From an uncultured Actinomycetes bacterium (GTDB lineage: Bacteria > Actinomycetota > Actinomycetes > Nanopelagicales > Nanopelagicaceae), in NCBI GenBank assembly GCA_903878415.1, contig CAIRHO010000021.1, positions 1 through 64,000 on the forward strand: 64,000 nt of DNA, given 5' to 3'. Of this stretch, positions 1 through 64,000 are shown in pieces (position 1 is the first letter of the stretch; every line of letters starts with the position of its first letter). A program made the translations under genes and the position numbers. The notes under the pieces are model-generated. The model saw only the letters and a list, made by a program, of their open reading frames with translations, had not been told where the DNA came from and made no database searches.

Positions 1-367
1 AAATGTCCTACCTAATTTGGAGCGAGAAATTGGTCCGGGTGTTTCAGATGCCTTGGTTAGAACTGCTCGACTATTACGCGATGATGCCGATGCGCTAGAT
101 GGCTGGGCCGCTACCGAATATTCAAAAATGGATGCTAAGGATTTAGATATTGAAAAGTTGGCAAAACTGCCAAAAGCGGTTCGAACCCGAATTCTTCGGA
201 TGGCTATCTATGCCGTTGGCGCACCAGCCGGGTCGCTCACTTCCGAGCATATTGATCCAATCGAAGCGCTTATTTCCGCATGGCGAGGCCAGGGGGCGAG
301 CTCACTTCCGGGTGGTGTGAAGGTTGCCCGAATTTCAGGCAGACTTTCGCTCTTGCGCGAAGGTTAA
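1..367 (+). CDS. tilS: tRNA(Ile)-lysidine synthetase, 3' end only
   Basis: This is the C-terminal part of TilS, which converts the wobble C of tRNA-Ile(CAU) to lysidine so that AUA codons are read as Ile. The frame is open to the left edge of the window (first full codon at position 2), and the visible start begins N-V-L-P-N-L-E-R, the usual junction leading into the LGPGV...ALxRxAxLLRxDADxLD helix of actinobacterial TilS. About 121 residues are visible, ending in a short domain with the P-G-G-V-x-V-x-R-x-x-G-x-L pattern common at the end of this family. The ATP-binding PP-loop lies outside the window. hpt follows 16 nt later, the standard tilS-hpt-ftsH order of Actinobacteria. A TTG at 17 is only an internal codon. 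Confidence 0.88.
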   Translation, partial: NVLPNLEREIGPGVSDALVRTARLLRDDADALDGWAATEYSKMDAKDLDIEKLAKLPKAVRTRILRMAIYAVGAPAGSLTSEHIDPIEALISAWRGQGASSLPGGVKVARISGRLSLLREG

Positions 368-383
368 ACGAAACGAGGGGTAA

Positions 384-935
384 GTGGATTTAGCAGCTAT
401 CGGTACCGATGTAGAACGAGTAATCGTTTCTGAAATCGATTTACAGAAACGAATTAAAGATTTGGCTGCCCAAGTTACTTCAGATTACAAAGATCGAGAC
501 CTATTACTTGTAGGTGTATTAAAAGGTGCCATTATGGCAATGGCCGATCTTTCGCGAAATATGCAACGCCATGTTGATATGGACTGGATGGCAGTTTCTT
601 CATACGGATCCGGCACTAAGTCCAGCGGAGTAGTCAGAATTCTAAAAGATTTAGATCGAGACATCACTGGCCGTGAAGTCTTAATTGTCGAAGATATTGT
701 TGATACCGGACTTACCCTGTCATGGTTGAAATCAAATCTAGAATCTCGCGGAGCCAAGAGCGTTGAAATACTTTCAATTTTGAGAAAACCAACTGCTGCA
801 AAAGTTGAAGTCAGTGTTAAATATGTTGGCTTTGATATCCCACCTGATTTCGTTGTTGGCTATGGTTTAGATTTCAATGAAAAATATCGAAACTTACCTT
901 TCATCGGCGTGCTTGCTAAGCACATGTATTCCTAA
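384..935 (+). CDS. hpt: Hypoxanthine(-guanine) phosphoribosyltransferase
   Basis: The enzyme salvages hypoxanthine and guanine with PRPP to IMP and GMP in the cytoplasm. The 183-residue product has the family's usual length. The PRPP-binding loop V-E-D-I-V-D-T-G-L-T is at about 102-111, the V-L-K-G-A loop at 45-49 and the flexible S-S-Y-G segment at 72-75. The start is GTG at 384 with a GAGGGG Shine-Dalgarno about 8 nt upstream. It lies 16 nt after tilS and 29 nt before ftsH, and is probably co-transcribed with both, as in other Actinobacteria. Confidence 0.95.
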   Translation: MDLAAIGTDVERVIVSEIDLQKRIKDLAAQVTSDYKDRDLLLVGVLKGAIMAMADLSRNMQRHVDMDWMAVSSYGSGTKSSGVVRILKDLDRDITGREVLIVEDIVDTGLTLSWLKSNLESRGAKSVEILSILRKPTAAKVEVSVKYVGFDIPPDFVVGYGLDFNEKYRNLPFIGVLAKHMYS

Positions 936-964
936 TAATTAATTCAATTCAAAAGAAAGTAAAA

Positions 965-3019
965 ATGAGCGATAAGAAACCGGCAAAAGATAAGAAGAGC
1001 AAGAAGCCAACCATAAAGAAGGTTTCCAAACTTCCAGATGGTAATCGGATGCGTAAAGCAACGCGCCGCCCACTTTTCTGGATACTTCTCGCAATTATCG
1101 GAGTTTCAATTTTTGGTTCAATTTCAAGCAGTGGTAATCAATTTACCAAAGTCGACACTTCATCTATTTTGGCTGCCATTTCAAATAATGATGTCGAATC
1201 GGCAGTCGTGATTGATCGGGATCAATTAATACGGGCAATACTCAAGCCTGGCAAGGCAATTAAGGGTGCAACAAAGATTGAAGCTTCATATGTAACGAGG
1301 CAAGAACCGCTAATCGTTGAATTGCTGACAAGTAATCCACCACCTAATAACTGGAATGTGAAAGTTCCAACTACTAATATTTTGGTATCAATACTTTTTT
1401 CAATTGGGCCAATACTTTTAATAGCCTTCATACTTTTCTTTTTAATGGGCCAATCTCAAGGCGGCTCACGCGTATTCTCGTTTGGAAGATCTCGCGCAAA
1501 ATTGCAATCTAATGATGCACCTAAAACAACTTTTGCTGATGTTGCTGGAGCAGATGAAGCGGTTGCAGAGCTTCGCGAAATAAAAGATTTCTTGGCAGAG
1601 CCAAAAAAATATGAAGAGATCGGCGCCAAAATACCTAAGGGTGTCTTACTTTATGGTCCGCCAGGAACTGGAAAAACTTTATTGGCTCGCGCAGTAGCAG
1701 GCGAGGCTAAAGTTCCATTTTATTCAATCTCTGGTTCAGATTTCGTAGAGATGTTTGTTGGCGTCGGAGCCGCACGTGTGCGTGATTTATTTACCCAAGC
1801 GAAAGCAAACTCTCCTGCAATTGTATTTGTGGATGAAATTGATGCAGTTGGTCGCCATCGAGGCGCTGGTATGGGCGGCGGACATGATGAGCGTGAGCAA
1901 ACTCTTAATCAATTATTAGTCGAAATGGATGGATTCGAAAGTAATGGTTCGGTAATTTTAATTGCAGCTACTAACCGTCCAGATATTTTGGATCCCGCGC
2001 TTCTTCGGCCAGGACGTTTTGACCGCCAAATCGGAATTGATCGTCCGGACCTAAAAGGACGCGAAGCGATTCTTCAAGTGCACGCAAAAGGGAAACCACT
2101 CGCAGAAGGCGTTGATTTACTTGGCTTTGCGCGTCGTACCCCAGGGTTCACTGGTGCAGATTTAGCAAACGTTTTAAATGAAGCAGCGCTATTAACCGCC
2201 CGCCAAAACGAAAAATTAATAACAAATGATTCACTAGATGAAGCAATTGACCGTGTAATGGCTGGACCACAACGCAAGAGCAGATTAATGAGCGAAGAAG
2301 AGCGAAGAGTTACTGCTTACCATGAAGGCGGACACGCACTTGTTGCCTTCGCTTTACCGCATACTGATCCGGTTCACAAAATTACAATTATGCCGCGCGG
2401 ACATGCGCTTGGTTACACAATGGTTTTACCTGATGAAGATAAATATTCAACAACGCGCAACCAGATGTTAGATCAGTTGGCTTACACAATGGGTGGTCGC
2501 GCTGCTGAAGAATTAGTTTTCCACGATCCGACTACTGGGGCTTCTAACGACATTGAAAAAGCAACGGCGTTAGCTCGCGCCATGGTGACAATGTATGGAA
2601 TGACTGAAAGATTAGGCGCGATCAAGTTAGGAAATTCAGAATCTGCGCCATTTATGGGTCGAGATTACGGACACCAACGCGATTACTCCGAAAGCATTGC
2701 GGGAATTGTGGATCAAGAGATTAGAAACTTAATCGAAAGCGCACACCAAGAAGCATTTGAAGTATTAGTGCAAAACCGAGTGATTCTTGATGAATTAGTA
2801 GAAGTTTTGTTGGAGAAAGAAACTTTAAATAAAGAGGAGATTGCAGAGATTTTTAAAGGCGCAGTTGCAAAACCAAATAGACCGGCTTGGACTGGTTCGC
2901 CACTTCGAAAACCTTCGACAATCCCACCTGTATCAATGAAACCTAAGAGAGAAAAAACTAAAGAAGTTGTAGAAGTGAAAGAATCTAAGCCGCGCAAAAA
3001 GAAGAGCCCGAGCGCTTAA
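965..3019 (+). CDS. ftsH: ATP-dependent zinc metalloprotease FtsH
   Basis: Membrane-anchored AAA+ protease that degrades misfolded membrane proteins and short-lived regulators. Order in the 684-residue protein: a lysine-rich cytoplasmic N-tail (1-35), TM1 at about 37-55, an extracytoplasmic domain, TM2 at about 138-162, the AAA domain with Walker A G-P-P-G-T-G-K-T at 231-238 and Walker B around 286-293 ending in D-E-I-D, the second region of homology near 338-353 with its arginines, then the peptidase with zinc motif H-E-G-G-H at 453-457 and a likely third ligand Asp near 529. The HEGGH form (Gly for the usual Ala) fits HExxH. The last 45 residues are Lys/Glu-rich and probably disordered. The stop overlaps the folE start by 1 nt. 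Confidence 0.97.
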
Positions 3020-3636
3020 TGAGTGAAATTAACGCGGTTGGAATGGGGCCAAATGAGGGCCGCGCTAAAGCAGAATTCGATCAACCCCGGGCAGAGCGCG
3101 CTATAACTGAACTACTACTTGCGCTTGGCGAAGATCCAAATCGTGATGGTTTGCGCGATACGCCAGCACGGGTTGCGCGCGCTTTAAGAGAGAACTTTGA
3201 AGGACTTTGGCAAGACCCACGCGAAATTTTATCTACTACTTTTGATCTTGCCCATCGTGAATTAGTAATTGTTCGCGATATTGAAATATTTTCACACTGC
3301 GAACATCACTTAACACCATTCCACGGCATTGCGCACATTGGGTACATCCCTGGTGAAAGTGGCCGGATTACTGGGCTATCCAAACTCGCTCGTCTGGTTG
3401 ACTTGTATTCCAGACGACCACAAGTTCAAGAACGCCTTACTTCACAGATCGCAGATTCAATGATGGAGATATTGGAGCCATCCGGCGTGATTGTAATTAT
3501 TGATTGCGAACATTTATGTATGTCGATGCGCGGAGTTAAAAAAACGCAAGCAAGAACTACTACTAGCGCAGTTCGTGGCCAATTGCGAGATCCGGCAACA
3601 CGTGCGGAAGCAATGTCATTAATTACATCTAGGTAA
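3019..3636 (+). CDS. folE: GTP cyclohydrolase I
   Basis: Opens the folate pathway by converting GTP to 7,8-dihydroneopterin triphosphate. Product of 205 residues. The zinc site is visible: Cys94 and His97 in the C-E-H-H motif and Cys167 in the C-E-H-L-C-M segment, followed by the T-T-T-S-A-V-R-G signature near 180-187. The ATG shares one base with the ftsH stop, which argues for coupled translation. Next come folP, folB and folK, so four pathway steps are encoded together. The first 25 residues are poorly conserved and the start could be slightly later, but no better ribosome site is seen. Confidence 0.96.
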
Positions 3637-3643
3637 GTTATTT

Positions 3644-4453
3644 ATGAATATAAATCCCACAATTGTTATGGGGATTCTTAATGTAACTCCAGATTCTTTT
3701 GCTGATGGTGGGCGCCACTTTGATTTCACAAAAGCAATTAGTCGAAGCGAAACCATGATTAATGAAGGCGTCGACATTATTGACGTTGGTGGCGAATCAA
3801 CTCGGCCAGGCGCAGAAAGAATTTCGGAAGAGGTAGAGCGCGGCAGAGTGATTCCAGTAATTACAGAACTTAAGAAATTGGGTGCCACAATAAGTATTGA
3901 CACAATGCGAGCGAAGATCGCCAACGAAGCGATTAAAGCGGGTGCTTCATATATAAACGATGTAAGTGGCGGTCTAGCGGATCCAGAAATGGCAAAATTG
4001 GTGGTAGCTAATCCGCAGGTTCAATATATTGCGATGCACTGGCGGGCTCACTCTAAAAACATGCAGAATTTAGCTAATTACCAGGACGTGGCACGTGAAG
4101 TTAAAGATGAACTACAAGATCGAATTGATACTTTAATCACAGCAGGTGCTGATCCCGATCAATTAATCATCGACCCTGGTTTAGGTTTTGCAAAAACTGG
4201 CGAACACAATTGGGAAATTCTGCAGAATCTGGATCGTTTGGCACTGCTCGGGTTTCCAATATTAATTGGTGCTTCTCGTAAACGTTTTCTCGGTGAATTA
4301 ACCAATACCACTGATCCAGACGATCGAGAAGCAGCATCTATTGCAATAACTTCGTTGGTAGCTAAAACTGGAGTGTGGGGCGTGCGAACGCACTCAGTTA
4401 AACCACATAAGGATGCGATAGCTGCAGTTAGTGCGATGGGAAGAAATAAATGA
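3644..4453 (+). CDS. folP: Dihydropteroate synthase
   Basis: Condenses p-aminobenzoate with hydroxymethyl-dihydropterin pyrophosphate to dihydropteroate; it is the sulfonamide target. The 269-residue TIM barrel shows the first signature G-I-L-N-V-T-P-D-S-F at about 10-19, G-G-E-S-T-R-P-G-A near 49-57, an I-D-P-G-L-G-F loop and a C-terminal G-A-S-R-K-R-F segment, all typical of bacterial DHPS. The ATG start lies 7 nt after folE with only a weak purine stretch upstream. Its end overlaps folB by 4 nt (ATGA). Confidence 0.96.
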   Translation: MNINPTIVMGILNVTPDSFADGGRHFDFTKAISRSETMINEGVDIIDVGGESTRPGAERISEEVERGRVIPVITELKKLGATISIDTMRAKIANEAIKAGASYINDVSGGLADPEMAKLVVANPQVQYIAMHWRAHSKNMQNLANYQDVAREVKDELQDRIDTLITAGADPDQLIIDPGLGFAKTGEHNWEILQNLDRLALLGFPILIGASRKRFLGELTNTTDPDDREAASIAITSLVAKTGVWGVRTHSVKPHKDAIAAVSAMGRNK

Positions 4454-4812
4454 GCGATCAGATAGCAATAACTGGGATTTCAGGTTTCGGCCACCATGGT
4501 GTGTTAGAAAGCGAAAGAGTTCATGGCCAAAATTTCTCGGCTGATGTGACGATATTCCTAAATACACGTGCTGCTGGCGAATCTGATGATTTGAATGAAA
4601 CTATTAATTACGCAGAAGTTGCAGATTTGGTTCATGCATTAATTGTGGGAGAGCCAGTTCAATTATTGGAAACTTTAGCTGAGAAAATTGCATCAGCAAT
4701 ACTTGCTGCTTATCAATTAGCAAACTCGGTGCAAATAACGATCCATAAACCGCAAGCACCGATAGCGATCCCATTTCTTGATGTTTCAGTAACAATTCAA
4801 CGCTCGCGATGA
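4450..4812 (+). CDS. folB: Dihydroneopterin aldolase
   Basis: Cleaves dihydroneopterin to 6-hydroxymethyl-dihydropterin and glycolaldehyde. The product is 120 residues, the normal size of this octameric enzyme. It starts with I-A-I-T-G-I-x-G-x-G-x-H-G-V-L-E, the family's N-terminal signature including a conserved Glu near residue 20, and carries the probable catalytic Lys at about 79 in L-A-E-K-I. Both ends overlap neighbours by 4 nt (folP before, folK after), indicating translational coupling in the folate operon. Confidence 0.94.
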   Translation: MSDQIAITGISGFGHHGVLESERVHGQNFSADVTIFLNTRAAGESDDLNETINYAEVADLVHALIVGEPVQLLETLAEKIASAILAAYQLANSVQITIHKPQAPIAIPFLDVSVTIQRSR

Positions 4813-5255
4813 AAGCGGTGATTGCGCTTGGCGCTAATTTAGGCGATCCAATTTCACAATTAGATGAAGCAGTTTCGAAAATCAATAAAGAACTTTTTGT
4901 AATCTCAGTCTCAAATTTCATAGAAACTACCCCAGTCGACGCACCTGGCCAACCTAATTATTTTAATGGCGTATTAATCGTCGAAACTGAGATGAAACCT
5001 CTAGATTTGCTGCATTTGTTGCAAAGAATTGAAGATGAAGGTGGCAGAGAGCGATCAACTAAGAATGCGGCTAGAACATTAGATATCGACCTAATTTCAT
5101 ATGGAGAGATATTTCTGGATACACCTGAATTAACGCTGCCGCATCCGCGCGCATACCAACGTGCCTTTGTATTAAAACCTTGGTTGAGCATTGATTCAAA
5201 TGGCGTTCTACCGGGATATGGCGAGATAAAAAAATTGTTGGCTGGCTTAGATTAG
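4809..5255 (+). CDS. folK: 2-amino-4-hydroxy-6-hydroxymethyldihydropteridine pyrophosphokinase
   Basis: Transfers pyrophosphate from ATP to 6-hydroxymethyl-dihydropterin, giving the substrate of FolP. Product of 148 residues. The N-terminus A-L-G-A-N-L-G-D is the pterin-binding start of HPPK, and R-T-L-D-I-D-L-I at about 89-96 is the metal-binding signature with both Asp residues present. The start overlaps the folB stop by 4 nt. It is the last gene of the folate run; a 51-nt gap with a possible promoter separates it from panC. Confidence 0.95.
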   Translation: MKAVIALGANLGDPISQLDEAVSKINKELFVISVSNFIETTPVDAPGQPNYFNGVLIVETEMKPLDLLHLLQRIEDEGGRERSTKNAARTLDIDLISYGEIFLDTPELTLPHPRAYQRAFVLKPWLSIDSNGVLPGYGEIKKLLAGLD

Positions 5256-5266
5256 TTAGGTAGACT
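5238..5266 (+). promoter_or_regulatory. Possible promoter for panC-nadB-nadC-coaX
   Basis: A TTGGCT (5238-5243) and a TAGACT (5261-5266) are separated by 17 nt, which fits a housekeeping sigma factor promoter. Transcription would start near 5273, giving a leader of about 34 nt before panC that carries a GGAG Shine-Dalgarno. The -10 overlaps a small dyad (GTAGA/TCTAC, 5260-5272). Prediction by eye only; the upstream folate genes could also read through. Confidence 0.4.
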
Positions 5267-5306
5267 TTCTACACTGCCCGGTACCCCGAAAGGACTGGAG
5301 CCACAA

Positions 5307-6143
5307 ATGAAAGTAATTAATAGCGTTGCGGAACTTTCGCGCGCTGTAAATGCGCCAATTGCATTTGTGCCAACATTGGGTGCGCTACACGCCGGACACC
5401 AATCATTAATCACAAAAGCTCGAAAAATTTCCGAAAATGTATTAGTTAGTGTTTATGTTAACCCGCTGCAATTTGAGAGCGATGAAGATTTAGAGAGATA
5501 TCCAAGATCACCAGAATTGGATGAGGAATTAGCCGCCGCCGCTGGAGCTACGATTTTATGGCGACCTAGCCAGAACGATCTTTATCCAAATGGTGTGGCG
5601 AAAATTTCGGCAGGTGCAATTGGTGGAATTTATGAAGGTAAACGTGCGGGGCATTTTGACGGAGTGCTTACCGTTGTAAACGCCTTATTTTTAAAAGTCG
5701 AGCCAGCCTGGGCAATTTTTGGTGAAAAAGATTTACAGCAACTGTTCTTAATTAGAAAAATGACAAATGAACTTCATCCAACAATTAATATTATAAGTAG
5801 CGAGACAATTCGTGATAATTCAGGGCTAGCTCTTTCATCTAGAAATGCTCGACTCTCTAAGTCAGAGAAGCAGAAAGCAGCAATAATCTTTAAGAGTTTG
5901 ATAGCAGCACGATCAGCGAAAAACCTTACGGATATGAAGCGAGAAATGTTAGCTGCGCTAGCTTCCCAACCCGAAATTACTTTGGATTATGCTGAAATCA
6001 TAGATGGCGAAACTTTCGAAAATGCGGTCGCCGATACGCAAAACAAGCGTGCAATTATCGCGGGCTGGATTAATGGCATTCGTTTAATCGACAATATGCC
6101 CATGCAGGAGAATCAAGCTGAATCGAAGTTGGCTGCGTTATGA
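5307..6143 (+). CDS. panC: Pantothenate synthetase (pantoate-beta-alanine ligase)
   Basis: Joins pantoate and beta-alanine with ATP to form pantothenate, the CoA precursor. The 278-residue product shows the nucleotidyltransferase HxGH-type motif in G-A-L-H-A-G-H (25-31), the V-Y-V-N-P-x-Q-F segment near 49-56, F-G-E-K-D-x-Q-Q for substrate binding and S-S-R-N near the KMSKS-like loop. A GGACTGGAG Shine-Dalgarno precedes the ATG. The 3' end overlaps nadB by 4 nt. panD, the beta-alanine source that often sits beside panC in mycobacteria, is not here. Confidence 0.96.
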   Translation: MKVINSVAELSRAVNAPIAFVPTLGALHAGHQSLITKARKISENVLVSVYVNPLQFESDEDLERYPRSPELDEELAAAAGATILWRPSQNDLYPNGVAKISAGAIGGIYEGKRAGHFDGVLTVVNALFLKVEPAWAIFGEKDLQQLFLIRKMTNELHPTINIISSETIRDNSGLALSSRNARLSKSEKQKAAIIFKSLIAARSAKNLTDMKREMLAALASQPEITLDYAEIIDGETFENAVADTQNKRAIIAGWINGIRLIDNMPMQENQAESKLAAL

Positions 6144-7774
6144 AATTACGCGCATCAAAACCAGGTTGGAGTGCAACTGCCGACGTTGTAGTAATTGGTT
6201 CTGGCGTTGCTGGTCTAACAACTGCTCTACAAATTCGGGCACATAATCTTTCAGTTTTATTAGTAACTAAAGCGCGAGTTGATTCTGGATCTACTAAATG
6301 GGCACAAGGTGGGATCGCGGCTGCGCTTGGGCCGGGCGATACTCCGGATCAACACGAGAAAGATACTTTGGTTGCTGGTGCTGGGTTATGTGATGTTACT
6401 GCGGTAAAAGTATTAGTTAGCGAAGGTCCCGAAGCAGTTCGAAAATTAATTGCACGAGGTGCAGTTTTTGATCTTTCAGAATCTGGCGAGATTGCCCTTA
6501 CTCGTGAAGGTGGCCATTTACGAAATCGAATTTTACATGCTGGTGGCGATGCAACCGGTGCTGAAGTTTCACGAGCGTTACTTGCCGCAGTACAAAATGA
6601 TGATGGCATCGAAGTATTAGAAAATGCGTTAGTTATTGATGCGCTTAAGAATGAAAAAGATGAAGTTTGTGGCGTAACACTTCACGTGATTGGTGCTGGA
6701 ACTCGAGATGGTGTTGGGCAAGCGCTAGCCCGCGCAGTTGTAATTGCAACTGGCGGACTTGGCCAAGTATTTTCACAATCCACAAATCCATCCGTTTCTA
6801 CTGGTGATGGCGTTGCGTTAGCGCTGCGTGCCGGTGCGGATGTTGCCGACGTTGAATTTATTCAATTTCATCCAACTGTTTTGTGGACTGGCGACTCATC
6901 TCGCGGCCAACAACCGCTAATTTCGGAAGCAGTTCGTGGTGAAGGTGCGATATTGCGGAACATTAAAGGCGAAGCTTTTATGAAGAGCGTGCATCCACTA
7001 GCTGATTTAGCGCCGCGCGATATAGTCGCCAAAGAAATTAGCCGTCAAATGTTGTCGAGCGGCAGTAAGCATGTATGGCTCGATGCGACAAAGGTTCCCG
7101 ATTTTGCGGAGCGATTTCCCACGATTTATCAATCCTGTTTAAACCATGGCATTAATCCAACTGTCGATTTGATTCCAGTAGCGCCGGCTTCGCACTATGC
7201 CTCAGGCGGCGTCCGTGTAGATCTATTTGGCAGAAGTGCGATTTCCGGCCTTTATGTATGTGGTGAAAGTGCTTGTACTGGCGCTCATGGCGCGAATCGG
7301 TTGGCTTCAAACTCATTGCTCGAAGGTTTAGTTTTTGGCGCTCGAATCGCAGAAAATATCGCAAACTCATTAGCAGAATTTAGTGAACCAAAAACAAGTC
7401 GTAGCGTTGAAATATTGCTTGATCCTGTAATTCGTACTGCGCTGCAACAGGCAATGTCGCGTGGCGCTGGTGTAGTTCGATCTGAAGAAACTTTGGCAGA
7501 AACTTTAATGACTCTGCAAAAACTTGCGTTATTTACTACTAACGAGGCAAATATTGATTCTTGGGAAACTACAAATCTCTATTATCTAGCAACGGCAATT
7601 GTTCGCTCAGCGCTGGAACGTACTGAAAGTCGCGGATCACACTGGCGAGAGGATTTCCCAAACACCTCAAAAGAATGGGAAAAACGGATTCACCAACGGA
7701 TTGATAGCGCTGGTATTTGGAGTTCATCAATTGAAGAATTGGGGGTAAGTAATGTTTTCTCCTCAACTAAGTAA
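6140..7774 (+). CDS. nadB: L-aspartate oxidase
   Basis: FAD enzyme that oxidises L-aspartate to iminoaspartate, the first step of de novo NAD synthesis. Product of 544 residues. Visible features are the dinucleotide-binding V-V-V-I-G-S-G-V-A-G-L at about 16-26, the S-T-K-W-A-Q-G-G-I-A-A loop, the fumarate reductase-like F-I-Q-F-H-P-T segment, S-E-A-V-R-G-E-G-A and the C-terminal flavin region G-A-N-R-L-A-S-N-S-L-L-E. The reading frame overlaps nadC by 23 nt. Its usual partner NadA (quinolinate synthase) is not in this window and must be elsewhere if the pathway works. Confidence 0.95.
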   Translation: MKLRASKPGWSATADVVVIGSGVAGLTTALQIRAHNLSVLLVTKARVDSGSTKWAQGGIAAALGPGDTPDQHEKDTLVAGAGLCDVTAVKVLVSEGPEAVRKLIARGAVFDLSESGEIALTREGGHLRNRILHAGGDATGAEVSRALLAAVQNDDGIEVLENALVIDALKNEKDEVCGVTLHVIGAGTRDGVGQALARAVVIATGGLGQVFSQSTNPSVSTGDGVALALRAGADVADVEFIQFHPTVLWTGDSSRGQQPLISEAVRGEGAILRNIKGEAFMKSVHPLADLAPRDIVAKEISRQMLSSGSKHVWLDATKVPDFAERFPTIYQSCLNHGINPTVDLIPVAPASHYASGGVRVDLFGRSAISGLYVCGESACTGAHGANRLASNSLLEGLVFGARIAENIANSLAEFSEPKTSRSVEILLDPVIRTALQQAMSRGAGVVRSEETLAETLMTLQKLALFTTNEANIDSWETTNLYYLATAIVRSALERTESRGSHWREDFPNTSKEWEKRIHQRIDSAGIWSSSIEELGVSNVFSSTK

Positions 7775-8630
7775 GAAAATAGCAAATGCGCAATTAAACG
7801 AAAGCGCAATTGAAAATTTAATAAAATTAGCAATTGATGAAGATTTAGCTGGCGGTAGCGATGTGACAACCACAGCAACTATTGCTTCCGAACAAGAATC
7901 CATCGCGGAGTTTCGAAACCGAAAGACTGGGGTAATATCGGGATTGCTAATTGCAGCAGCGGTACTTGAATACTGCGGTGTGACAGATTACGAATTGCTA
8001 AAAAATGATGGTGATTTTGTGCAACCAAATACGCTTTTGATTAGAGTACATGGGAATACCAGATCAATTTTATTGGCGGAACGAACTGCGCTCAATTTTC
8101 TCGGTAGGTTGAGTGGGATTAGTTCCCTCACAAATATTTGGGTTGCAGAAGTTGCAGATTTCAAAGTTCATATACGCGATACCCGCAAAACTACTCCGGG
8201 ATATCGTGAACTTGAAAAGTTTGCAGTCCGAATGGGAGGCGGCACCAATCACAGAATGTCGCTCTCTGACGCAGCGTTAATTAAAGATAATCACGTCTTA
8301 GCTGCAGGCGGAGTGGTTAAAGCGCTCATTGATGTATCGAGCAAAAACCCGAGCCTGCCAATCGAAATCGAAGTAGACACGATTGAACAATTGCGAGAGA
8401 TTTTGGAACTTAAAGTTGATCTAGTAATGCTCGACAATATGTCGCCCGAGCAATGTCGCGCCGCTGTGCAATTAGTAAATGGAAAATTTAAATTAGAGGC
8501 TTCGGGTGGAATCACGTTGGATAATGCGAAAGCGTATGCCGTCACTGGCGTTGATTACTTAGCAATCGGAGCACTCACTCACTCTGCAACAAGCCTTGAT
8601 ATTGGGCTCGACTTCTTAGGAGATAAATAA
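7752..8630 (+). CDS. nadC: Nicotinate-nucleotide pyrophosphorylase (carboxylating)
   Basis: Converts quinolinate and PRPP to nicotinate mononucleotide with loss of CO2. Product of 292 residues. Conserved stretches include the D-E-D-L-A-G-G-S-D-V-T start, the R-T-A-L-N-F-L-G-R-L-S-G-I helix, the R-D-T-R-K-T-T-P-G-Y-R substrate loop, and K-D-N-H with E-x-D and L-D-N-M downstream. The ATG lies inside nadB with a GGGGGTAAGT ribosome site just upstream; the 23-nt overlap suggests translational coupling. The stop overlaps the coaX ATG by 1 nt. Confidence 0.96.
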   Translation: MFSPQLSKKIANAQLNESAIENLIKLAIDEDLAGGSDVTTTATIASEQESIAEFRNRKTGVISGLLIAAAVLEYCGVTDYELLKNDGDFVQPNTLLIRVHGNTRSILLAERTALNFLGRLSGISSLTNIWVAEVADFKVHIRDTRKTTPGYRELEKFAVRMGGGTNHRMSLSDAALIKDNHVLAAGGVVKALIDVSSKNPSLPIEIEVDTIEQLREILELKVDLVMLDNMSPEQCRAAVQLVNGKFKLEASGGITLDNAKAYAVTGVDYLAIGALTHSATSLDIGLDFLGDK

Positions 8631-9406
8631 TGCTACTTACAATCGACGTTGGAAATACAAACACAGTCTTAGGAATTTTTGATGGTGACGATTTAGTCCA
8701 GTCATGGCGAGTTAAGACAGACCCACGTGATACTTCTGATGAACTCTGGTTGCAATACCGATCACTTATAGAGGGTTACCAAGTCGATGGTCTTTCTATT
8801 TGTTCCACAGTTCCAGCAATATTGCGCGAAATTCGCACAATGATTGCAAATTATTTTGCAGATATTCGTTGCACAATTATTGAGCCTGGAACAAAAACTG
8901 GCGTGCCATTATTAGTTGATAATCCAAAAGAAATTGGCGCGGATCGGATTGTAAATACGCTAGCTGCATTTACTTTGTATGGTGATAAAGGCCCATGCAT
9001 CGTTGTTGATTTCGGAACTTCCACAAACCTTGATGTGGTTTCACCAAAAGGTGAATTCTTGGGTGGAGCGCTTGCGCCAGGTATTGAAATTTCTGTAGAT
9101 GCGTTGGCTGCTCGGGCCGCGCAACTTCGTAAAGTCGAATTAGTTCGTCCGAAATCAGTAATCGGAAAAAACACCGTAGAAGCTTTGCAATCTGGAACAA
9201 TCTTTGGATTTGCTGGCCAAGTTGATGGCCTTGTAAATAGAATCATTGAAGTTCTTGAAAAAGATTATCCAGAAACCGAAAACGTATCAATAATTGCAAC
9301 CGGCGGATTAGCGCCGTTAGTTTTGGGAATCAGCGAAATGATCGATTTTCATGAACCCGATTTAACTCTTATAGGACTTCGTTTAGTTCATCAGCGCAAC
9401 GGTTAG
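8630..9406 (+). CDS. coaX: Type III pantothenate kinase
   Basis: Phosphorylates pantothenate in the first committed step of CoA synthesis; type III enzymes belong to the ASKHA fold. The 258-residue protein begins with the phosphate-1 motif D-V-G-N-T-N-T (6-12), then the G-A-D-R-I-V-N segment binding pantothenate and the D-F-G-T-S-T phosphate-2 motif, and ends with G-G-L-A-P. It closes a panC-nadB-nadC-coaX run as in other Actinobacteria, with 1-nt overlap to nadC. lysS follows after 22 nt, probably from its own promoter. Confidence 0.95.
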   Translation: MLLTIDVGNTNTVLGIFDGDDLVQSWRVKTDPRDTSDELWLQYRSLIEGYQVDGLSICSTVPAILREIRTMIANYFADIRCTIIEPGTKTGVPLLVDNPKEIGADRIVNTLAAFTLYGDKGPCIVVDFGTSTNLDVVSPKGEFLGGALAPGIEISVDALAARAAQLRKVELVRPKSVIGKNTVEALQSGTIFGFAGQVDGLVNRIIEVLEKDYPETENVSIIATGGLAPLVLGISEMIDFHEPDLTLIGLRLVHQRNG

Positions 9407-9413
9407 CAATGGT

Positions 9414-9419
9414 TAGACT
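9414..9419 (+). promoter_or_regulatory. Candidate -10 box for leaderless lysS
   Basis: TAGACT lies 9 nt before the lysS ATG at 9429, and no Shine-Dalgarno is visible between them. A transcript starting 6-9 nt downstream of the box would begin at or next to the start codon. No convincing -35 is seen. The same hexamer occurs in the panC promoter. Confidence 0.35.
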
Positions 9420-9428
9420 GCAGCCACT

Positions 9429-10934
9429 ATGAGTGAGTCAAAACCAGAGGTTGCTGACGATCTTCCGGAACAACTTCGGATCCGTCGCGAGAAGCGCGAG
9501 AGCCTGCTTTCTCGTGGAATAGCGCCTTATCCAGTCGCAGTTCCTAGAAGTGCATCTCTTTCAGAAATAAGAGAGCGCCATAAAGACTTACCTATAGATG
9601 TCGGGACTGGAATTATTGAAAGCCTTACCGGACGAGTAATTTTTAAACGCGACACCGGGAAATTATGTTTTGCAACTCTTCGCGAAGGCGATGGCACTGA
9701 GTTGCAAGCAATGTTTTCGCTAGACAAAGTCGGCGAAGATTTACTCAATGCATGGAAAGCTGATGTGGATCTAGGAGATTTAGTTAGCGTTACTGGAGAA
9801 ATCATTACCTCCAAACGCGGCGAACTTTCAATTCTTGCCAACAGTTACGCAATGGCATCGAAATCTTTACGGCCATTGCCAGTAGAACATAAACCGCTCT
9901 CTGAAGAAACTCGAGTGCGTATGCGTTATGTAGATTTAATTGTGCGTCCAGAAGCGAGATCAAATGCTCGAACTCGGCCGATAGTAATGAAAGCGCTTCG
10001 CAACTCTTTTGATTCTCGTGGATTTATCGAAGTTGAAACACCAATGTTGCAAGTAATGCATGGTGGCGCTGCAGCTCGCCCTTTTAAAACTAAGAGCAAT
10101 GCATACGATATGGATCTATTTCTGCGGATTGCGCCGGAGTTATTCTTAAAACGTTGCGTTGTTGGTGGATTAGAAAGAGTATTTGAAATAAATCGTAATT
10201 TCCGAAATGAAGGTGCGGACTCGAGCCACTCACCAGAATTTGCGATGATTGAAACCTATGAGGCATATGGGGATTGGAATTCAATTGCAACTTTGACTCG
10301 TGACTTAGTCCAAGATTCAGCAAAAGCAGTTTTTGGAAGCCATGTGGTTAAGCATCATGACGGCACTGAGAACGATTTAGGTGGAAACTGGCGAGAAGTG
10401 GATTTTTATACCGCAATTTCCGAAGGCGTTGGCGACAAAGTAACCGCAGAGACGACTAAAGAAAACTTAAAGAAATACGCTGAAAAAATGGGAATTAAAG
10501 TTGATCCGAAATGGATTACTGGAAAGTTGGCCGAAGAAATATTTGAACATCTATATAAAGGCAAATTAAATATCCCAACTTTCGTAAAAGGTTTTCCAAT
10601 TGATACTTCGCCACTTGTTAGAGCACACCGCGAAATTCCTGGCGTAGCTGAAAAATGGGATTTGTATATTGATGGTTTTGAATTAGCAACGGGATATTCG
10701 GAGTTAATTGATCCAGTTGTGCAACGAGAAAGATTGGTAGAGCAGGCAACGTTAGGCGCATCTGGAGATTTAGAAGCGATGGGTCTAGATGAAGATTTCT
10801 TACGTGCTATGGAATTTGGAATGCCGCCAATGGGCGGAATGGGAATGGGCGTAGATAGATTATTAATGGCGCTAACTGGGTTAGGAATTCGCGAAACAAT
10901 TCTTTTCCCGTTAGTGAAACCAGAAGAGAATTAA
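9429..10934 (+). CDS. lysS: Lysyl-tRNA synthetase (class II)
   Basis: Charges tRNA-Lys with lysine. The 501-residue protein has an N-terminal OB-fold anticodon-binding domain (roughly 55-155) and a class II catalytic core. Motif 2 is seen as F-R-N-E-G-A-D with H-S-P-E-F following, the R-I-A-P-E-L-F-L-K segment precedes it, and motif 3 near the end is G-M-G-M-G-V-D-R. The length fits bacterial LysS without the mycobacterial LysX membrane extension. Only 1 nt separates it from the acetyltransferase gene. Confidence 0.97.
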   Translation: MSESKPEVADDLPEQLRIRREKRESLLSRGIAPYPVAVPRSASLSEIRERHKDLPIDVGTGIIESLTGRVIFKRDTGKLCFATLREGDGTELQAMFSLDKVGEDLLNAWKADVDLGDLVSVTGEIITSKRGELSILANSYAMASKSLRPLPVEHKPLSEETRVRMRYVDLIVRPEARSNARTRPIVMKALRNSFDSRGFIEVETPMLQVMHGGAAARPFKTKSNAYDMDLFLRIAPELFLKRCVVGGLERVFEINRNFRNEGADSSHSPEFAMIETYEAYGDWNSIATLTRDLVQDSAKAVFGSHVVKHHDGTENDLGGNWREVDFYTAISEGVGDKVTAETTKENLKKYAEKMGIKVDPKWITGKLAEEIFEHLYKGKLNIPTFVKGFPIDTSPLVRAHREIPGVAEKWDLYIDGFELATGYSELIDPVVQRERLVEQATLGASGDLEAMGLDEDFLRAMEFGMPPMGGMGMGVDRLLMALTGLGIRETILFPLVKPEEN

Positions 10935-10935
10935 T

Positions 10936-11436
10936 ATGAGCGCCGTATTAATTCGGAATGCGCAGACCGGTGATGTTAAAACCATTCGCAAAATTATTGA
11001 TGATTACGCTTTACAACGCAGGCTGCTCTCAAAAGAGACCGTTACGCTTTTTGAAAGCGTTCAAGAATTTTCGGTAGCCGTTGAAGGCGAAGAAATAGTT
11101 GGATGCGGAGCACTTCATGTTCTCTGGGAAGATTTAGCAGAAGTTCGTACCGTGGCAGTCTTGGAAAGATTGCGCGGAACCGGAGTCGGCCATCAATTAA
11201 TGGAACACATTTTTGATCGAGCTCGGAAAGTCGGCGTTAAGCGATTATTCTGCTTAACATTCGAAACTGAATTTTTTGGGCGACATGGATTTGTTGAAAT
11301 TCAAGGAACGCCGGTAGAACCGGATGTTTACACTCAACTACTTCGATCTTATGACGAAGGTATTGCGGAATTCTTAGATTTAGAGAGCGTTAAACCAAAC
11401 ACCTTGGGCAACACGAGAATGATCAAAGTCCTATAA
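10936..11436 (+). CDS. argA: ArgA-type amino-acid N-acetyltransferase (GNAT)
   Basis: A 166-residue single GNAT domain resembling the short actinobacterial N-acetylglutamate synthases, which acetylate glutamate (or glutamine) with acetyl-CoA to start arginine synthesis. The acetyl-CoA loop is the L-R-G-T-G-V-G segment near 77-83. The E-V-R-T-V-A-V strand before it and the C-L-T-F-E-T-E-F-F-G-R-H-G-F block after it are typical of this subgroup. There is no amino-acid-kinase domain as in E. coli ArgA. It sits where mycobacteria and Streptomyces carry lsr2, between lysS and clpC. The substrate is inferred from family resemblance only. Confidence 0.75.
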   Translation: MSAVLIRNAQTGDVKTIRKIIDDYALQRRLLSKETVTLFESVQEFSVAVEGEEIVGCGALHVLWEDLAEVRTVAVLERLRGTGVGHQLMEHIFDRARKVGVKRLFCLTFETEFFGRHGFVEIQGTPVEPDVYTQLLRSYDEGIAEFLDLESVKPNTLGNTRMIKVL

Positions 11437-11549
11437 AGTTCGAAATTCGAGCCTCGGTTCGGGCATAAATCACTAGATTCTGTGGTTAAACCCAGCAACG
11501 GCCGCAATATACGTCGAATATCTGTATCGCACTGATTCTGCTGGCGCGT

Positions 11550-11555
11550 TAGGCT
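11550..11555 (+). promoter_or_regulatory. Possible -10 box of clpC
   Basis: The 168-nt gap before clpC is one of the longest in the window. TAGGCT at 11550-11555 would start transcription near 11562 and give a leader of about 43 nt with an AGGAG ribosome site. A 9-bp palindrome GGTTAAACC lies at 11484-11492. I do not see a clear ClgR- or CtsR-type operator. The rest of the gap holds nothing I recognise. Confidence 0.3.
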
Positions 11556-11604
11556 AAACCAGTACCCAAGCCGCTTAATCCGCGGACAGTCAGGAGATCG
11601 TCAC

Positions 11605-14118
11605 ATGTTTGAGCGCTTTACCGACAGAGCTCGTCGCGTTGTTGTGCTCGCGCAAGAAGAAGCGCGGATGCTTAATCACAACTACATCGGTACCGAACAT
11701 ATTCTCCTTGGATTGATTCACGAAGGCGAAGGCGTAGCAGCTAAAGGTCTTGAGTCACTTGGTATTTCACTAGAAGCCGTTCGCTCACAAGTTGAAGAGA
11801 TCATCGGTCAAGGACAACAAGCTCCCTCTGGACATATTCCTTTTACACCACGCGCAAAGAAAGTATTAGAACTTTCACTTCGCGAAGCACTACAACTTGG
11901 ACACAACTACATCGGCACCGAACATATTCTGCTCGGTTTAATTCGCGAAGGCGAAGGCGTCGCCGCGCAAGTGCTTGTAAAACTTGGCGCAGATTTAAAT
12001 CGAGTTCGCCAACAAGTCATTCAATTACTTTCTGGTTACCAAGGTAAAGAAGCTGTATCAACTGGCGGCCCAGCAGAAGGCACGCCATCCACTTCCTTAG
12101 TACTTGATCAATTTGGTCGTAACTTGACGCAAGCTGCTCGCGAAGGAAAATTAGATCCAGTAATCGGCCGCGAAAAAGAAATTGAACGTGTAATGCAAGT
12201 TCTTTCACGACGAACTAAGAACAATCCGGTATTAATCGGTGAACCAGGCGTTGGTAAGACTGCGGTAGTTGAAGGTTTAGCGCAAGCAATCGTTAAAAAC
12301 GATATTCCAGAAACCTTAAAAGATAAACAGATTTATTCACTTGATTTAGGTGCGCTTGTAGCGGGCAGCCGTTATCGAGGCGATTTCGAAGAACGTTTGA
12401 AGAAGGTATTAAAGGAAATTCGTACCCGTGGTGACATCATTCTTTTCATCGATGAAATTCACACACTAGTTGGCGCTGGCGCCGCAGAAGGTGCGATTGA
12501 TGCTGCAAGTATTTTGAAGCCAATGTTGGCTCGCGGCGAACTCCAGACAATTGGCGCAACAACTCTTGATGAATACCGCAAACATTTAGAGAAGGATGCT
12601 GCGCTAGAGCGACGTTTCCAACCGATTCAAGTTGCCGAACCTTCACTTGCACACACCATTGAAATTCTTAAAGGACTCCGCGATCGTTACGAATCCCATC
12701 ACAAAGTTTCCATATCCGATGCAGCGTTAGTTTCGGCCGCAACGCTTGCAGATCGCTATGTTGCAGATCGATTCTTGCCGGATAAAGCTATCGATTTGAT
12801 TGATGAAGCTGGTTCCAGACTTCGAATTCGTCGAATGACTGCACCACCTGAGTTACGTGCATTCGATGACAAGATTGCTGAGGCTCGGAAAGAGAAAGAA
12901 TCCGCAATTGATGGTCAAGATTTTGAAAAAGCTGCTGCGCTCCGCGATAAAGAAAAGAATTTAATTTCCGAAAAAGCAGAGCGCGAAAAAGCTTGGAAAG
13001 CTGGCGACCTAGATGTTGTTGCTGTGGTTGATGAAGAGTTAATTGCGGAAGTTCTCTCAACTGCTACTGGAATTCCTGTATTTAAATTAACCGAAGCAGA
13101 AACCGCACGCTTACTGCGCATGGAAGATGAACTTCATCGCCGCGTTATTGGTCAAGACCAAGCAATCAAAGCGCTCTCACAAGCGATTCGGAGAACTCGC
13201 GCTGGACTTAAAGATCCAAAACGTCCGGGCGGATCTTTTATTTTTGCTGGGCCTTCTGGCGTTGGAAAGACCGAACTTTCGCGGACTCTTGCAGCATTCT
13301 TATTTGGCGATGCCGATGCATTAATCCAACTTGATATGTCGGAGTACTCCGAAAAGCACACTGCATCAAGGTTATTTGGCGCACCTCCAGGTTATGTTGG
13401 ATATGACGAAGGTGGTCAATTAACCGAGAAAGTTCGGCGCCGTCCATTCTCTGTTGTGTTATTTGATGAAATCGAAAAAGCACATCCAGATATTTTCAAC
13501 TCACTTTTACAAGTATTGGAAGATGGCCGCTTAACTGACGCCCAAGGTCGAGTTGTTGATTTCAAGAACACCGTAATCATCATGACTACAAACCTTGGAA
13601 CTCGCGATATCTCGAAGAGTCTGGCACTTGGCTTTACTAATGTCTCTGATGTGCTTGGTAACTATGAGCGGATGAAAGCAAAAGTTCAAGACGAACTCAA
13701 GACACACTTCCGTCCAGAGTTCTTAAACCGCATCGATGATGTAATTGTCTTCCATCAATTAAGCGAAAACGAAATTATCCAAATCGTTGATCTAATGATT
13801 GCTAACTTAGAAGATCGCTTGAAGGCGAAAGATATGGGTATTGAACTAACTTCAGCTGCGAAACTTTTGTTAGCTAAACGTGGGTATGACCCAGTTCTTG
13901 GCGCTCGACCACTCCGTCGGACGATTCAACGTGAAATTGAAGATGCGCTCTCCGAAAAGATTCTCTTTGGTGATATCAAAGCCGGTGAAATTATCTTGAT
14001 TGATGTTGCGCCAGCAAAAGAAGGCGAAATAGGCTCAGAAACTTTTACCTTTACCGGAATGCCAAGAGAGCAAATGCCAGATACTCCAGGCGATTTAGCG
14101 GAAGCACCAACCGCCTAA
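11605..14118 (+). CDS. clpC: ATP-dependent Clp protease ATP-binding subunit ClpC
   Basis: Hexameric Hsp100 unfoldase that feeds substrates to ClpP1P2; essential in many Actinobacteria. The 837-residue protein has two N-terminal Clp repeats (about 1-75 and 76-150), AAA-1 with Walker A G-E-P-G-V-G-K-T, a middle coiled domain carrying a UVR-like motif (the [12 protein letters not shown] stretch), AAA-2 with Walker A G-P-S-G-V-G-K-T and an L-G-F tripeptide in A-L-G-F-T-N that is the probable ClpP-docking loop. AGGAG precedes the ATG. It is the last gene of the block before the amino-sugar module. Confidence 0.97.
11677..11964 (+). repeat. Internal 63-nt repeat pair encoding the Clp N-domain helices
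   Basis: Two 63-nt copies at 11677-11739 and 11902-11964, exactly 225 nt (75 codons) apart, match at 55 of 63 positions by eye. Both encode the [14 protein letters not shown] motif plus the following E-G-E-G-V-A. Seven of the eight mismatches are silent third-base changes (one alters His to Arg). This is the ancient Clp-N duplication. Confidence 0.8.
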
Positions 14119-14140
14119 ACCCCTTTTTACCTAAATACTT

Positions 14141-14168
14141 TTGACTTTTTCTGCAAGGGTATTACTCT
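14141..14168 (+). promoter_or_regulatory. Predicted murQ promoter with overlapping dyad
   Basis: TTGACT (14141-14146) and TACTCT (14163-14168) with a 16-nt spacer form a plausible housekeeping promoter in the clpC-murQ gap. A dyad TACTC-N6-GAGTA at 14163-14178 covers the -10 and the start region and could be an operator. Transcription would begin near 14175, and AGGAAGGA serves as ribosome site for murQ. Confidence 0.5.
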
Positions 14169-14199
14169 TCAATGAGTATTCCGCTTCAGGAAGGACTTA

Positions 14200-15123
14200 A
14201 TGACTAGCGAAAATAGTAATTCTGAATCGAAAATTGGTTCATTACGTACCGAGCAAGTCGATGCGAAGTACCACTTGCTTGATGCAATGTCGGTAACAGA
14301 ATTACTGCAAGCAATGAATGAAAGTGATGCTGAAGTTCCACGTGCCATTGCATTAAAGCTTCCGGAGATAGAAAAAGCAATTGATGGGATTGTCGACCGC
14401 TTATTACAAGGTGGCCGCTTAATTTACTTGGGCGCAGGAACATCTGGGCGACTTGGCGTTTTAGACGCAGCTGAATGTGGCCCGACATTCTCAGTTAGCG
14501 AAGATCAAGTTCTTGCTTTCATTGCTGGCGGAGATCAAGCTCTACGTTTTCCGGCAGAAGGTGTTGAAGATGATCCAACAGCTGGTGCAACAGATTTGAA
14601 ATTAAAAAACGTTTCCCAACTAGATGCGGTTGTCGGAATTGCAGCAAGCGGGCGTACCCCTTATGTGATTGGTGCGCTGCAATTAGCAAAAGAAGTTGGC
14701 GCATTAACTATTGGCTTAACTGGTAACCCAAACTCTGAAATCTCAAAAATTGTTGATCATCCAATTGAAATTGATTCCGGACCAGAGCTACTCGCAGGAT
14801 CTACTAGATTAAAATCTGGAACGGCTCAAAAATTAGTTCTAAACATGATTTCAACTATAGCGATGGTAAGACTTGGCAAGACTTATGGAAATCTCATGGT
14901 TGATCTCCAAGTTACAAACGAGAAGTTACAAGATCGCGCACTTCGAATAATTGAAAAAGCTACCGGAGCGGTTCGCGCGGAATCTACGAGAGCGCTAAAA
15001 GAAGCAAACCACGAAGTGAAAGTTGCAATCTTGATGCTCCTTTTAAATTTGGATGCAAAGGCTGCTCGAGAGCGATTGCTGGCATCTTCAAATCGGATCC
15101 GAGAAGCGCTCGGAACCGAATAA
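14200..15123 (+). CDS. murQ: N-acetylmuramic acid 6-phosphate etherase
   Basis: Removes the D-lactyl ether from MurNAc-6-phosphate, giving GlcNAc-6-phosphate and lactate, the defining step of MurNAc catabolism. The 307-residue protein has the SIS fold with the signature G-A-G-T-S-G-R-L-G (78-86), Glu92 in the D-A-A-E-C-G-P-T-F stretch corresponding to the catalytic acid/base, and the second conserved acidic segment E-G-V-E-D at about 120-124. The C-terminal helical part has the usual family length. It opens a same-strand module with an RpiR regulator, ABC uptake genes and a sugar kinase, which fixes the pathway as uptake or recycling of a cell-wall sugar. Confidence 0.95.
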   Translation: MTSENSNSESKIGSLRTEQVDAKYHLLDAMSVTELLQAMNESDAEVPRAIALKLPEIEKAIDGIVDRLLQGGRLIYLGAGTSGRLGVLDAAECGPTFSVSEDQVLAFIAGGDQALRFPAEGVEDDPTAGATDLKLKNVSQLDAVVGIAASGRTPYVIGALQLAKEVGALTIGLTGNPNSEISKIVDHPIEIDSGPELLAGSTRLKSGTAQKLVLNMISTIAMVRLGKTYGNLMVDLQVTNEKLQDRALRIIEKATGAVRAESTRALKEANHEVKVAILMLLLNLDAKAARERLLASSNRIREALGTE

Positions 15124-15149
15124 CTCCTTTAAAATTACTGGATTTAGGC

Positions 15150-15176
15150 TTGACCTAATAGCGTTAAGGCTATAAT
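15150..15176 (+). promoter_or_regulatory. Predicted promoter of regulator-binding protein transcript
   Basis: TTGACC (15150-15155) and a perfect TATAAT (15171-15176), spaced 15 nt, lie upstream of the RpiR-type regulator gene. The spacer is short of the optimum, but both boxes are the best matches in the window. The transcript would carry the regulator and the sugar-binding protein. Confidence 0.6.
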
Positions 15177-15184
15177 TTTCACCA

Positions 15185-15199
15185 AGCAAAGCTTTTGCT
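15185..15199. promoter_or_regulatory. Candidate operator downstream of the TATAAT box
   Basis: A perfect 6-bp dyad, AGCAAA-GCT-TTTGCT, begins 9 nt after the TATAAT box, so a bound repressor would block the start or early elongation. It is flanked by two direct copies of TTTTCACC (15176-15183 and 15209-15216), 33 nt apart. The encoded RpiR-type regulator just downstream is the obvious candidate ligand-responsive repressor, but binding is inferred. Confidence 0.4.
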
Positions 15200-15226
15200 G
15201 AATTTTATTTTCACCGGGGGTATCTG

Positions 15227-16195
15227 ATGGTCGCCACATCTACACCGCTCCGGGTGGTCGGGAAAAACTATCGTGACGTTTTAGGCGAAATTAAAAACTC
15301 ATTTTCATCTTTCCATGCGAGCGAAATTTCAATTGCAAATGCCGTAATTGAAAATTCTGATCAAGTTTCTGAGATGAACATCTCCCAACTTGCTGCATTT
15401 AGTAAAACATCAGTTGCATCTGTTGTCCGGTTTAGTAAAACTCTAGGCTTTAAGGGTTTTCCAGAATTTAGAATGGCGCTAGTTAGCGACCTAAGTCGAA
15501 TTCAACATTTAGGTATTGAAGAGTCAGAGTTAGATGGCGGCATCACCTCTACAGACACTTCGGCCGACATCATTCGAAAGATTGCTCACGCTGATTCGCG
15601 CGCAATTCAAACTACAACCGAACGATTAGATTTACAAGTCTTTGAAAAAACTCTTACGCTTTGGGAAAATGCAAAAACTATTGGGATAATCGGATTAGCT
15701 TCCAGCGGATTTGTAGCAATGGACTTACAACTTAAGTTAAATAGATTAGGAAAACATGCAGTTGCTTGGCGCGATGCACATTCAGCCCTAACTTCGCTAG
15801 CGCTATTAAAAGAAGGCGACGTTTTAGTCGCTATAAGTCACAGCGGGACAACTTTAGATGTAGTTGATGTCATGACCGAGTTTAAAAAACGAGGCATTAA
15901 TTTAGTTTTAATTACAAATGCACTTAGAAGTCCAGCTTGCGCGCTAACAGAATTTGTTTTACATACTTCCGCACGGGAAACCACCTTCCGAAGCGGTGCT
16001 ACTGCGAGTCGAATCGCACAATTAACGGTGGTTGACTGTCTCTGTGTTGCGTTAGCACAGAGAAACTGGAGTGGTACCAAGGCTGCTCTAGATCAATCTA
16101 GGGCGGCTGTGGGAATCCGTTCTGGAAAGAAGCTGAGTGATATCGAGGGATTTCATTCAACTTCTAAACCATCCCGCTCTCGAGGAGGAAAATAA
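15227..16195 (+). CDS. MurR/RpiR-family transcriptional regulator
   Basis: A 322-residue regulator with an RpiR-type helix-turn-helix in roughly residues 10-90 (the N-I-S-Q-L-A-A-F-S-K-T-S-V-A-S-V-V-R-F segment is the recognition region) and a SIS sugar-phosphate domain in about 130-270, with G-L-A-S-S-G-F and I-S-H-S-G-T-T loops. RpiR proteins sense phosphosugars, here most likely MurNAc-6-P or GlcNAc-6-P because murQ and a kinase flank it. A GGGGG ribosome site precedes the ATG. The stop abuts the GTG of the binding-protein gene with zero gap. The C-terminal 40 residues are basic and Ser-rich. Confidence 0.88.
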   Translation: MVATSTPLRVVGKNYRDVLGEIKNSFSSFHASEISIANAVIENSDQVSEMNISQLAAFSKTSVASVVRFSKTLGFKGFPEFRMALVSDLSRIQHLGIEESELDGGITSTDTSADIIRKIAHADSRAIQTTTERLDLQVFEKTLTLWENAKTIGIIGLASSGFVAMDLQLKLNRLGKHAVAWRDAHSALTSLALLKEGDVLVAISHSGTTLDVVDVMTEFKKRGINLVLITNALRSPACALTEFVLHTSARETTFRSGATASRIAQLTVVDCLCVALAQRNWSGTKAALDQSRAAVGIRSGKKLSDIEGFHSTSKPSRSRGGK

Positions 16196-17476
16196 GTGAT
16201 TAAAACTAAAAGCCGGTTACGCGGTTTAATGGCTGCAGTTTTCGCAACTGCTGCGATTGTCGTACCTATTACAGCTTCACCTGCGAATGCAGCAACAGAA
16301 ATTACCTTCTGGAGCTGGCGTCCAGAGGATAAAGTTTTCTACGAAGCAGAAGCTGCAAAATTTCTAGCAGCAACTGGTATCTCCGTAAAATTCACACCTT
16401 ATGTAGCAACTGATTACAACGCACTTCTTTCAACTGCGCTTACTGCAGGAAAAGGACCAGATGTAATGCAGATGCGTGCATACGGTGGCATGTCAAACCT
16501 TTCTGATGCTGGCTATTTCATGCCACTAACATCGAAAGATATTCCAGCACTTGCCAAGATTCCAGCAGGAACTCTTGCCGGAGCACAGGGATATACCAGC
16601 AAGCTTCAATATGGGTTGCCATATGCAACTTCAGTTCTTGGAGTTATGTATAACCCAGATCTACTAAAAAAGGCTGGTGTTAAAGCACTGCCAACTACTT
16701 GGTCATCATTTTTTGCTGCAATGGATAAAGTTAAAGCAGCCGGAATTTTGCCTTTGGGTAATGGCAGTGGATATGCACCTGGAATGGAACAACTCTGGGG
16801 TGCAGTAGGACCAACTTTCTACGGCGGTAATGATTTCTATAAGAATATTGTTGCTGGTAACAAAACTTTCACAGATAAGAATTTTGTAGCTTCACTTCAA
16901 GCTGTGAAAGATCTAGTTGCGTACTTCCCAACTGGCCATGCTGGTTTGGACTACAACACTGCTCGTGGACTTTTTGCTAACGAAAAAGCTGCGTTCTATA
17001 TCGGCGGAAACTATGAAATTTCATATTTCCGTTCGCTAAACCCATCACTTAACGTTGGTTGGATGCCTGCTCCTGCAGCAGCAGCTGGAACTCCACGTTA
17101 TGTAACTAACTGGGCTGACGGCGGCTTTGCAATTAATGCAAAGACCACTAACAAGGCAGCAGCAATTAAATTCATGAACTTCCTTTCAAGCAAGGCATTC
17201 ATGCAAGATGCTGCCGATTCACTTGGTTGGATCTCCACAATTTCAGGCGTAAAAGTCACCGATCCAGCTGTTGTCAGTATGGTTCGTGCGATTCCATCAT
17301 CTGGAACTCCATTCTTAACTCTTGTTGGTTTCCGCTACGGCGCACCAACATCTTCATCCATCATGCAACCTGGATTCCAGAAAGTTGCAGCTGGTACTCA
17401 AACCGCGGCTGAACTAGCTGCGGCTATCCAAGCTGGTGTTGCAACTTGGTATGTACCACTTAAAGGCAAAGCATAA
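16196..17476 (+). CDS. Extracellular sugar-binding protein of ABC transporter
   Basis: Family 1 solute-binding protein (426 residues) that would deliver an amino sugar or cell-wall saccharide to the permeases encoded next. A Sec signal peptide spans about 1-32 (basic start, hydrophobic core, A-N-A cleavage motif); the mature part begins with T-E-I-T-F-W-S-W, the usual first strand of MalE-like proteins. No lipobox cysteine is present, unusual for a monoderm binding protein. The GTG start directly follows the regulator stop, with GAGGAGG as ribosome site. A strong hairpin sits after the stop, which should give more binding protein than permease. The ligand is inferred from murQ and the kinase. 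Confidence 0.88.
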   Translation: MIKTKSRLRGLMAAVFATAAIVVPITASPANAATEITFWSWRPEDKVFYEAEAAKFLAATGISVKFTPYVATDYNALLSTALTAGKGPDVMQMRAYGGMSNLSDAGYFMPLTSKDIPALAKIPAGTLAGAQGYTSKLQYGLPYATSVLGVMYNPDLLKKAGVKALPTTWSSFFAAMDKVKAAGILPLGNGSGYAPGMEQLWGAVGPTFYGGNDFYKNIVAGNKTFTDKNFVASLQAVKDLVAYFPTGHAGLDYNTARGLFANEKAAFYIGGNYEISYFRSLNPSLNVGWMPAPAAAAGTPRYVTNWADGGFAINAKTTNKAAAIKFMNFLSSKAFMQDAADSLGWISTISGVKVTDPAVVSMVRAIPSSGTPFLTLVGFRYGAPTSSSIMQPGFQKVAAGTQTAAELAAAIQAGVATWYVPLKGKA

Positions 17477-17486
17477 ATAAGTAAAA

Positions 17487-17526
17487 ATAAGGCGCAGAGA
17501 GAAATCTCTGCGCCTTATCAATTTTT
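17487..17526 (+). terminator. Intra-operon intrinsic terminator/attenuator
   Basis: A perfect 14-bp stem (17487-17500 with 17505-17518) closed by a GAAA tetraloop is followed by a T-tract at 17522-17526. It lies between the binding-protein gene and the first permease gene. The opposite strand also has a T-rich stretch next to the stem, so it could act both ways. A partial terminator here would set binding-protein excess over permease and also stabilise the upstream mRNA. It is the only convincing intrinsic terminator I found in the window. Confidence 0.85.
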
Positions 17527-17549
17527 CGCAAGGCAAAAAGAGATGAGCA

Positions 17550-18470
17550 ATGGCTAAATCTGGATTAAAACGAGATCAACAAAGATTTACTTATTTGTTG
17601 CTGCTTCCAGCGCTATTAACCATAATAATTTTTACAAGCCTTCCAGCGCTTACCACGCTAAGTTATTCATTTTTCCATTGGACCGGTTTTCAACGTGGCG
17701 GTTTTGCCGGTACCGAAAATTTCAGAAGACTTTTTGCATTTCCATTCCGAGATTCACTATTTATGGCGATGCGACACAACGTCCTGGTTTTCATCGGAAT
17801 TTTAATTATTCAAACATCACTAGGGATTTTGATTGCTTATGCGCTTTATAGGTTGAAGCGAGGGCAGAGATTTTATAGGACCGTAATTTTCTTACCTGTT
17901 ATTTTCTCACTAGTAATTGTTGGATATATGTGGCAAGCAATGCTCGATCCATTTTATGGTCCGATAAATTACTTACTTCATAAAGTTGGCTGGGACTCAT
18001 TGGCTTTAACTTGGCTGGGGAGTACTGCAACAGCGTTACCAACTTTAGTATTCATTAATTTGTGGCGCTGGGTTGGGTTTCCCGCAATCATTTTTCTTGC
18101 CGGACTAAATGCAATCAATAGCGAATATTTAGAAGCGGCTAAAATTGATGGCGCAAGTGAAGGTCAAATATTTCGCAAGATAATGTTTCCATTATTAGCG
18201 CCATCAATGACGATTGTTACGGTTTTAACTTTCATTGGCGCATTTGAATGGTTCGATTTACCTTATGTTTTAGGGGGCTCTTCTGGAAGTCCCGCCGGCG
18301 CCACAGACACGCTTGCTCTAATGTTTTATCGCTTATCTTTTGGCTCCGTTGATTCGGGTGCAAATGAGATAGGTATAGGTGCCGCGCTCGGAGTTTTGAT
18401 TTTTACAGTAGTAGGTATCGGAGCTGGGTTTGGCTCTAAGTATTTAAGATCTCGCGAGGTGCAGATGTGA
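17550..18470 (+). CDS. ABC sugar transporter permease, MalF-like
   Basis: A 306-residue inner permease of the binding-protein-dependent carbohydrate type with six predicted membrane spans. The EAA loop that docks on the ATPase is visible in the last third as E-A-A-K-I-D-G-A-S-E-G-Q-I-F. The ATG at 17550 has an AAAGAGAT ribosome site. It follows the hairpin after the binding-protein gene and overlaps the second permease by 4 nt. No ATP-binding subunit is encoded beside it, so a shared MsiK-type ATPase elsewhere is likely. Confidence 0.92.
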   Translation: MAKSGLKRDQQRFTYLLLLPALLTIIIFTSLPALTTLSYSFFHWTGFQRGGFAGTENFRRLFAFPFRDSLFMAMRHNVLVFIGILIIQTSLGILIAYALYRLKRGQRFYRTVIFLPVIFSLVIVGYMWQAMLDPFYGPINYLLHKVGWDSLALTWLGSTATALPTLVFINLWRWVGFPAIIFLAGLNAINSEYLEAAKIDGASEGQIFRKIMFPLLAPSMTIVTVLTFIGAFEWFDLPYVLGGSSGSPAGATDTLALMFYRLSFGSVDSGANEIGIGAALGVLIFTVVGIGAGFGSKYLRSREVQM

Positions 18471-19294
18471 TTAAGTTATTTGCATCGAAGTTATTTTTTC
18501 GCTCTGTTTTAATTTTCAACACCGTAATCGTAATTTTGCCCCTTCTTTTTATAGTTAATTCTTCGTTACGTGAAACAAATGATTTCGCGCGATCACCTAT
18601 GAAGCTCGCTACGCACCCTTATTGGCAAAATTTTAAAGATGTCTGGGCTGGTGGCACCTTTCCTACCTATATGAAGAATTCATTAGTTGTAACAGGCGGA
18701 TCAATAATTTTGATTTTACTTTTATCACTTGGTGCTGGTTTCGTTTTGGGGCGATATAAATTTAGAGGCCATTCAATAATTCTTGGTTTCATACTTTCGG
18801 GGATGTTAGTTCCGGCTAAGTTAGCAATTTTGCCACTTTTCATTCAACTTAAATGGATGCATCTGCTCGATTCTCACATTGGATTAATCTTGGTTTATAC
18901 ATCTGGAGCACTACCCGCAGCAATATTTATTATGAGTGGGTTTTTTAGCGCACTACCTTCAGATTTGGATAACGCAGCTCGCATAGATGGTGCATCAGAA
19001 TTTCAATTACTAAGAATTGTTTTAACACCGTTAGTAAGACCCGGTTTGGCAATTGTTGCAATCTATTCTGCGATTCCAATTTGGAATGACTTCTTCTTGC
19101 CGCTAGTTTTCTTGCAGTCTCCAGAGAAGAAAACCATCATGCAGGGTTTAACTGCTTTCTTTGGCGAGTATTCATCGCAGTGGGGCATCATTTTTGCCGG
19201 CTTAATGATTGCCGCGCTTCCGCTAATTACGCTCTATTTGATCATTTCAGAGCAGTTCATTAAGGGTTTAACCGCAGGCGCTGTGAAAGGCTAA
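18467..19294 (+). CDS. ABC sugar transporter permease, MalG-like
   Basis: Second permease of the pair, 275 residues, six predicted spans. The EAA loop reads D-N-A-A-R-I-D-G-A-S-E-F-Q-L-L, matching the MalG branch. The start GTG overlaps the stop of the first permease by 4 nt (GTGA). The kinase gene starts 4 nt after its stop, so uptake and phosphorylation are co-expressed. Confidence 0.92.
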   Translation: MIKLFASKLFFRSVLIFNTVIVILPLLFIVNSSLRETNDFARSPMKLATHPYWQNFKDVWAGGTFPTYMKNSLVVTGGSIILILLLSLGAGFVLGRYKFRGHSIILGFILSGMLVPAKLAILPLFIQLKWMHLLDSHIGLILVYTSGALPAAIFIMSGFFSALPSDLDNAARIDGASEFQLLRIVLTPLVRPGLAIVAIYSAIPIWNDFFLPLVFLQSPEKKTIMQGLTAFFGEYSSQWGIIFAGLMIAALPLITLYLIISEQFIKGLTAGAVKG

Positions 19295-19298
19295 CGCC

Positions 19299-20186
19299 AT
19301 GTTAACTTTAGGAATTGATGGCGGGGCGACTGCAGCTAAATGGGCGCTACGAGATGACTCCGGAAAGATTAAAGAAGGAGTTTCAGAACCAATTGATGGC
19401 CACACTTATCGGCCGGAATCTAAAGCCAGATTAGTTAAAGTTCTAAATGAAATTAAGGCAGCAGCGGGTAATGAAAAAATTTCCGCTATTTATGCGGGGA
19501 TAACTGGGACAAGTTCAGATCCTGAAAATAATGGCGAAATCATTGAGATATTTCAATCTATATTTGGTGAAATTGAAATAGAAATTGTCATAGATATGGT
19601 CCTTGGTTATCGGGCTCATTTTGATTTCGGTGAAGGAATATTTTTATATGCAGGTACCGGATCAATTGCAACTTATTTGACAGAGACTGGAAAAGTTGTA
19701 AGAGCCGGTGGCTGGGGTTATTTATTAGGAGATGAAGGCGCTGGATATTGGATTGGTCGCGAGGCAATTCGCCGAACTTTAACTGCAATCGATACTAAAA
19801 GTGCAATTACAAAAGGTTCGCTAGAAGCCGAAGTTTTAGATTTTACAAAGTGCAAAGATTGGAACGGCATAAAAGAGTTTGTTTATTCAAAAGATAGATC
19901 TGCCATAGCAGCTTTAGCAAAGCCAGTAATTTCACTTGCGAAAAAGGGTGAACTAGCCGCACAGGACATTCTTGCGATAGCAGCAGATTATTTAATTGAT
20001 TTAGTACTACAAATAGAATCTGTTGTCGCAAAACCAGATCTTCCTGTAATTTTTGCGGGCGGAATCACAGAGGCTGGCGATTTCATAATTGACCTTATAA
20101 ATATTGGAATCGGCCGCGAAGTTTCATTATCTAAAGTTCGAATTGCTAATCGTGCTGCTGAAATTGCTGCAGAAAATTTGGCTTAA
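19299..20186 (+). CDS. BadF/BcrA-family amino-sugar kinase (GlcNAc/MurNAc kinase-like)
   Basis: ASKHA-fold kinase of 295 residues. The phosphate-1 loop is G-I-D-G-G-A-T-A-A-K (5-14), the phosphate-2 region Y-A-G-T-G-S, and G-W-G-Y-L-L-G-D-E-G-A-G-Y-W-I-G is the signature of N-acetylglucosamine kinases of this family; the adenosine loop is A-G-G-I-T-E. MurK of Clostridium belongs to this family and phosphorylates both MurNAc and GlcNAc. Beside murQ and ABC permeases, the natural role is making MurNAc-6-P (and perhaps GlcNAc-6-P) from sugar imported unphosphorylated. AnhydroMurNAc kinase is a different family and is not seen here. Its stop is 8 nt from the convergent radA stop. Confidence 0.82.
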   Translation: MLTLGIDGGATAAKWALRDDSGKIKEGVSEPIDGHTYRPESKARLVKVLNEIKAAAGNEKISAIYAGITGTSSDPENNGEIIEIFQSIFGEIEIEIVIDMVLGYRAHFDFGEGIFLYAGTGSIATYLTETGKVVRAGGWGYLLGDEGAGYWIGREAIRRTLTAIDTKSAITKGSLEAEVLDFTKCKDWNGIKEFVYSKDRSAIAALAKPVISLAKKGELAAQDILAIAADYLIDLVLQIESVVAKPDLPVIFAGGITEAGDFIIDLINIGIGREVSLSKVRIANRAAEIAAENLA

Positions 20187-20194
20187 TTAAAGTT

Positions 20195-21568
20195 TTAAAT
20201 TTTAACTCTGGAAATTGCCTGCTCTAATCGGGCAACTTCTAAGATCTCCATTCCATCGAGTTTCGCCTCAGACCCAAGCGGAACTAGTGCGCGTTTAAAG
20301 CCAAGCCGAAGCGCTTCTTGTAAGCGACGTTGCACGCCACTAACTTTCCGGATTTCGCCGGCTAATCCAACTTCACCAATCGCAATTAAATCAGCGGGAA
20401 GCGCTAAACCTTTTGCGGCAGAGGCAACAGCAAGAGCTAACGCTAAATCGGCAGCGGGTTCGGTCATTTTCATTCCGCCAACTGTTGCGGCATAAACATC
20501 ACGGCCAGTTAAGCGAATTCCGGCGCGAAGTTCTAATACTGCAAGCGTCATTGCAGTTCTGGAATTATCCAAACCGCTATTTACTCGCCGAGCATTTCCG
20601 TAATCAACATCTTTTGCAGCGCTAACAAGCGCTTGAATTTCAGCAAGTAATGGCCGGCGACCTTCGAGAGTGACCGTTACACATGTTCCAGGAACTGGGT
20701 CGATGTGTCGAGTTGTGAATAATCCGGTTGGATCGGGAAGTCCTTCGATTCCGCCATCATGTAAATCGAAACAACCAACTTCATCACTCGCACCGTAACG
20801 ATTTTTAATTGCGCGGATTAATCGTAATCTGGAATGGCGCTCACCTTCAAATTGTAAAACTACATCTACTACATGTTCTAATAATCTAGGTCCAGCGATA
20901 GAACCATCCTTAGTTACATGTCCCACCAATACTAAAGTTATTGCGCGATCTTTACATAACCGAATTAACGCAGCCGCAACTTCGCGCACTTGAGTTACAC
21001 CGCCAGGAGCGGAGTCAACTGCAGCGCTACCAATTGTTTGGATGCTGTCGATAATTAATAAAGCTGGTTGCACCTCATCAATATGTGAAATTACCGAACC
21101 AAGTTCGGTTTCAGATGCCAACCAAAGTTCTTTATCAAGGGCTCCCAAACGTTCGGCACGGAGCCGTACTTGCGAAGTTGATTCCTCGCCACTGATATAT
21201 AAAGTTGTTAATCCAAGGCGTGCACTTTCAGCTGCGACAGTTAATAACAAAGTTGATTTTCCAACTCCAGGTTCACCAGCTAATAAAATTGCGGCACCCG
21301 GAACTAAACCACCACCGAGCACTCGATCTAACTCTGGAACTCCGCTTGTACGAGCTCGGGCACTTTCTATTGCGACATCGCCAATTGGTAACGCCGCATT
21401 AGTAACTGCAGTTGCAATTAATGAAAGCTTTTTCGGGGCTGATATTTCTTCAACTGTTCCCCAAGCTTGACATTCACCACAGCGTCCAGCCCATTTTGTT
21501 GAAGTCCAACCGCATTCTGCGCAGCGGAACGGGTCTTTTGCAGGTTTTGGTGCCGAGCTCTTTGCCAT
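20195..21568 (-). CDS. radA: DNA repair protein RadA
   Basis: RecA-like helicase that processes recombination intermediates. The 457-residue protein has an N-terminal zinc finger with Cys16, Cys19, Cys30 and Cys33, a RecA core with Walker A G-E-P-G-V-G-K-S-T (98-106), the RadA motif K-N-R-Y-G (Tyr in place of the usual Phe) and a C-terminal Lon-protease-like domain containing the D-V-Y-A-A-T-V-G-G-M segment. The ATG has no Shine-Dalgarno but a TAGGCT box 6 nt upstream. In mycobacteria radA lies near clpC; here the amino-sugar module separates them. Confidence 0.97.
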   Translation of the reverse strand: MAKSSAPKPAKDPFRCAECGWTSTKWAGRCGECQAWGTVEEISAPKKLSLIATAVTNAALPIGDVAIESARARTSGVPELDRVLGGGLVPGAAILLAGEPGVGKSTLLLTVAAESARLGLTTLYISGEESTSQVRLRAERLGALDKELWLASETELGSVISHIDEVQPALLIIDSIQTIGSAAVDSAPGGVTQVREVAAALIRLCKDRAITLVLVGHVTKDGSIAGPRLLEHVVDVVLQFEGERHSRLRLIRAIKNRYGASDEVGCFDLHDGGIEGLPDPTGLFTTRHIDPVPGTCVTVTLEGRRPLLAEIQALVSAAKDVDYGNARRVNSGLDNSRTAMTLAVLELRAGIRLTGRDVYAATVGGMKMTEPAADLALALAVASAAKGLALPADLIAIGEVGLAGEIRKVSGVQRRLQEALRLGFKRALVPLGSEAKLDGMEILEVARLEQAISRVKI

Positions 21569-21574
21569 AGTCGA

Positions 21575-21580
21575 AGCCTA
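21575..21580 (-). promoter_or_regulatory. Candidate -10 of leaderless radA
   Basis: On the minus strand TAGGCT is followed by 6 nt and then the radA ATG, with no ribosome site between them. This spacing places the transcription start on or next to the start codon. Confidence 0.5.
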
Positions 21581-21602
21581 GAACCTAGGACTGACTAACG
21601 CT

Positions 21603-22409
21603 TTAACTACGCGCTTGAACTGTGGCTGGATGAACCACAAAGAGCGGCAATGTTTTTCTTCGGGAAGCTTTAATTGCCGCCATACGGTTATCGCAATACC
21701 TAGCGAGTTCCTGGTAAGCAGGAGCTCCCATTAACGCAACGAGTTCTGCTTTATTTGAAAGATAAACCGGTTCTCTACCTACATGCGCTTCGGTGTTGCT
21801 CGTGCAATACCAATCGAAATCAGCACCGCCTTCGCCCCAAGCGAGTCTTTCGTACTCACCAATTACTGTTACCGAAACTTTACCGTCACCGAATTCACGA
21901 ATTTCAAACGATCTGCGAATCGGCAGTTGCCAACAGACATCGGGCTTAGTTTCAACAAAATGAATTTTTTCATCTAAGGCCAATTGATGTAGCGCGCAAC
22001 CGTGATTGCCTACATAACCATCCCGTGCGAAACCTTTTCGATTTAAGAAAATACATGAATTATCAACCTTGCGGGTTTTGCGATCTTTATCTAATCCGGT
22101 TTCAGAAATTTTTAATGAGCCACCCTTTTTCTTAGGTTGCGCCTCATCATAAAATTGCCAAATTGCAGGGGTCAAACGCGCCGCAACTTTCAATACTCGG
22201 GCTTCATCTTCCTCACCAGAATAGTAAGCACCATCTGTACAACAACCATTATCCGATTGATCGGCTTCAACACCTTTACAGCCGTTTCCGAAAATGCAAG
22301 TCCAGTATGAAGTTAACCAAGTTAAATCACACTTAAATAATTCAGCTGGGTTTGCAGGATCAATAAATTCGATCCACTCACGCGCAAAATTAGGATGTAC
22401 CTCGGACAT
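21603..22409 (-). CDS. Cysteine-rich conserved protein of unknown function
   Basis: A 268-residue soluble protein with ten cysteines (27, 38, 44, 56, 57, 119, 138, 159, 202 and one near 245), no signal peptide and no membrane span. The C-C-T-D-G-A-Y-Y motif, a later G-x-A-L-H after a Cys, and a Cys two residues before L-P resemble the metal-chelating CxxxCC families (YkgJ/DUF3109-like), so an iron or zinc site is plausible. I do not recognise a function. It is divergent from proC with 37 nt between starts and 34 nt upstream of radA on the same strand. The start is the ATG with a TAGGCT box 8 nt before it. Confidence 0.7.
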   Translation of the reverse strand: MSEVHPNFAREWIEFIDPANPAELFKCDLTWLTSYWTCIFGNGCKGVEADQSDNGCCTDGAYYSGEEDEARVLKVAARLTPAIWQFYDEAQPKKKGGSLKISETGLDKDRKTRKVDNSCIFLNRKGFARDGYVGNHGCALHQLALDEKIHFVETKPDVCWQLPIRRSFEIREFGDGKVSVTVIGEYERLAWGEGGADFDWYCTSNTEAHVGREPVYLSNKAELVALMGAPAYQELARYCDNRMAAIKASRRKTLPLFVVHPATVQARS

Positions 22410-22417
22410 AATCGCAG

Positions 22418-22423
22418 AGCCTA
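22418..22423 (-). promoter_or_regulatory. Candidate -10 for the cysteine-rich gene
   Basis: TAGGCT on the minus strand lies 8 nt before the ATG at 22409. It is only 11 nt from the -10 box of proC on the other strand, so the two divergent promoters must share or compete for one short region. Confidence 0.4.
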
Positions 22424-22434
22424 GGGGTTATGGG

Positions 22435-22440
22435 TACGCT
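22435..22440 (+). promoter_or_regulatory. Candidate -10 of leaderless proC
   Basis: TACGCT followed by exactly 6 nt and the ATG at 22447; no Shine-Dalgarno is visible. It supports this ATG over an upstream in-frame start at 22294 that would run through the divergent gene. Confidence 0.5.
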
Positions 22441-22446
22441 TGTCAC

Positions 22447-23253
22447 ATGAGTAATTCAAGAAATTGCATCGGCATTGTTGGTGTTGGTGTAATGGGCGAA
22501 GCGCTATTGGCCGGGGTAATTAATTCGGGTTCTGCGCCATCCTCTATCTGTATTGCAGATAAACGTGCCGAACGTCTCAACGAATTGCAAAGTAAGTACG
22601 GAGTTAATCCCTCAGACATTGCGGCAATCGCCGGCAAGTGCGATGTAATTTTGTTGGTTGTTAAACCCCAAGATATGGGCGCATTAGTTGATGAAATGGC
22701 GCCACTAATTCCAGATACAACTTTAATTGTCACCATTGCAGCCGGGAAACGGACTTCTTTTATCGAAGAGCGGGTTAAACCAGGCACATCGGTAATTCGA
22801 GTGATGCCTAATACACCTACTTTGGTTGGAAAAGGCATGGCCGCAATTTCTAGTGGCACTCATGCAACCGAGGAAGATGTTGACTTCGTAACTAATTTTC
22901 TAGCAGCGTGTGGCGAAGTGATCGTCTTAGCTGAAGAACTTCAAGATGCAGTAACGGCAGTAAGTGGCTCCGGTCCAGCATACTTTTTCTATTTTGTGGA
23001 AGAGATGATCAAAGCTGCAATCGCATTAGGGCTATCAGAATTTGAAGCAAGTAAATTAACGATTCAAACTATTTCAGGTGCCGCAGCTATGTTAAATGAG
23101 AGCGGAAAAAGCCCAACCACACTCCGGGAAAATGTAACCAGTCCCAAAGGTACAACCGCTGCAGCGCTAGATTCGTTCACTGATGCGAAAACTGGCGAGA
23201 TTATTGCAGCAGCTATGAAAGCTGCGCGTGATAGATCGCAGGAGCTTGCTTGA
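22447..23253 (+). CDS. proC: Pyrroline-5-carboxylate reductase
   Basis: Reduces pyrroline-5-carboxylate to proline with NAD(P)H. From the ATG at 22447 the product is 268 residues, the family norm, starting directly before the Rossmann motif G-I-V-G-V-G-V-M-G. The M-P-N-T-P motif followed by V-G-K-G-M, A-V-S-G-S-G-P-A-Y-F and the C-terminal signature ending L-R-x-x-V-T-S-P-x-G-T-T are all present. The frame stays open upstream to 22294, but that would overlap the divergent gene and has no support. The stop overlaps the next gene's TTG by 3 nt. Confidence 0.96.
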   Translation: MSNSRNCIGIVGVGVMGEALLAGVINSGSAPSSICIADKRAERLNELQSKYGVNPSDIAAIAGKCDVILLVVKPQDMGALVDEMAPLIPDTTLIVTIAAGKRTSFIEERVKPGTSVIRVMPNTPTLVGKGMAAISSGTHATEEDVDFVTNFLAACGEVIVLAEELQDAVTAVSGSGPAYFFYFVEEMIKAAIALGLSEFEASKLTIQTISGAAAMLNESGKSPTTLRENVTSPKGTTAAALDSFTDAKTGEIIAAAMKAARDRSQELA

Positions 23254-24497
23254 AGTATCGTTTTTTATTAGCCATCGTTTTAACGTTATTAATTCCATCT
23301 GCGAACGCGGCTCCAAGTGTAAAAGTTACTCCAGCAACAAATTCCATTTCAATTCCACTTGGAGTTAACGATGAAATTTCAAAAAGTTATTTTGCAAACG
23401 ACGGTACTACTCTAGTTGGAACTTTAGCTAGCGGCAGTTCACAAACTTTGGTCTCGGGCGCTGGCTTAGGCGGAACTGATGGATTTATTGCGAAAATATC
23501 CTTAGATGGCAAGCTAATTTGGGGTCTCCGATTAGGTAGTGAATTTGAAGATGTCGCGACTTCATTAATTGCCGATAGCGCAAATACCTATTGGGTGCTT
23601 GGCGCGAGTGAATCGGTTGTTACTTTAACTAATATTGAAACTACAACGGTGATTATAAATCCAGACTCGGTAACGGTAATCAAGGAAAATAAAAAACATC
23701 TTGGCCAACTTGTAACTAATATTTGGCACATTTCCCAAACCGGAGAACTACTTGGAACTATTAAATCTCTATCGGAAACTCCAATAACGCCAAGAGATTT
23801 AGCGCTTTCATCTGATGGATTAATAATTGCTAGCGACTTAATGATCACAAGTGGTCGTATCGGACTTTTTTCAAAGTGTAGTTTCGCTGGGAGTTGCGAC
23901 ACGCTTTCCAGGGTGGGAGTTAAGAACACTTCATTACGTGCGATTTTGAGAAATAAAGATGGTACTTATTTTGCAGTAGGAAAAAGTGCGGATTCAATTT
24001 TAAAAACAAAATTAAGTGGATCTATTGATGGTGTGATTTTAACTTTAACAAGCAGAGGTGTTATCAAATCTGTTGTAAGAAGTTCGCTAGCTAAAACTCT
24101 CCGAACATGGGAGAGCGCTTCCGATACATATTTGCTTGGTGGTTTTGCAGTTTCAGGTAAAACATCAGAAGCAAGTATTACTCAATTCAGCCAAAGCGCT
24201 AAACCAATTTGGAGCATGCGGATTCCTTCTGCTACTACAGCTCTGACTGCAGGACATAGTGCGATTTTTGCCTCGAAAGGATTAATACCTACTCTCTCAA
24301 ATTGGAAACCAAAAACTGCTTCAGTTATCTATTTGAATTTTGACGGCAAAGGTGTAATTAAAGAGGCTCGTGCCATAGTTGGTGCGGTTAATCCGGTATC
24401 TATTTCTTATTTGAAAGGCGTTGGGTATTCAATAATTACCCAAAATGTGGTTGAAAGTGGATATTCAGTGACTTTTGTAGCTAGTAGTGGGAACTAG
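23250..24497 (+). CDS. Secreted propeller-like protein, function unknown
   Basis: A 415-residue exported protein. Residues 1-20 form a Sec signal peptide (K-Y-R start, hydrophobic core, A-N-A cleavage). The mature part has G-T-D-G-F-I-A-K-I-S-L-D-G near 75-87 and similar Gly/Asp turns later, recalling SBBP-type beta-propeller repeats. Four-blade or larger count cannot be fixed by eye. The TTG start overlaps the proC stop and has a GGAG ribosome site 5 nt upstream. In mycobacteria the space between proC and bS22 holds a BldC-type regulator; here this gene takes that place. No catalytic motif was seen. Confidence 0.65.
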   Translation: MKYRFLLAIVLTLLIPSANAAPSVKVTPATNSISIPLGVNDEISKSYFANDGTTLVGTLASGSSQTLVSGAGLGGTDGFIAKISLDGKLIWGLRLGSEFEDVATSLIADSANTYWVLGASESVVTLTNIETTTVIINPDSVTVIKENKKHLGQLVTNIWHISQTGELLGTIKSLSETPITPRDLALSSDGLIIASDLMITSGRIGLFSKCSFAGSCDTLSRVGVKNTSLRAILRNKDGTYFAVGKSADSILKTKLSGSIDGVILTLTSRGVIKSVVRSSLAKTLRTWESASDTYLLGGFAVSGKTSEASITQFSQSAKPIWSMRIPSATTALTAGHSAIFASKGLIPTLSNWKPKTASVIYLNFDGKGVIKEARAIVGAVNPVSISYLKGVGYSIITQNVVESGYSVTFVASSGN

Positions 24498-24567
24498 TGA
24501 TGAGAAATAGCAGGTAACCTTCGGCTAGCGATTTTCAGTCGAACTTAGATCTAGTAAAGGAGTTGAT

Positions 24568-24666
24568 ATGGGTTCCGTAATTAAGAAGCGCCGCAAGCGT
24601 ATGGCGAAGAAGAAGCATAAGAAATTACTTAAGAAGACACGTATTCAGCGTCGAAATAAGAAGTAA
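24568..24666 (+). CDS. Small ribosomal protein bS22 (AURKAIP1/COX24-like)
   Basis: A 32-residue, extremely basic peptide starting [12 protein letters not shown], the invariant start of bS22, a small-subunit protein seen in actinobacterial ribosomes and related to the mitochondrial AURKAIP1/COX24 domain. It has a strong AAAGGAG Shine-Dalgarno 5 nt before the ATG. Location downstream of proC is conserved in mycobacteria. Its stop is immediately followed by the stop of the convergent metalloprotease-like gene, with no intervening base. Missed by any annotation with a 60-residue cut-off. Confidence 0.92.
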
Positions 24667-27030
24667 TTAAGGTTTAAGTAGCGTGAGTTTTGCGTTAACA
24701 CTTGTTAGCGCATAACGCACTTTATTTATTGTAATCCAAACCGCGTCGCTCTTTAGATTTAATTTAGCATTTGAAACTAAATGTGCGCTCTGATCTAGTT
24801 TAGAAATTTTACAGAGTCTTTCCTCACAACCAAAAAGTAGCTCTTTATCATCGATTGCAAGCGCACCAGTTGGGGTTCCATAAGAATCACTTGATGCGCT
24901 CACAACTGGATCAGAATTTGAAATTACCGCCCAATTTATTTTATTTGCGTGCGGAAGTGTTATTCCGGAAGCGGAGTACCAACTTCCGAAAACGCGATTT
25001 CCGACTACTGAGATAGCTACGTTATATCCAGAGACTGCTACAGCACCACCCGCTGCGGCAACAGTTTGAAAGACCCAATCTTCCGGATAGATAGTGCTTC
25101 GAGTCGCTAGGCGCACTTCGCCTTGGGTTGCTTCACTATTTTGATTAACCGTCAAAATAGAATCGTAAAAAACGTAAACTTTCTTAGCTACTACCGCAGC
25201 TTGTAAGTGGAAACCGACATCTCCGGTAGATCGACCATCTGTTGCGCGGTCGCCATCAATCAATTCATAAATCCAAGTATCAGCGCTCCGTACTGCACCA
25301 AGAAGTACACCTTGGCTCTCATCTCGGTAGAAAACTTGTAGCCCTGATGGCGTTACGGCGCAAGCATTTGTGACGCTAACATCGCTAGCGGTACGAACTC
25401 GAATCTTTTCACTATAATTTTGGATAGTTGGTGCATCGCCATCTACAACTTCATATTTCCAAGTTTTACCATTGAACTCTGCGTATCGGAGATCTTTATT
25501 GACTAAATCCGGATAAAATAGATTAAGCGTTTGTTTAGTTCCAGTTCCAGTAACACAGAGCGAAATATCTCCAGCAACATTGTTGGTAGTTTTTCCATTA
25601 AGCGTTCCGTTTCCATCAACAGTAGTTAAAACCCAAGCTTTACCGTTAAAGGTTGCAACTTTCACATCGCCGTTCTTAGAATCGGCATAAGCAATTATTG
25701 GCTGACTTTTATAGATATTTGTCGAAATGTATTTGCCATCAGCAATTCCATCGATCACGGTGGTTCTCCAGCCAGCTTCCGGAGAGATTGCATTGCTTGG
25801 TTCGGTCGGAGATTGTCCTAGTTGATTACGTGCCACTACTTTAAATGAATAAGTACTCCCGTTTTTTAAACCAGTTATTAACGCCGGACTATCGGTGACT
25901 TCTGCGCTCTGCCCGCCAAATGAAGCTGTTACTAGGTAAGAAGTTACTTGAGCAGCGCGATAATTTGCTGGTGGATCAAAAGTAATGATTGCGGATTTAT
26001 CACCAATAATTGCTTTAACGTTACGTGGTGCTTCTGGAAGCCCAACAGGAATTCCAGCACCGGGTTTAGTTCGCATATCGTCAAGCATGCCTAGCGTGAT
26101 TGGGCCCGGTGATCTAAATACTTCACCAGCATCTAAATTTGGTGTCATTGCGGCATCGGTTGCGCTCTGTGAAAAAGTTTTCTCATCGAGATGACTTACC
26201 GAAGATCCACCTTCATATGTTGCCGGGGTATAAAGCAGCGGCTTAATTCCGTTATTAGCGGCTACGCCGATTGCACCTGCCCAATAAAGTGGAGCGGTCA
26301 ATGAGCCACCTAATTCAAGCGAAGGTGACGATAAATCCATTAACCGTCGGCCATCAGCTAATTGGGCAAATGCATCAAAGGGTGTTGGGTCTTCAATGCT
26401 TCCGTATCCGAAGAATGGGTCGTAGGAAGCTAACGTTAAGAATCCAAGTCCATGCGCAATTTCATGCATGACAACGGATTCTAAATCGTAAGTTCGTGGC
26501 GATGGTTTACCGTCAGTTCCGGTATAAAAAGGGGAACGGGAATTAATTGTCATTATGATATCTGGACGTGCTGGATCTAAATCTTTACCGGCAAGTGCGT
26601 TAGCCAATGCGGTTGCATAATTTAAATCCCGTGCTGGCGCACCGATAAAATTCTTATAAAAGAAATCTGGTCGAGTCGAACCTAAGACCAAAGATGCTTG
26701 TCTTCCCCAGGTTGCATTAATACGTATCGGAACCGATGATTGAAATAGGTCTGACCAAATATCAACCGCTGCTTGAAATGCTACTTTTGCGTCGTCCGGA
26801 AAACCGTTATATGTAACAATGAATTTACTTTTGGTTTCTAAATTCGCGCTCTTAGGCACTTCACTAGCTTTTACATCTGCGGCGGCAGAATTCTTTGTCG
26901 TTTCGCCAGATGCATAAGTGTGGAACCAGACGGTAGAAGGTGTTCGAGTAAATCCAAGCGCCTCCGCTTGCGGCACGCTTAAAATCGATAGCGCTAAAGC
27001 AGATGTGATCAGGAAAATTTTGCCGCGCAT
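24667..27030 (-). CDS. Secreted metalloprotease-like protein with FN3 and propeller-like repeats
   Basis: A 787-residue exported protein. Signal peptide at about 1-24 (A-E-A cleavage); a metzincin-like domain with H-E-I-A-H-G-L-G at 189-196; a fibronectin type III domain near 333-420; then at least four repeats of about 55-65 residues ending in W-x-x-x-x-V/I-D-G (for example F-N-G-K-A-W-V-L-T-T-V-D-G) that look like beta-propeller blades. The eleventh position of the HExxHxxGxxH motif is Thr, so the usual third zinc ligand is missing or lies elsewhere. It probably acts outside the cell on protein or surface polymers, but the substrate is unknown. There is no cell-wall sorting motif. Confidence 0.75.
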   Translation of the reverse strand: MRGKIFLITSALALSILSVPQAEALGFTRTPSTVWFHTYASGETTKNSAAADVKASEVPKSANLETKSKFIVTYNGFPDDAKVAFQAAVDIWSDLFQSSVPIRINATWGRQASLVLGSTRPDFFYKNFIGAPARDLNYATALANALAGKDLDPARPDIIMTINSRSPFYTGTDGKPSPRTYDLESVVMHEIAHGLGFLTLASYDPFFGYGSIEDPTPFDAFAQLADGRRLMDLSSPSLELGGSLTAPLYWAGAIGVAANNGIKPLLYTPATYEGGSSVSHLDEKTFSQSATDAAMTPNLDAGEVFRSPGPITLGMLDDMRTKPGAGIPVGLPEAPRNVKAIIGDKSAIITFDPPANYRAAQVTSYLVTASFGGQSAEVTDSPALITGLKNGSTYSFKVVARNQLGQSPTEPSNAISPEAGWRTTVIDGIADGKYISTNIYKSQPIIAYADSKNGDVKVATFNGKAWVLTTVDGNGTLNGKTTNNVAGDISLCVTGTGTKQTLNLFYPDLVNKDLRYAEFNGKTWKYEVVDGDAPTIQNYSEKIRVRTASDVSVTNACAVTPSGLQVFYRDESQGVLLGAVRSADTWIYELIDGDRATDGRSTGDVGFHLQAAVVAKKVYVFYDSILTVNQNSEATQGEVRLATRSTIYPEDWVFQTVAAAGGAVAVSGYNVAISVVGNRVFGSWYSASGITLPHANKINWAVISNSDPVVSASSDSYGTPTGALAIDDKELLFGCEERLCKISKLDQSAHLVSNAKLNLKSDAVWITINKVRYALTSVNAKLTLLKP

Positions 27031-27038
27031 AGCGGGAG

Positions 27039-27044
27039 ACGCTA
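27039..27044 (-). promoter_or_regulatory. Candidate -10 for the metalloprotease-like gene
   Basis: TAGCGT on the minus strand lies 8 nt before the ATG; no Shine-Dalgarno. The 123-nt divergent gap to the glutaredoxin-like gene otherwise contains only that gene's GGGGTGGAG ribosome site and a possible TAAATT box near 27120. Confidence 0.35.
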
Positions 27045-27153
27045 TCAGGCTGAGAAGATTGGGTCATGTTCAGGTATGCGGGAAATCTAAAACTATCAGC
27101 AACAATTCAGTATCTACCCGCTAAATTCTCGCAGGAAAGAAGCGGGGTGGAGA

Positions 27154-27405
27154 ATGATTGAAGTCTTGATTTATTCCCGTATCGGATGCCATCTCTGCGA
27201 TGTTGCCGAGGCAAAACTATTGGAGTTGAAGGGCGATCTAGGTTTTAACTTTGAGAAGCGTTTAATCGATGGTGATCTAGAGCTAGAAGGAGAATACGGC
27301 GAAAAAGTTCCCGTAATTTTAATAAATGGGAACCCACATGATTATTGGCGAGTTGACCCAGAACGATTTACTAAAGCAATTTTAGAAATTAAAGCTTCCC
27401 AGTAA
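27154..27405 (+). CDS. Glutaredoxin-like protein (DUF836 type)
   Basis: An 83-residue thioredoxin-fold protein with a C-H-L-C redox pair (Cys12, Cys15) after the first strand and the cis-Pro segment V-P-V-I-L-I near 53-58. Such small proteins act as thiol-disulfide carriers; a mycobacterial relative lies in the same general neighbourhood. The ATG has a strong GGGGTGGAG ribosome site. Its last 17 nt overlap the convergent XPB helicase gene. Confidence 0.82.
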   Translation: MIEVLIYSRIGCHLCDVAEAKLLELKGDLGFNFEKRLIDGDLELEGEYGEKVPVILINGNPHDYWRVDPERFTKAILEIKASQ

Positions 27406-29038
27406 AAACATCATCGGCATCGATGATTCGATATGAATATCCTTGTTCGGCTAAGAAACGTTGTCGATTTTGTGCAAAGTCTTGATCAACAGTGTCACGA
27501 GCAACTAGTGAATAGAATCGAGCTCCGCGACCATCCGCTTTTGGACGAAGGATCCGGCCAAGACGTTGCGCTTCTTCTTGGCGCGAACCGAAAGTTCCTG
27601 AAATCTGAATTGCGATCGAAGCTTCTGGTAAATCAATAGAAAAGTTCGCAACTTTAGATACAACTAAACACTTTATTTCGCCATTTCGGAATGCGTTATA
27701 AAGTATTTCGCGTTCCTTAACAGGTGTGTCACCTTTTATAATTGGCACTCCTAAGTCATTGGAAATTTCATCGATCTGGTCAATATATTGACCAATGATT
27801 AATACTTGATCGTTTTCATGAAATTTTGCTAAAGCCATCGCAACGCTCTTCTTTGTTGCTGTTGTTGCGCAGACGCGGTATCGGTTTTCCGTTTCAGCGG
27901 TCGCGTAATTTAATCTTTCGTGTTCGGTAAGAGTTACGCGAACTTCAACGCAATCTGCAGGCGCTATGTAACCTTGAGCTTCGATCTCTTTCCAAGGCAC
28001 GTCAAATCTTTTTGGGCCAATTAACGAAAATACTTCGCCTTCCATGCCATCTTCTCTTACGAGAGTTGCAGTTAAACCCAGGCGGCGACGAGATTGGATA
28101 TCAGCAGTAAACCGAAAAATTGGCGCAGGCAATAAGTGAACTTCGTCGTAAATGATCAAACCCCAGTCATGGCCATCAAAGAGGTCCAGATGGGCAAAAA
28201 CACCTTTTTTCTTCGTAGTCATTACTTGATATGTTGCAATTGTCACTGGGCGAATTTCTTTCTTCGCACCAGAGTATTCACCAATCTCATCTTCGTTTAG
28301 GTTTGTACGACGCAATAATTCATCGCGCCATTGGCGAGCAGCTACTGTATTTGTTACCAAAATTAATGTTGTGGCTTTTGCATGCGCCATTGCAGCTGCG
28401 CCAACAATTGTTTTGCCAGCACCGCAAGGTAAAACCACCACACCAGATCCACCGTGCCAAAATCCTTCGGCTGCAAGTTTTTGGTACTCGCGCATATTCC
28501 AACCATCTTCCAACAATGAAATTTCATGAGCTTGTCCATCTACATATCCGGCGAAATCTTCAGCCGGCCAACCTAATCGAAGTAGCGCTTGTTTCAAATG
28601 TCCGCGTTGACTTGGATGCACCGCAATAGTTTCGTTATCGATTCTTGCACCAAGTAGCGGCGCAACCTTCTTCCCACGTACAACTTCTTGCAAAACTGCT
28701 GGATCTGTAGAAATTAAAATTAACCCGTGGATCGGGTCTGATTCCAATCTAAGTCTTCCGTAACGACCCATAGTTTCCGCAACATCTAGCAAGAGTGCAT
28801 GTGGGATTGCAAACCGTGAATACTTAATCAAAACATCGATAACTTTCTCAGCATCATGTCCAGCTGCACGAGCATTCCAAAGTCCTAATGAAGTTAAGCG
28901 ATAAGTATGAATATGTTCTGGTGATTTTTCTAATTCAGCAAACGGTGCAATCGCGCGGCGGCATTCGGTCGAAAGCGGGTGATCAATATCTAGAAGTAGA
29001 GTCTTATCACTTTGAACAATTAACGGCCCATCGCTCAT
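27389..29038 (-). CDS. XPB/Rad25-type DNA helicase
   Basis: Bacterial homologue of the eukaryotic nucleotide-excision-repair helicase XPB, a 3'-5' SF2 helicase. Product of 549 residues: an N-terminal XPB-type domain (about 1-180), helicase motif I with G-A-G-K-T near 208, motif II D-E-V-H, a helicase C domain and motif VI Q-R-L-G-R-I-L-R-P. All motor motifs are intact. It is the last gene of a minus-strand operon: XPB-associated protein, M20 peptidase, XPB, each overlapping the next by 4 nt. Its role in bacteria beyond in-vitro unwinding is poorly defined. Confidence 0.93.
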   Translation of the reverse strand: MSDGPLIVQSDKTLLLDIDHPLSTECRRAIAPFAELEKSPEHIHTYRLTSLGLWNARAAGHDAEKVIDVLIKYSRFAIPHALLLDVAETMGRYGRLRLESDPIHGLILISTDPAVLQEVVRGKKVAPLLGARIDNETIAVHPSQRGHLKQALLRLGWPAEDFAGYVDGQAHEISLLEDGWNMREYQKLAAEGFWHGGSGVVVLPCGAGKTIVGAAAMAHAKATTLILVTNTVAARQWRDELLRRTNLNEDEIGEYSGAKKEIRPVTIATYQVMTTKKKGVFAHLDLFDGHDWGLIIYDEVHLLPAPIFRFTADIQSRRRLGLTATLVREDGMEGEVFSLIGPKRFDVPWKEIEAQGYIAPADCVEVRVTLTEHERLNYATAETENRYRVCATTATKKSVAMALAKFHENDQVLIIGQYIDQIDEISNDLGVPIIKGDTPVKEREILYNAFRNGEIKCLVVSKVANFSIDLPEASIAIQISGTFGSRQEEAQRLGRILRPKADGRGARFYSLVARDTVDQDFAQNRQRFLAEQGYSYRIIDADDVFTGKL

Positions 29039-30129
29039 TTAATTAAATCCTTAATAAATTCGTGAATCAAATTGGCACGTTCAGTCATTGCTGAAATTTG
29101 AACCCATTCAGATAACGCATGAGCACCAGATCCAACTGCTCCAAGTCCATCCAGGGTAGGCGCACCAGCAGCGGCAGCAAAGTTTCCATCGCTAGCTCCA
29201 CCGACTTGGGCAGAACCAACGGGTGCAAATCCATTTGTTGCAGCAACTTTTTCTAAGCGTTCATATAGCGCAGTTGTCGCAGAAAGCTCTAGAGGTGGAC
29301 GATTAATTCCGCCCTGAATTTCGATTCGGCATTCTGGGTTTGTTGGAGTTAAATTTCTTATTGCAGCATCTACCCGTTCTAGTTCGATCATCTTGAATGA
29401 GCGAGCGTCAATATCTAAAGTGGCTAGCGCTGGAACGGTATTTGTAGTTGTTCCAGAAGCCATTGAAGTTGGGACAACTGTTGTGCCGTTATTTAAATCT
29501 TGAAGTGCGACGACTTTCTTTACAATTTCAGCAACTTCAACGGTTGCGTTTATTCCTTTTTCAGGTTCTAGTCCGGCATGTGATGCACGTCCATGCACGA
29601 TGATCTTGTACATCGATGTACCTTTTCGGCCAGTTTTAACTTTTCCATCAATTGCAGATTCAAATACCAGAACTGCTTCTGCGCTCTTGGCAATTCGCTC
29701 AATTAATCCGCGAGATGTAGCGCTTCCAGTCTCTTCGTCGGAAGTTGCGACTATTGCAATCTTTTCGCGAGGTAGGTCCTTCATCGCATAAAGCGCTTGT
29801 AAGAAACCAGCTTTCATATCGTATGCACCGGGACCACGGGCAACATCGCCTTCCACTTTCCATACTGGTTGGAAAGATCCATGTGGCCAAACAGTATCCA
29901 AATGGCAGAGCAAAATTATTTTTGGATTCTTTGCACCAAACCAAAATACTGGTCGCCCATTTTCAGTAATAATTTCGCCAGATTCACCGTGCAATTTCTT
30001 AGTTATCTCATTTGCAACTTCCATAACTTTGTTGCAAGCCGCTAAATCTTCAGTTGGAGATTGCGTTTCAACTAATAATTTGAGGTCGTCTAGAATCATG
30101 GCGCTAAGTCTGCCGTAATCGGTGCTCAT
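29035..30129 (-). CDS. M20-family metallopeptidase (glutamate carboxypeptidase-like)
   Basis: A 364-residue cytoplasmic zinc peptidase of the M20A / carboxypeptidase G2 type. Metal ligands are visible in C-H-L-D-T-V-W, in G-A-Y-D-M-K-A-G, in D-E-E-T-G-S (catalytic and metal Glu) and in the final G-x-G-A-H-A. A dimerisation domain is inserted in the middle. It would cleave a C-terminal Glu-type residue or deacylate an amino acid; the exact substrate is unknown. It is unusually placed: ATGA overlaps on both sides tie it between the XPB-associated gene and the XPB gene. Confidence 0.88.
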   Translation of the reverse strand: MSTDYGRLSAMILDDLKLLVETQSPTEDLAACNKVMEVANEITKKLHGESGEIITENGRPVFWFGAKNPKIILLCHLDTVWPHGSFQPVWKVEGDVARGPGAYDMKAGFLQALYAMKDLPREKIAIVATSDEETGSATSRGLIERIAKSAEAVLVFESAIDGKVKTGRKGTSMYKIIVHGRASHAGLEPEKGINATVEVAEIVKKVVALQDLNNGTTVVPTSMASGTTTNTVPALATLDIDARSFKMIELERVDAAIRNLTPTNPECRIEIQGGINRPPLELSATTALYERLEKVAATNGFAPVGSAQVGGASDGNFAAAAGAPTLDGLGAVGSGAHALSEWVQISAMTERANLIHEFIKDLIK

Positions 30130-32333
30130 GCGGGAGTTACCCCTGTTATACGCGGAATTCGGAAGTGTTGGACTTCACCAGAGCCATGATCACGAGCTAC
30201 CAAAGTTCCCAGCGAAATCGAGATCGGATCAATGATTCTTTGAGAAACACCGCCATTTGTATCGGCGTATCCGATTATTAAGGAAACTTCTTCACCAATA
30301 TATTTATTTAACATATCCATCGTTTCATTTGCAGTACTTCTAGGTACTTCTGCGCCACGTTGCGGTTGTCGCGTAGATGCTTTTTCGCCTGCGCGTAAAG
30401 CGCGAACTGCAGAATTTAATATTGTTTGTGAAGGTTCGACAGCTTCACCAATTATTCGTGGTGGCTTAGGGCGAGATTTAGCGCGGGTTTGTCCAGCTGC
30501 AGTTATTACCGAACCTGTGTTGCTCTCTCCGGCAGGGAAATACCCGGCGCTACGGAGCTCTTCGATTGTTTCTCGTGATTCGGTATCAGAAACAATTACT
30601 TGTGGTGCAATCTGACGTAACCGCAGATGTTCCAACCTTTTGTCACCAAGTATTTGATTGATTGTCGCTTCATCTTCACACCTTAAATAAGTATTTGCGT
30701 ACCCAACTTTAAGCCTGCCGTGTTTACGAGCAACATCAGTAATTAGATACTCAAGTGGTTGTGGCATCGGTGTCTTTGAAGTTTTCGTTAAGAAAGTGCG
30801 AATTTCATCACCAGAGTGGCCATGATCTAAACCACGTCTAATAGAACTTTCACTAAAACGATAAACCGTTGCGCCACCACGACTTTCAATATCGGCAAAA
30901 GTGGATAAGTGACGTGAAATTTCAATTGTTAACGGTCCTGGAGCAATTGCGGTGTTATCGGCTTGAATTAAAATGTGATCAACGGGTTTGGGTAACGCTT
31001 CATTAATTTTTATGGAATCTGCATCTTCAATAAATCTATTTCCAAATGACGAGAGCGCGCCTTGGCCAGTAATTCCAAGCCACTCGGCTTCACGTAAAGT
31101 CCATTCAACTAAATCAGCATGCAGAGTTCCACCGCGGCGGTTTGGGTAAACCCATTGGATAAAGGATTGTGCGCTCTCAAGCGACGGCGCAAGTTCAGTT
31201 TTCTCAATCAACATCTTCAAAATATGGCTACGGATAGTGGCTGCGTTTGCGCGGTCTAATTCTGCACCAAGAGTATTTACATTCTTCGAATCAGCTTTGC
31301 CAACTAATCCAGCAACTCTTGAAGTTAGGGACCAAAGATTTGCAATCTCAACCCATTGCTCTTCTGGAGTTCTTAATTGCCACATATCAAATGCGCTAGT
31401 TGGCAAAACTCGACCATCTGGGTCTGCAACTACTAATCCAGATAAGTAACAAAGCTCAGCAACAAATGCTGCACAATTTTCAGTTACACCTAAATGTTCT
31501 GCTGCTTTTCTTAAGTCCCTTATTCCTAACCCGCCTGCTTGCAAAGTTGAAGGTGTTTCTTCTGCCCAAAAATTCATCAACTCATTACACCAACGTAAAA
31601 TATTACTTATTCCCGCAATCGCCGCGCGATCAATTTCACTCTGCTTCCGTTTTTCACCAGCTAATTCCGGGGCGTTGATTGAAATATTCTTATGTACTTT
31701 TCCATTACGTAAGAAAAGGCCAACTTCGCGAGGCATCGCGACAGTTGTTTGATCCATTGGAATTAGAAAATGATGTTCGATTAACCAAGCAACTGCAGTG
31801 CCTTTTTTTCGAACATCACCAACTTGACCACGTGGTGGTCCCCAAGTTAACCGTTGCAGAATTTCATGCGCTGCTTTTGGAGCGTCATCTAAATCTTTGA
31901 ATTTAACTTTTGCCGGTCCAACCGGACCAAGGCCGGCGGGTTGAGTTCCAATCATGTCGCGAAGTGCACGAGGTGCACGCAAATCTTCACCATCTCTATA
32001 TAAGAGTGCGCGATCTACAAGTTCATTAATTATTGGCGCAGCAGCTTTATCAGTAGCCGCAATAATGGACTTAATCGATAATGGTTCTTCTAACGCAACA
32101 CAGGCCTCTAATACTTCAAATTGCCATTGATTTAACGATTCGATTGCCCTTACTAAACTCGGACCAGATGTTGCCCGAATCGAGAGCGCAGTCATATCGG
32201 AGGGAACTGGAGCGATTAAGTCAGCCCGCAATTTGAAAAGGGTTTGTAGCGCTTCATCGCTTCTGGCGCGCAATTCATCAGCAAACGACGGCGCAGATCG
32301 CATGATGGAACGGACTACTTTTAAATCAGACAT
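30126..32333 (-). CDS. Helicase-associated XPB/Ssl2 N-terminal-domain protein
   Basis: A 735-residue protein of the actinobacterial family found next to bacterial XPB, described by a helicase-associated C-terminal domain. It carries no Walker motifs that I can find. The N-terminal half is helical and winged-helix-like; the segment around 430-560 (D-H-I-L-I-Q-A-D-N-T-A-I followed by the I-S-R-H-L-S-T-F region) resembles the XPB N-terminal damage-recognition domain. A basic linker precedes a small C-terminal beta domain. It is the first gene of the operon with the M20 peptidase and XPB, and probably helps XPB bind DNA or a partner. This role is inferred from constant linkage. Confidence 0.82.
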   Translation of the reverse strand: MSDLKVVRSIMRSAPSFADELRARSDEALQTLFKLRADLIAPVPSDMTALSIRATSGPSLVRAIESLNQWQFEVLEACVALEEPLSIKSIIAATDKAAAPIINELVDRALLYRDGEDLRAPRALRDMIGTQPAGLGPVGPAKVKFKDLDDAPKAAHEILQRLTWGPPRGQVGDVRKKGTAVAWLIEHHFLIPMDQTTVAMPREVGLFLRNGKVHKNISINAPELAGEKRKQSEIDRAAIAGISNILRWCNELMNFWAEETPSTLQAGGLGIRDLRKAAEHLGVTENCAAFVAELCYLSGLVVADPDGRVLPTSAFDMWQLRTPEEQWVEIANLWSLTSRVAGLVGKADSKNVNTLGAELDRANAATIRSHILKMLIEKTELAPSLESAQSFIQWVYPNRRGGTLHADLVEWTLREAEWLGITGQGALSSFGNRFIEDADSIKINEALPKPVDHILIQADNTAIAPGPLTIEISRHLSTFADIESRGGATVYRFSESSIRRGLDHGHSGDEIRTFLTKTSKTPMPQPLEYLITDVARKHGRLKVGYANTYLRCEDEATINQILGDKRLEHLRLRQIAPQVIVSDTESRETIEELRSAGYFPAGESNTGSVITAAGQTRAKSRPKPPRIIGEAVEPSQTILNSAVRALRAGEKASTRQPQRGAEVPRSTANETMDMLNKYIGEEVSLIIGYADTNGGVSQRIIDPISISLGTLVARDHGSGEVQHFRIPRITGVTPA

Positions 32334-32342
32334 AACTGGCTT

Positions 32343-32348
32343 ACATTA
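32343..32348 (-). promoter_or_regulatory. Possible -10 of the XPB operon
   Basis: TAATGT on the minus strand lies 9 nt before the ATG of the XPB-associated gene, without a ribosome site. The spacing is at the upper limit for a leaderless start. The 59-nt gap to the HAD gene would also allow read-through. Confidence 0.3.
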
Positions 32349-32392
32349 CCGAAGAAGTATCGATTCTGCCTATTCGAGAATTTACTGAGCGC

Positions 32393-33154
32393 TTATCGGA
32401 GCCTTGGCTTAATAAAAGCAAAGAGTCCAGCAATGCGACTTATTACTGGCCCGATAAAACGGTTCACCCAACGAAGCCTACGGAAATCATGAACTGGCCA
32501 TCCATTCGCGAATGCAATAATTCTAAGTTTGGCATCTGGATTTATTGCGCAAGGATTTCCGACCGCGTTTAGTAACGGCAGATCATGATGGCTATCTGAA
32601 TATGCAAAGCAATTCTTAAGATCAAAACTTTTTTCAACGGCGAGTGATTTTATTGCGCTAGCTTTCTCGCGTCCGTGTAATAAATTACCAACTAATTGTC
32701 CAGTGTACTTTCCATCCTTTACTTCAGCCTTAGTGCCGAGAGCTCCGGTCAAACCTAATTTCTCAGCAATCAAATTTGCCATATCTTCCGGCGCTGCCGT
32801 TACCAACCAAACTTCTTCGCCATTTTTTAAATGTTCATTGGCAATATCGATTGTTCCTTGCCAAATTGCTGGTGATACAAACTCGTCATAAATTTCGCTA
32901 CCGGTTGCCTTAATCTCAGATACTTTATGGCCGCCAATGAAATCTGTTGCAGCTTTCTGAAATTTCGCAATCTCTTCTGGCTTTTCGGTTCCGGTCATTC
33001 GATATCTTAAATTTGCAAGCACGAAAGCGCCGATATCTTTTTTGGAGAAAAAACCTCTTTGATACATGCCACGGCCAAGAAAGAAGATAGTTGAGCCTTT
33101 AATGAGGGTGTTATCAACATCAAAGAAGGCAACCTTTTTCTCAATGATTGCCAT
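32393..33154 (-). CDS. HAD-IB family phosphatase (SerB-like)
   Basis: A 253-residue HAD hydrolase. Motif I is F-D-V-D-N-T-L near 10-17 with both aspartates, motif II Ser/Thr in V-T-A-A-P, motif III a Lys in the centre, and motif IV S-D-S-H-H-D-L-P-L with the metal-binding Asp. HAD-IB members include phosphoserine phosphatases and lyso-lipid phosphatases; the C-terminal basic stretch suggests membrane contact. The exact substrate cannot be told. In mycobacteria a SerB1-like gene lies in the same general area. It diverges from the histidine phosphatase gene. Confidence 0.85.
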   Translation of the reverse strand: MAIIEKKVAFFDVDNTLIKGSTIFFLGRGMYQRGFFSKKDIGAFVLANLRYRMTGTEKPEEIAKFQKAATDFIGGHKVSEIKATGSEIYDEFVSPAIWQGTIDIANEHLKNGEEVWLVTAAPEDMANLIAEKLGLTGALGTKAEVKDGKYTGQLVGNLLHGREKASAIKSLAVEKSFDLKNCFAYSDSHHDLPLLNAVGNPCAINPDAKLRIIAFANGWPVHDFRRLRWVNRFIGPVISRIAGLFAFIKPRLR

Positions 33155-33160
33155 TTGCCT

Positions 33161-33166
33161 ACCTTA
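33161..33166 (-). promoter_or_regulatory. Candidate -10 of the HAD phosphatase gene
   Basis: TAAGGT on the minus strand, then 6 nt, then ATG. The AAGG/AGG within the box could double as a poor ribosome site, so a leaderless start is likely but not certain here. Confidence 0.45.
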
Positions 33167-33201
33167 CCGAATAGCGCGGAACTCTTCGCTAATTACTGCT
33201 T

Positions 33202-33207
33202 TATGCT
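33202..33207 (+). promoter_or_regulatory. Candidate -10 of the histidine phosphatase operon
   Basis: TATGCT followed by 6 nt and the ATG at 33214, with no Shine-Dalgarno. It would drive the whole phosphatase-resA-ccdA-resB-resC run as a leaderless mRNA. Confidence 0.5.
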
Positions 33208-33213
33208 TACCTC

Positions 33214-33843
33214 ATGGAGAGCTTCTCAACCGTTCATGTACTTCGTCATGGCGAAGTTGAAAATCCGGGAAAAATTCTTTATGGACGGCAACCAGGATGG
33301 CGATTATCTGATCGCGGAGTAGCAATGGCGGAAGCTGTTGCAAATTGGTCTAAAGATTTGAATATTGGTGCTCTACATGTCTCGCCGCTACAACGAGCAG
33401 AAGAAACAGCTGCTCCAATTGGGAAAGCCCACAATTTAAAAATTACAACTGATGATCGTTTGATAGAAGCATCGAATATTTTCGAAGGAAAACCATTCGG
33501 AGTTGGCGATGGCGTTTTGCGAAGACCCAGCGCTTGGCGACACTTATGGAATCCATGGCGCCCATCGTGGGGCGAGCCTTATGTTGAACAAGTTAATCGA
33601 ATGTTTGCGGCAATTTTTGCAGCGAATAAAGCGGCTGACGGCAAAGATGCAATTTGCGTATCGCATCAATTACCGATTTGGATTATGAGATCTGCCATCG
33701 AACATCGAAATTTCTTTCACGATCCTAGAAAGCGAGAATGCACGCTGGCTTCAGTAACTAGCGTTCACTTTGATAGTGATGGAATGATTACAGGCTTGAG
33801 TTATTGCGAACCGGCTGCACATTTACTTCCAAAAAAACCTTGA
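33214..33843 (+). CDS. Histidine phosphatase family protein
   Basis: A 209-residue phosphoglycerate-mutase-like phosphatase. The catalytic R-H-G-E motif sits at about 12-15, S-P-L-Q-R-A-E-E-T-A around 58-67 supplies the second phosphate-binding Arg, and a later V-S-H-Q-L contains the second catalytic His. Substrate unknown. In mycobacteria a homologue heads the same ResA-CcdA-ResB-CcsA cluster, as here, with 1 nt between genes, so a link to heme or cytochrome maturation has long been implied by position only. Confidence 0.87.
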   Translation: MESFSTVHVLRHGEVENPGKILYGRQPGWRLSDRGVAMAEAVANWSKDLNIGALHVSPLQRAEETAAPIGKAHNLKITTDDRLIEASNIFEGKPFGVGDGVLRRPSAWRHLWNPWRPSWGEPYVEQVNRMFAAIFAANKAADGKDAICVSHQLPIWIMRSAIEHRNFFHDPRKRECTLASVTSVHFDSDGMITGLSYCEPAAHLLPKKP

Positions 33844-33844
33844 T

Positions 33845-34384
33845 ATGAAGCGCTACATATTCACACTTTCATTACTCCTTATTCTTACAAGTTGTGCGGG
33901 AGGTGGGATTTCAACGCCAAACGAAGATAAATTCGTTTCGGGTAATGGCGCCGTTATTATGATTGCAAAAAACGATCGACAACTTGCACCCATTCTTAAT
34001 GGAGCAACTCTTAACGGACTAACTTTTCAAGGCGCATCAAATAAAGTAACGATTGTGAATGTTTGGGCTTCTTGGTGTTCGCCTTGTCGAGCTGAAGCCC
34101 CGGCGCTTGAAGCGCTCGCTAATAAGTATCCAGAAGTTCAATTTGTTGGAATCTTAACGAGGGATAATCTCTCTTCAGCCAAAGCTTTTGTTAAACGATT
34201 TGCTCTTACTTACCCCACACTCACAGACGATGCAATTTTACTTAAGTTCCATGGCCAATTAATGCCAAATGCAATTCCCACAACGTTAGCTTTGGATAAA
34301 GAAAATAGAATTGCAGCGCGGATAAGTGGCGAAATCACGGTATTAGCTTTAGAGAACATCATCAAGAAATTGTTGGCGGAATAA
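33845..34384 (+). CDS. resA: TlpA/ResA-family thiol-disulfide oxidoreductase, lipoprotein
   Basis: Keeps the apocytochrome c haem-binding cysteines reduced outside the membrane. The 179-residue protein has a lipoprotein signal with the lipobox L-T-S-C (Cys17 lipidated) and a thioredoxin fold with W-C-S-P-C (Cys78, Cys81). The cis-Pro loop appears as A-I-P-T-T. CcdA, its electron donor, is encoded 1 nt downstream. The ATG follows the phosphatase stop by 1 nt. Confidence 0.9.
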   Translation: MKRYIFTLSLLLILTSCAGGGISTPNEDKFVSGNGAVIMIAKNDRQLAPILNGATLNGLTFQGASNKVTIVNVWASWCSPCRAEAPALEALANKYPEVQFVGILTRDNLSSAKAFVKRFALTYPTLTDDAILLKFHGQLMPNAIPTTLALDKENRIAARISGEITVLALENIIKKLLAE

Positions 34385-34385
34385 G

Positions 34386-35111
34386 ATGAGCGACTTCCTT
34401 GTAAACCAAGTCTTTGACGGTAACTTAATTTTCGCTATGGTAATTGCTGCAATCGCTGGGTTAATCTCATTTATTTCACCGTGCGTGCTTCCATTATTAC
34501 CTGGATTTCTTGGCTATATAGCAGGAGTAAGTAATTCAAAATCCAGAATAGTTCTTGGAACGCTCCTATTTATCTCGGGTTTCGCTTTCCTATTTGCCAT
34601 TTATGGCGCACTATTTGGTTCGCTCGGCGCCACTATTTCTAACAATTCAGAATGGTTAACTCAAGTATTAGGTTTATTAACAGTTGCTTTTGGTTTTATT
34701 TTTATAAATAGCGTGAGATTTTCTTGGAGTTGGCGTCCGTCGTTACAAAAGCTATCTGGAATTGCAAGCGCACCAATTTTGGGTTTTCTCTTTGGGTTAG
34801 GTTGGACGCCATGTATCGGACCAACACTTGGCGCTGTTGAAACCTTAGCCTTTCAAGAAGGTAGCGCTTTAAGAGGTGCCATCCTGTCACTCGCTTACTG
34901 TTTTGGCTTAGGAGCTCCCTTCCTACTATTTGGGTTAGCTTTAGAAAAATCCCGAAAACTTCGCACTTTCTTAACTAAACGTGGAAACTACATAACAAAT
35001 ATTGGTGGAGTTTTTCTAATAATTATTGGATTGCTGCAAGTCTTTGGAGTTTGGAATGATGTAATGATTAATCTGCGATCAGTAATTTCTGATTTTGCGC
35101 CGGTGATTTGA
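34386..35111 (+). CDS. ccdA: Cytochrome c biogenesis protein CcdA
   Basis: Six-span membrane protein that passes electrons from cytoplasmic thioredoxin to ResA. The 241-residue product has the conserved S-P-C-V-L-P-L-L-P-G motif in the first span (Cys33 region) and the matching G-W-T-P-C-I-G-P in the fourth span, the two reactive cysteines. Span count and length match the short DsbD-like family. The stop TGA overlaps the resB ATG by 1 nt. Confidence 0.94.
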   Translation: MSDFLVNQVFDGNLIFAMVIAAIAGLISFISPCVLPLLPGFLGYIAGVSNSKSRIVLGTLLFISGFAFLFAIYGALFGSLGATISNNSEWLTQVLGLLTVAFGFIFINSVRFSWSWRPSLQKLSGIASAPILGFLFGLGWTPCIGPTLGAVETLAFQEGSALRGAILSLAYCFGLGAPFLLFGLALEKSRKLRTFLTKRGNYITNIGGVFLIIIGLLQVFGVWNDVMINLRSVISDFAPVI

Positions 35112-36577
35112 TGTCGGATAACAGAACTGAACTTTCTGGATTTGGCTTTTTTCGTTACTTGTGGCGCCAACTCACAAGCATGCGAACTGCGCTAATTCTT
35201 CTTTTATTATTAGGTATCGGCGCTATTCCAGGATCGATATTCCCACAACGAACCCAGAATCCAATGAAAGTTCGAGAGTACTTTATAAACAATCCCGGTA
35301 TCGCAGAATGGATGGATCGTTTCAAGTTATTTGATGTTTACGGATCACCTTGGTTCTCTGCAATCTATTTATTACTATTCATTTCATTAATCGGTTGCGT
35401 GCTACCTAGATCTTGGGAACACTTCAAAGCAATCGGAGCAAAACCACCGCTAACACCAAAAAATTTAGATCGACTTGAGTTTTACAGAGTCACAAATGCC
35501 GATAAAGCAGAAGCCCTTAATAACGCTGAACTTTGGTTAAAAAAACATCATTTTAGAATTCGACACAATCCAAATTCAATTTCTGCTGAGAAAGGTTACG
35601 CTCGCGAGAGTGGAAATCTACTTTTTCATCTCTCACTAATTGTTGTTTTAATTGGAATTGGCATGAGTTCAGTTTTTGGAGCTCGTGGTGAAGCGATTGT
35701 TAACGTTGGAGAACGTTTTATAAACACACCTACAAGTTACGACAATTTGAGTGCGGGTAGGTTTTTCAAACTAGAAGATATGCATTCTTTTTCCATTACT
35801 TTAAAAGATTTTAAAGCTGAGTACGACTTAGCAACAAATGCACCTATTGATTACACGCTTACCGCTTCAGTTTCAGAAGATGTTGAGGGACCATCGGTTA
35901 CAAGAGTTGTAAAAGTTAATCGACCACTTACCTTTGGAAGTACTCGCGTATATCTACAAGCAAATGGTTATTCACCACTCGTTACGGTTACAGATAAATC
36001 TGGAGCAATTATTTTTCGAGGCGCAGTTCCATTTTTGCCGCAAGATGCAAATTTAACTTCTATTGGCGCAATTAAAATTCCGGATATGAATCCACAGATT
36101 GGATTTATTGGTTCATTTATTCCAACAGCAGATCGAAGCGCAAGTAGAGGTGCTTTCTCATCTTTCCCAGAAGCGTTAGATCCACATTTGTTAATCTCAG
36201 TTTTTCAAGGGGATATCGGGATGGATAACGGAGTACCGCAATCGGTTTATCGTCTAGATACATCCAACATGGAAAGAATTGGATTAAAAGAATTAGTCAT
36301 TGGTGAAAGTTATTCCTTTAACGAAGTGGGAACCATCACATTTGATGGCTTTACACCTTGGGTAAATTTACAAATCGTTCGTGATCCCGGCAAAGGTTAT
36401 GCATTAGTCGGAAGCGTGCTCGCGATCTTAGGTCTATTGATTTCGCTCTTTACGCGCCGCAGACGAATTTGGATTAAGGTTGGCGACGTAGTGGAAATTG
36501 CTGGGCTTTCTAAGAACAATATTGAAGGCTTAGAGAAGGAAATTGCAGATTTAACAACGTGGCTAGAGGAGAGATAA
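35111..36577 (+). CDS. resB: Cytochrome c biogenesis protein ResB
   Basis: Haem-delivery half of the System II cytochrome c synthase. From the ATG at 35111 the product is 488 residues; a TTG three bases upstream is in frame but the ATG overlapping the ccdA stop is more natural. Three spans lie in the first 200 residues, a large extracytoplasmic domain follows, and a fourth span is near 440 before a short cytoplasmic tail. The R-x-L-T-S-M-R-T-A-L start and S-I-F-P-Q segment are typical. resC begins with zero gap after the stop. Confidence 0.93.
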   Translation: MSDNRTELSGFGFFRYLWRQLTSMRTALILLLLLGIGAIPGSIFPQRTQNPMKVREYFINNPGIAEWMDRFKLFDVYGSPWFSAIYLLLFISLIGCVLPRSWEHFKAIGAKPPLTPKNLDRLEFYRVTNADKAEALNNAELWLKKHHFRIRHNPNSISAEKGYARESGNLLFHLSLIVVLIGIGMSSVFGARGEAIVNVGERFINTPTSYDNLSAGRFFKLEDMHSFSITLKDFKAEYDLATNAPIDYTLTASVSEDVEGPSVTRVVKVNRPLTFGSTRVYLQANGYSPLVTVTDKSGAIIFRGAVPFLPQDANLTSIGAIKIPDMNPQIGFIGSFIPTADRSASRGAFSSFPEALDPHLLISVFQGDIGMDNGVPQSVYRLDTSNMERIGLKELVIGESYSFNEVGTITFDGFTPWVNLQIVRDPGKGYALVGSVLAILGLLISLFTRRRRIWIKVGDVVEIAGLSKNNIEGLEKEIADLTTWLEER

Positions 36578-37477
36578 ATGAGTTCAATTTCGCTCGCATA
36601 CCTCTCTAATAATTTAATTTATTCTGCACTATTTGTATTCACAATAACTTTCTTCTTATATGCAATTGAGACCGCATGGGCAGTACGTGGTGATGATTCA
36701 GCATCTCGACAAAATGTTTTTGATCGCTCTAAAACGGCGAAAATTGCTCGAATAGCTACAGCGTTAATGGTTTTAGGCTTTTTATTACTACTTGCTGCTG
36801 TAATAGCCCGCGGCTTATCTGCGCACCGAGTTCCTTGGGGAAATATGTATGAATTCTCAATTACTGGAGCTCTCGCATTTACTGGCGCATATCTTGCAGC
36901 ATTGCAGAAATATGATTTGCGTTGGTTGGGGTTGCCAATTTCTATCGCAGTTTTATTAGTGCTGGGTACTGCAATCACTCTGCTCTATCGCCCGAGCGCA
37001 CCATTAGTTCCTGCACTTAAATCAACTTGGTTAGTGGTACATGTGTCAGCTGCGATTATTTCTGGTGGCGTATTTTTATTGGCTAATTCGATTGCCGCTA
37101 CTTACTTAATTCTCGATCGTATGGAATCTCGTGGTGGCAGAAATGCTTGGGCTAAACGATTACCAACACTGGAAGTTCTTGATCAACTTACTTATCGGTT
37201 AGTTGCATTTGTATTTCCGCTCTGGACTTTCGCAGTTATTGCCGGCGCAATTTGGGCTGAATCTGCTTGGGGTCGCTATTGGGGTTGGGATCCAAAAGAA
37301 ACTTGGGCTTTCATAACTTGGGTTGCATATGCCGCCTATTTACATGCACGTGTTACTGCTGGCTGGAAAGGGAAGAAGGCCGCTTGGTTATGCTTATTTG
37401 CCGGATCCACTTTTCTGTTTAATTATGTTTATGTAAATGTTTGGGGAACTGGAAGACACACGTACTCTGGTCTTTAG
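36578..37477 (+). CDS. resC: Cytochrome c synthase subunit CcsA/ResC
   Basis: Polytopic haem-handling subunit that, with ResB, attaches haem to apocytochrome c. The 299-residue product contains the tryptophan-rich W-G-W-D-P-K-E-T-W motif at 235-243 and conserved histidines in the H-R-V-P-W-G-N-M, V-V-H-V and final G-R-H-T segments, the expected haem ligands; about eight spans. It ends exactly where the convergent PLDc-N gene ends. No c-type cytochrome gene is present in the window. Confidence 0.94.
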   Translation: MSSISLAYLSNNLIYSALFVFTITFFLYAIETAWAVRGDDSASRQNVFDRSKTAKIARIATALMVLGFLLLLAAVIARGLSAHRVPWGNMYEFSITGALAFTGAYLAALQKYDLRWLGLPISIAVLLVLGTAITLLYRPSAPLVPALKSTWLVVHVSAAIISGGVFLLANSIAATYLILDRMESRGGRNAWAKRLPTLEVLDQLTYRLVAFVFPLWTFAVIAGAIWAESAWGRYWGWDPKETWAFITWVAYAAYLHARVTAGWKGKKAAWLCLFAGSTFLFNYVYVNVWGTGRHTYSGL

Positions 37478-37732
37478 TTAGAGATTGCGTAAGAAATCTG
37501 GGTTATCGTCCGGCGGAATAATTTTGCCTTTTTTATAACCACCGCCATTGCGGGGCCGTTTTGGCCGGCCAGCGACATACCAAGCTACTGCGCCGATAGT
37601 TCCAATAAGTAAAATAATTAAAACCCACGCCCATTTAGGTAGATTTCTTATTAATTCTTGAGGGGTGCGCGCGCAATCGGCAAGCGTGTAAATGGTGAAT
37701 GCAAAAGCTAAAATGATTGGCAGATAGCGCAT
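37478..37732 (-). CDS. Small membrane protein with PLDc_N-type domain
   Basis: An 84-residue protein with two hydrophobic segments (about 3-20 and 34-55) and a basic, Gly-rich tail. The first segment ending in T-L-A-D-C and the middle L-P-K-W-A-W-V-L-I-I-L-L-I-G are typical of the phospholipase-D-nuclease N-terminal (two-span) family, which in Actinobacteria is usually found beside menA. Function unknown. It lies 9 nt upstream of the end-to-start arrangement with menA on the same strand: menA's stop is downstream in coordinates, so the order of transcription is menE, menA, then this gene. Confidence 0.8.
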   Translation of the reverse strand: MRYLPIILAFAFTIYTLADCARTPQELIRNLPKWAWVLIILLIGTIGAVAWYVAGRPKRPRNGGGYKKGKIIPPDDNPDFLRNL

Positions 37733-37741
37733 ATTGAGAGT

Positions 37742-38611
37742 TTAGCGCGAAGTTGCGAAGAGTGCGATTGAGATGAAGAAAGCGAAACCCATTTGGAGTT
37801 TTCCAGTATTGGCCAATAGCGGAATAAGCGCCTTACCTTTCGCACCATCTAGAACTTTTCTGCTTAATCTTCCAGAGACTGGTAGCAATACCAAAGTGAA
37901 GAGAATGTAAGGCGATGCAAAAGTTGCTATTAACGAAGCAAGATGAGCAAGCATTAGCAATAGAACATAAAATATTCTGGCGTTGCGATCACCTAGAATG
38001 ACTGCCAAAGTTCGCTTCTTTGAAATCTTATCTTTTTCCAAATCTCTTAAATTATTTAAGCCAAGGATCCCGCAAGCTAGCGCGCCAATTGGAACCGATA
38101 AGACCAAACTTGCAAATGAGATATCTTGACTTTGCACGTAGTAACTTCCGGCAGTTGCAACTAAGCCAAAAAAGATAAATACTGAAACTTCACCAAGCGC
38201 GGAATAGCCATATGGCTTTGGTCCGCCGGTGTAAGTCCACGCCGCAAGAATGGCGATGGCTCCGATTAAGATTAACCAGAGCGATGTTTGAATAGCGAGA
38301 ATCAATCCAGATACCGAAGCAATAAAGAAGAATAAGTAAGCAGCGCTTTTTACCGCTTTAGGAGTTGCAAGTTTTTGACCAACTAATCTAATTGGACCGA
38401 TACGATCCTCATCAATTCCTTTTATGCCATCTGAGTAATCATTTGCATAGTTGACTGCAATTTGTAGCGAAAGACTTACCGTTAAGGCTAGCAGCGCTCG
38501 AACTGGATTAAAGGTAACCCCAGCCAGCGAAGTTCCTACTAAGACCGGCGCAATTGCAGCGGGCAGAGTTTTCGGTCTAGCTCCAGCTACCCACTCATTT
38601 AGCGCTGTCAT
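37742..38611 (-). CDS. menA: 1,4-dihydroxy-2-naphthoate polyprenyltransferase
   Basis: Attaches the polyprenyl side chain to DHNA, giving demethylmenaquinone in the membrane. The 289-residue UbiA-family protein shows the first Asp-rich motif N-D-Y-S-D-G near 57-62 and the second as N-N-L-R-D-L-E-K-D, with about eight to nine spans. Its start overlaps the menE stop by 4 nt. It transcribes toward the PLDc_N gene, which begins 9 nt after its stop. Confidence 0.95.
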   Translation of the reverse strand: MTALNEWVAGARPKTLPAAIAPVLVGTSLAGVTFNPVRALLALTVSLSLQIAVNYANDYSDGIKGIDEDRIGPIRLVGQKLATPKAVKSAAYLFFFIASVSGLILAIQTSLWLILIGAIAILAAWTYTGGPKPYGYSALGEVSVFIFFGLVATAGSYYVQSQDISFASLVLSVPIGALACGILGLNNLRDLEKDKISKKRTLAVILGDRNARIFYVLLLMLAHLASLIATFASPYILFTLVLLPVSGRLSRKVLDGAKGKALIPLLANTGKLQMGFAFFISIALFATSR

Positions 38612-39648
38612 TTAACCAATCTCTCAATTATTTTTGCACGATCCGGCTTACCAATTCCAACTACTGGAATCTCGTCTACTTTATGAATTTCCTTAGGCGT
38701 TGCGTGCCCGCCAAATTTATTCTTCAAGAAGTGCGAAATCGTATCTTGCGGAAGCTCTAAAGTCGTGGCAATACAGAGGCGTTCGCCCCACTCCTGATCT
38801 GGCTTAGCAAAAGCGATAAAAATGCTATTAAAGTTTTCATTTAACTCGCGCTCAATCGTGCTCAACGAAATCTTTTCGCCGCCAGAAATAATCTGGTCAT
38901 CTGACCTGCCAGATATAACTAGTTTTCCATTTTCTAATTGACCCATATCGGAAGTTCTAAACCAACCATCTTCTAGCGCAACTTCCGCCAACATGGGACC
39001 ACGTAGGTAAATAATGTTTTCAATGATTTTTACATCAACACCATTTAATGGCGTTCCATTATAAATGCAGCCGCCAGAAGTTTCAGACATGCCATAAGTA
39101 GTAACAATATTGATTCCACGCGCCAGCGCAGCGTTTCGATCATCACTTGAAAGTGGTGCACCACCAACTAATACGGCCGTTGCATCCTGCAAATGTTTAA
39201 GCAATTTACTTTCACTCGTAAGCGCGCGATGAAGTTGGGTTGGCACGATTGCAGTGAAATCCACTTTGGCGTATTCATTTGTGTTTCTAAAATCCTTCAC
39301 TTCGCTCTTTAGTTCAATTGCTCTTACTAAAACATTTATCCCAGCAATATGGGTTAACGGAAGCAAGAGCGACCAACTATTTCCAATCTCTGCATTTAAG
39401 TAACGATTTGCAGCTTTTGCTGATGCCATTACCGCAGCAGCGGATAAGTGAATTTCTTTTGCTTTTCCAGTCGAGCCGCTTGTAGTGACAACTACAGCCA
39501 CATCTGATGAAACGTTGGCACTTGAAATTTCGCCAAACCCAAGTGCTGGTCCTGATCCAGATAAAGCACTTTCAAGAGCGGTGCGAAGTTGTGCTATCGA
39601 CCACTGATCTTGCGCATGAATTAATTCTCGTTTAGCAGTTGGCACCAT
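38608..39648 (-). CDS. menE: o-Succinylbenzoate-CoA ligase
   Basis: Activates o-succinylbenzoate with ATP and CoA. The 346-residue adenylate-forming enzyme is short, like actinobacterial MenE. The P-loop is T-T-S-G-S-T-G-K-A, the A5 motif T-Y-G-M-S-E-T-S-G-G, the A7 region R-T-S-D-M-G and the A8 hinge S-G-R-S-D-D-Q-I-I-S-G-G-E-K. Its start is divergent from menB with 73 nt between start codons. Confidence 0.92.
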   Translation of the reverse strand: MVPTAKRELIHAQDQWSIAQLRTALESALSGSGPALGFGEISSANVSSDVAVVVTTSGSTGKAKEIHLSAAAVMASAKAANRYLNAEIGNSWSLLLPLTHIAGINVLVRAIELKSEVKDFRNTNEYAKVDFTAIVPTQLHRALTSESKLLKHLQDATAVLVGGAPLSSDDRNAALARGINIVTTYGMSETSGGCIYNGTPLNGVDVKIIENIIYLRGPMLAEVALEDGWFRTSDMGQLENGKLVISGRSDDQIISGGEKISLSTIERELNENFNSIFIAFAKPDQEWGERLCIATTLELPQDTISHFLKNKFGGHATPKEIHKVDEIPVVGIGKPDRAKIIERLVK

Positions 39649-39657
39649 AATTCGCTT

Positions 39658-39691
39658 AGGCTATTCCATATAACGCTGGCACGGATATATT
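39658..39691. promoter_or_regulatory. Divergent menE / menB promoter region
   Basis: On the minus strand TAGCCT (39658-39663) lies 9 nt before the menE ATG. On the plus strand TATATT (39686-39691) would start transcription near 39698 and give menB a 24-nt leader containing GGAGG. No matching -35 boxes are clear. The two halves of menaquinone synthesis would thus be driven back to back. Confidence 0.35.
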
Positions 39692-39721
39692 GAATTATTG
39701 GAAGCAAGTGGAGGCAGGTTC

Positions 39722-40600
39722 GTGAGCAAACCGATTAAGCGAGAACCAGGAAGTCGCACAATCCCTAAATGGGAGCGTGGCGCTGGGTCGGAAAGCTTCA
39801 CCGATGTTCGATATGAAATTGCTGAAGGCATGGCAAAAATAACTATCAATCGGCCAGAAGTGCGAAATGCGTTTCGTCCTGAAACTCTTTCGGAGTTAGA
39901 GAAAGCGTTCTCATTTGCTCGCGATGATGAAAAAGTTGGCGTAATTATTTTTACTGGCGCTGGTGATGAAGCTTTCTGTTCTGGTGGCGATATCAACGTT
40001 CGTGGTGATGATGGCTACATCGGAAGCGATGCACTTGGGAAAAAAGGTATTGGCCGTTTAAATGTTTTAGATTTACAAGTACAAATTCGCCGAACCCCTA
40101 AACCGGTTGTTGCAATGGTTGCTGGTTGGGCAATTGGCGGGGGTCACGTACTTCATGTTGTTTGTGATTTAACAATCGCTGCGGATAATGCAAAGTTTGG
40201 TCAAACTGGTCCAATGGTTGGATCTTTTGATGGCGGATACGGTGCAGGTTTATTAGCTCGCCACGTTGGCCAGAAGAAAGCTCGCGAGATCTGGTTTATG
40301 TGTCGGCAATACGATGCTCAAGAAGCGTTAGATATGGGACTTGTGAATACCGTAGTTCCAGTAAAAGAATTAGAAGCTGAAACTGTTTCTTGGTGTCGTG
40401 AAATGTTGCGCCATTCTCCAATGGCAATTCGATTACTTAAAGCTGGATTAAATGCGGCCGATGATGGATTAGCCGGCGTGCAACAACTTGCTGGCGATGC
40501 CACACTTCTTTTCTATTTAACAGAAGAAGGCCAAGAAGGTCGCGATGCTTATAAAGAAAAGCGCGAACCTAATTTTGATAAATTTCCTAAACGTCCTTAA
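39722..40600 (+). CDS. menB: 1,4-dihydroxy-2-naphthoyl-CoA synthase
   Basis: Crotonase-fold enzyme that closes the second ring of DHNA-CoA. I take the GTG at 39722, preceded by GGAGG at 39710-39714 with 7-nt spacing, giving 292 residues; an in-frame TTG at 39698 would add eight residues but lacks a ribosome site. The oxyanion-hole G-W-A-I-G-G-G-H-V segment, G-S-F-D-G-G-Y-G and the [13 protein letters not shown] MenB signature are present. menC follows after 6 nt. Confidence 0.95.
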
Positions 40601-40606
40601 TTCTTT

Positions 40607-41611
40607 ATGAGCGCAACAATTCTGGACGAAGTAATGACCTCGTTACACGTCTTATCTCTGCCGATGAAGGTCAAATTCCGCGGTATCGAGACGCGCGAAA
40701 TTGCGCTATTTAGTGGTCCTTTTGGCTGGGGAGAATTTTCACCATTCTTAGAATATGACAACGTTGAATCTTTGCCTTGGTTAATGAGTGGAATCGAAGC
40801 GGCATTTGTGCAACCACCGGAACCACTAAGAAAATCAATTCCTATCAATGCAACACTTCCAGAGATAGATTCTAAAGTCAGAATTGGCGAAATTCTCGCC
40901 TGGTATCCAGGTTGCAAAACTGTAAAAATTAAAGTTGGCAACGATCTCGAACGAGATTTGGCACGAATTGCAATAGTTAGTTCAATACTTCCGACTGCAA
41001 AGATCAGAGTAGATGTAAACGGCAGTTGGGAAGTTGAATATGCAACTAGAGCGCTGCGCGCAATTTATGAAATTATTGGCGAACTCTTTGAATATGCAGA
41101 ACAACCATGCGAGACAATTGCAGAACTTTGCGAATTAAAAGAGAAGCTGCAACTACCAATTAAAATTGCTGGTGATGAAGTATTTCGAAAGGCAAAAGAT
41201 CCATTCTCGATAAATATTAATGGCGCGATCGACATAATGATTTTGAAAGCAGCGCCACTTGGTGGTATTCGCCGTTCACTAGCCCTAGCTTTGCATCACA
41301 GATTGCCAGCGGTGGTATCAAGCGCACTTGAATCAGCAGTTGGAATTTCACAAGAATTGCGGTTAGCAGCATCGCTTCCCGAATTGAATTACGACTCTGG
41401 CTTAGCAACTGGCGTACTTTTTACTAATGACGTTGGGTCGCAACAAATTGTAGATGGTCAGATTTTGATGGAGCCACTCATTCCAAACCAAAAAGTGCTG
41501 TCAGATTTTGCAGCGCTTCCCGAACGTAAAACTTGGTGGCAAGATCGGATTAGAAAAACATGGGCGAATGGCGCCGCAGATTGGATAAAGCGAGAGGGGT
41601 GGAAACCTTGA
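40607..41611 (+). CDS. menC: o-Succinylbenzoate synthase
   Basis: Enolase-superfamily dehydratase that makes o-succinylbenzoate from SHCHC. Product of 334 residues. The capping domain start L-P-M-K-V-K-F-R-G-I and G-W-G-E-F match actinobacterial MenC; the barrel shows K-I-K-V-G (catalytic Lys), D-V-N-G-S-W, A-E-Q-P-C, A-G-D-E and the second catalytic Lys in I-L-K-A-A-P-L-G-G. It overlaps menD by 4 nt. The start ATG has a weak ribosome site; alignment of L-H-V-x-x-L-P supports it. Confidence 0.93.
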   Translation: MSATILDEVMTSLHVLSLPMKVKFRGIETREIALFSGPFGWGEFSPFLEYDNVESLPWLMSGIEAAFVQPPEPLRKSIPINATLPEIDSKVRIGEILAWYPGCKTVKIKVGNDLERDLARIAIVSSILPTAKIRVDVNGSWEVEYATRALRAIYEIIGELFEYAEQPCETIAELCELKEKLQLPIKIAGDEVFRKAKDPFSININGAIDIMILKAAPLGGIRRSLALALHHRLPAVVSSALESAVGISQELRLAASLPELNYDSGLATGVLFTNDVGSQQIVDGQILMEPLIPNQKVLSDFAALPERKTWWQDRIRKTWANGAADWIKREGWKP

Positions 41612-43182
41612 ATACCGCTACGAATTTGGCACGCCATACAATTCGCCAACTAATCGAACTTGGAATTAGCGATTTTGTACTTTCGCCAGGTTCGCGAAAT
41701 GCTCCACTTTCCATTGCTTTATATGAAGCGCATCAACGCGGTTTGATTGAATTACATATCCGAATTGACGAGCGCAGCGCAGCTTTTTTTGCACTCGGGA
41801 TCGCCAAAGCTACAAATCGCTACGTACCTGTGATTTGCACTAGTGGTACCGCAGTAGCCAATTACTATCCAGCAGTTCTCGAAGCGCACCATAGTGATAT
41901 AAAACTATTAATACTCTCCGCTGATCGTCCGGCGCGAGTAAGAAATACTGGAGCTAATCAAACTACAAATCAAAAAGAAATTTTCCAGAATTTTGTGAGT
42001 GTAAGTATTGATACTGCAACTGCATTTGATGCGAAAAAATCACTTAATGGGTCAGGCCCAATTCATTTTAATTTACAATTTGATGAACCCCTCTTAACAA
42101 CAGATTCTACAGATTGGTTACTTGGGATACACGTATCAGAACCAAAAGGGAAAACTAAAGTTAAGGGCGAAGTTAAAGTTTTGAAAAATCGTAGCGTAAT
42201 TGTAGTTGGACATGATCGAGCTGGTTTTGAAATCAGCGAAATCGAAGCTTTTGCGAAATCATTAGGTGCACTTTTAATTGCAGAAGACCCATTGTCTTTT
42301 AAAGATTCGATTGCGTATGCACCAATTTTGCTTTCAAGTGAAAAAGCTAGAAATGACCTAACTCCAGATATAACTTTTGTAATCGGCAGAACCACCCTTT
42401 CAAGGTCTATAAATAATTTTATCCAAGGGGCTAAGTACCTAGTTGTAATTGATCCCCGCATGGAGAACGTTGATACAGCCAGAACTGCAGATGAAATGCA
42501 TTTTGACATCCCAAGAATTAAAGAGACCGCTTCGCCGGATAATGAATGGATTAATCTCTGGCGTAAATATGAAATATTGGCTGCAAAATCCATCAGCGAA
42601 TTGCCGGATTGGTGCGAAAGTTCAATTGCAAAATTAATTGCCTCAGAAATCCACGATGACTCGGCGTTATTCATCGCTTCATCAAGACCAATTCGAGATT
42701 TGGAAAGTTTTGCCTCACCAAGAAGTGGAATTAAAACTTTCGCTAACCGTGGGTTAGCCGGTATTGATGGCAACATCTCTGTTGCGATGGGAATTGCAAC
42801 GCGTTTTCAAGAGTCAGTGGCAATCATTGGTGATCTTGGATTTTTACATGATGTATCAGCGTTAACAAATGTAGTAGATGTTAATTTATTGATTATTGTG
42901 ATTGATAATAATGGTGGCGGCATATTTTCAACTCTGCCACAACGCGGCGTTCCTGGTTTCGAAAGTATTTTCGGAACACCTCACGGAATTGATATCGCGA
43001 AAGTTGCCTCAAGTTATGGGATCTCTAATGTAATTGTTAAGAACTCTTCTGACTTAAGCCATGAAATTGCCCATCATGTAGATGGCGTACGGGTTGTGGT
43101 GGTTAAAGTTCCTGATCGTGAAGAGAATGCAAATACCATTGCAAATGTACTTAAGAAATATAGCGAATTAGTGGTTCTCTAA
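41608..43182 (+). CDS. menD: SEPHCHC synthase (MenD)
   Basis: Thiamine-diphosphate enzyme joining isochorismate and 2-oxoglutarate. I choose the TTG at 41608, which overlaps the menC stop (TTGA) and follows a GAGAGGGG ribosome site; GTG 41599 is the alternative. This gives 524 residues. The N-terminus has S-P-G-S-R-N-A-P-L and E-R-S-A-A-F-F-A-L-G; the ThDP/Mg motif is G-D-L-G-F to D-N-N-G-G-G in the last third. The end overlaps menF by 15 nt on the opposite strand. Confidence 0.95.
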   Translation: MNTATNLARHTIRQLIELGISDFVLSPGSRNAPLSIALYEAHQRGLIELHIRIDERSAAFFALGIAKATNRYVPVICTSGTAVANYYPAVLEAHHSDIKLLILSADRPARVRNTGANQTTNQKEIFQNFVSVSIDTATAFDAKKSLNGSGPIHFNLQFDEPLLTTDSTDWLLGIHVSEPKGKTKVKGEVKVLKNRSVIVVGHDRAGFEISEIEAFAKSLGALLIAEDPLSFKDSIAYAPILLSSEKARNDLTPDITFVIGRTTLSRSINNFIQGAKYLVVIDPRMENVDTARTADEMHFDIPRIKETASPDNEWINLWRKYEILAAKSISELPDWCESSIAKLIASEIHDDSALFIASSRPIRDLESFASPRSGIKTFANRGLAGIDGNISVAMGIATRFQESVAIIGDLGFLHDVSALTNVVDVNLLIIVIDNNGGGIFSTLPQRGVPGFESIFGTPHGIDIAKVASSYGISNVIVKNSSDLSHEIAHHVDGVRVVVVKVPDREENANTIANVLKKYSELVVL

Positions 43183-44394
43183 AGCGCTACGTATTGGCAG
43201 TAATTTTGCTTGGCTTTCAGCATATTCACTTTCTGGTTCGGAACCATTAACTATCCCGCAACCAGCAAACAAACGAATAGTTTTTGCATCTTCACTAATC
43301 TGCCCGCATCTAAGCGCAATTCCTAATTCGCCATCTCCGCGTGCATCAATCCAACCGATTGGACCGGCATAGCGACCACGAGAGATACCTTCAATATCGT
43401 TGATTGTTTTCTTTGCTAAGGCAGTAGGAGTGCCGCACACCGCAGCTGAAGGATGTAACTTGTCTGCTAATTCAAATATATCTGCTGGACTTGCTGAATC
43501 TGTAAGAACGCCAGTCACATCTGTTGCTAGGTGCATAACATTTGCTAAATGCAAAACAAATGGAGTCTCTGGGACATTTGTAGAAGTACAAATTGGGGCC
43601 AAGACATCAGCAACAGACCGCACGGCATATTCGTGTTCTTCTAAATCTTTTGACGACCGAGCAAGCGATCCTGCCAAAGCTAAATCCTTCTCATCATTTC
43701 CAGTTTTGCGGATAGTTCCGGCCAAGATTCTTGAAGTTACTAAGGATTTACTTAAACGCACTAACAATTCTGGAGTAGCGCCAACTAGGCCAGCATTTGA
43801 AAAAATCCAGGTAGCTGGATATTCCGCCGCTAAATTCTGCAGAATTCTTGCCACGCTAATTGGCGAAGTTACTTTGCAATCAATAAATCTGGCAAGCACA
43901 ACTTTTTCTAGATAATTATTTTTGATTTCAGCGATGGCTTTAGAAACTCTAGCTTGCCATTCCACGCCATTACTTCCACTCCATTGCAATTCCAACGGTT
44001 TCGCAACGCTAGCGATTCGATGGACTATTGGTTGGGGCTTATTTCCAATCCAACTAACCCAAGACTTACCTTTTTTCTCACCAATTACGACCTTTGGAAT
44101 TATCAATACCGACTCTTCGTTTTCAGAGAAGGAAAAGGATGCGAATAAAATTGGACCGGTCCCACTGCCAAGAACGTTGTTTGCAATATCAAAATTAAGT
44201 AGCTCGTTGCGCCACCAAGCGCGCGCTTTTTCAAAACGATCCGGTCCGGAAACTACGAGCCGTTTGTATTCACCAAATCCAATTAAGCCCTCGCCACCAC
44301 GCACCCATGAGGAAATCGCGTCCTCATCTTCGATTGCGATCTCTAAAAGTGAAGGGTGATCACCGAGTAGTTCGGTGGTGAACCGTTGATTCAC
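43168..44394 (-). CDS. menF: Isochorismate synthase
   Basis: Converts chorismate to isochorismate, the first menaquinone step; the paralogue EntC would serve a siderophore, but the men context decides. The 408-residue chorismate-binding protein has the G-T-I-R-K-T segment, E-H-x-x-x-V-R, the H-L-A-N-V-M-H-L region, H-P-S-A-A-V-C-G-T-P and the G-R-Y-A-G-P-I-G-W active-site block. GTG start at 44394 with AAAGGGAG ribosome site. It diverges from the methyltransferase gene. Confidence 0.92.
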   Translation of the reverse strand: MNQRFTTELLGDHPSLLEIAIEDEDAISSWVRGGEGLIGFGEYKRLVVSGPDRFEKARAWWRNELLNFDIANNVLGSGTGPILFASFSFSENEESVLIIPKVVIGEKKGKSWVSWIGNKPQPIVHRIASVAKPLELQWSGSNGVEWQARVSKAIAEIKNNYLEKVVLARFIDCKVTSPISVARILQNLAAEYPATWIFSNAGLVGATPELLVRLSKSLVTSRILAGTIRKTGNDEKDLALAGSLARSSKDLEEHEYAVRSVADVLAPICTSTNVPETPFVLHLANVMHLATDVTGVLTDSASPADIFELADKLHPSAAVCGTPTALAKKTINDIEGISRGRYAGPIGWIDARGDGELGIALRCGQISEDAKTIRLFAGCGIVNGSEPESEYAESQAKLLPIRSALENH

Positions 44395-44465
44395 TGAAAT
44401 CTCCCTTTAGCAGCTCGTTCGAAATTGAATTTGTAGGTCAGCGTACTACGCGCAAAGATAGGAGA

Positions 44466-45176
44466 GTGAATCAGGAAAATGGCAAGCGTGCGGATCTGAA
44501 TAAGAATCCCGATGAGGTAGCGGCAATGTTTAATGGCGTCGCACGTCGATACGACATTGCCAATGACATTCTTAGTTTGGGCAGAACCAGATCTTGGCGG
44601 AAGAAAGTAAAAAAATTAATTGGACCATCTAGCGGAATGCAAATTCTCGATTTGGCTGCAGGAACTGGTTCTTCTAGCGAGCCGCTTGCGAAGGCCGGTG
44701 CATCGGTAACTGCGCTAGATTTTTCAGAGGGAATGTTAACTGCGGGGAGAAAACGTCGCCCTTATATTAATTTTGTTTTAGGCGATGCACTTGCACTGCC
44801 TTTTGAGAAAAATACTTTTGACGTAACAACAATTTCATTTGGATTAAGAAATACAAATAATTTTGACAAGGCTTTAACGGAAGCGTTACGTGTAACTAAA
44901 GTTGGCGGTAGATTATTTATAGTTGAATTTTCCGAGCCTACATTTGGACCATTTCGCTATATCTATCTGGAATATTTAATGCGAGCGCTCCCTTGGATAG
45001 CCAAGCGGGCGACATCCAACCCCGAGGCCTATATATATCTGGCGGAATCAATTCGAGCCTGGCCCAATCAGCGAGATTTGGCCGATCGAGTAGTGGCTGC
45101 AGGCTGGTCTGATGTGCATTTTAAGAATTTGACGGGTGGGGTTGTCGCAGTTCACATGGGAATCAAGGCTAGTTAA
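44466..45176 (+). CDS. ubiE: Demethylmenaquinone methyltransferase (UbiE/MenG)
   Basis: Last step of menaquinone synthesis: SAM-dependent methylation of demethylmenaquinone. The 236-residue protein has V-A-x-M-F-N-G-V-A-R-R-Y-D near 18-31, the SAM loop L-D-L-A-A-G-T-G near 58-65 and the UbiE signature segment with F-G-L-R-N after it. GTG at 44466 is set by homology; GGAG ends only 1 nt before it, too close for a normal site, and an AAAGAT six nt upstream suggests leaderless reading instead. nuoA follows after 38 nt. No MenJ-type reductase lies between. Confidence 0.92.
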   Translation: MNQENGKRADLNKNPDEVAAMFNGVARRYDIANDILSLGRTRSWRKKVKKLIGPSSGMQILDLAAGTGSSSEPLAKAGASVTALDFSEGMLTAGRKRRPYINFVLGDALALPFEKNTFDVTTISFGLRNTNNFDKALTEALRVTKVGGRLFIVEFSEPTFGPFRYIYLEYLMRALPWIAKRATSNPEAYIYLAESIRAWPNQRDLADRVVAAGWSDVHFKNLTGGVVAVHMGIKAS

Positions 45177-45200
45177 TTTCGCCATATTTAACGGCTCACC

Positions 45201-45206
45201 TAGGAT
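45201..45206 (+). promoter_or_regulatory. Candidate -10 of the nuo operon
   Basis: TAGGAT lies 8 nt before the GTG of nuoA, with no ribosome site between. If used, the complex I operon of about 15 kb would begin as a leaderless message. No -35 box is recognised. Confidence 0.45.
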
Positions 45207-45214
45207 AAAGAACT

Positions 45215-45574
45215 GTGAACCCATATATTCCAATTCTGGTGATCGGTGCCTTCGGGTTCGGGTTCGGAGTATTTTCAATTGTCGCCGCAGCGCTTACTGG
45301 GCCAAAACGTTATAACCGAGCAAAAGCTGCAGCGTATGAATGCGGCATAGAACCAAGCCCACAAGCCCAAGGTGGCGGACGCTTCCCAGTCAAGTATTTC
45401 TTAACTGCAATGCTCTTCATTATTTTTGATATTGAAATTGTTTTCTTGTATCCATGGGCAGTTTCATTTGATCAACTCGGACTCTTTGGTCTTGTTGAAA
45501 TGGTGCTATTTATTGGCACCGTCTTCGTTGCATACGCATATGTATGGCGACGTGGCGGACTGGAATGGGATTAA
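45215..45574 (+). CDS. nuoA: NADH-quinone oxidoreductase subunit A
   Basis: Membrane subunit of complex I at the arm junction. Product of 119 residues with three spans; Y-E-C-G-I-E-P (conserved Cys loop) near 43-49 and the [11 protein letters not shown] segment around 72-82 are invariant family motifs. GTG start, TAGGAT box 8 nt upstream. It is the first of fourteen nuo genes in the standard A-N order. Confidence 0.95.
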
Positions 45575-45576
45575 TT

Positions 45577-46137
45577 GTGGGCTTAGAAGAAAAATTACCG
45601 AGCGGTTTCGTATTAACTTCAGTTGAGAAACTTGCGGGATATATGCGCAAGAACTCACTTTGGCCAGCAACATTCGGATTAGCTTGCTGCGCAATTGAAA
45701 TGATGGCAGCTGGTGCAGGTCGTTACGATTTAGCTCGATTTGGCATGGAAGTATTCCGAGCTTCGCCTAGACAAGCGGATTTAATGATTGTTGCTGGACG
45801 AGTTTCAAACAAAATGGCGCCAGTTCTCCGCCAGATTTATGATCAAATGGCTGCCCCTAAATGGGTAATTGCAATGGGCGCATGTGCATCCTCTGGTGGA
45901 ATGTTTAACAACTATGCAATCGTGCAAGGTGTAGACCATGTTGTCCCTGTCGATATTTATCTGCCAGGTTGTCCACCTCGTCCAGAGATGTTGATGGATG
46001 CAATTTTGAAGTTACATGAACATATTGGTGATGCAAAGCTTGGTGTAAATCGTGAAAAAGTTATTCGCGAAGTTGAAGCAGCTGCGCTCGCTGCTGTGCC
46101 AACTCATTCACTTCCAGTCTTTGGCTCGAGTGCATGA
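45577..46137 (+). CDS. nuoB: NADH-quinone oxidoreductase subunit B
   Basis: Carries the terminal N2 [4Fe-4S] cluster that hands electrons to menaquinone. Start chosen at GTG 45577, 2 nt after nuoA, because the product then begins M-G-L-E-E like mycobacterial NuoB; upstream in-frame ATGs at 45544 and 45565 lie inside nuoA. 186 residues. Cluster ligands are seen in [15 protein letters not shown] and G-C-P-P-R-P-E. Overlaps nuoC by 4 nt. Confidence 0.95.
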
Positions 46138-46784
46138 GTCAAGATAAGAGTTTAAATTCAGGCGCTTTTGGCGTATCTGGAACTGGCGACACATCTGGTT
46201 ATGGTGGGCTTGTCAGAAATAAAGTAAAACCTGGTTCTTCAGAGCGCCCATTTGGAAGTTATTTTGATGATGTTACTGATGAACTTGAGCGAGCATTTCC
46301 AGAATTTAACGATGCGATTGAGAAAGTTATTGTTGATAGGGATGAGCTAACACTTCATGTTAAAGCGTCACACCTTTTTGATACAGCTAAGAAACTCCGT
46401 GATACCGAAACTCTTAGATTTGAACAGTGCATGGGCGTTAGCGGTGCACATTACCCAGAAGATAAGAATCGTGAACTTCATGCGGTTTACCACTTACTTT
46501 CAATGACGCATAATCGCCGAATCAGAATTGAAGTTTCAATTCCCGATTCAAATCCACACCTACCTTCACTCGTTGAAGTTTGGGCGGGGTGTAATTGGAA
46601 TGAACGTGAAACCTTTGACATGTTTGGAATAATTTTTGATGGACATCCAGGACTTACTCGTATTTTGATGCCAGATGATTGGCCAGGACATCCGCAACGA
46701 AAAGATTATCCACTTGGCGGAATTGACGTTGAATATAAAGGCGCAGTAATACCTCCTCCTGACGAACGGAGGAAGTACCAATGA
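46134..46784 (+). CDS. nuoC: NADH-quinone oxidoreductase subunit C
   Basis: 30-kDa subunit of the peripheral arm, 216 residues, next to NuoD and the quinone site. The family block W[13 protein letters not shown] is present as [11 protein letters not shown], with R-I-L-M-P-D-D-W-x-G-H-P-x-R-K-D-Y-P near the end. The first 50 residues are Gly/Ser-rich and variable. Four-base overlaps join it to nuoB and nuoD. Confidence 0.95.
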
Positions 46785-48115
46785 GCCACGATCCGTATGC
46801 ATCCACACGTGAGACAACTGAAGGCACCGTTTATTCTGTAACCGGCGGTGATTGGGATTCATTAGTAACTGAAATTGGCGCAACAAAAGAGGAGCGCGTT
46901 GTTGTAAACATGGGGCCACAGCACCCATCTACACATGGCGTACTTCGTTTAATTCTGGAACTTGAAGGTGAAACTGTCACTGAAACGCGCTGTGGTATTG
47001 GGTACTTACATACTGGAATTGAAAAGAACTGCGAATACCGCACTTGGACTCAAGGGGTAACTTTCGTAACCCGCATGGATTATTTAGCACCACTTTTCAA
47101 CGAGGCGGCATATTGCTTAGGTGTTGAGAAGTTGCTTGGGATTACCAACGATATAACCGAGCGTGCTTCCGTTATTCGAGTATTAATGATGGAATTAAAT
47201 CGAATTTCTTCACACATGGTTGCGCTAGGTACTGGCGCACTCGAACTTGGCGCACTTTCGCCAATGATTTTCGCATTCAGAGAGCGCGAATTAGTCCTCG
47301 ATATCTTCGAGATGGTTTCAGGTCTTCGTATGAATATGGCTTACATTCGTCCAGGCGGTGTCGCGCAAGATTTGCCAGAAGGTGCAACTGCAAAGATTCG
47401 GGCAACTGTAAAAGAGTTACGGGTTAATTTCAAAGATAACGCAAAGCTTTTGATTGGTAACACAATTTGGTTGAAGCGTACAAAAGATATTGGAATCCTA
47501 GATCTTGCTGGTTGTACAACTTTGGGAGTTACTGGACCAGTGCTTCGCGCAACTGGAATGCCTTGGGATCTTCGGAAAACGCAACCATATTGCGGTTACG
47601 AGAATTATGATTTTGATGTCATTACCGCGGATACTTCAGACGTTTATGGCCGATTCTTAATTCGAATGAATGAGCTTGAGCAGTCACTCCGAATTATTGA
47701 ACAAGCTTGTGACAAGTTAGATGTTCTTGAGGGTCAACCAGTAATGGTTGCGGATAAGAAAATCGCATGGCCGTCACAATTAGCACTTGGTGGCGATGGA
47801 CTTGGCAATTCACTAAACCATATTCGCGAAATTATGGGTACTTCAATGGAATCACTGATTCATCACTTTAAGTTAGTAACTGAAGGTTTCCGAGTCCCGG
47901 CCGGCCAGGTTTATAGCGCCGTAGAATCACCTAGAGGTGAACTTGGCGTTCATTTAATTTCAGATGGCGGAACTCGCCCTTATCGAGTTCACTTTAGAGA
48001 ACCATCTTTTAATAACCTCCAATCAACAGCTGCGATGTGTGAAGGTTCGCAAATTGCCGACATCGTTGGTGCGGTAGCTTCGATTGATCCAGTTATGGGA
48101 GGCGTCGATCGCTAA
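46781..48115 (+). CDS. nuoD: NADH-quinone oxidoreductase subunit D
   Basis: 49-kDa subunit forming the quinone-binding cavity with NuoB. 444 residues. G-P-Q-H-P-S-T-H-G (the quinone His loop) near 46-54, G-Y-L-H-T-G-I-E-K and the C-terminal E-S-P-R-G-E-L-G block plus an end in D-P-V-M-G-G-V-D-R are diagnostic. Overlaps both neighbours (4 nt with nuoC, 1 nt with nuoE). Confidence 0.97.
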
Positions 48116-48741
48116 TGCCATTTACAAATGAAGATTTCACCGTGATCGATTCGATAATTAATCGTTACCCTCGCAAACGTTCTGCGATCATGCCGTTATT
48201 ACATTTCGCGCAGGCTCGTGACGGTTATGTAACGAATGAATCAATCGAAACAATTGCCGAAAAATTAGATTTAGAAACAGCAGAAGTAATTGCAGTTGTA
48301 AGTTTCTATACCCAATACAAACGCGAACCAGTAGGGGAATACCATGTTGGTGTTTGCATCAACACTCTTTGTGCAGTTATGGGCGGCGATGCAATTTATG
48401 AAGGTTTGAAAGAACATCTTGGAATTGAAAATAATTGTGCGACTAAAGATGGCAAAGTTTCGTTAGAACGAATTGAATGCAACGCAGCTTGTGATTATGC
48501 ACCCGTAGTTATGGCGAACTGGGAGTTCTACGATAATCAAACTGTGCAATCTGCTAAAGATTTAGTTGATGCTATACGCAGTGGAAATCCACCAGCTCCA
48601 ACTCGCGGGCCAGATAAATTGCCTACATGGCGCGAAAACTCCGCAGTACTTGCAGGCATTAGTGATGGTCGCGCAGGCGAAGGTGTATCTGCAGGCGAAC
48701 CTTCATTACTTGGATTGAAACTTTCAAAGGAAGGTAAGTAA
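48115..48741 (+). CDS. nuoE: NADH-quinone oxidoreductase subunit E
   Basis: 24-kDa subunit carrying the N1a [2Fe-2S] cluster in the NADH-oxidising module. 208 residues. Cluster ligands appear as C-I-N-T-L-C (CX4C) and C-N-A-A-C (CX3C). A Pro/Gly-rich tail of about 40 residues follows the fold. One-base overlaps with nuoD and nuoF. Confidence 0.95.
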   Translation: MPFTNEDFTVIDSIINRYPRKRSAIMPLLHFAQARDGYVTNESIETIAEKLDLETAEVIAVVSFYTQYKREPVGEYHVGVCINTLCAVMGGDAIYEGLKEHLGIENNCATKDGKVSLERIECNAACDYAPVVMANWEFYDNQTVQSAKDLVDAIRSGNPPAPTRGPDKLPTWRENSAVLAGISDGRAGEGVSAGEPSLLGLKLSKEGK

Positions 48742-50054
48742 TGTCTAAGTTAACGCCTGTCCTTTCCGCAAATTGGGATGAAAAAGATTCATTCACAATT
48801 GCGGGTTATAAACGAAATGGTGGCTATAAAGCTGTAGAAAAAGCGCTCGCCATGGAGCCAGATGCCGTAATTCAGAGCGTCAAAGACTCCGGATTACGTG
48901 GTCGTGGTGGCGCTGGTTTCCCTACTGGAATGAAGTGGGGTTTTATTCCACAAGGCGATAACAAAGAACATTACTTCGTAGTTAATGCCGATGAATCAGA
49001 GCCAGGCACTTGTAAAGATACGCCGCTGATGATGGCAAACCCACATGTATTGATCGAAGGAATCATTATTGGTTCTTATGCAATCCGAGCTAACCATGCA
49101 TTTATTTATATCCGCGGCGAAGTTGCGCATGTAATTCGTAGAGTCCAGCAAGCAATCGAAGATGCATACAAAGCTGGCTACCTCGGCAAAAATATTTTAG
49201 GAAAAGGTTTTGATTTAGAATTAATTCTACACGTTGGTGCTGGTGCATATATCTGTGGCGAAGAAACTGCGCTACTAGATTCGCTAGAAGGTTTCCGCGG
49301 CCAACCAAGACTTCGCCCGCCATTCCCAGCGATTGCTGGTTTATATGCGCGACCAACCATCGTAAATAACGTTGAAACCGTAGCATCGGTACCTTCTATT
49401 ATTGCGAACGGCCCAGAATGGTTCGCCGCAATTGGAACCGAGAAGTCAAAGGGTTACACCTTGTACTCACTATCTGGCCATGTTAATAATCCTGGTCAAT
49501 TTGAAGCGCCACTTGGAATCACGCTTCGAGAATTACTAGAACTTGCTGGTGGAATTCGAAACGGACATAAATTGAAATTCTGGACACCTGGTGGATCTTC
49601 AACGCCATTATTTACAGATGCACATTTAGATACCCCGTTAGATTACGAAGGCGTATCAGCCGCCGGTTCGATGCTCGGCACAAAAGCGTTACAAATTTTT
49701 GATGAAACAACTTGCATAGTGCGCGCGGTACTGCGTTGGACTGAATTTTATAAACATGAATCTTGCGGTAAATGCACACCATGTCGTGAAGGCACGTGGT
49801 GGTTGGTGCAAATTCTCAAAGATTTAGAGCATGGCAAAGGCACCGCTGAAGATTTAGATAAGTTGCTCGACCTCTGTGACAACATTATGGGACGCTCGTT
49901 TTGCGCTCTTGCTGATGGCGCTGCCAGTCCGATCATTTCTTCAATCCGGTACTTTAAAGATGAATACTTACAACACCTTGCAATTGGTGGATGCCCATTT
50001 GATTCAGTTGCATCAACCATTTTTGCTACTTCGCCTGCGGGAGGTGCAAAATAA
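48741..50054 (+). CDS. nuoF: NADH-quinone oxidoreductase subunit F
   Basis: 51-kDa subunit that binds NADH, FMN and the N3 [4Fe-4S] cluster. 437 residues. G-L-R-G-R-G-G-A-G-F-P-T-G near 51-63 is the NADH-binding loop, E-S-E-P-G-T the FMN region, and S-C-G-K-C-x-P-C-R-E-G plus a distant Cys in G-R-S-F-C-A-L form the cluster site. Overlaps neighbours by 1 nt at each end. Confidence 0.97.
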   Translation: MSKLTPVLSANWDEKDSFTIAGYKRNGGYKAVEKALAMEPDAVIQSVKDSGLRGRGGAGFPTGMKWGFIPQGDNKEHYFVVNADESEPGTCKDTPLMMANPHVLIEGIIIGSYAIRANHAFIYIRGEVAHVIRRVQQAIEDAYKAGYLGKNILGKGFDLELILHVGAGAYICGEETALLDSLEGFRGQPRLRPPFPAIAGLYARPTIVNNVETVASVPSIIANGPEWFAAIGTEKSKGYTLYSLSGHVNNPGQFEAPLGITLRELLELAGGIRNGHKLKFWTPGGSSTPLFTDAHLDTPLDYEGVSAAGSMLGTKALQIFDETTCIVRAVLRWTEFYKHESCGKCTPCREGTWWLVQILKDLEHGKGTAEDLDKLLDLCDNIMGRSFCALADGAASPIISSIRYFKDEYLQHLAIGGCPFDSVASTIFATSPAGGAK

Positions 50055-52405
50055 TGAGTACTCAAGAAGTTTCCGCTGATGTAACACTTGAATTAATTAC
50101 GCTAACTATTGATGGTTTTGAAGTAACAGTTCCTAAAGGAACGCTGGTTATTCGTGCAGCAGAAAAATTGGGAATACAAATTCCACGATTCTGCGATCAT
50201 CCGCTGCTAGATCCTGTCGGAGCATGCCGCCAATGCTTAGTTGATATTGAAATTAACGGTCGTAAATTTCCTAAACCTCAAGCATCCTGCACAATCCCAG
50301 TTGAAACTGGAATGGTTGTAAATACTCAACTAACTTCTAACGTTGCAGAAAAAGCGCAAAAAGGAATTATGGAATTCCTTTTAGTGAACCACCCACTTGA
50401 TTGTCCAGTTTGCGATAAAGGCGGCGAATGTCCACTACAGAATCAAGCGATGAGCAATGGGAATGGCGAATCTCGTTTTGATGGTTATAAGCGAACCTTT
50501 GAAAAACCCATTAAAATTTCAGCGCAAGTACTTCTAGATCGCGAACGCTGCATTCTTTGTGCCCGTTGTACTCGATTCTCAGAGGAAATCGCAGGCGATC
50601 CATTTATAACTTTGAATGACCGTGGCGCGCTACAACAAGTTGGCATCTATGAAGAAAAACCATTTGATTCTTACTTCTCTGGAAACACAATTCAGATTTG
50701 CCCAGTTGGTGCGTTAACTGGCGCTTCTTATCGTTTCCGAGCTCGCCCTTTCGACTTAGTTTCAACGCCATCTGCTTGCGAACACTGCGCCAGCGGATGC
50801 GATATGCGTACCGATGTGCGCCGCGGGAAAACGCTCCGTCGCCTTGCTGGAGATGACTCTCAAGTAAATGAAGAGTGGAACTGCGATAAAGGTCGTTGGG
50901 CATTTAAATATGCAACTGCAAACAATCGAATCAAAACTCCAATGATTCGTGGCGCTGACGGTGAATTGCATGAAGCTTCATGGCCGGAAGCGTTGGCAAC
51001 TGCGGCTGCTGGTTTAAGTGTTAATCGCGCTGCAGTACTCGTTGGTGGCCGAGCCACAGTTGAAGATGCTTATGGATACAGTAAATTTGCACGCGTCGCT
51101 TTAAACACAAACGATATTGATTTCCGTTCCCGAGTTCATACCGATGAAGAGCGAGATTTCTTAACTAGCGCAATTGTTGGCGTTCAAGTGAATTACTCTG
51201 CTATTGACCGCGCAGATCACTTGGTATTAATTGGCTTTGAACCTGAAGACGAATCTCCAATTGTTTTTCTTCGCGCATACAAGCAAGTTCGTAAGCGTGG
51301 CTTAAAAGTCACCACTATTGCACCATTTACAACTCGAGGCAGCAAAAAACTTAACGCCCAAGTAATTAAATCGGCTGCAGGCAATGAATCTCAATTGATC
51401 TCAAAAATTTCTGGGCTTACTTCTAAATCTGTAATCTTGGTGGGCGAGCGGTTATGTGAATCGTATGGCGCACTTTCAGCAGCACTTAAGCTTGCACAAA
51501 CTAGCGGTGCAAAACTTGCCTGGATTCCTCGACGTGCTGGTGAGCGCGGCGCTATAGAAGCTGGCGCAATCGGAACTCTGCTACCTGGTGGTCGTCCAGT
51601 TAGTGATGTTGCAGCTCGCGTAGATATACAAAGTGCATGGGGAGTTAAATCAATTCCGGAGAACATTGGTCGAACAACTTCTGAAATTCTTGTTGGTTTA
51701 CAAAGCGGCGACATTGATTCCTTATTAGTAGGCGGCGTTGATCCGTTAGATATCTCTGCTGATGCCCTAGTCGGACTCGAAAAAGCATTTGTGGTGAGCC
51801 TAGAAATGCGCCATAGCTCTATTACTGAAATTGCTAACGTAATTCTGCCGATAGCTGCTGTAGTCGAGAAGAGCGGATCGTTCTTAGATTGGGAAGGTCG
51901 CGCTCGCGCATTCGAAACAGCAGTTGATGTTCCTGATCTTCGAAGCGATGTTCGGATACTTTCGATGATCGCAGAAAAAATGGGCAAGCCAATTAATCTG
52001 CCAACTGTTGCGGCTGCAGCTAATGAGTTTGCCTCACTTGGGAATTGGGACGGCGCTCGTGCGCCATTCATAGCCGCTAGTGGTACAGCAATTTCAGGCG
52101 ATACTATTTTGGCAAGCTGGCGGTTACTTCTAGATGCTGGCTCACTACAAGACGGCGAAGTAAATTTAGCAAATACAGCGCATCCATCTGTTGCAGTTAT
52201 TTCCACAGACCGTGCCGAAAAATTAGGCGTTAAGAGCGGCGACCCAGTTCGAGTTTCAAATAGCCGAGGTGAAATCACTTTGCCTTGTGAAATAAAAGAT
52301 ATAGAAAGCAATTCAGTTTGGGTTCCAAGAAATTCACATACTTCGAAAACAATTGCAACGCTTGGTATTGCAAGTGGCGCATCAGTATCGGTGGTGAAGG
52401 CATGA
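50054..52405 (+). CDS. nuoG: NADH-quinone oxidoreductase subunit G
   Basis: Largest peripheral-arm subunit, 783 residues. The N-terminal ferredoxin domain has the N1b site (C-D-H-P-L-L, C-R-Q-C) and [14 protein letters not shown], then two [4Fe-4S] clusters (C-I-L-C-A-R-C and I-C-P-V-G-A-L), then C-E-H-C-A-S-G-C at about 240 as the extra cluster motif, followed by a molybdopterin-oxidoreductase-like domain without cofactor residues that I can identify. 4-nt overlap with nuoH. Confidence 0.96.
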
Positions 52406-53631
52406 CAACTGCACAGTTAATCGGACAAGATCCTGGTTGGATTATCGCCGTTAAAGGGCTAATCGTTTTTGCAGTATGCATTTTGTTAACTCTGATGTCA
52501 GTATGGGGCGAACGTAGAATCGTTTCTATTATGCAAATGCGTATTGGGCCGAACCGCGTAGGCAAGTTTGGACTATTGCAAGCGCTTGCTGACGGCGTTA
52601 AATTAGCTTTGAAAGAAGATTTAATTCCAAAAGCAGCAGATCGAATTGTTTTCGTAATAGCACCGATAATTAGCGCGACCACTTGCTTTATGTCGTTCGC
52701 AGTTATTCCATTTACTGGCAAAGTTAATTTCTTCGGCCATGAAACTGCGATGCAGCTAACCGACCTTCCAGTCGGCGTTTTATACGTACTTTCCATCGCT
52801 TCCGTTGGGGTTTATGGAATCGTGCTAGCTGGTTGGTCATCTGGATCTACTTATCCATTACTCGGCGGATTGCGCTCTAGCGCTCAAGTAATTTCTTACG
52901 AAGTTGCGATGGGTCTTTCATTAGTAGCAGTTTTCATTTATGCCGGATCCATGTCGACTTCGGATATTGTCGCTGCGCAAGATAAATGGTGGTACTCAGT
53001 TGTGCTTTTCCCATCTTTTGTTATTTATGCAATATCTATGGTTGGCGAAACAAACCGCGCACCGTTTGATTTAGCTGAAGCTGAAGGCGAATTAGTCGGT
53101 GGATTCCATACTGAATATTCTTCACTTAAATTCGCACTCTTCTTCTTAGCTGAATATGTAAACATTATTGCGGTTTCTGCTTTAGCAACAACGCTATTCC
53201 TTGGCGGATACCATGCATTTCCTGGTCTTGGATTTACTGAAAGTTGGCTCGGCGGTTGGTTCACACTATTTTGGTTTGCAATCAAAGTTCTCGGTTTCTT
53301 CTTTGTATTCGTTTGGTTACGTGGAACTTTGCCAAGACTTCGTTACGACCAATTCATGAAATTTGGTTGGAAAGTATTAATTCCAGTTTCATTGGCGTGG
53401 ATTCTTATAGTCGCAACACTGCGAACACTTTCACTTGAGGGCGCACCGCAGGCAGTTATTGTTGGATTTACTTTAGGTATTGTGTTAATCGTCCTTGCAG
53501 TTTCATCACTTTTCGATCGTGCACGCGAAAAAAATGAAGTGACAGCAAGAGATATTGGCGAAATTTCAACACCATCCTTCCCAGTCCCAGCACTTCCTGT
53601 AGCTAAAGCGAGATTGGAAGATCATGTCTGA
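52402..53631 (+). CDS. nuoH: NADH-quinone oxidoreductase subunit H
   Basis: Membrane subunit forming part of the quinone entry site. Start set at the ATG 52402, overlapping the nuoG stop by 4 nt; the frame extends upstream to 52318 inside nuoG without support. 409 residues, about eight spans. [17 protein letters not shown] and [14 protein letters not shown]-x-E-L-V are the two ND1 signatures. The C-terminal 30 residues are hydrophilic, as in other Actinobacteria. Confidence 0.97.
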
Positions 53632-54226
53632 GATATACAACATTGAACCTTTTAAAAATGATGCCATTGAAAAAGCTGCTGCCGAATCATCACCTGTTTT
53701 AGATAACGGACCAAGTACATTCTTAACCCAACTTCTTGGTTTCTGGGTAACTTTCAGAACGATGTTTAAGAAGCCAAATACAGTGCAATATCCGGAAGTT
53801 AAAGAGCCAACTGCGCCTAGATTCCACGGCCGCCACCAATTAAATCGCCACCCTGATGGTCTTGAGAAATGCATTGGTTGCGAACTTTGCGCATGGGCTT
53901 GTCCAGCAGATGCAATCTACGTTGAAGGCGAAAGTAATACCGAGGAAGCGCGATTTTCACCAGGCGAGCGATATGGCAAGGTTTATCAAATTAATTATTT
54001 GCGATGCGTATTCTGCGGATTATGTATTGAAGCTTGCCCAACTCGCGCGCTAACAATGACTAACGAGTATGAATTAGCTGATGATTCTCGAGAAAAATTA
54101 ATTTATGAGAAACAAGATTTACTATCTCCAATACATCAAGGAATGATCATGCCACCGCACCCAATGGCACCTGGCGCAGATGAAGGCAGTTATTACCGCG
54201 GCGAAGTTAAAGGCGTACAACAATGA
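53624..54226 (+). CDS. nuoI: NADH-quinone oxidoreductase subunit I
   Basis: Ferredoxin-like subunit with the N6a and N6b [4Fe-4S] clusters. 200 residues. Both cluster motifs are complete: [12 protein letters not shown] near 81-92 and [12 protein letters not shown] near 127-138. The ATG overlaps nuoH by 8 nt. A conserved R-F-H-G-R-H-x-L-N-R precedes the first motif. Confidence 0.96.
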
Positions 54227-55023
54227 TTCGGCTCTCCCTAGAAATTGGTCAAACTCAAAAACCAGAAGCAATTCTATTTTATATTTTGGCTCCACTATCA
54301 GTTTTAGCTGCGCTCGGAATGCTAATTGTTAGAAAAGCAGTGCACTCGGCACTTTTGCTTGCATGGGTAATGATTACGCTAGCAATTTTTTACATAGCTC
54401 TCGATGCCGCGTTCCTAGGAATTGTGCAGATCGTGGTTTATACCGGAGCGGTGATGATGCTCTTCTTATTTATTTTGATGTTAGTCGGCGTAGATGCTCC
54501 AGATTCACTTACTGAAAATATTAAAGGGCATCGCGCCACTGCGATTGTGGCAGCGCTCGGATTTGGTGGTCTGTTAATTTCACTAATCGGTCGTGCCACT
54601 TTAAATCACGTCTCAGTCGGATTAGCGATGGCAAACGAACCGGGTAACGTTCAAGGTTTAGCATCGCTAATTTTCACGCAGTATGTCTTTCCATTCGAAG
54701 TTATTTCGGCGCTACTTATTACAGCCGCTCTAGGTGCAATGGTTTTGGCACATAGTCAGAAAAGTGCCGGGGCCCGCCTTAGTCAGCGTGCATTATCAAG
54801 CGTTCGATTCCGAGGCGATTCACTGGCAAATGCTGCTGGTCTCCCAAGTTCTGGTGTATTTGCTCGTCACAACGCAGTAGATGTTCCAGCGTTATTACCA
54901 GATGGCACTCCAGCAAAGAACTCAATCTCAGGGGTATTGACCGCGCGAGGCGATGTTCAAGACTCTACTCAGTATGCGCTTGGTTCGCTTCCGAAAGTTG
55001 ATGACGAGAGTGGTGACAAGTAA
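54223..55023 (+). CDS. nuoJ: NADH-quinone oxidoreductase subunit J
   Basis: Membrane subunit of the proton-pumping arm. 266 residues with five spans in the first 180, including the [11 protein letters not shown] motif with its pi-bulge region, then a hydrophilic C-terminal extension of about 80 residues that E. coli NuoJ lacks but actinobacterial forms often have. Overlaps nuoI by 4 nt and nuoK by 1 nt. Confidence 0.94.
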
Positions 55024-55322
55024 TGAACTCCGCTAATTATCTTTATCTATCAGCAATGTTATTTACGATCGGTGCTGTTGGCGTTGTTATCCGACGCAAT
55101 GCAATCGTAGTTTTTATGTGTATTGAACTTATGTTGAATGCAGCGAATTTAGCATTTGTAACTTTTGCGCGGATCAACGGAACCCTTGATGGTCAAATCA
55201 TTGCATTCTTCACCATGGTAGTTGCTGCCTGTGAAGTTGTTGTCGGATTAGCAATCATCGTTACCATTTTCCGCTCTCGTCGCTCAACTTCTGTCGACGA
55301 CGCAAGTTTGTTGAAGCGGTGA
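55023..55322 (+). CDS. nuoK: NADH-quinone oxidoreductase subunit K
   Basis: Small antiporter-like subunit, 99 residues, three spans. Two membrane glutamates that carry protons are in [11 protein letters not shown] and [11 protein letters not shown] overlaps the nuoJ stop by 1 nt; nuoL starts 4 nt downstream. Confidence 0.96.
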
Positions 55323-55326
55323 TGAA

Positions 55327-57213
55327 ATGACATCAAATAACTTGGTATACCTAATTGCGCTTCCACTATTTAGTTCAGGTTTCTTAATGATGCTTGGCCG
55401 TAGAGCTGATAAGTGGGGCCACATTTTTGCTACTTTAATTTCAGCATCCGCATTTGGCATTGGCGCATTTGAATTTTTACAGATGCTGGCTCGGCCATCG
55501 GAATCTCGAGCCGTAACTCAAAAACTTTTCTCATGGATTTCAGTTGGTACCTTTCAAGTTGATGCCTCACTCCTTCTAGATCAACTTTCAATTTCATTTG
55601 TACTACTTATTACCGGCGTTGGAACTTTGATTCATATCTATTCCATTGCATATATGTCCCATGATTTAGATCGCCGCCGCTTCTTTGCATTCCTTAACTT
55701 CTTTATCGCCGCGATGTTGTTGTTAGTACTAGGTGATTCTTATCTAAATCTCTATGTGGGCTGGGAGGGTGTGGGCCTTGCTTCATACCTACTTATTGGC
55801 TTCTGGAACCAAAAACCGGAGTATGCGACAGCCGCAAAGAAAGCTTTCATAGCTAACCGAGTAGGCGATGTCGGTCTCTCACTTGCAATCATGATTGCTT
55901 TTGCAACATTTGGCACAGTTTCATTTGCTGGCGTCGAAGAGAAAGTTTCTGGTGCGTCAACGGCCGCGCTAACTGGAATTGGATTGATGCTGTTACTTGC
56001 CGCAACTGGTAAGTCTGCACAATTCCCATTGCAATCATGGCTTGGCGATGCGATGGCTGGTCCAACTCCAGTATCGGCTTTGATCCACGCTGCAACGATG
56101 GTAACTGCAGGCGTTTACTTGATTACTCGTTCTAATTTCATTTTTGATAACGCCCCAACAGCTCAACTTTGCGTTGTGATTATCGGAGCAATTACGCTGA
56201 TGTTTGGTGCGTTAATAGGTACCGCTAAAGATGATATTAAGAAAGCACTTGCGGCCTCAACAATGTCGCAAATTGGCTACATGATTCTTGCAACCGGACT
56301 TGGTCCAGTTGGTTATGCATTTGCAATCATGCATCTTCTAACTCATGGTTTCTTCAAAGCTGGAATGTTTTTGGGTGCAGGTTCAGTAATGCACGGCATG
56401 GATGATGAAGTTAACATGCGGAAATATGGCGGCCTTGGAAAGTTAATGCCAATAACTGCAATTACTTTTGGCCTTGGCTATTTAGCAATCATCGGAGTAC
56501 CACCATTTGCCGGCTTCTACTCTAAAGATAAAATTATTGAAACTGCATTTAACTCCGAAGGCATCAAAGGATTGTTCATTGGTGGAGCTGCTCTACTTGG
56601 CGCACTCGTCACCGCTTTCTATATGACTCGCGTAATAATTCTTACCTTCACTGGCGCAAAACGTTGGGACGAGAAAGCGCATCCACATGAATCACCTTTC
56701 TTAATGTGGGGACCAATGGCAATTTTGGCTATCGGATCAGTCGCTTCCGGATTCCTACTTTCCAGCGGAAATCGCTTTGTTTCTTGGCTAGCTCCAGTTG
56801 TTAATAGCCATGAAGTTGAACATGCGGAACGCTTCCAACCTGTAGTGGTTACAACTATGGCTTTGGTTGCGGTATTAATTGGCGTTGCAATTGCAATTGC
56901 TAAGTATCGAAGCGATGTTCCACGTGTAGCACCTACCAATGTCAACATATTTACCAAGATTGCTCGACGCGATTTGTTGCAAGACGATTTCAACGAAGCA
57001 GTTTTGATGCGTCCGGGCCAAGCCCTTACAAATTTCTTAGTAGCAACAGATGAGAGAGCAATCGATGGCGCGGTTAGAACCGTTGGCGCAGTGGTTATCG
57101 GAAGTTCAAAAGGAATTCGTAAAACTCAGAATGGTTTTGTTCGTAGCTACGCACTCTTAATACTTTTTGGCGCTTTTGCGCTACTCGCAACAATCTGGGT
57201 CGTAACGTTATGA
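55327..57213 (+). CDS. nuoL: NADH-quinone oxidoreductase subunit L
   Basis: Largest antiporter-like proton pump subunit with the long lateral helix, 628 residues, about sixteen spans. [15 protein letters not shown] (with the conserved Glu) and [14 protein letters not shown] are diagnostic; a Lys in the T-G-K-S-A-Q-F-P segment is the pumping residue. GATGAAATGA before the gene gives a weak ribosome site. 4-nt overlap with nuoM. Confidence 0.97.
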
Positions 57214-58718
57214 ACTATTTAACTTCGCTTGGTGCGCTACCACTTCTTGGCGCATTGCTAATTTTCACACTTCCGAAAAGCAAGAGTAATTCCGCTAAAT
57301 GGTTAGCACTTGCAACATCAATCGCAGTGGCTTTCTTAGGCGTATTAATTGCGCTTCGATTTGAAATTGATCGCCCAGGTTTTCAATTCGTTGAGAATTA
57401 CTCTTGGATTCCGTCATTTGGAATAAATTACAGTCTTGGCATTGATGGCATCGCGTTAGTTTTGATATTAATGTCCGTTATTTTGGTACCAATCGTGATT
57501 GTTGCCGGCTGGCACGAATCTGAAGGTGGACGATGGGGAAGTAAGACTTTCTATATTCTAATCCTAATTTTAGAAACCATGATGATCGGCGTCTTTGCTG
57601 CCACCGATGTTTTCCTATTTTATGTTTTCTTTGAAGCTATGTTGGTTCCGGTTTATTTCTTAATCGGTGGCTACGGCGTTGGCGAACGTGCGGCAGCCGC
57701 TGTTAAATTCTTGCTATACAGCTTATTTGGCGGGCTATTAATGCTCGCAGCAATCATTGGTATTTATGTGATCTCGGGCCATCAAGGCGGTCATACTTTT
57801 GATATTGAAAAACTCTCACAATTAACCATTGATTCGACAACTCAGAATTTCTTATTCCTTGGTTTCTTTATCGCGTTCGCAATTAAAGCACCGCTATGGC
57901 CGCTGCACACTTGGTTGCCAGATGCAGCTAAATCTGCAACGCCAGGAACATCGGTTCTGTTGTTAGGCGTACTAGATAAAGTCGGAACTTTTGGAATGAT
58001 TCGATATTGCATCAAACTCTTTCCAGAATCTTCGAAGACCTTTACACCGATAATAATTGTCTTAGCGCTAATCTCAATTCTTTATGGTGCATTCTTAGCA
58101 ATTGGACAGAAAGATATAAAGGGTTTAATCGCATTTACTTCGATTTCTCACTTTGGTTTTATCACAATGGGAATTTTTGCAATGACCACCCAAGGACATT
58201 CTGGCGCTACGCTTTATATGGTTAACCACGGATTCTCTACCGCTGCACTCTTTTTAGTAGCAGGATGGATTTCCAAGCGACGCGGTTCCTCAACGATTGC
58301 AGATTTCGGTGGATTGCAGCGCGTTACGCCAGTACTCGCATGGACATTTTTCATTGCTGGACTTTCAAGTTTGGCCTTACCTGGTCTTTCCAGTTTCGTT
58401 AGCGAATTCTTAGTCCTTGTTGGAACATATACTCGATATCCAGTAGCAGCAGTAATTGGAACTTTAGGAATTGTTTTGGCAGCGCTGTACATATTAATTC
58501 CAGTTCAAAAAGCGTTACATGGTCCTATCACGCCAGGTAATGAGAACTTGACTGACATAACTAGACGTGAACGTATTGCGATTGCACCAGTAATTGCGGT
58601 AATCATTTTCTTAGGTTTCTATCCAAAGCCATTACTAGATGTCATTAATCCTGCCTCAGTTGCAACGTTAACTGCAGCTGGTTTTAGCGATCCAGCTCCA
58701 ACAGTGGGAGGGAAATAG
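57210..58718 (+). CDS. nuoM: NADH-quinone oxidoreductase subunit M
   Basis: Antiporter-like proton pump subunit, 502 residues, about fourteen spans. The membrane Glu lies in F-F-E-A-M-L-V-P and the pumping Lys in [16 protein letters not shown]. Overlaps nuoL by 4 nt; nuoN starts after 2 nt. Confidence 0.96.
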
Positions 58719-58720
58719 CC

Positions 58721-60235
58721 ATGAGCGATACTCCTGTTCTGCAATATTCATTCCTGGCACCAATATTGATCGTTCTTGGCGGTGCGGTTATCGGAGTCTT
58801 ACTCGAAGCTTTTGCCGCTGCTAAACGCCGTGCAGTCTTACAACTCACACTAACTCTCGGAACGCTTTTCATTGCGTTTCTTTCATTGCTAAGAATTCGA
58901 AATTTAACTTCAGCTAAAGCCGCGATGGGCTCGGTCATGATCGATGGCCCAACTATTTTGATGCAAGGAACAATTCTCTTAATTGCATTCTTCGCAGTAA
59001 TGATTATCGGAGATGTGGATAATTTCACGGCGCAAGCATCGGCTGTTCCTGGTTCAGATGAAGAGAAGAGCGCACTGCAAGCTGGTCGCCAACAAACTGA
59101 AATTTTCCCATTAACACTTTTCGCTGTTGCTGGGATGTTGCTCTTCCCAGCCGCTAATGATCTAGTCACACTTTTTGTAGCTCTTGAAGTCTTATCACTA
59201 CCACTTTATTTAATGGCTGGACTTTCTCGGCATCGACGCCTCTTCTCACAAGAAGCTGCGCTTAAGTACTTCTTGCTCGGGGCGTATGCTTCTGCATTCT
59301 TCTTATTTGGCGCCGCATTCCTATATGGATTTTCATATTCAGTAACTCTTTCTGGAATACATGCAGCAGTTATCGGCGGCACTGCTAACAATATTTTCTT
59401 ATTGATTGGATTGACTTTTATTTCTCTTGGTTTACTTTTCAAAGTAGGCGCAGTGCCATTTCATGCTTGGACGCCCGATGTTTATCAAGGAGCTCCAACT
59501 CCTATTACAGGTTTTATGGCAGCAGCTACAAAAGTTGCAGCATTCGGTGCGATGCTACGTATCTACTATGTAACTTTTGCCGAAGCTAACTGGAATTGGC
59601 GTCCAATCCTTACCGTTATTGCAATCGCAACTATGTTGGTTGGATCAATAGTTGCCATTACCCAGCGCGATATCAAGCGAATGTTGGCTTACTCATCCAT
59701 TGCACATGCTGGCTTCTTATTTACTGGAGTAATTGCGCTAAATAAAGCTGGATTAGCGGCAACCCTCTTCTACCTTTTGGCTTACGGTTTCGCCACAATC
59801 GGAGCTTTCGGAGTTATTACTTTAGTTCGAGATTCATCTGGCGAGATAACAGATTTAAATCGCTGGGCTGGACTTGGCCGTAGATCGCCAAAAATTGCAG
59901 CCCTCTTCTCATTTTTCTTATTTGCATTTGCCGGAATTCCATTAACGAGTGGCTTCATTGGAAAATTTGCGATCTTCACCGCTGCTTATGAATCTGGAAA
60001 TATCGGAGTCGTTGTGGTCGGCGTACTTTCTAGTGCGATCGCTGCGTTCTTCTATATTCGGGTAATTGTGATGATGTATTTTGCTGACGATAATGGCGAT
60101 TCACTAACTGTTGTTATTCCTTCACCGCTCACCTCAATTGCAATTTGGGTTTCTGGTGGAGTTACATTAGTACTCGGTGTTTATCCAACACCGGTCTTGA
60201 ATGCAATTAATACTCTCGCAACGTTTATTCGTTAA
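58721..60235 (+). CDS. nuoN: NADH-quinone oxidoreductase subunit N
   Basis: Third antiporter-like proton pump subunit, 504 residues, about fourteen spans. Motifs include F-V-A-L-E-V-L-S-L-P-L-Y (membrane Glu), F-K-V-G-A-V-P-F-H-A-W-T-P-D-V-Y-Q-G-A-P-T-P and the Y-S-S-I-A-H-A-G segment. It ends the nuo operon; the polyprenyl synthase starts 13 nt later and is probably co-transcribed. Confidence 0.96.
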   Translation: MSDTPVLQYSFLAPILIVLGGAVIGVLLEAFAAAKRRAVLQLTLTLGTLFIAFLSLLRIRNLTSAKAAMGSVMIDGPTILMQGTILLIAFFAVMIIGDVDNFTAQASAVPGSDEEKSALQAGRQQTEIFPLTLFAVAGMLLFPAANDLVTLFVALEVLSLPLYLMAGLSRHRRLFSQEAALKYFLLGAYASAFFLFGAAFLYGFSYSVTLSGIHAAVIGGTANNIFLLIGLTFISLGLLFKVGAVPFHAWTPDVYQGAPTPITGFMAAATKVAAFGAMLRIYYVTFAEANWNWRPILTVIAIATMLVGSIVAITQRDIKRMLAYSSIAHAGFLFTGVIALNKAGLAATLFYLLAYGFATIGAFGVITLVRDSSGEITDLNRWAGLGRRSPKIAALFSFFLFAFAGIPLTSGFIGKFAIFTAAYESGNIGVVVVGVLSSAIAAFFYIRVIVMMYFADDNGDSLTVVIPSPLTSIAIWVSGGVTLVLGVYPTPVLNAINTLATFIR

Positions 60236-60248
60236 CGAAATAACTGTG

Positions 60249-61244
60249 ATGTCTCAAGTTGGCGCAACCGGAATACCAAATCTTGATCCGGTTTTTGAAG
60301 AAGAATTACTTGCGCAATTAAATGAAGTAGAAGAATTACTCAAAATCCGAATCCAAGGGGATTACCCGTTAGTTATCGAAACTTCGCGCCATCTTGTTGA
60401 AGCTGGCGGCAAAAGACTTAGACCTTTACTTGCGCTTATTACTGGCCATTTAGGAAAAATGAATGGTGATGTAATTAAAGCTGCTACTGCTTGCGAACTT
60501 ACTCATCTTGGAACTTTGTATCATGATGATGTAATGGATGAAGCGTCGTTACGACGTGGAGTAGAGAGCGCTAATAACCGTTGGGGGAATAGTGTTGCAA
60601 TTCTTACCGGTGATTATCTATTTGCGAAGACTTCAAATCTGCTCTCTGAAGTGGGCCCCGAAGCAGTTAGATTGCAAGCGGTAACTTTCGAACGCCTTGT
60701 TATTGGGCAAATCTTGGAAACCCAAGGTCCAAAAAATGGCGAGGATCCATTAACGCACTATCTCCGCGTAGTTGCTGATAAAACAGGTTCTTTAATTTCA
60801 GCAAGCGCGCGCTTTGGCGCAATGCTCTCTGGTGCATCAAAAGAAGCGATGGAAATTGTTACCGAGTTTGGCGAAAAAATTGGCGTAGCGTTTCAACTAG
60901 CTGATGATGTAATTGATATCGCAAGTGATTCTCATCAATCTGGCAAGACACCTGGAACCGATTTAAAAGAAGGCGTTCCAACCCTCGTCACAATTCGGGT
61001 TATGCAATCGAAGGATCCCAAAGATGCTGAGCTAAAAGCTTTGCTCGCAAAACCAATTCATGACGATAAGACAGTAGCGGAAGTTATTTTGAAATTAAGA
61101 GCACACCCGGCGCTATTAGAATCAAGAGCCCAACTTCATGAAGTCGCAAATAACGCAAAGAAATTATTGAGTGGATTGCCAATCAGTCCAGCTCGAACTG
61201 CTCTAGAAAACTTATGCTCCGCTATTGTCGATAGATCGGCTTGA
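60249..61244 (+). CDS. Polyprenyl diphosphate synthase (menaquinone side chain)
   Basis: Trans-prenyltransferase that builds the C35-C45 chain used by MenA. Start set at ATG 60249 (GTG 60246 is equally possible), giving 331 residues; an upstream frame to 60201 overlaps nuoN. The first Asp-rich motif L-Y-H-D-D-V-M-D-E-A-x-x-R-R-G and the second Q-L-A-D-D-V-I-D-I are intact. Lying next to nuo and men genes, it fits the hepT/grcC class. Product chain length cannot be read from sequence. The 3' end overlaps rarD by 33 nt on the other strand. Confidence 0.9.
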   Translation: MSQVGATGIPNLDPVFEEELLAQLNEVEELLKIRIQGDYPLVIETSRHLVEAGGKRLRPLLALITGHLGKMNGDVIKAATACELTHLGTLYHDDVMDEASLRRGVESANNRWGNSVAILTGDYLFAKTSNLLSEVGPEAVRLQAVTFERLVIGQILETQGPKNGEDPLTHYLRVVADKTGSLISASARFGAMLSGASKEAMEIVTEFGEKIGVAFQLADDVIDIASDSHQSGKTPGTDLKEGVPTLVTIRVMQSKDPKDAELKALLAKPIHDDKTVAEVILKLRAHPALLESRAQLHEVANNAKKLLSGLPISPARTALENLCSAIVDRSA

Positions 61245-62102
61245 TTTAACTAAATCAGTTCCAAGAAATACCAAAGCAATCCAGATAAAGATAAAACCGA
61301 TTAATTTCGAAGCCACCATATCTTCATGATTTACTAAAATTCCAATAAAGAACATAATAGTTGGGGTTATATATTGCAGTAATCCAACTGTAGTAAGTGG
61401 CAACCTAAGCGTTGCGCCATTGAACATTAATAGCGGTGCAATCGTGGCAAAGCCCGCTCCAATTAAAAGTAAAGTGTTAGGGAAACTGTGACCGAATTGC
61501 GCGGTTCCCTTTGATTCCAGATAAATCAAGTAACCAACATTTGGAATTAAGGCAAAGAGGGTTTCTACTGAAAGTGCTTCCAGAGCCCCGGCGTTTAGCG
61601 TCTTTTTTAACAAACTGTATGAACCCCATGTAACCGCAAGTGAAACCGCGATCCATGGAAAAGATCCATACCCAACGGTGAGAATAACTACGCCAATCGC
61701 AGCTAACCCAACCGCTATTTTCTGAGCTTTTCTTAGTTTTTCATGTAAAAAAGTGACGCCGAATGTCACAGTGATAAGCGGTGTCATGTAATAGCCGAGC
61801 GCAGATTCAACGACTCGATCTACTGAAACTGACCAGATATAAACAAACCAATTAATAGTGAGGAAACCAGAAGTAGAAAGCAAAATAATAGCGCTTCTTT
61901 TATTTCTTAATAGTGCGAAACCATTTCCAAGTTGCTTACGGAACTTGAGTGCAGATACGCAGATTACAAGCGACCAAATTCCACGATTCGCCAGAATTTC
62001 GCTAGGAGAAGCATCGTTAAGTGCTTTCCAATAGAACGGCAACGCTCCCCATAAAAAGTATGCGCCTAATCCAAGTAATAGTCCGGCTTTATTACGAGTC
62101 AA
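61212..62102 (-). CDS. rarD: RarD-like EamA-family transporter
   Basis: A 296-residue inner-membrane permease of the drug/metabolite transporter superfamily with ten predicted spans in two EamA repeats; the N-terminal G-L-x-A-Y-F-L-W-G and the W-K-A-L-N-D-A-S-P-S-E-I-L-A-N-R segments match RarD. Substrate unknown. The TTG start lies 4 nt after the yajQ stop with no ribosome site, so it depends on yajQ translation or read-through. Its end overlaps the polyprenyl synthase gene. Confidence 0.83.
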   Translation of the reverse strand: MTRNKAGLLLGLGAYFLWGALPFYWKALNDASPSEILANRGIWSLVICVSALKFRKQLGNGFALLRNKRSAIILLSTSGFLTINWFVYIWSVSVDRVVESALGYYMTPLITVTFGVTFLHEKLRKAQKIAVGLAAIGVVILTVGYGSFPWIAVSLAVTWGSYSLLKKTLNAGALEALSVETLFALIPNVGYLIYLESKGTAQFGHSFPNTLLLIGAGFATIAPLLMFNGATLRLPLTTVGLLQYITPTIMFFIGILVNHEDMVASKLIGFIFIWIALVFLGTDLVKSSRSIDNSGA

Positions 62103-62106
62103 TTTG

Positions 62107-62595
62107 TTATCTGAAATTCTGGAATTGCACTGCGAAATCTAATGGAGCGCTCTTTATCATTGCGATTGCTTCCTGCAAGTCATCTTTGCTCTTGCTAGAA
62201 ACACGCAGTTCATCACCTTGGATTTGAGTTTTTAAATTTTTAGATCCTTCGTCCTTTAGCAACTTAGCAATTTTCTTAGCGTTCTCCTGTGAAATTCCCT
62301 CTTTAATGGCTGAAAAAATCCGATAAACCTTGCCACTAAGCATCGGCTCGGCAGTATCTAAATACTTCAAGGAAACTGTTCGCTTGACCATCTTTTCCTT
62401 CAACACGTCAAGCGCCGCTTTTGCTCGCTCTTCAGTTTCAGATTCCACCAAAATCTTTTCGCCAGACATTTCAATTTTTGTGCCAGTATTCTTAAAATCA
62501 AATCTCGTTGCGATCTCGCGCGAAGCTTGGTTCAAAGCATTATCAAGCTCCATGCGATCGACTTTTGAAACTACATCGAAACTGGAATCAGCCAT
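62107..62595 (-). CDS. yajQ: YajQ-family nucleotide-binding protein
   Basis: A 162-residue two-domain protein of the YajQ family, some members of which bind cyclic di-GMP or tRNA. It starts [12 protein letters not shown] near 2-13 and carries the Q-A-x-R-E-I-x-x-R-F-D-F-K motif and the [12 protein letters not shown]-x-x-D-D-L segment near the end. Family function in Actinobacteria is unclear. ATG with a GGGAG ribosome site. It leads the rarD pair and diverges from the FAD oxidoreductase. Confidence 0.93.
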
Positions 62596-62652
62596 TGCTA
62601 TGCTCCCACTTATATGTTTTCAGATTTCTATACGTACCAAGCCCCTAAGGTA

Positions 62653-62658
62653 TAACCT
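62653..62658 (+). promoter_or_regulatory. Candidate -10 of the FAD oxidoreductase gene
   Basis: TAACCT is followed by exactly 6 nt and the GTG at 62665; an overlapping TATAAC (62651-62656) is the alternative, 8 nt away. No ribosome site is seen. The 69-nt divergent gap also holds the yajQ promoter side. Confidence 0.45.
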
Positions 62659-62664
62659 TTCGCG

Positions 62665-64000
62665 GTGAACGAGAAATTTGACGTTGTAATTATCGGTGGC
62701 GGTCATAATGGACTCGTTGCAGCCTGCTACTTAGCCCTATCTAATAAGAAAACCTTGATTCTAGAAGCTAAGTCTGAACTTGGTGGCGCATCAACCAGCG
62801 TCCGAGCATTTCCAGACTTTGATGCAAATCTTTCGAGGTACTCATACTTAGTATCTTTATTACCAGACCAAATCCTTAGAGATTTATCTATAGATTTTGA
62901 AACTATAAGCCGAAAAGTTTCTTCGTTCACACCAACAACTAGAAATGATCGAAACATTGGATTGCTGGTAAATAGGCAATTAGATGACGAAAGCAAAGAT
63001 TCATTCATTGCTTTAACTGGCAGCGATCTTGAATATAAAAAATGGGATGCTTTTTATAATGATCTCTTTAAGTTAGCTCAAGTAATGGCACCTACGATGC
63101 TTTCACCGTTACTAACCCGATTTGAGATGAAGCAATTAGCTATCGATAACGGACTTTCTCAAGTTTGGGATGACTTTATTGAGCGTCCACTTGGTGAGGT
63201 GATTCGCCGTGAATTTAGTGAAGACTTAGTAAGAGGCGTGGTCTTGACCGATGCCCTTATTGGAACATTTACCCCAGCCGATAATTTGATGGCTAACATC
63301 TGTTTTCTTTATCATTTGATCGGCAATGGCACCGGAGAATGGAAAGTACCGCGCGGTGGCATGGGAGCTCTAGTTAAGAAATTAACTGCAAGAGCGCGGG
63401 AATTAGGCGTTGAAATCCGTACTGATTCTAAAGTAACAAAAATTGGTGATGAAGGTTCGTTCAAAACAGTTGAAGTAAATAAGAACGAAATAATTGCAAC
63501 CGAATTTATTGCAGCTAATTGTGCACCTCAAATTTTGGCAGAAATACTTGGTGCCACCCCGCCGAAATACACAAAAGGTTCACAATTAAAAATAAATATG
63601 TTGCTAAAGAAGTTGCCAAGGCTTAAAAGTGGCACGGATCCAAAGGCAGCATTTGCTGGGACTTTTCACATCGATGAGAGCTACGCTCAACTTGAAAAAG
63701 CTTTTCAAGAAGCTGAATCCGGAAAAATTCCAAATATTATTCCGGCAGAAATGTATTGCCATACTCTTACTGATAACAGCATTCTTAGCGATGACTTGAA
63801 TAAAGCGGGCTATCAAACCCTTACTTTATTCGCGATTCATACACCAGCATCTTTATTTGACCACGATAACGAAGGCGTAAAAGCAAAAATGCTTAGTCAA
63901 ATTTTGCATCAGCTAAATCAATATCTACTTGATCCAATTGAAGAATGCTTAGCGGTGAGCGCTAACGGAACGTTATGTATCGAAGTAAAATCACCACAAG
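62665..64000 (+). CDS. FAD-dependent oxidoreductase, phytoene-dehydrogenase/PYROXD2-like (3' end outside window)
   Basis: The frame runs from GTG 62665 open to the window edge, giving at least 445 residues. The N-terminus F-D-V-V-I-I-G-G-G-H-N-G-L-V-A-A is the Rossmann FAD motif of the NAD(P)/FAD-dependent amine oxidase and phytoene-dehydrogenase superfamily, with E-A-K-S-E-L-G-G-A near 39-47. The W-K-V-P-R-G-G-M-G-A-L-V block in the middle is characteristic of the PYROXD2-like branch. Substrate is unknown; carotenoid or retinal precursors, amines and lipids are possible. No carotenoid genes neighbour it here. It was checked codon by codon and has no stop. Confidence 0.86.
   Translation, partial: MNEKFDVVIIGGGHNGLVAACYLALSNKKTLILEAKSELGGASTSVRAFPDFDANLSRYSYLVSLLPDQILRDLSIDFETISRKVSSFTPTTRNDRNIGLLVNRQLDDESKDSFIALTGSDLEYKKWDAFYNDLFKLAQVMAPTMLSPLLTRFEMKQLAIDNGLSQVWDDFIERPLGEVIRREFSEDLVRGVVLTDALIGTFTPADNLMANICFLYHLIGNGTGEWKVPRGGMGALVKKLTARARELGVEIRTDSKVTKIGDEGSFKTVEVNKNEIIATEFIAANCAPQILAEILGATPPKYTKGSQLKINMLLKKLPRLKSGTDPKAAFAGTFHIDESYAQLEKAFQEAESGKIPNIIPAEMYCHTLTDNSILSDDLNKAGYQTLTLFAIHTPASLFDHDNEGVKAKMLSQILHQLNQYLLDPIEECLAVSANGTLCIEVKSPQ

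Follow-up and report, generated by a model that had tools for sequence, protein, structure and literature searches.

Which sugar enters the cell through the transporter encoded between clpC and radA in this actinobacterial genome, and how is it broken down? The window analyzed here, a stretch of 64,000 nucleotides, comes from a 1.36-Mb genome of the acI/Nanopelagicaceae type (90% complete), and few freshwater bacteria are more abundant than the acI-type actinobacteria. We consider that the locus probably encodes a scavenging module for peptidoglycan sugars, in which N-acetylmuramic acid (MurNAc) would be imported by an ABC transporter, phosphorylated by a MurK-like kinase and cleaved by MurQ, and we give this reading a probability of roughly two in three.

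A six-gene cluster between clpC and radA

The clpC–radA interval holds six plus-strand genes, namely murQ and those for an RpiR-type regulator, a CUT1 binding protein (SBP), two permeases and a BadF-type kinase (Table 1). This is the one-strand set that a first-pass annotation had described, and all of its ORFs were recovered in place. One SBP_bac_1 protein with two BPD_transp_1 permeases is the make-up of a CUT1 ABC importer. Among the ORFs of the cluster (14200-20186) no ATPase gene was found, in agreement with the earlier statement that the module lacks an ABC ATP-binding gene, and neither the ORF list nor the domain search of the cluster gave a PTS gene (MurP-type EIIBC).

Table 1. Genes and putative control elements of the clpC–radA interval (window coordinates).
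Feature	Position	Strand	Remarks
clpC	11605-14118		upstream flank of cluster
murQ, MurNAc-6-phosphate etherase, 307 aa	14200..15123	+	TIGR00274
Probable promoter of rpiR-SBP-permease-kinase unit	15150..15176	+	predicted; TTGACC, 15 nt, TATAAT
Candidate operator TGAAT-N5-TTTCA	15199..15213	+	predicted; between -10 box and rpiR start
RpiR/MurR-type regulator, 322 aa	15227..16195	+	HTH_6 plus SIS
CUT1-type extracellular sugar-binding protein (SBP), 426 aa	16196..17476	+	SBP_bac_1; GTG start
Strong intercistronic hairpin, SBP–permease 1 gap	17487..17518	+	14-bp stem
ABC permease 1 (UgpA/MalF-like), 306 aa	17550..18470	+	BPD_transp_1
ABC permease 2 (UgpE/MalG-like), 275 aa	18467..19294	+	BPD_transp_1
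BadF/NagK-type sugar kinase, MurK-like, 295 aa	19299..20186	+	BcrAD_BadFG (PF01869), E=2e-24
radA	20195-21568		downstream flank; convergent to cluster

MurQ, the kinase and the binding protein

MurQ scored 365.8 bits against TIGR00274 (cut-off 302) over residues 16-304, and aligned over its full length with H. influenzae MurQ (4lzj, E=8e-84). In the alignment with 1nri and 4lzj the motif glutamates E92 (DAAEC) and E120 (PAEG), which we take to be the catalytic residues, are conserved. The enzyme would split MurNAc-6-P into GlcNAc-6-P and D-lactate.

For the kinase, the closest solved sequence match was the MurNAc/GlcNAc kinase MurK of C. acetobutylicum (8zo3, E=2e-23), at only 26% identity. 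Its fold matched 8zo3, human NagK and the MurK of Tannerella forsythia, the last at an identity of only about 16-18% in that structural comparison, and the catalytic Asp, D99, is invariant in 22 sequences. Residues proposed for MurNAc specificity were tried as a discriminator and rejected, since they fail to discriminate in this subfamily: T94 and S133-L135 of T. forsythia MurK become I98 and G137-G138-W139 here (by the offset of the 8zo3-search match), these equivalents of the lactyl site include no bulky Glu or His, and GGWG also occurs in GlcNAc kinases of the same fold. We call the kinase MurK-like, and its sequence relatives suggest MurNAc as a substrate. The C. acetobutylicum enzyme has a slight preference for GlcNAc over MurNAc (PMC5790795), and the present kinase would convert MurNAc to MurNAc-6-P and would probably also turn GlcNAc into GlcNAc-6-P. 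Its only NCBIfam match is NagK, under the cut-off, and this speaks for a different reading, in which the transporter is a general importer of GlcNAc or amino sugars with a GlcNAc kinase, and murQ is a mere neighbor that helps the cell to recycle its own wall.

The SBP (SBP_bac_1, E=2e-36) has a signal peptide without a lipobox, the mature protein beginning at about residue 33, and 40 of its positions are invariant across 43 sequences. R42, R94 and R380 are invariant arginines. The nearest folds to its AlphaFold model (pLDDT 90.7) are chitin-oligosaccharide- and raffinose-binding proteins, and its nearest solved relatives bind oligosaccharides. It is difficult to assign CUT1 binding proteins from their sequence, and neither the modeled fold nor the sequence fixes the ligand. 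An unrelated sugar, with murQ nearby by accident, would fit these facts, but it is very improbable in view of the co-occurrence and the cross-phylum linkage to murQ, AnmK and NamZ described below. The secreted protein would capture MurNAc, most likely as the free monosaccharide; the closeness of the model to chitin-oligosaccharide-binding proteins favors instead a disaccharide, MurNAc-GlcNAc or GlcNAc-MurNAc, split in the cytoplasm before the kinase and MurQ act.

Probable shared ATPase and predicted downstream catabolism

The first-pass annotation had called the module self-contained and had proposed a shared MsiK-like ATPase. The first description does not hold, as an ATPase and nagA/nagB are encoded elsewhere in the genome, and a gene of the kind foreseen by the second does exist: an orphan MsiK/UgpC-type ATPase, over the UgpC subfamily cut-off, lies at G000:C67:80464-81552, and it was found in all of the 25 family genomes tested. 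TOBE_2 ATPases number only three in the genome, against many more permeases. Adjacent nagB-II and nagA genes are found on the same contig, outside the cluster, so that the pathway can be completed with the orphan ATPase and this pair. The two permeases would import MurNAc with energy from the orphan ATPase, a partnership that we consider probable, and NagA and the NagB-II-type deaminase would then convert GlcNAc-6-P to fructose-6-P. The arrangement resembles the MsiK-dependent CUT1 transporters of Actinobacteria, in which an SBP and two permeases without an ATPase accompany an orphan UgpC/MsiK-type ATPase in the genome, but differs in its linkage to murQ and a MurK-like kinase and in its predicted cell-wall sugar substrate. 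A GlcD-like oxidase encoded beside the kinase in relatives was considered as an oxidizer of D-lactate and set aside, its best solved match being a glycolate oxidase; neither the window nor the searched stretches of this genome showed it.

Conservation and co-occurrence in the family

A search of related genomes for the cluster, as the first-pass annotation had proposed, recovered it. G002 and G004 carry these six genes at this site without a change of order, with 90-99% identity, and so does G001, where permease 2 and the kinase are interrupted; in another genus (G020 and G031) the same six genes keep their order at a different genomic location. Because the order is kept in the first three and persists after relocation in the other two, the grouping is not due to chance. 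Other relatives carry a longer locus between clpC and radA, which reads murQ–opp–anmK–epimerase–hydrolase–rpiR–SBP–permeases–kinase, with oppABCDF, anmK, an L-Ala-D/L-Glu-epimerase-like gene and a serine hydrolase gene inserted between murQ and rpiR. These Opp-AnmK loci for muropeptide recycling occupy the same site beside the same murQ, whereas the window locus is without this middle part, and it looks like a trimmed form of the larger locus. No match to PF03702 (AnmK) was found in the whole 90% complete genome.

We determined the distribution of these genes in 201 family genomes, by counts that ignore relatedness. The SBP is present in 21 genomes, and in 20 of them it is found together with murQ (Fisher p=9e-19). 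All 20 AnmK genomes also carry murQ, and every murQ genome has AnmK or the SBP. Where murQ occurs without AnmK, the SBP is found in 11/11 genomes and the kinase in 10/11, the sole genome without the kinase being 73% complete. Close relatives that keep murQ but lack the transporter, which would have spoken against the MurNAc reading, were not encountered within the genus; such genomes do exist in the wider family, there always with AnmK.

These counts bear on the GlcNAc reading. Kinase genes without a detected murQ occur in four genomes, and one of them (L186) adjoins a NagB-II gene, which fits a role as GlcNAc kinase. In addition, N-acetylglucosamine uptake has been reported for acI, with no transporter identified, and this uptake was missed by a genome-based reconstruction (PMC5574706). 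However, the murQ of an AnmK-less genome would be left without a source of MurNAc-6-P unless the kinase supplies it, and all such genomes carry the SBP; moreover, murQ accompanies the transporter in three phyla and despite a changed genomic location. We therefore regard a general GlcNAc importer as distinctly unlikely.

Homologous transporters in other phyla

Homologous transporters, with about 40% identity, adjoin murQ in Bacillota and Alphaproteobacteria. In Bacillota the SBP and permeases beside murQ are accompanied by the exo-N-acetylmuramidase NamZ, the last gene of the operon, and in one locus by an RpiR regulator. The alphaproteobacterial loci include RpiR and their own ATPase, and one of them also a D-lactate dehydrogenase. 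Together with the murQ co-occurrence and the Opp, AnmK and epimerase-like genes of relatives, these murQ-linked homologues in two phyla strengthen the earlier MurNAc interpretation. No evident signal peptide was seen in the NamZ reading frames of four Bacillota loci, and therefore this enzyme probably acts inside the cell on an imported disaccharide. Against disaccharide import here, neither the acI cluster nor the longer forms of relatives nor the alphaproteobacterial clusters showed a glycosidase, and we consider such import unlikely, if worth keeping in mind. Homologues in Microvirga, a distant clade, were rejected as added support, as they are NanE-linked with no murQ nearby; this link favors a general amino-sugar importer. 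Given the Microvirga loci and the signal-less NamZ of Bacillota, import of MurNAc-GlcNAc or wider amino-sugar import keeps some probability.

Putative regulation

The regulator belongs to the RpiR family (HTH_6, E=5e-17; SIS, E=8e-23), and its score against the MurR equivalog NF012026 was 127 bits, below the cut-off of 408. The probable promoter upstream of rpiR was missed by a consensus scan because of its short spacer, and similar boxes are found at the same spot in most related loci. Several related loci have the palindrome TGAAW-N5-TTTCA in this position too, between the -10 box and rpiR; none was seen upstream of murQ. By itself the pattern is not enriched in the window or the genome (genome 14 versus 9 in the control), and since this count is close to the control, only its conserved position gives it weight. 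The RpiR protein may repress its own rpiR-SBP-permeases-kinase unit until a sugar phosphate accumulates. The hairpin gap between SBP and permease 1 has a z-score of -5.6, and most related loci also have a hairpin there, but of different sequence.

Comparison with known systems and significance

The MurP-MurQ-MurR system of E. coli and B. subtilis shares MurQ and an RpiR/MurR-type regulator with the window, which differs in having no PTS gene, so that uptake and phosphorylation would be separate steps. Closer in plan is MurT-MurK-MurQ of T. forsythia (PMC5790795, PMC10465942), where PTS-independent MurNAc uptake, an ATP-dependent MurNAc 6-kinase of the same fold and MurQ are likewise encoded in one gene cluster; MurT, however, is a single secondary transporter, whereas the window encodes a binding-protein ABC transporter. 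In the literature searched, we found no description of a CUT1 transporter for MurNAc, and a 2026 mycobacterial preprint left the MurNAc transporter unknown (PMC13041923). A study as cited in PMC5574706 linked grazing-resistant freshwater bacteria to carbon derived from cell walls. With its defined binding protein, an ABC transporter of the MurNAc type would offer a single testable gene, and, if true, would explain part of the lineage only, that is, the 21 of 201 family genomes with the SBP. On balance we lean, by a little, towards seeing this locus as the acI branch of an unrecognized family of CUT1 ABC transporters for MurNAc or MurNAc-GlcNAc in Actinomycetota, Bacillota and Alphaproteobacteria, which would feed MurQ and may give acI bacteria one route to the walls of dead neighbors.

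Organization of the cluster

The first-pass annotation had described six genes on one strand between clpC and radA with no ATPase gene among them, and this description held in full: murQ, rpiR, the gene of the sugar-binding protein (SBP), two permease genes and the kinase gene all lie on the + strand of the window at 14200-20186, both flanking genes are in place, radA being convergent, and the cluster contains no ATPase gene. According to Pfam and NCBIfam, the products are MurQ, an RpiR regulator, SBP_bac_1, two BPD_transp_1 permeases and a BcrAD_BadFG kinase. A nadC-type gene, coaX, lysS, a GNAT gene and clpC precede murQ in this order, and radA, a 268-aa gene and proC follow the kinase gene. 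The genome (G000) comprises 1.36 Mb in 71 contigs and is 90% complete.

The kinase model (pLDDT 91.8) matched the folds of C. acetobutylicum MurK, hexokinase, human NagK and T. forsythia MurK, and the folds nearest to the SBP model (pLDDT 90.7) were chitin-oligosaccharide-binding proteins. The SBP signal peptide (window 16196-16300) has no lipobox in any acI-type homologue checked, which is unusual where an outer membrane is absent.

Features of the module and of associated genes elsewhere in the genome
Feature	Location	Strand	Remarks
Intergenic gaps	murQ to kinase gene	+	murQ-rpiR 103 bp, then 0, 73, -4 and 4 bp in gene order
Promoter-like pair TTGACC-15-TATAAT	15150-15176	+	in 103-bp gap 5' of rpiR
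Palindrome TGAAT-N5-TTTCA, candidate operator	15199-15213	+	in 103-bp gap 5' of rpiR
Hairpin, 14-bp stem	17487-17518		between SBP and permease 1 genes; z = -5.6 for gap
Orphan UgpC/MsiK-type ATPase, 363 aa	G000:C67:80464-81552		460 bits, subfamily cut-off 432
nagA	G000:C67:35-37 kb; L181:8999-11115 with NagB-II-like gene		240 bits, cut-off 226
NagB-II-like SIS protein	G000:C67:35.0-37.1 kb		adjoins nagA; 207 bits, below strict cut-off

Most of the related loci have similar promoter-like boxes at the equivalent position, and several of them have the palindrome; murQ probably has a separate promoter. Because no enrichment of the palindrome alone was found in window and genome scans, we only infer that it is an RpiR operator. 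Another palindrome, TGAAAAAGCTTTTCA (window 63693-63707), fits the same pattern on both strands. The SBP-permease 1 gap of most relatives also contains a strong hairpin, although its sequence differs. A likely role of the hairpin in this gap would be to keep the SBP message above the permease message in abundance.

Co-occurrence and conservation in the family

MurQ acts on MurNAc-6-P, which AnmK makes from anhydro-MurNAc. Among 201 family genomes (raw counts, shared ancestry ignored, strong matches only for the kinase), murQ was found in 31, the SBP in 21, AnmK in 20 and the kinase in 24. All 20 AnmK genomes and 20 of the 21 SBP genomes had murQ, the exception (G087) having its SBP gene at a contig end, and every one of the 31 murQ genomes had AnmK or the SBP. 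Where murQ occurred without AnmK (11 genomes), the SBP was always present and the kinase in 10, the kinase-less genome being 73% complete. In these AnmK-less genomes, the module kinase is the candidate source of MurNAc-6-P.

The search of related genomes that had been suggested recovered the cluster in the same genus (G001, G002, G004) and in another (G020, G031). G002 and G004 have the six genes between clpC and radA at 90-99% identity. G001 has the cluster at this site with permease 2 and the kinase interrupted, which may be decay or an assembly error; the kinase match reads through two TGA (L034:5734-7435), and AnmK is also in this genome. G020 and G031 keep the same genes and order at another location, adjoining TctABC and MFS transporter genes. 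In G007, the interval between clpC and murQ holds a PIN-domain gene together with two small ORFs, possibly a toxin-antitoxin pair (L037:8347-9635).

Further relatives have a longer locus. L128 reads murQ-oppA-oppB-oppC-oppD-oppF-anmK-serine hydrolase-rpiR-SBP-permeases-kinase-radA, and L057 and L077 agree with it from oppA onward, with an epimerase gene in addition. Pfam identified SBP_bac_5, oligo_HPY ATPase, AnmK, a beta-lactamase-fold hydrolase and an enolase-superfamily enzyme on the long loci, the last having an L-Ala-D/L-Glu epimerase as best solved match (E = 3e-51). The simplest reading is that the middle part, between murQ and rpiR, was lost from the window version, but the relatives with long loci may instead have gained it. 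A GlcD-like FAD oxidase gene adjoins the kinase gene in several relatives (L040:16501-17856, L183:4085-5440, L185:5441-6787 and others), and its product might oxidize the D-lactate released by MurQ.

Homologues in other phyla

Species genomes were scanned with the SBP alignment, and homologues outside the family showed about 40% identity. In three Bacillota loci (L080, L081, L082), murQ lies just 5' of SBP-permease-permease, followed by the exo-N-acetylmuramidase NamZ, and one of them also has an RpiR regulator; L123 has NamZ at the SBP locus with no murQ nearby. The Bacillota arrangement favours MurNAc-GlcNAc rather than free MurNAc as the imported sugar there, since NamZ has no evident signal peptide; the clusters of acI and of Alphaproteobacteria, by contrast, showed no glycosidase gene.

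Rhodobacterales-type Alphaproteobacteria have rpiR-SBP-ATPase-permease-permease with murQ divergent from it, and the Maritalea locus includes a D-lactate dehydrogenase scoring over its cut-off. Homologous SBP-permease-permease operons of Microvirga (L084-L132) adjoin NanE, which suggests a ManNAc-type substrate for this clade, and no murQ was seen near these transporter loci. In the SBP tree, acI, Bacillota, Rhodobacterales-type and Microvirga sequences formed separate supported groups, Microvirga being sister of the Rhodobacterales-type set. Judged by the neighbourhoods and the tree together, the transporter is usually linked to murQ and only exceptionally to NanE.

ATPase, downstream enzymes and proposed pathway

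A distant msiK-type gene had been proposed to serve the transporter, and such a gene exists: of three TOBE_2 ATPases in the genome, two share an operon with permeases of their own, whereas the third is an orphan above the UgpC/MsiK-type cut-off. Since the orphan was present in all 25 family genomes tested, with or without the module, and several further sugar permease pairs of G000 likewise have no ATPase, its sequence and distribution fit an ATPase common to several transporters. The NagB-II-like gene and nagA sit among the ribosomal-protein genes, with map on one side and rpsM-type genes on the other.

AmpG is the uptake route for anhydro-muropeptides. Described MurNAc uptake is by the PTS MurP, and in T. 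forsythia by MurT, a secondary transporter that works together with MurK and MurQ (PMC5790795, PMC10465942). An acI study did not recover the reported N-acetylglucosamine uptake in its own reconstruction (PMC5574706). We found no description of a CUT1 ABC transporter for MurNAc in the searchable literature, and because most subscription papers fall outside it, this silence is a weak sign of novelty. The enzymes and the transporter class are each known; their combination is without description in the accessible literature.

In the pathway that we propose from gene content, gene order and co-occurrence, the SBP would capture MurNAc, the MsiK-type ATPase would energize its import, the kinase would phosphorylate it and MurQ would cleave the product to GlcNAc-6-P and D-lactate, after which NagA and NagB-II would act on GlcNAc-6-P.
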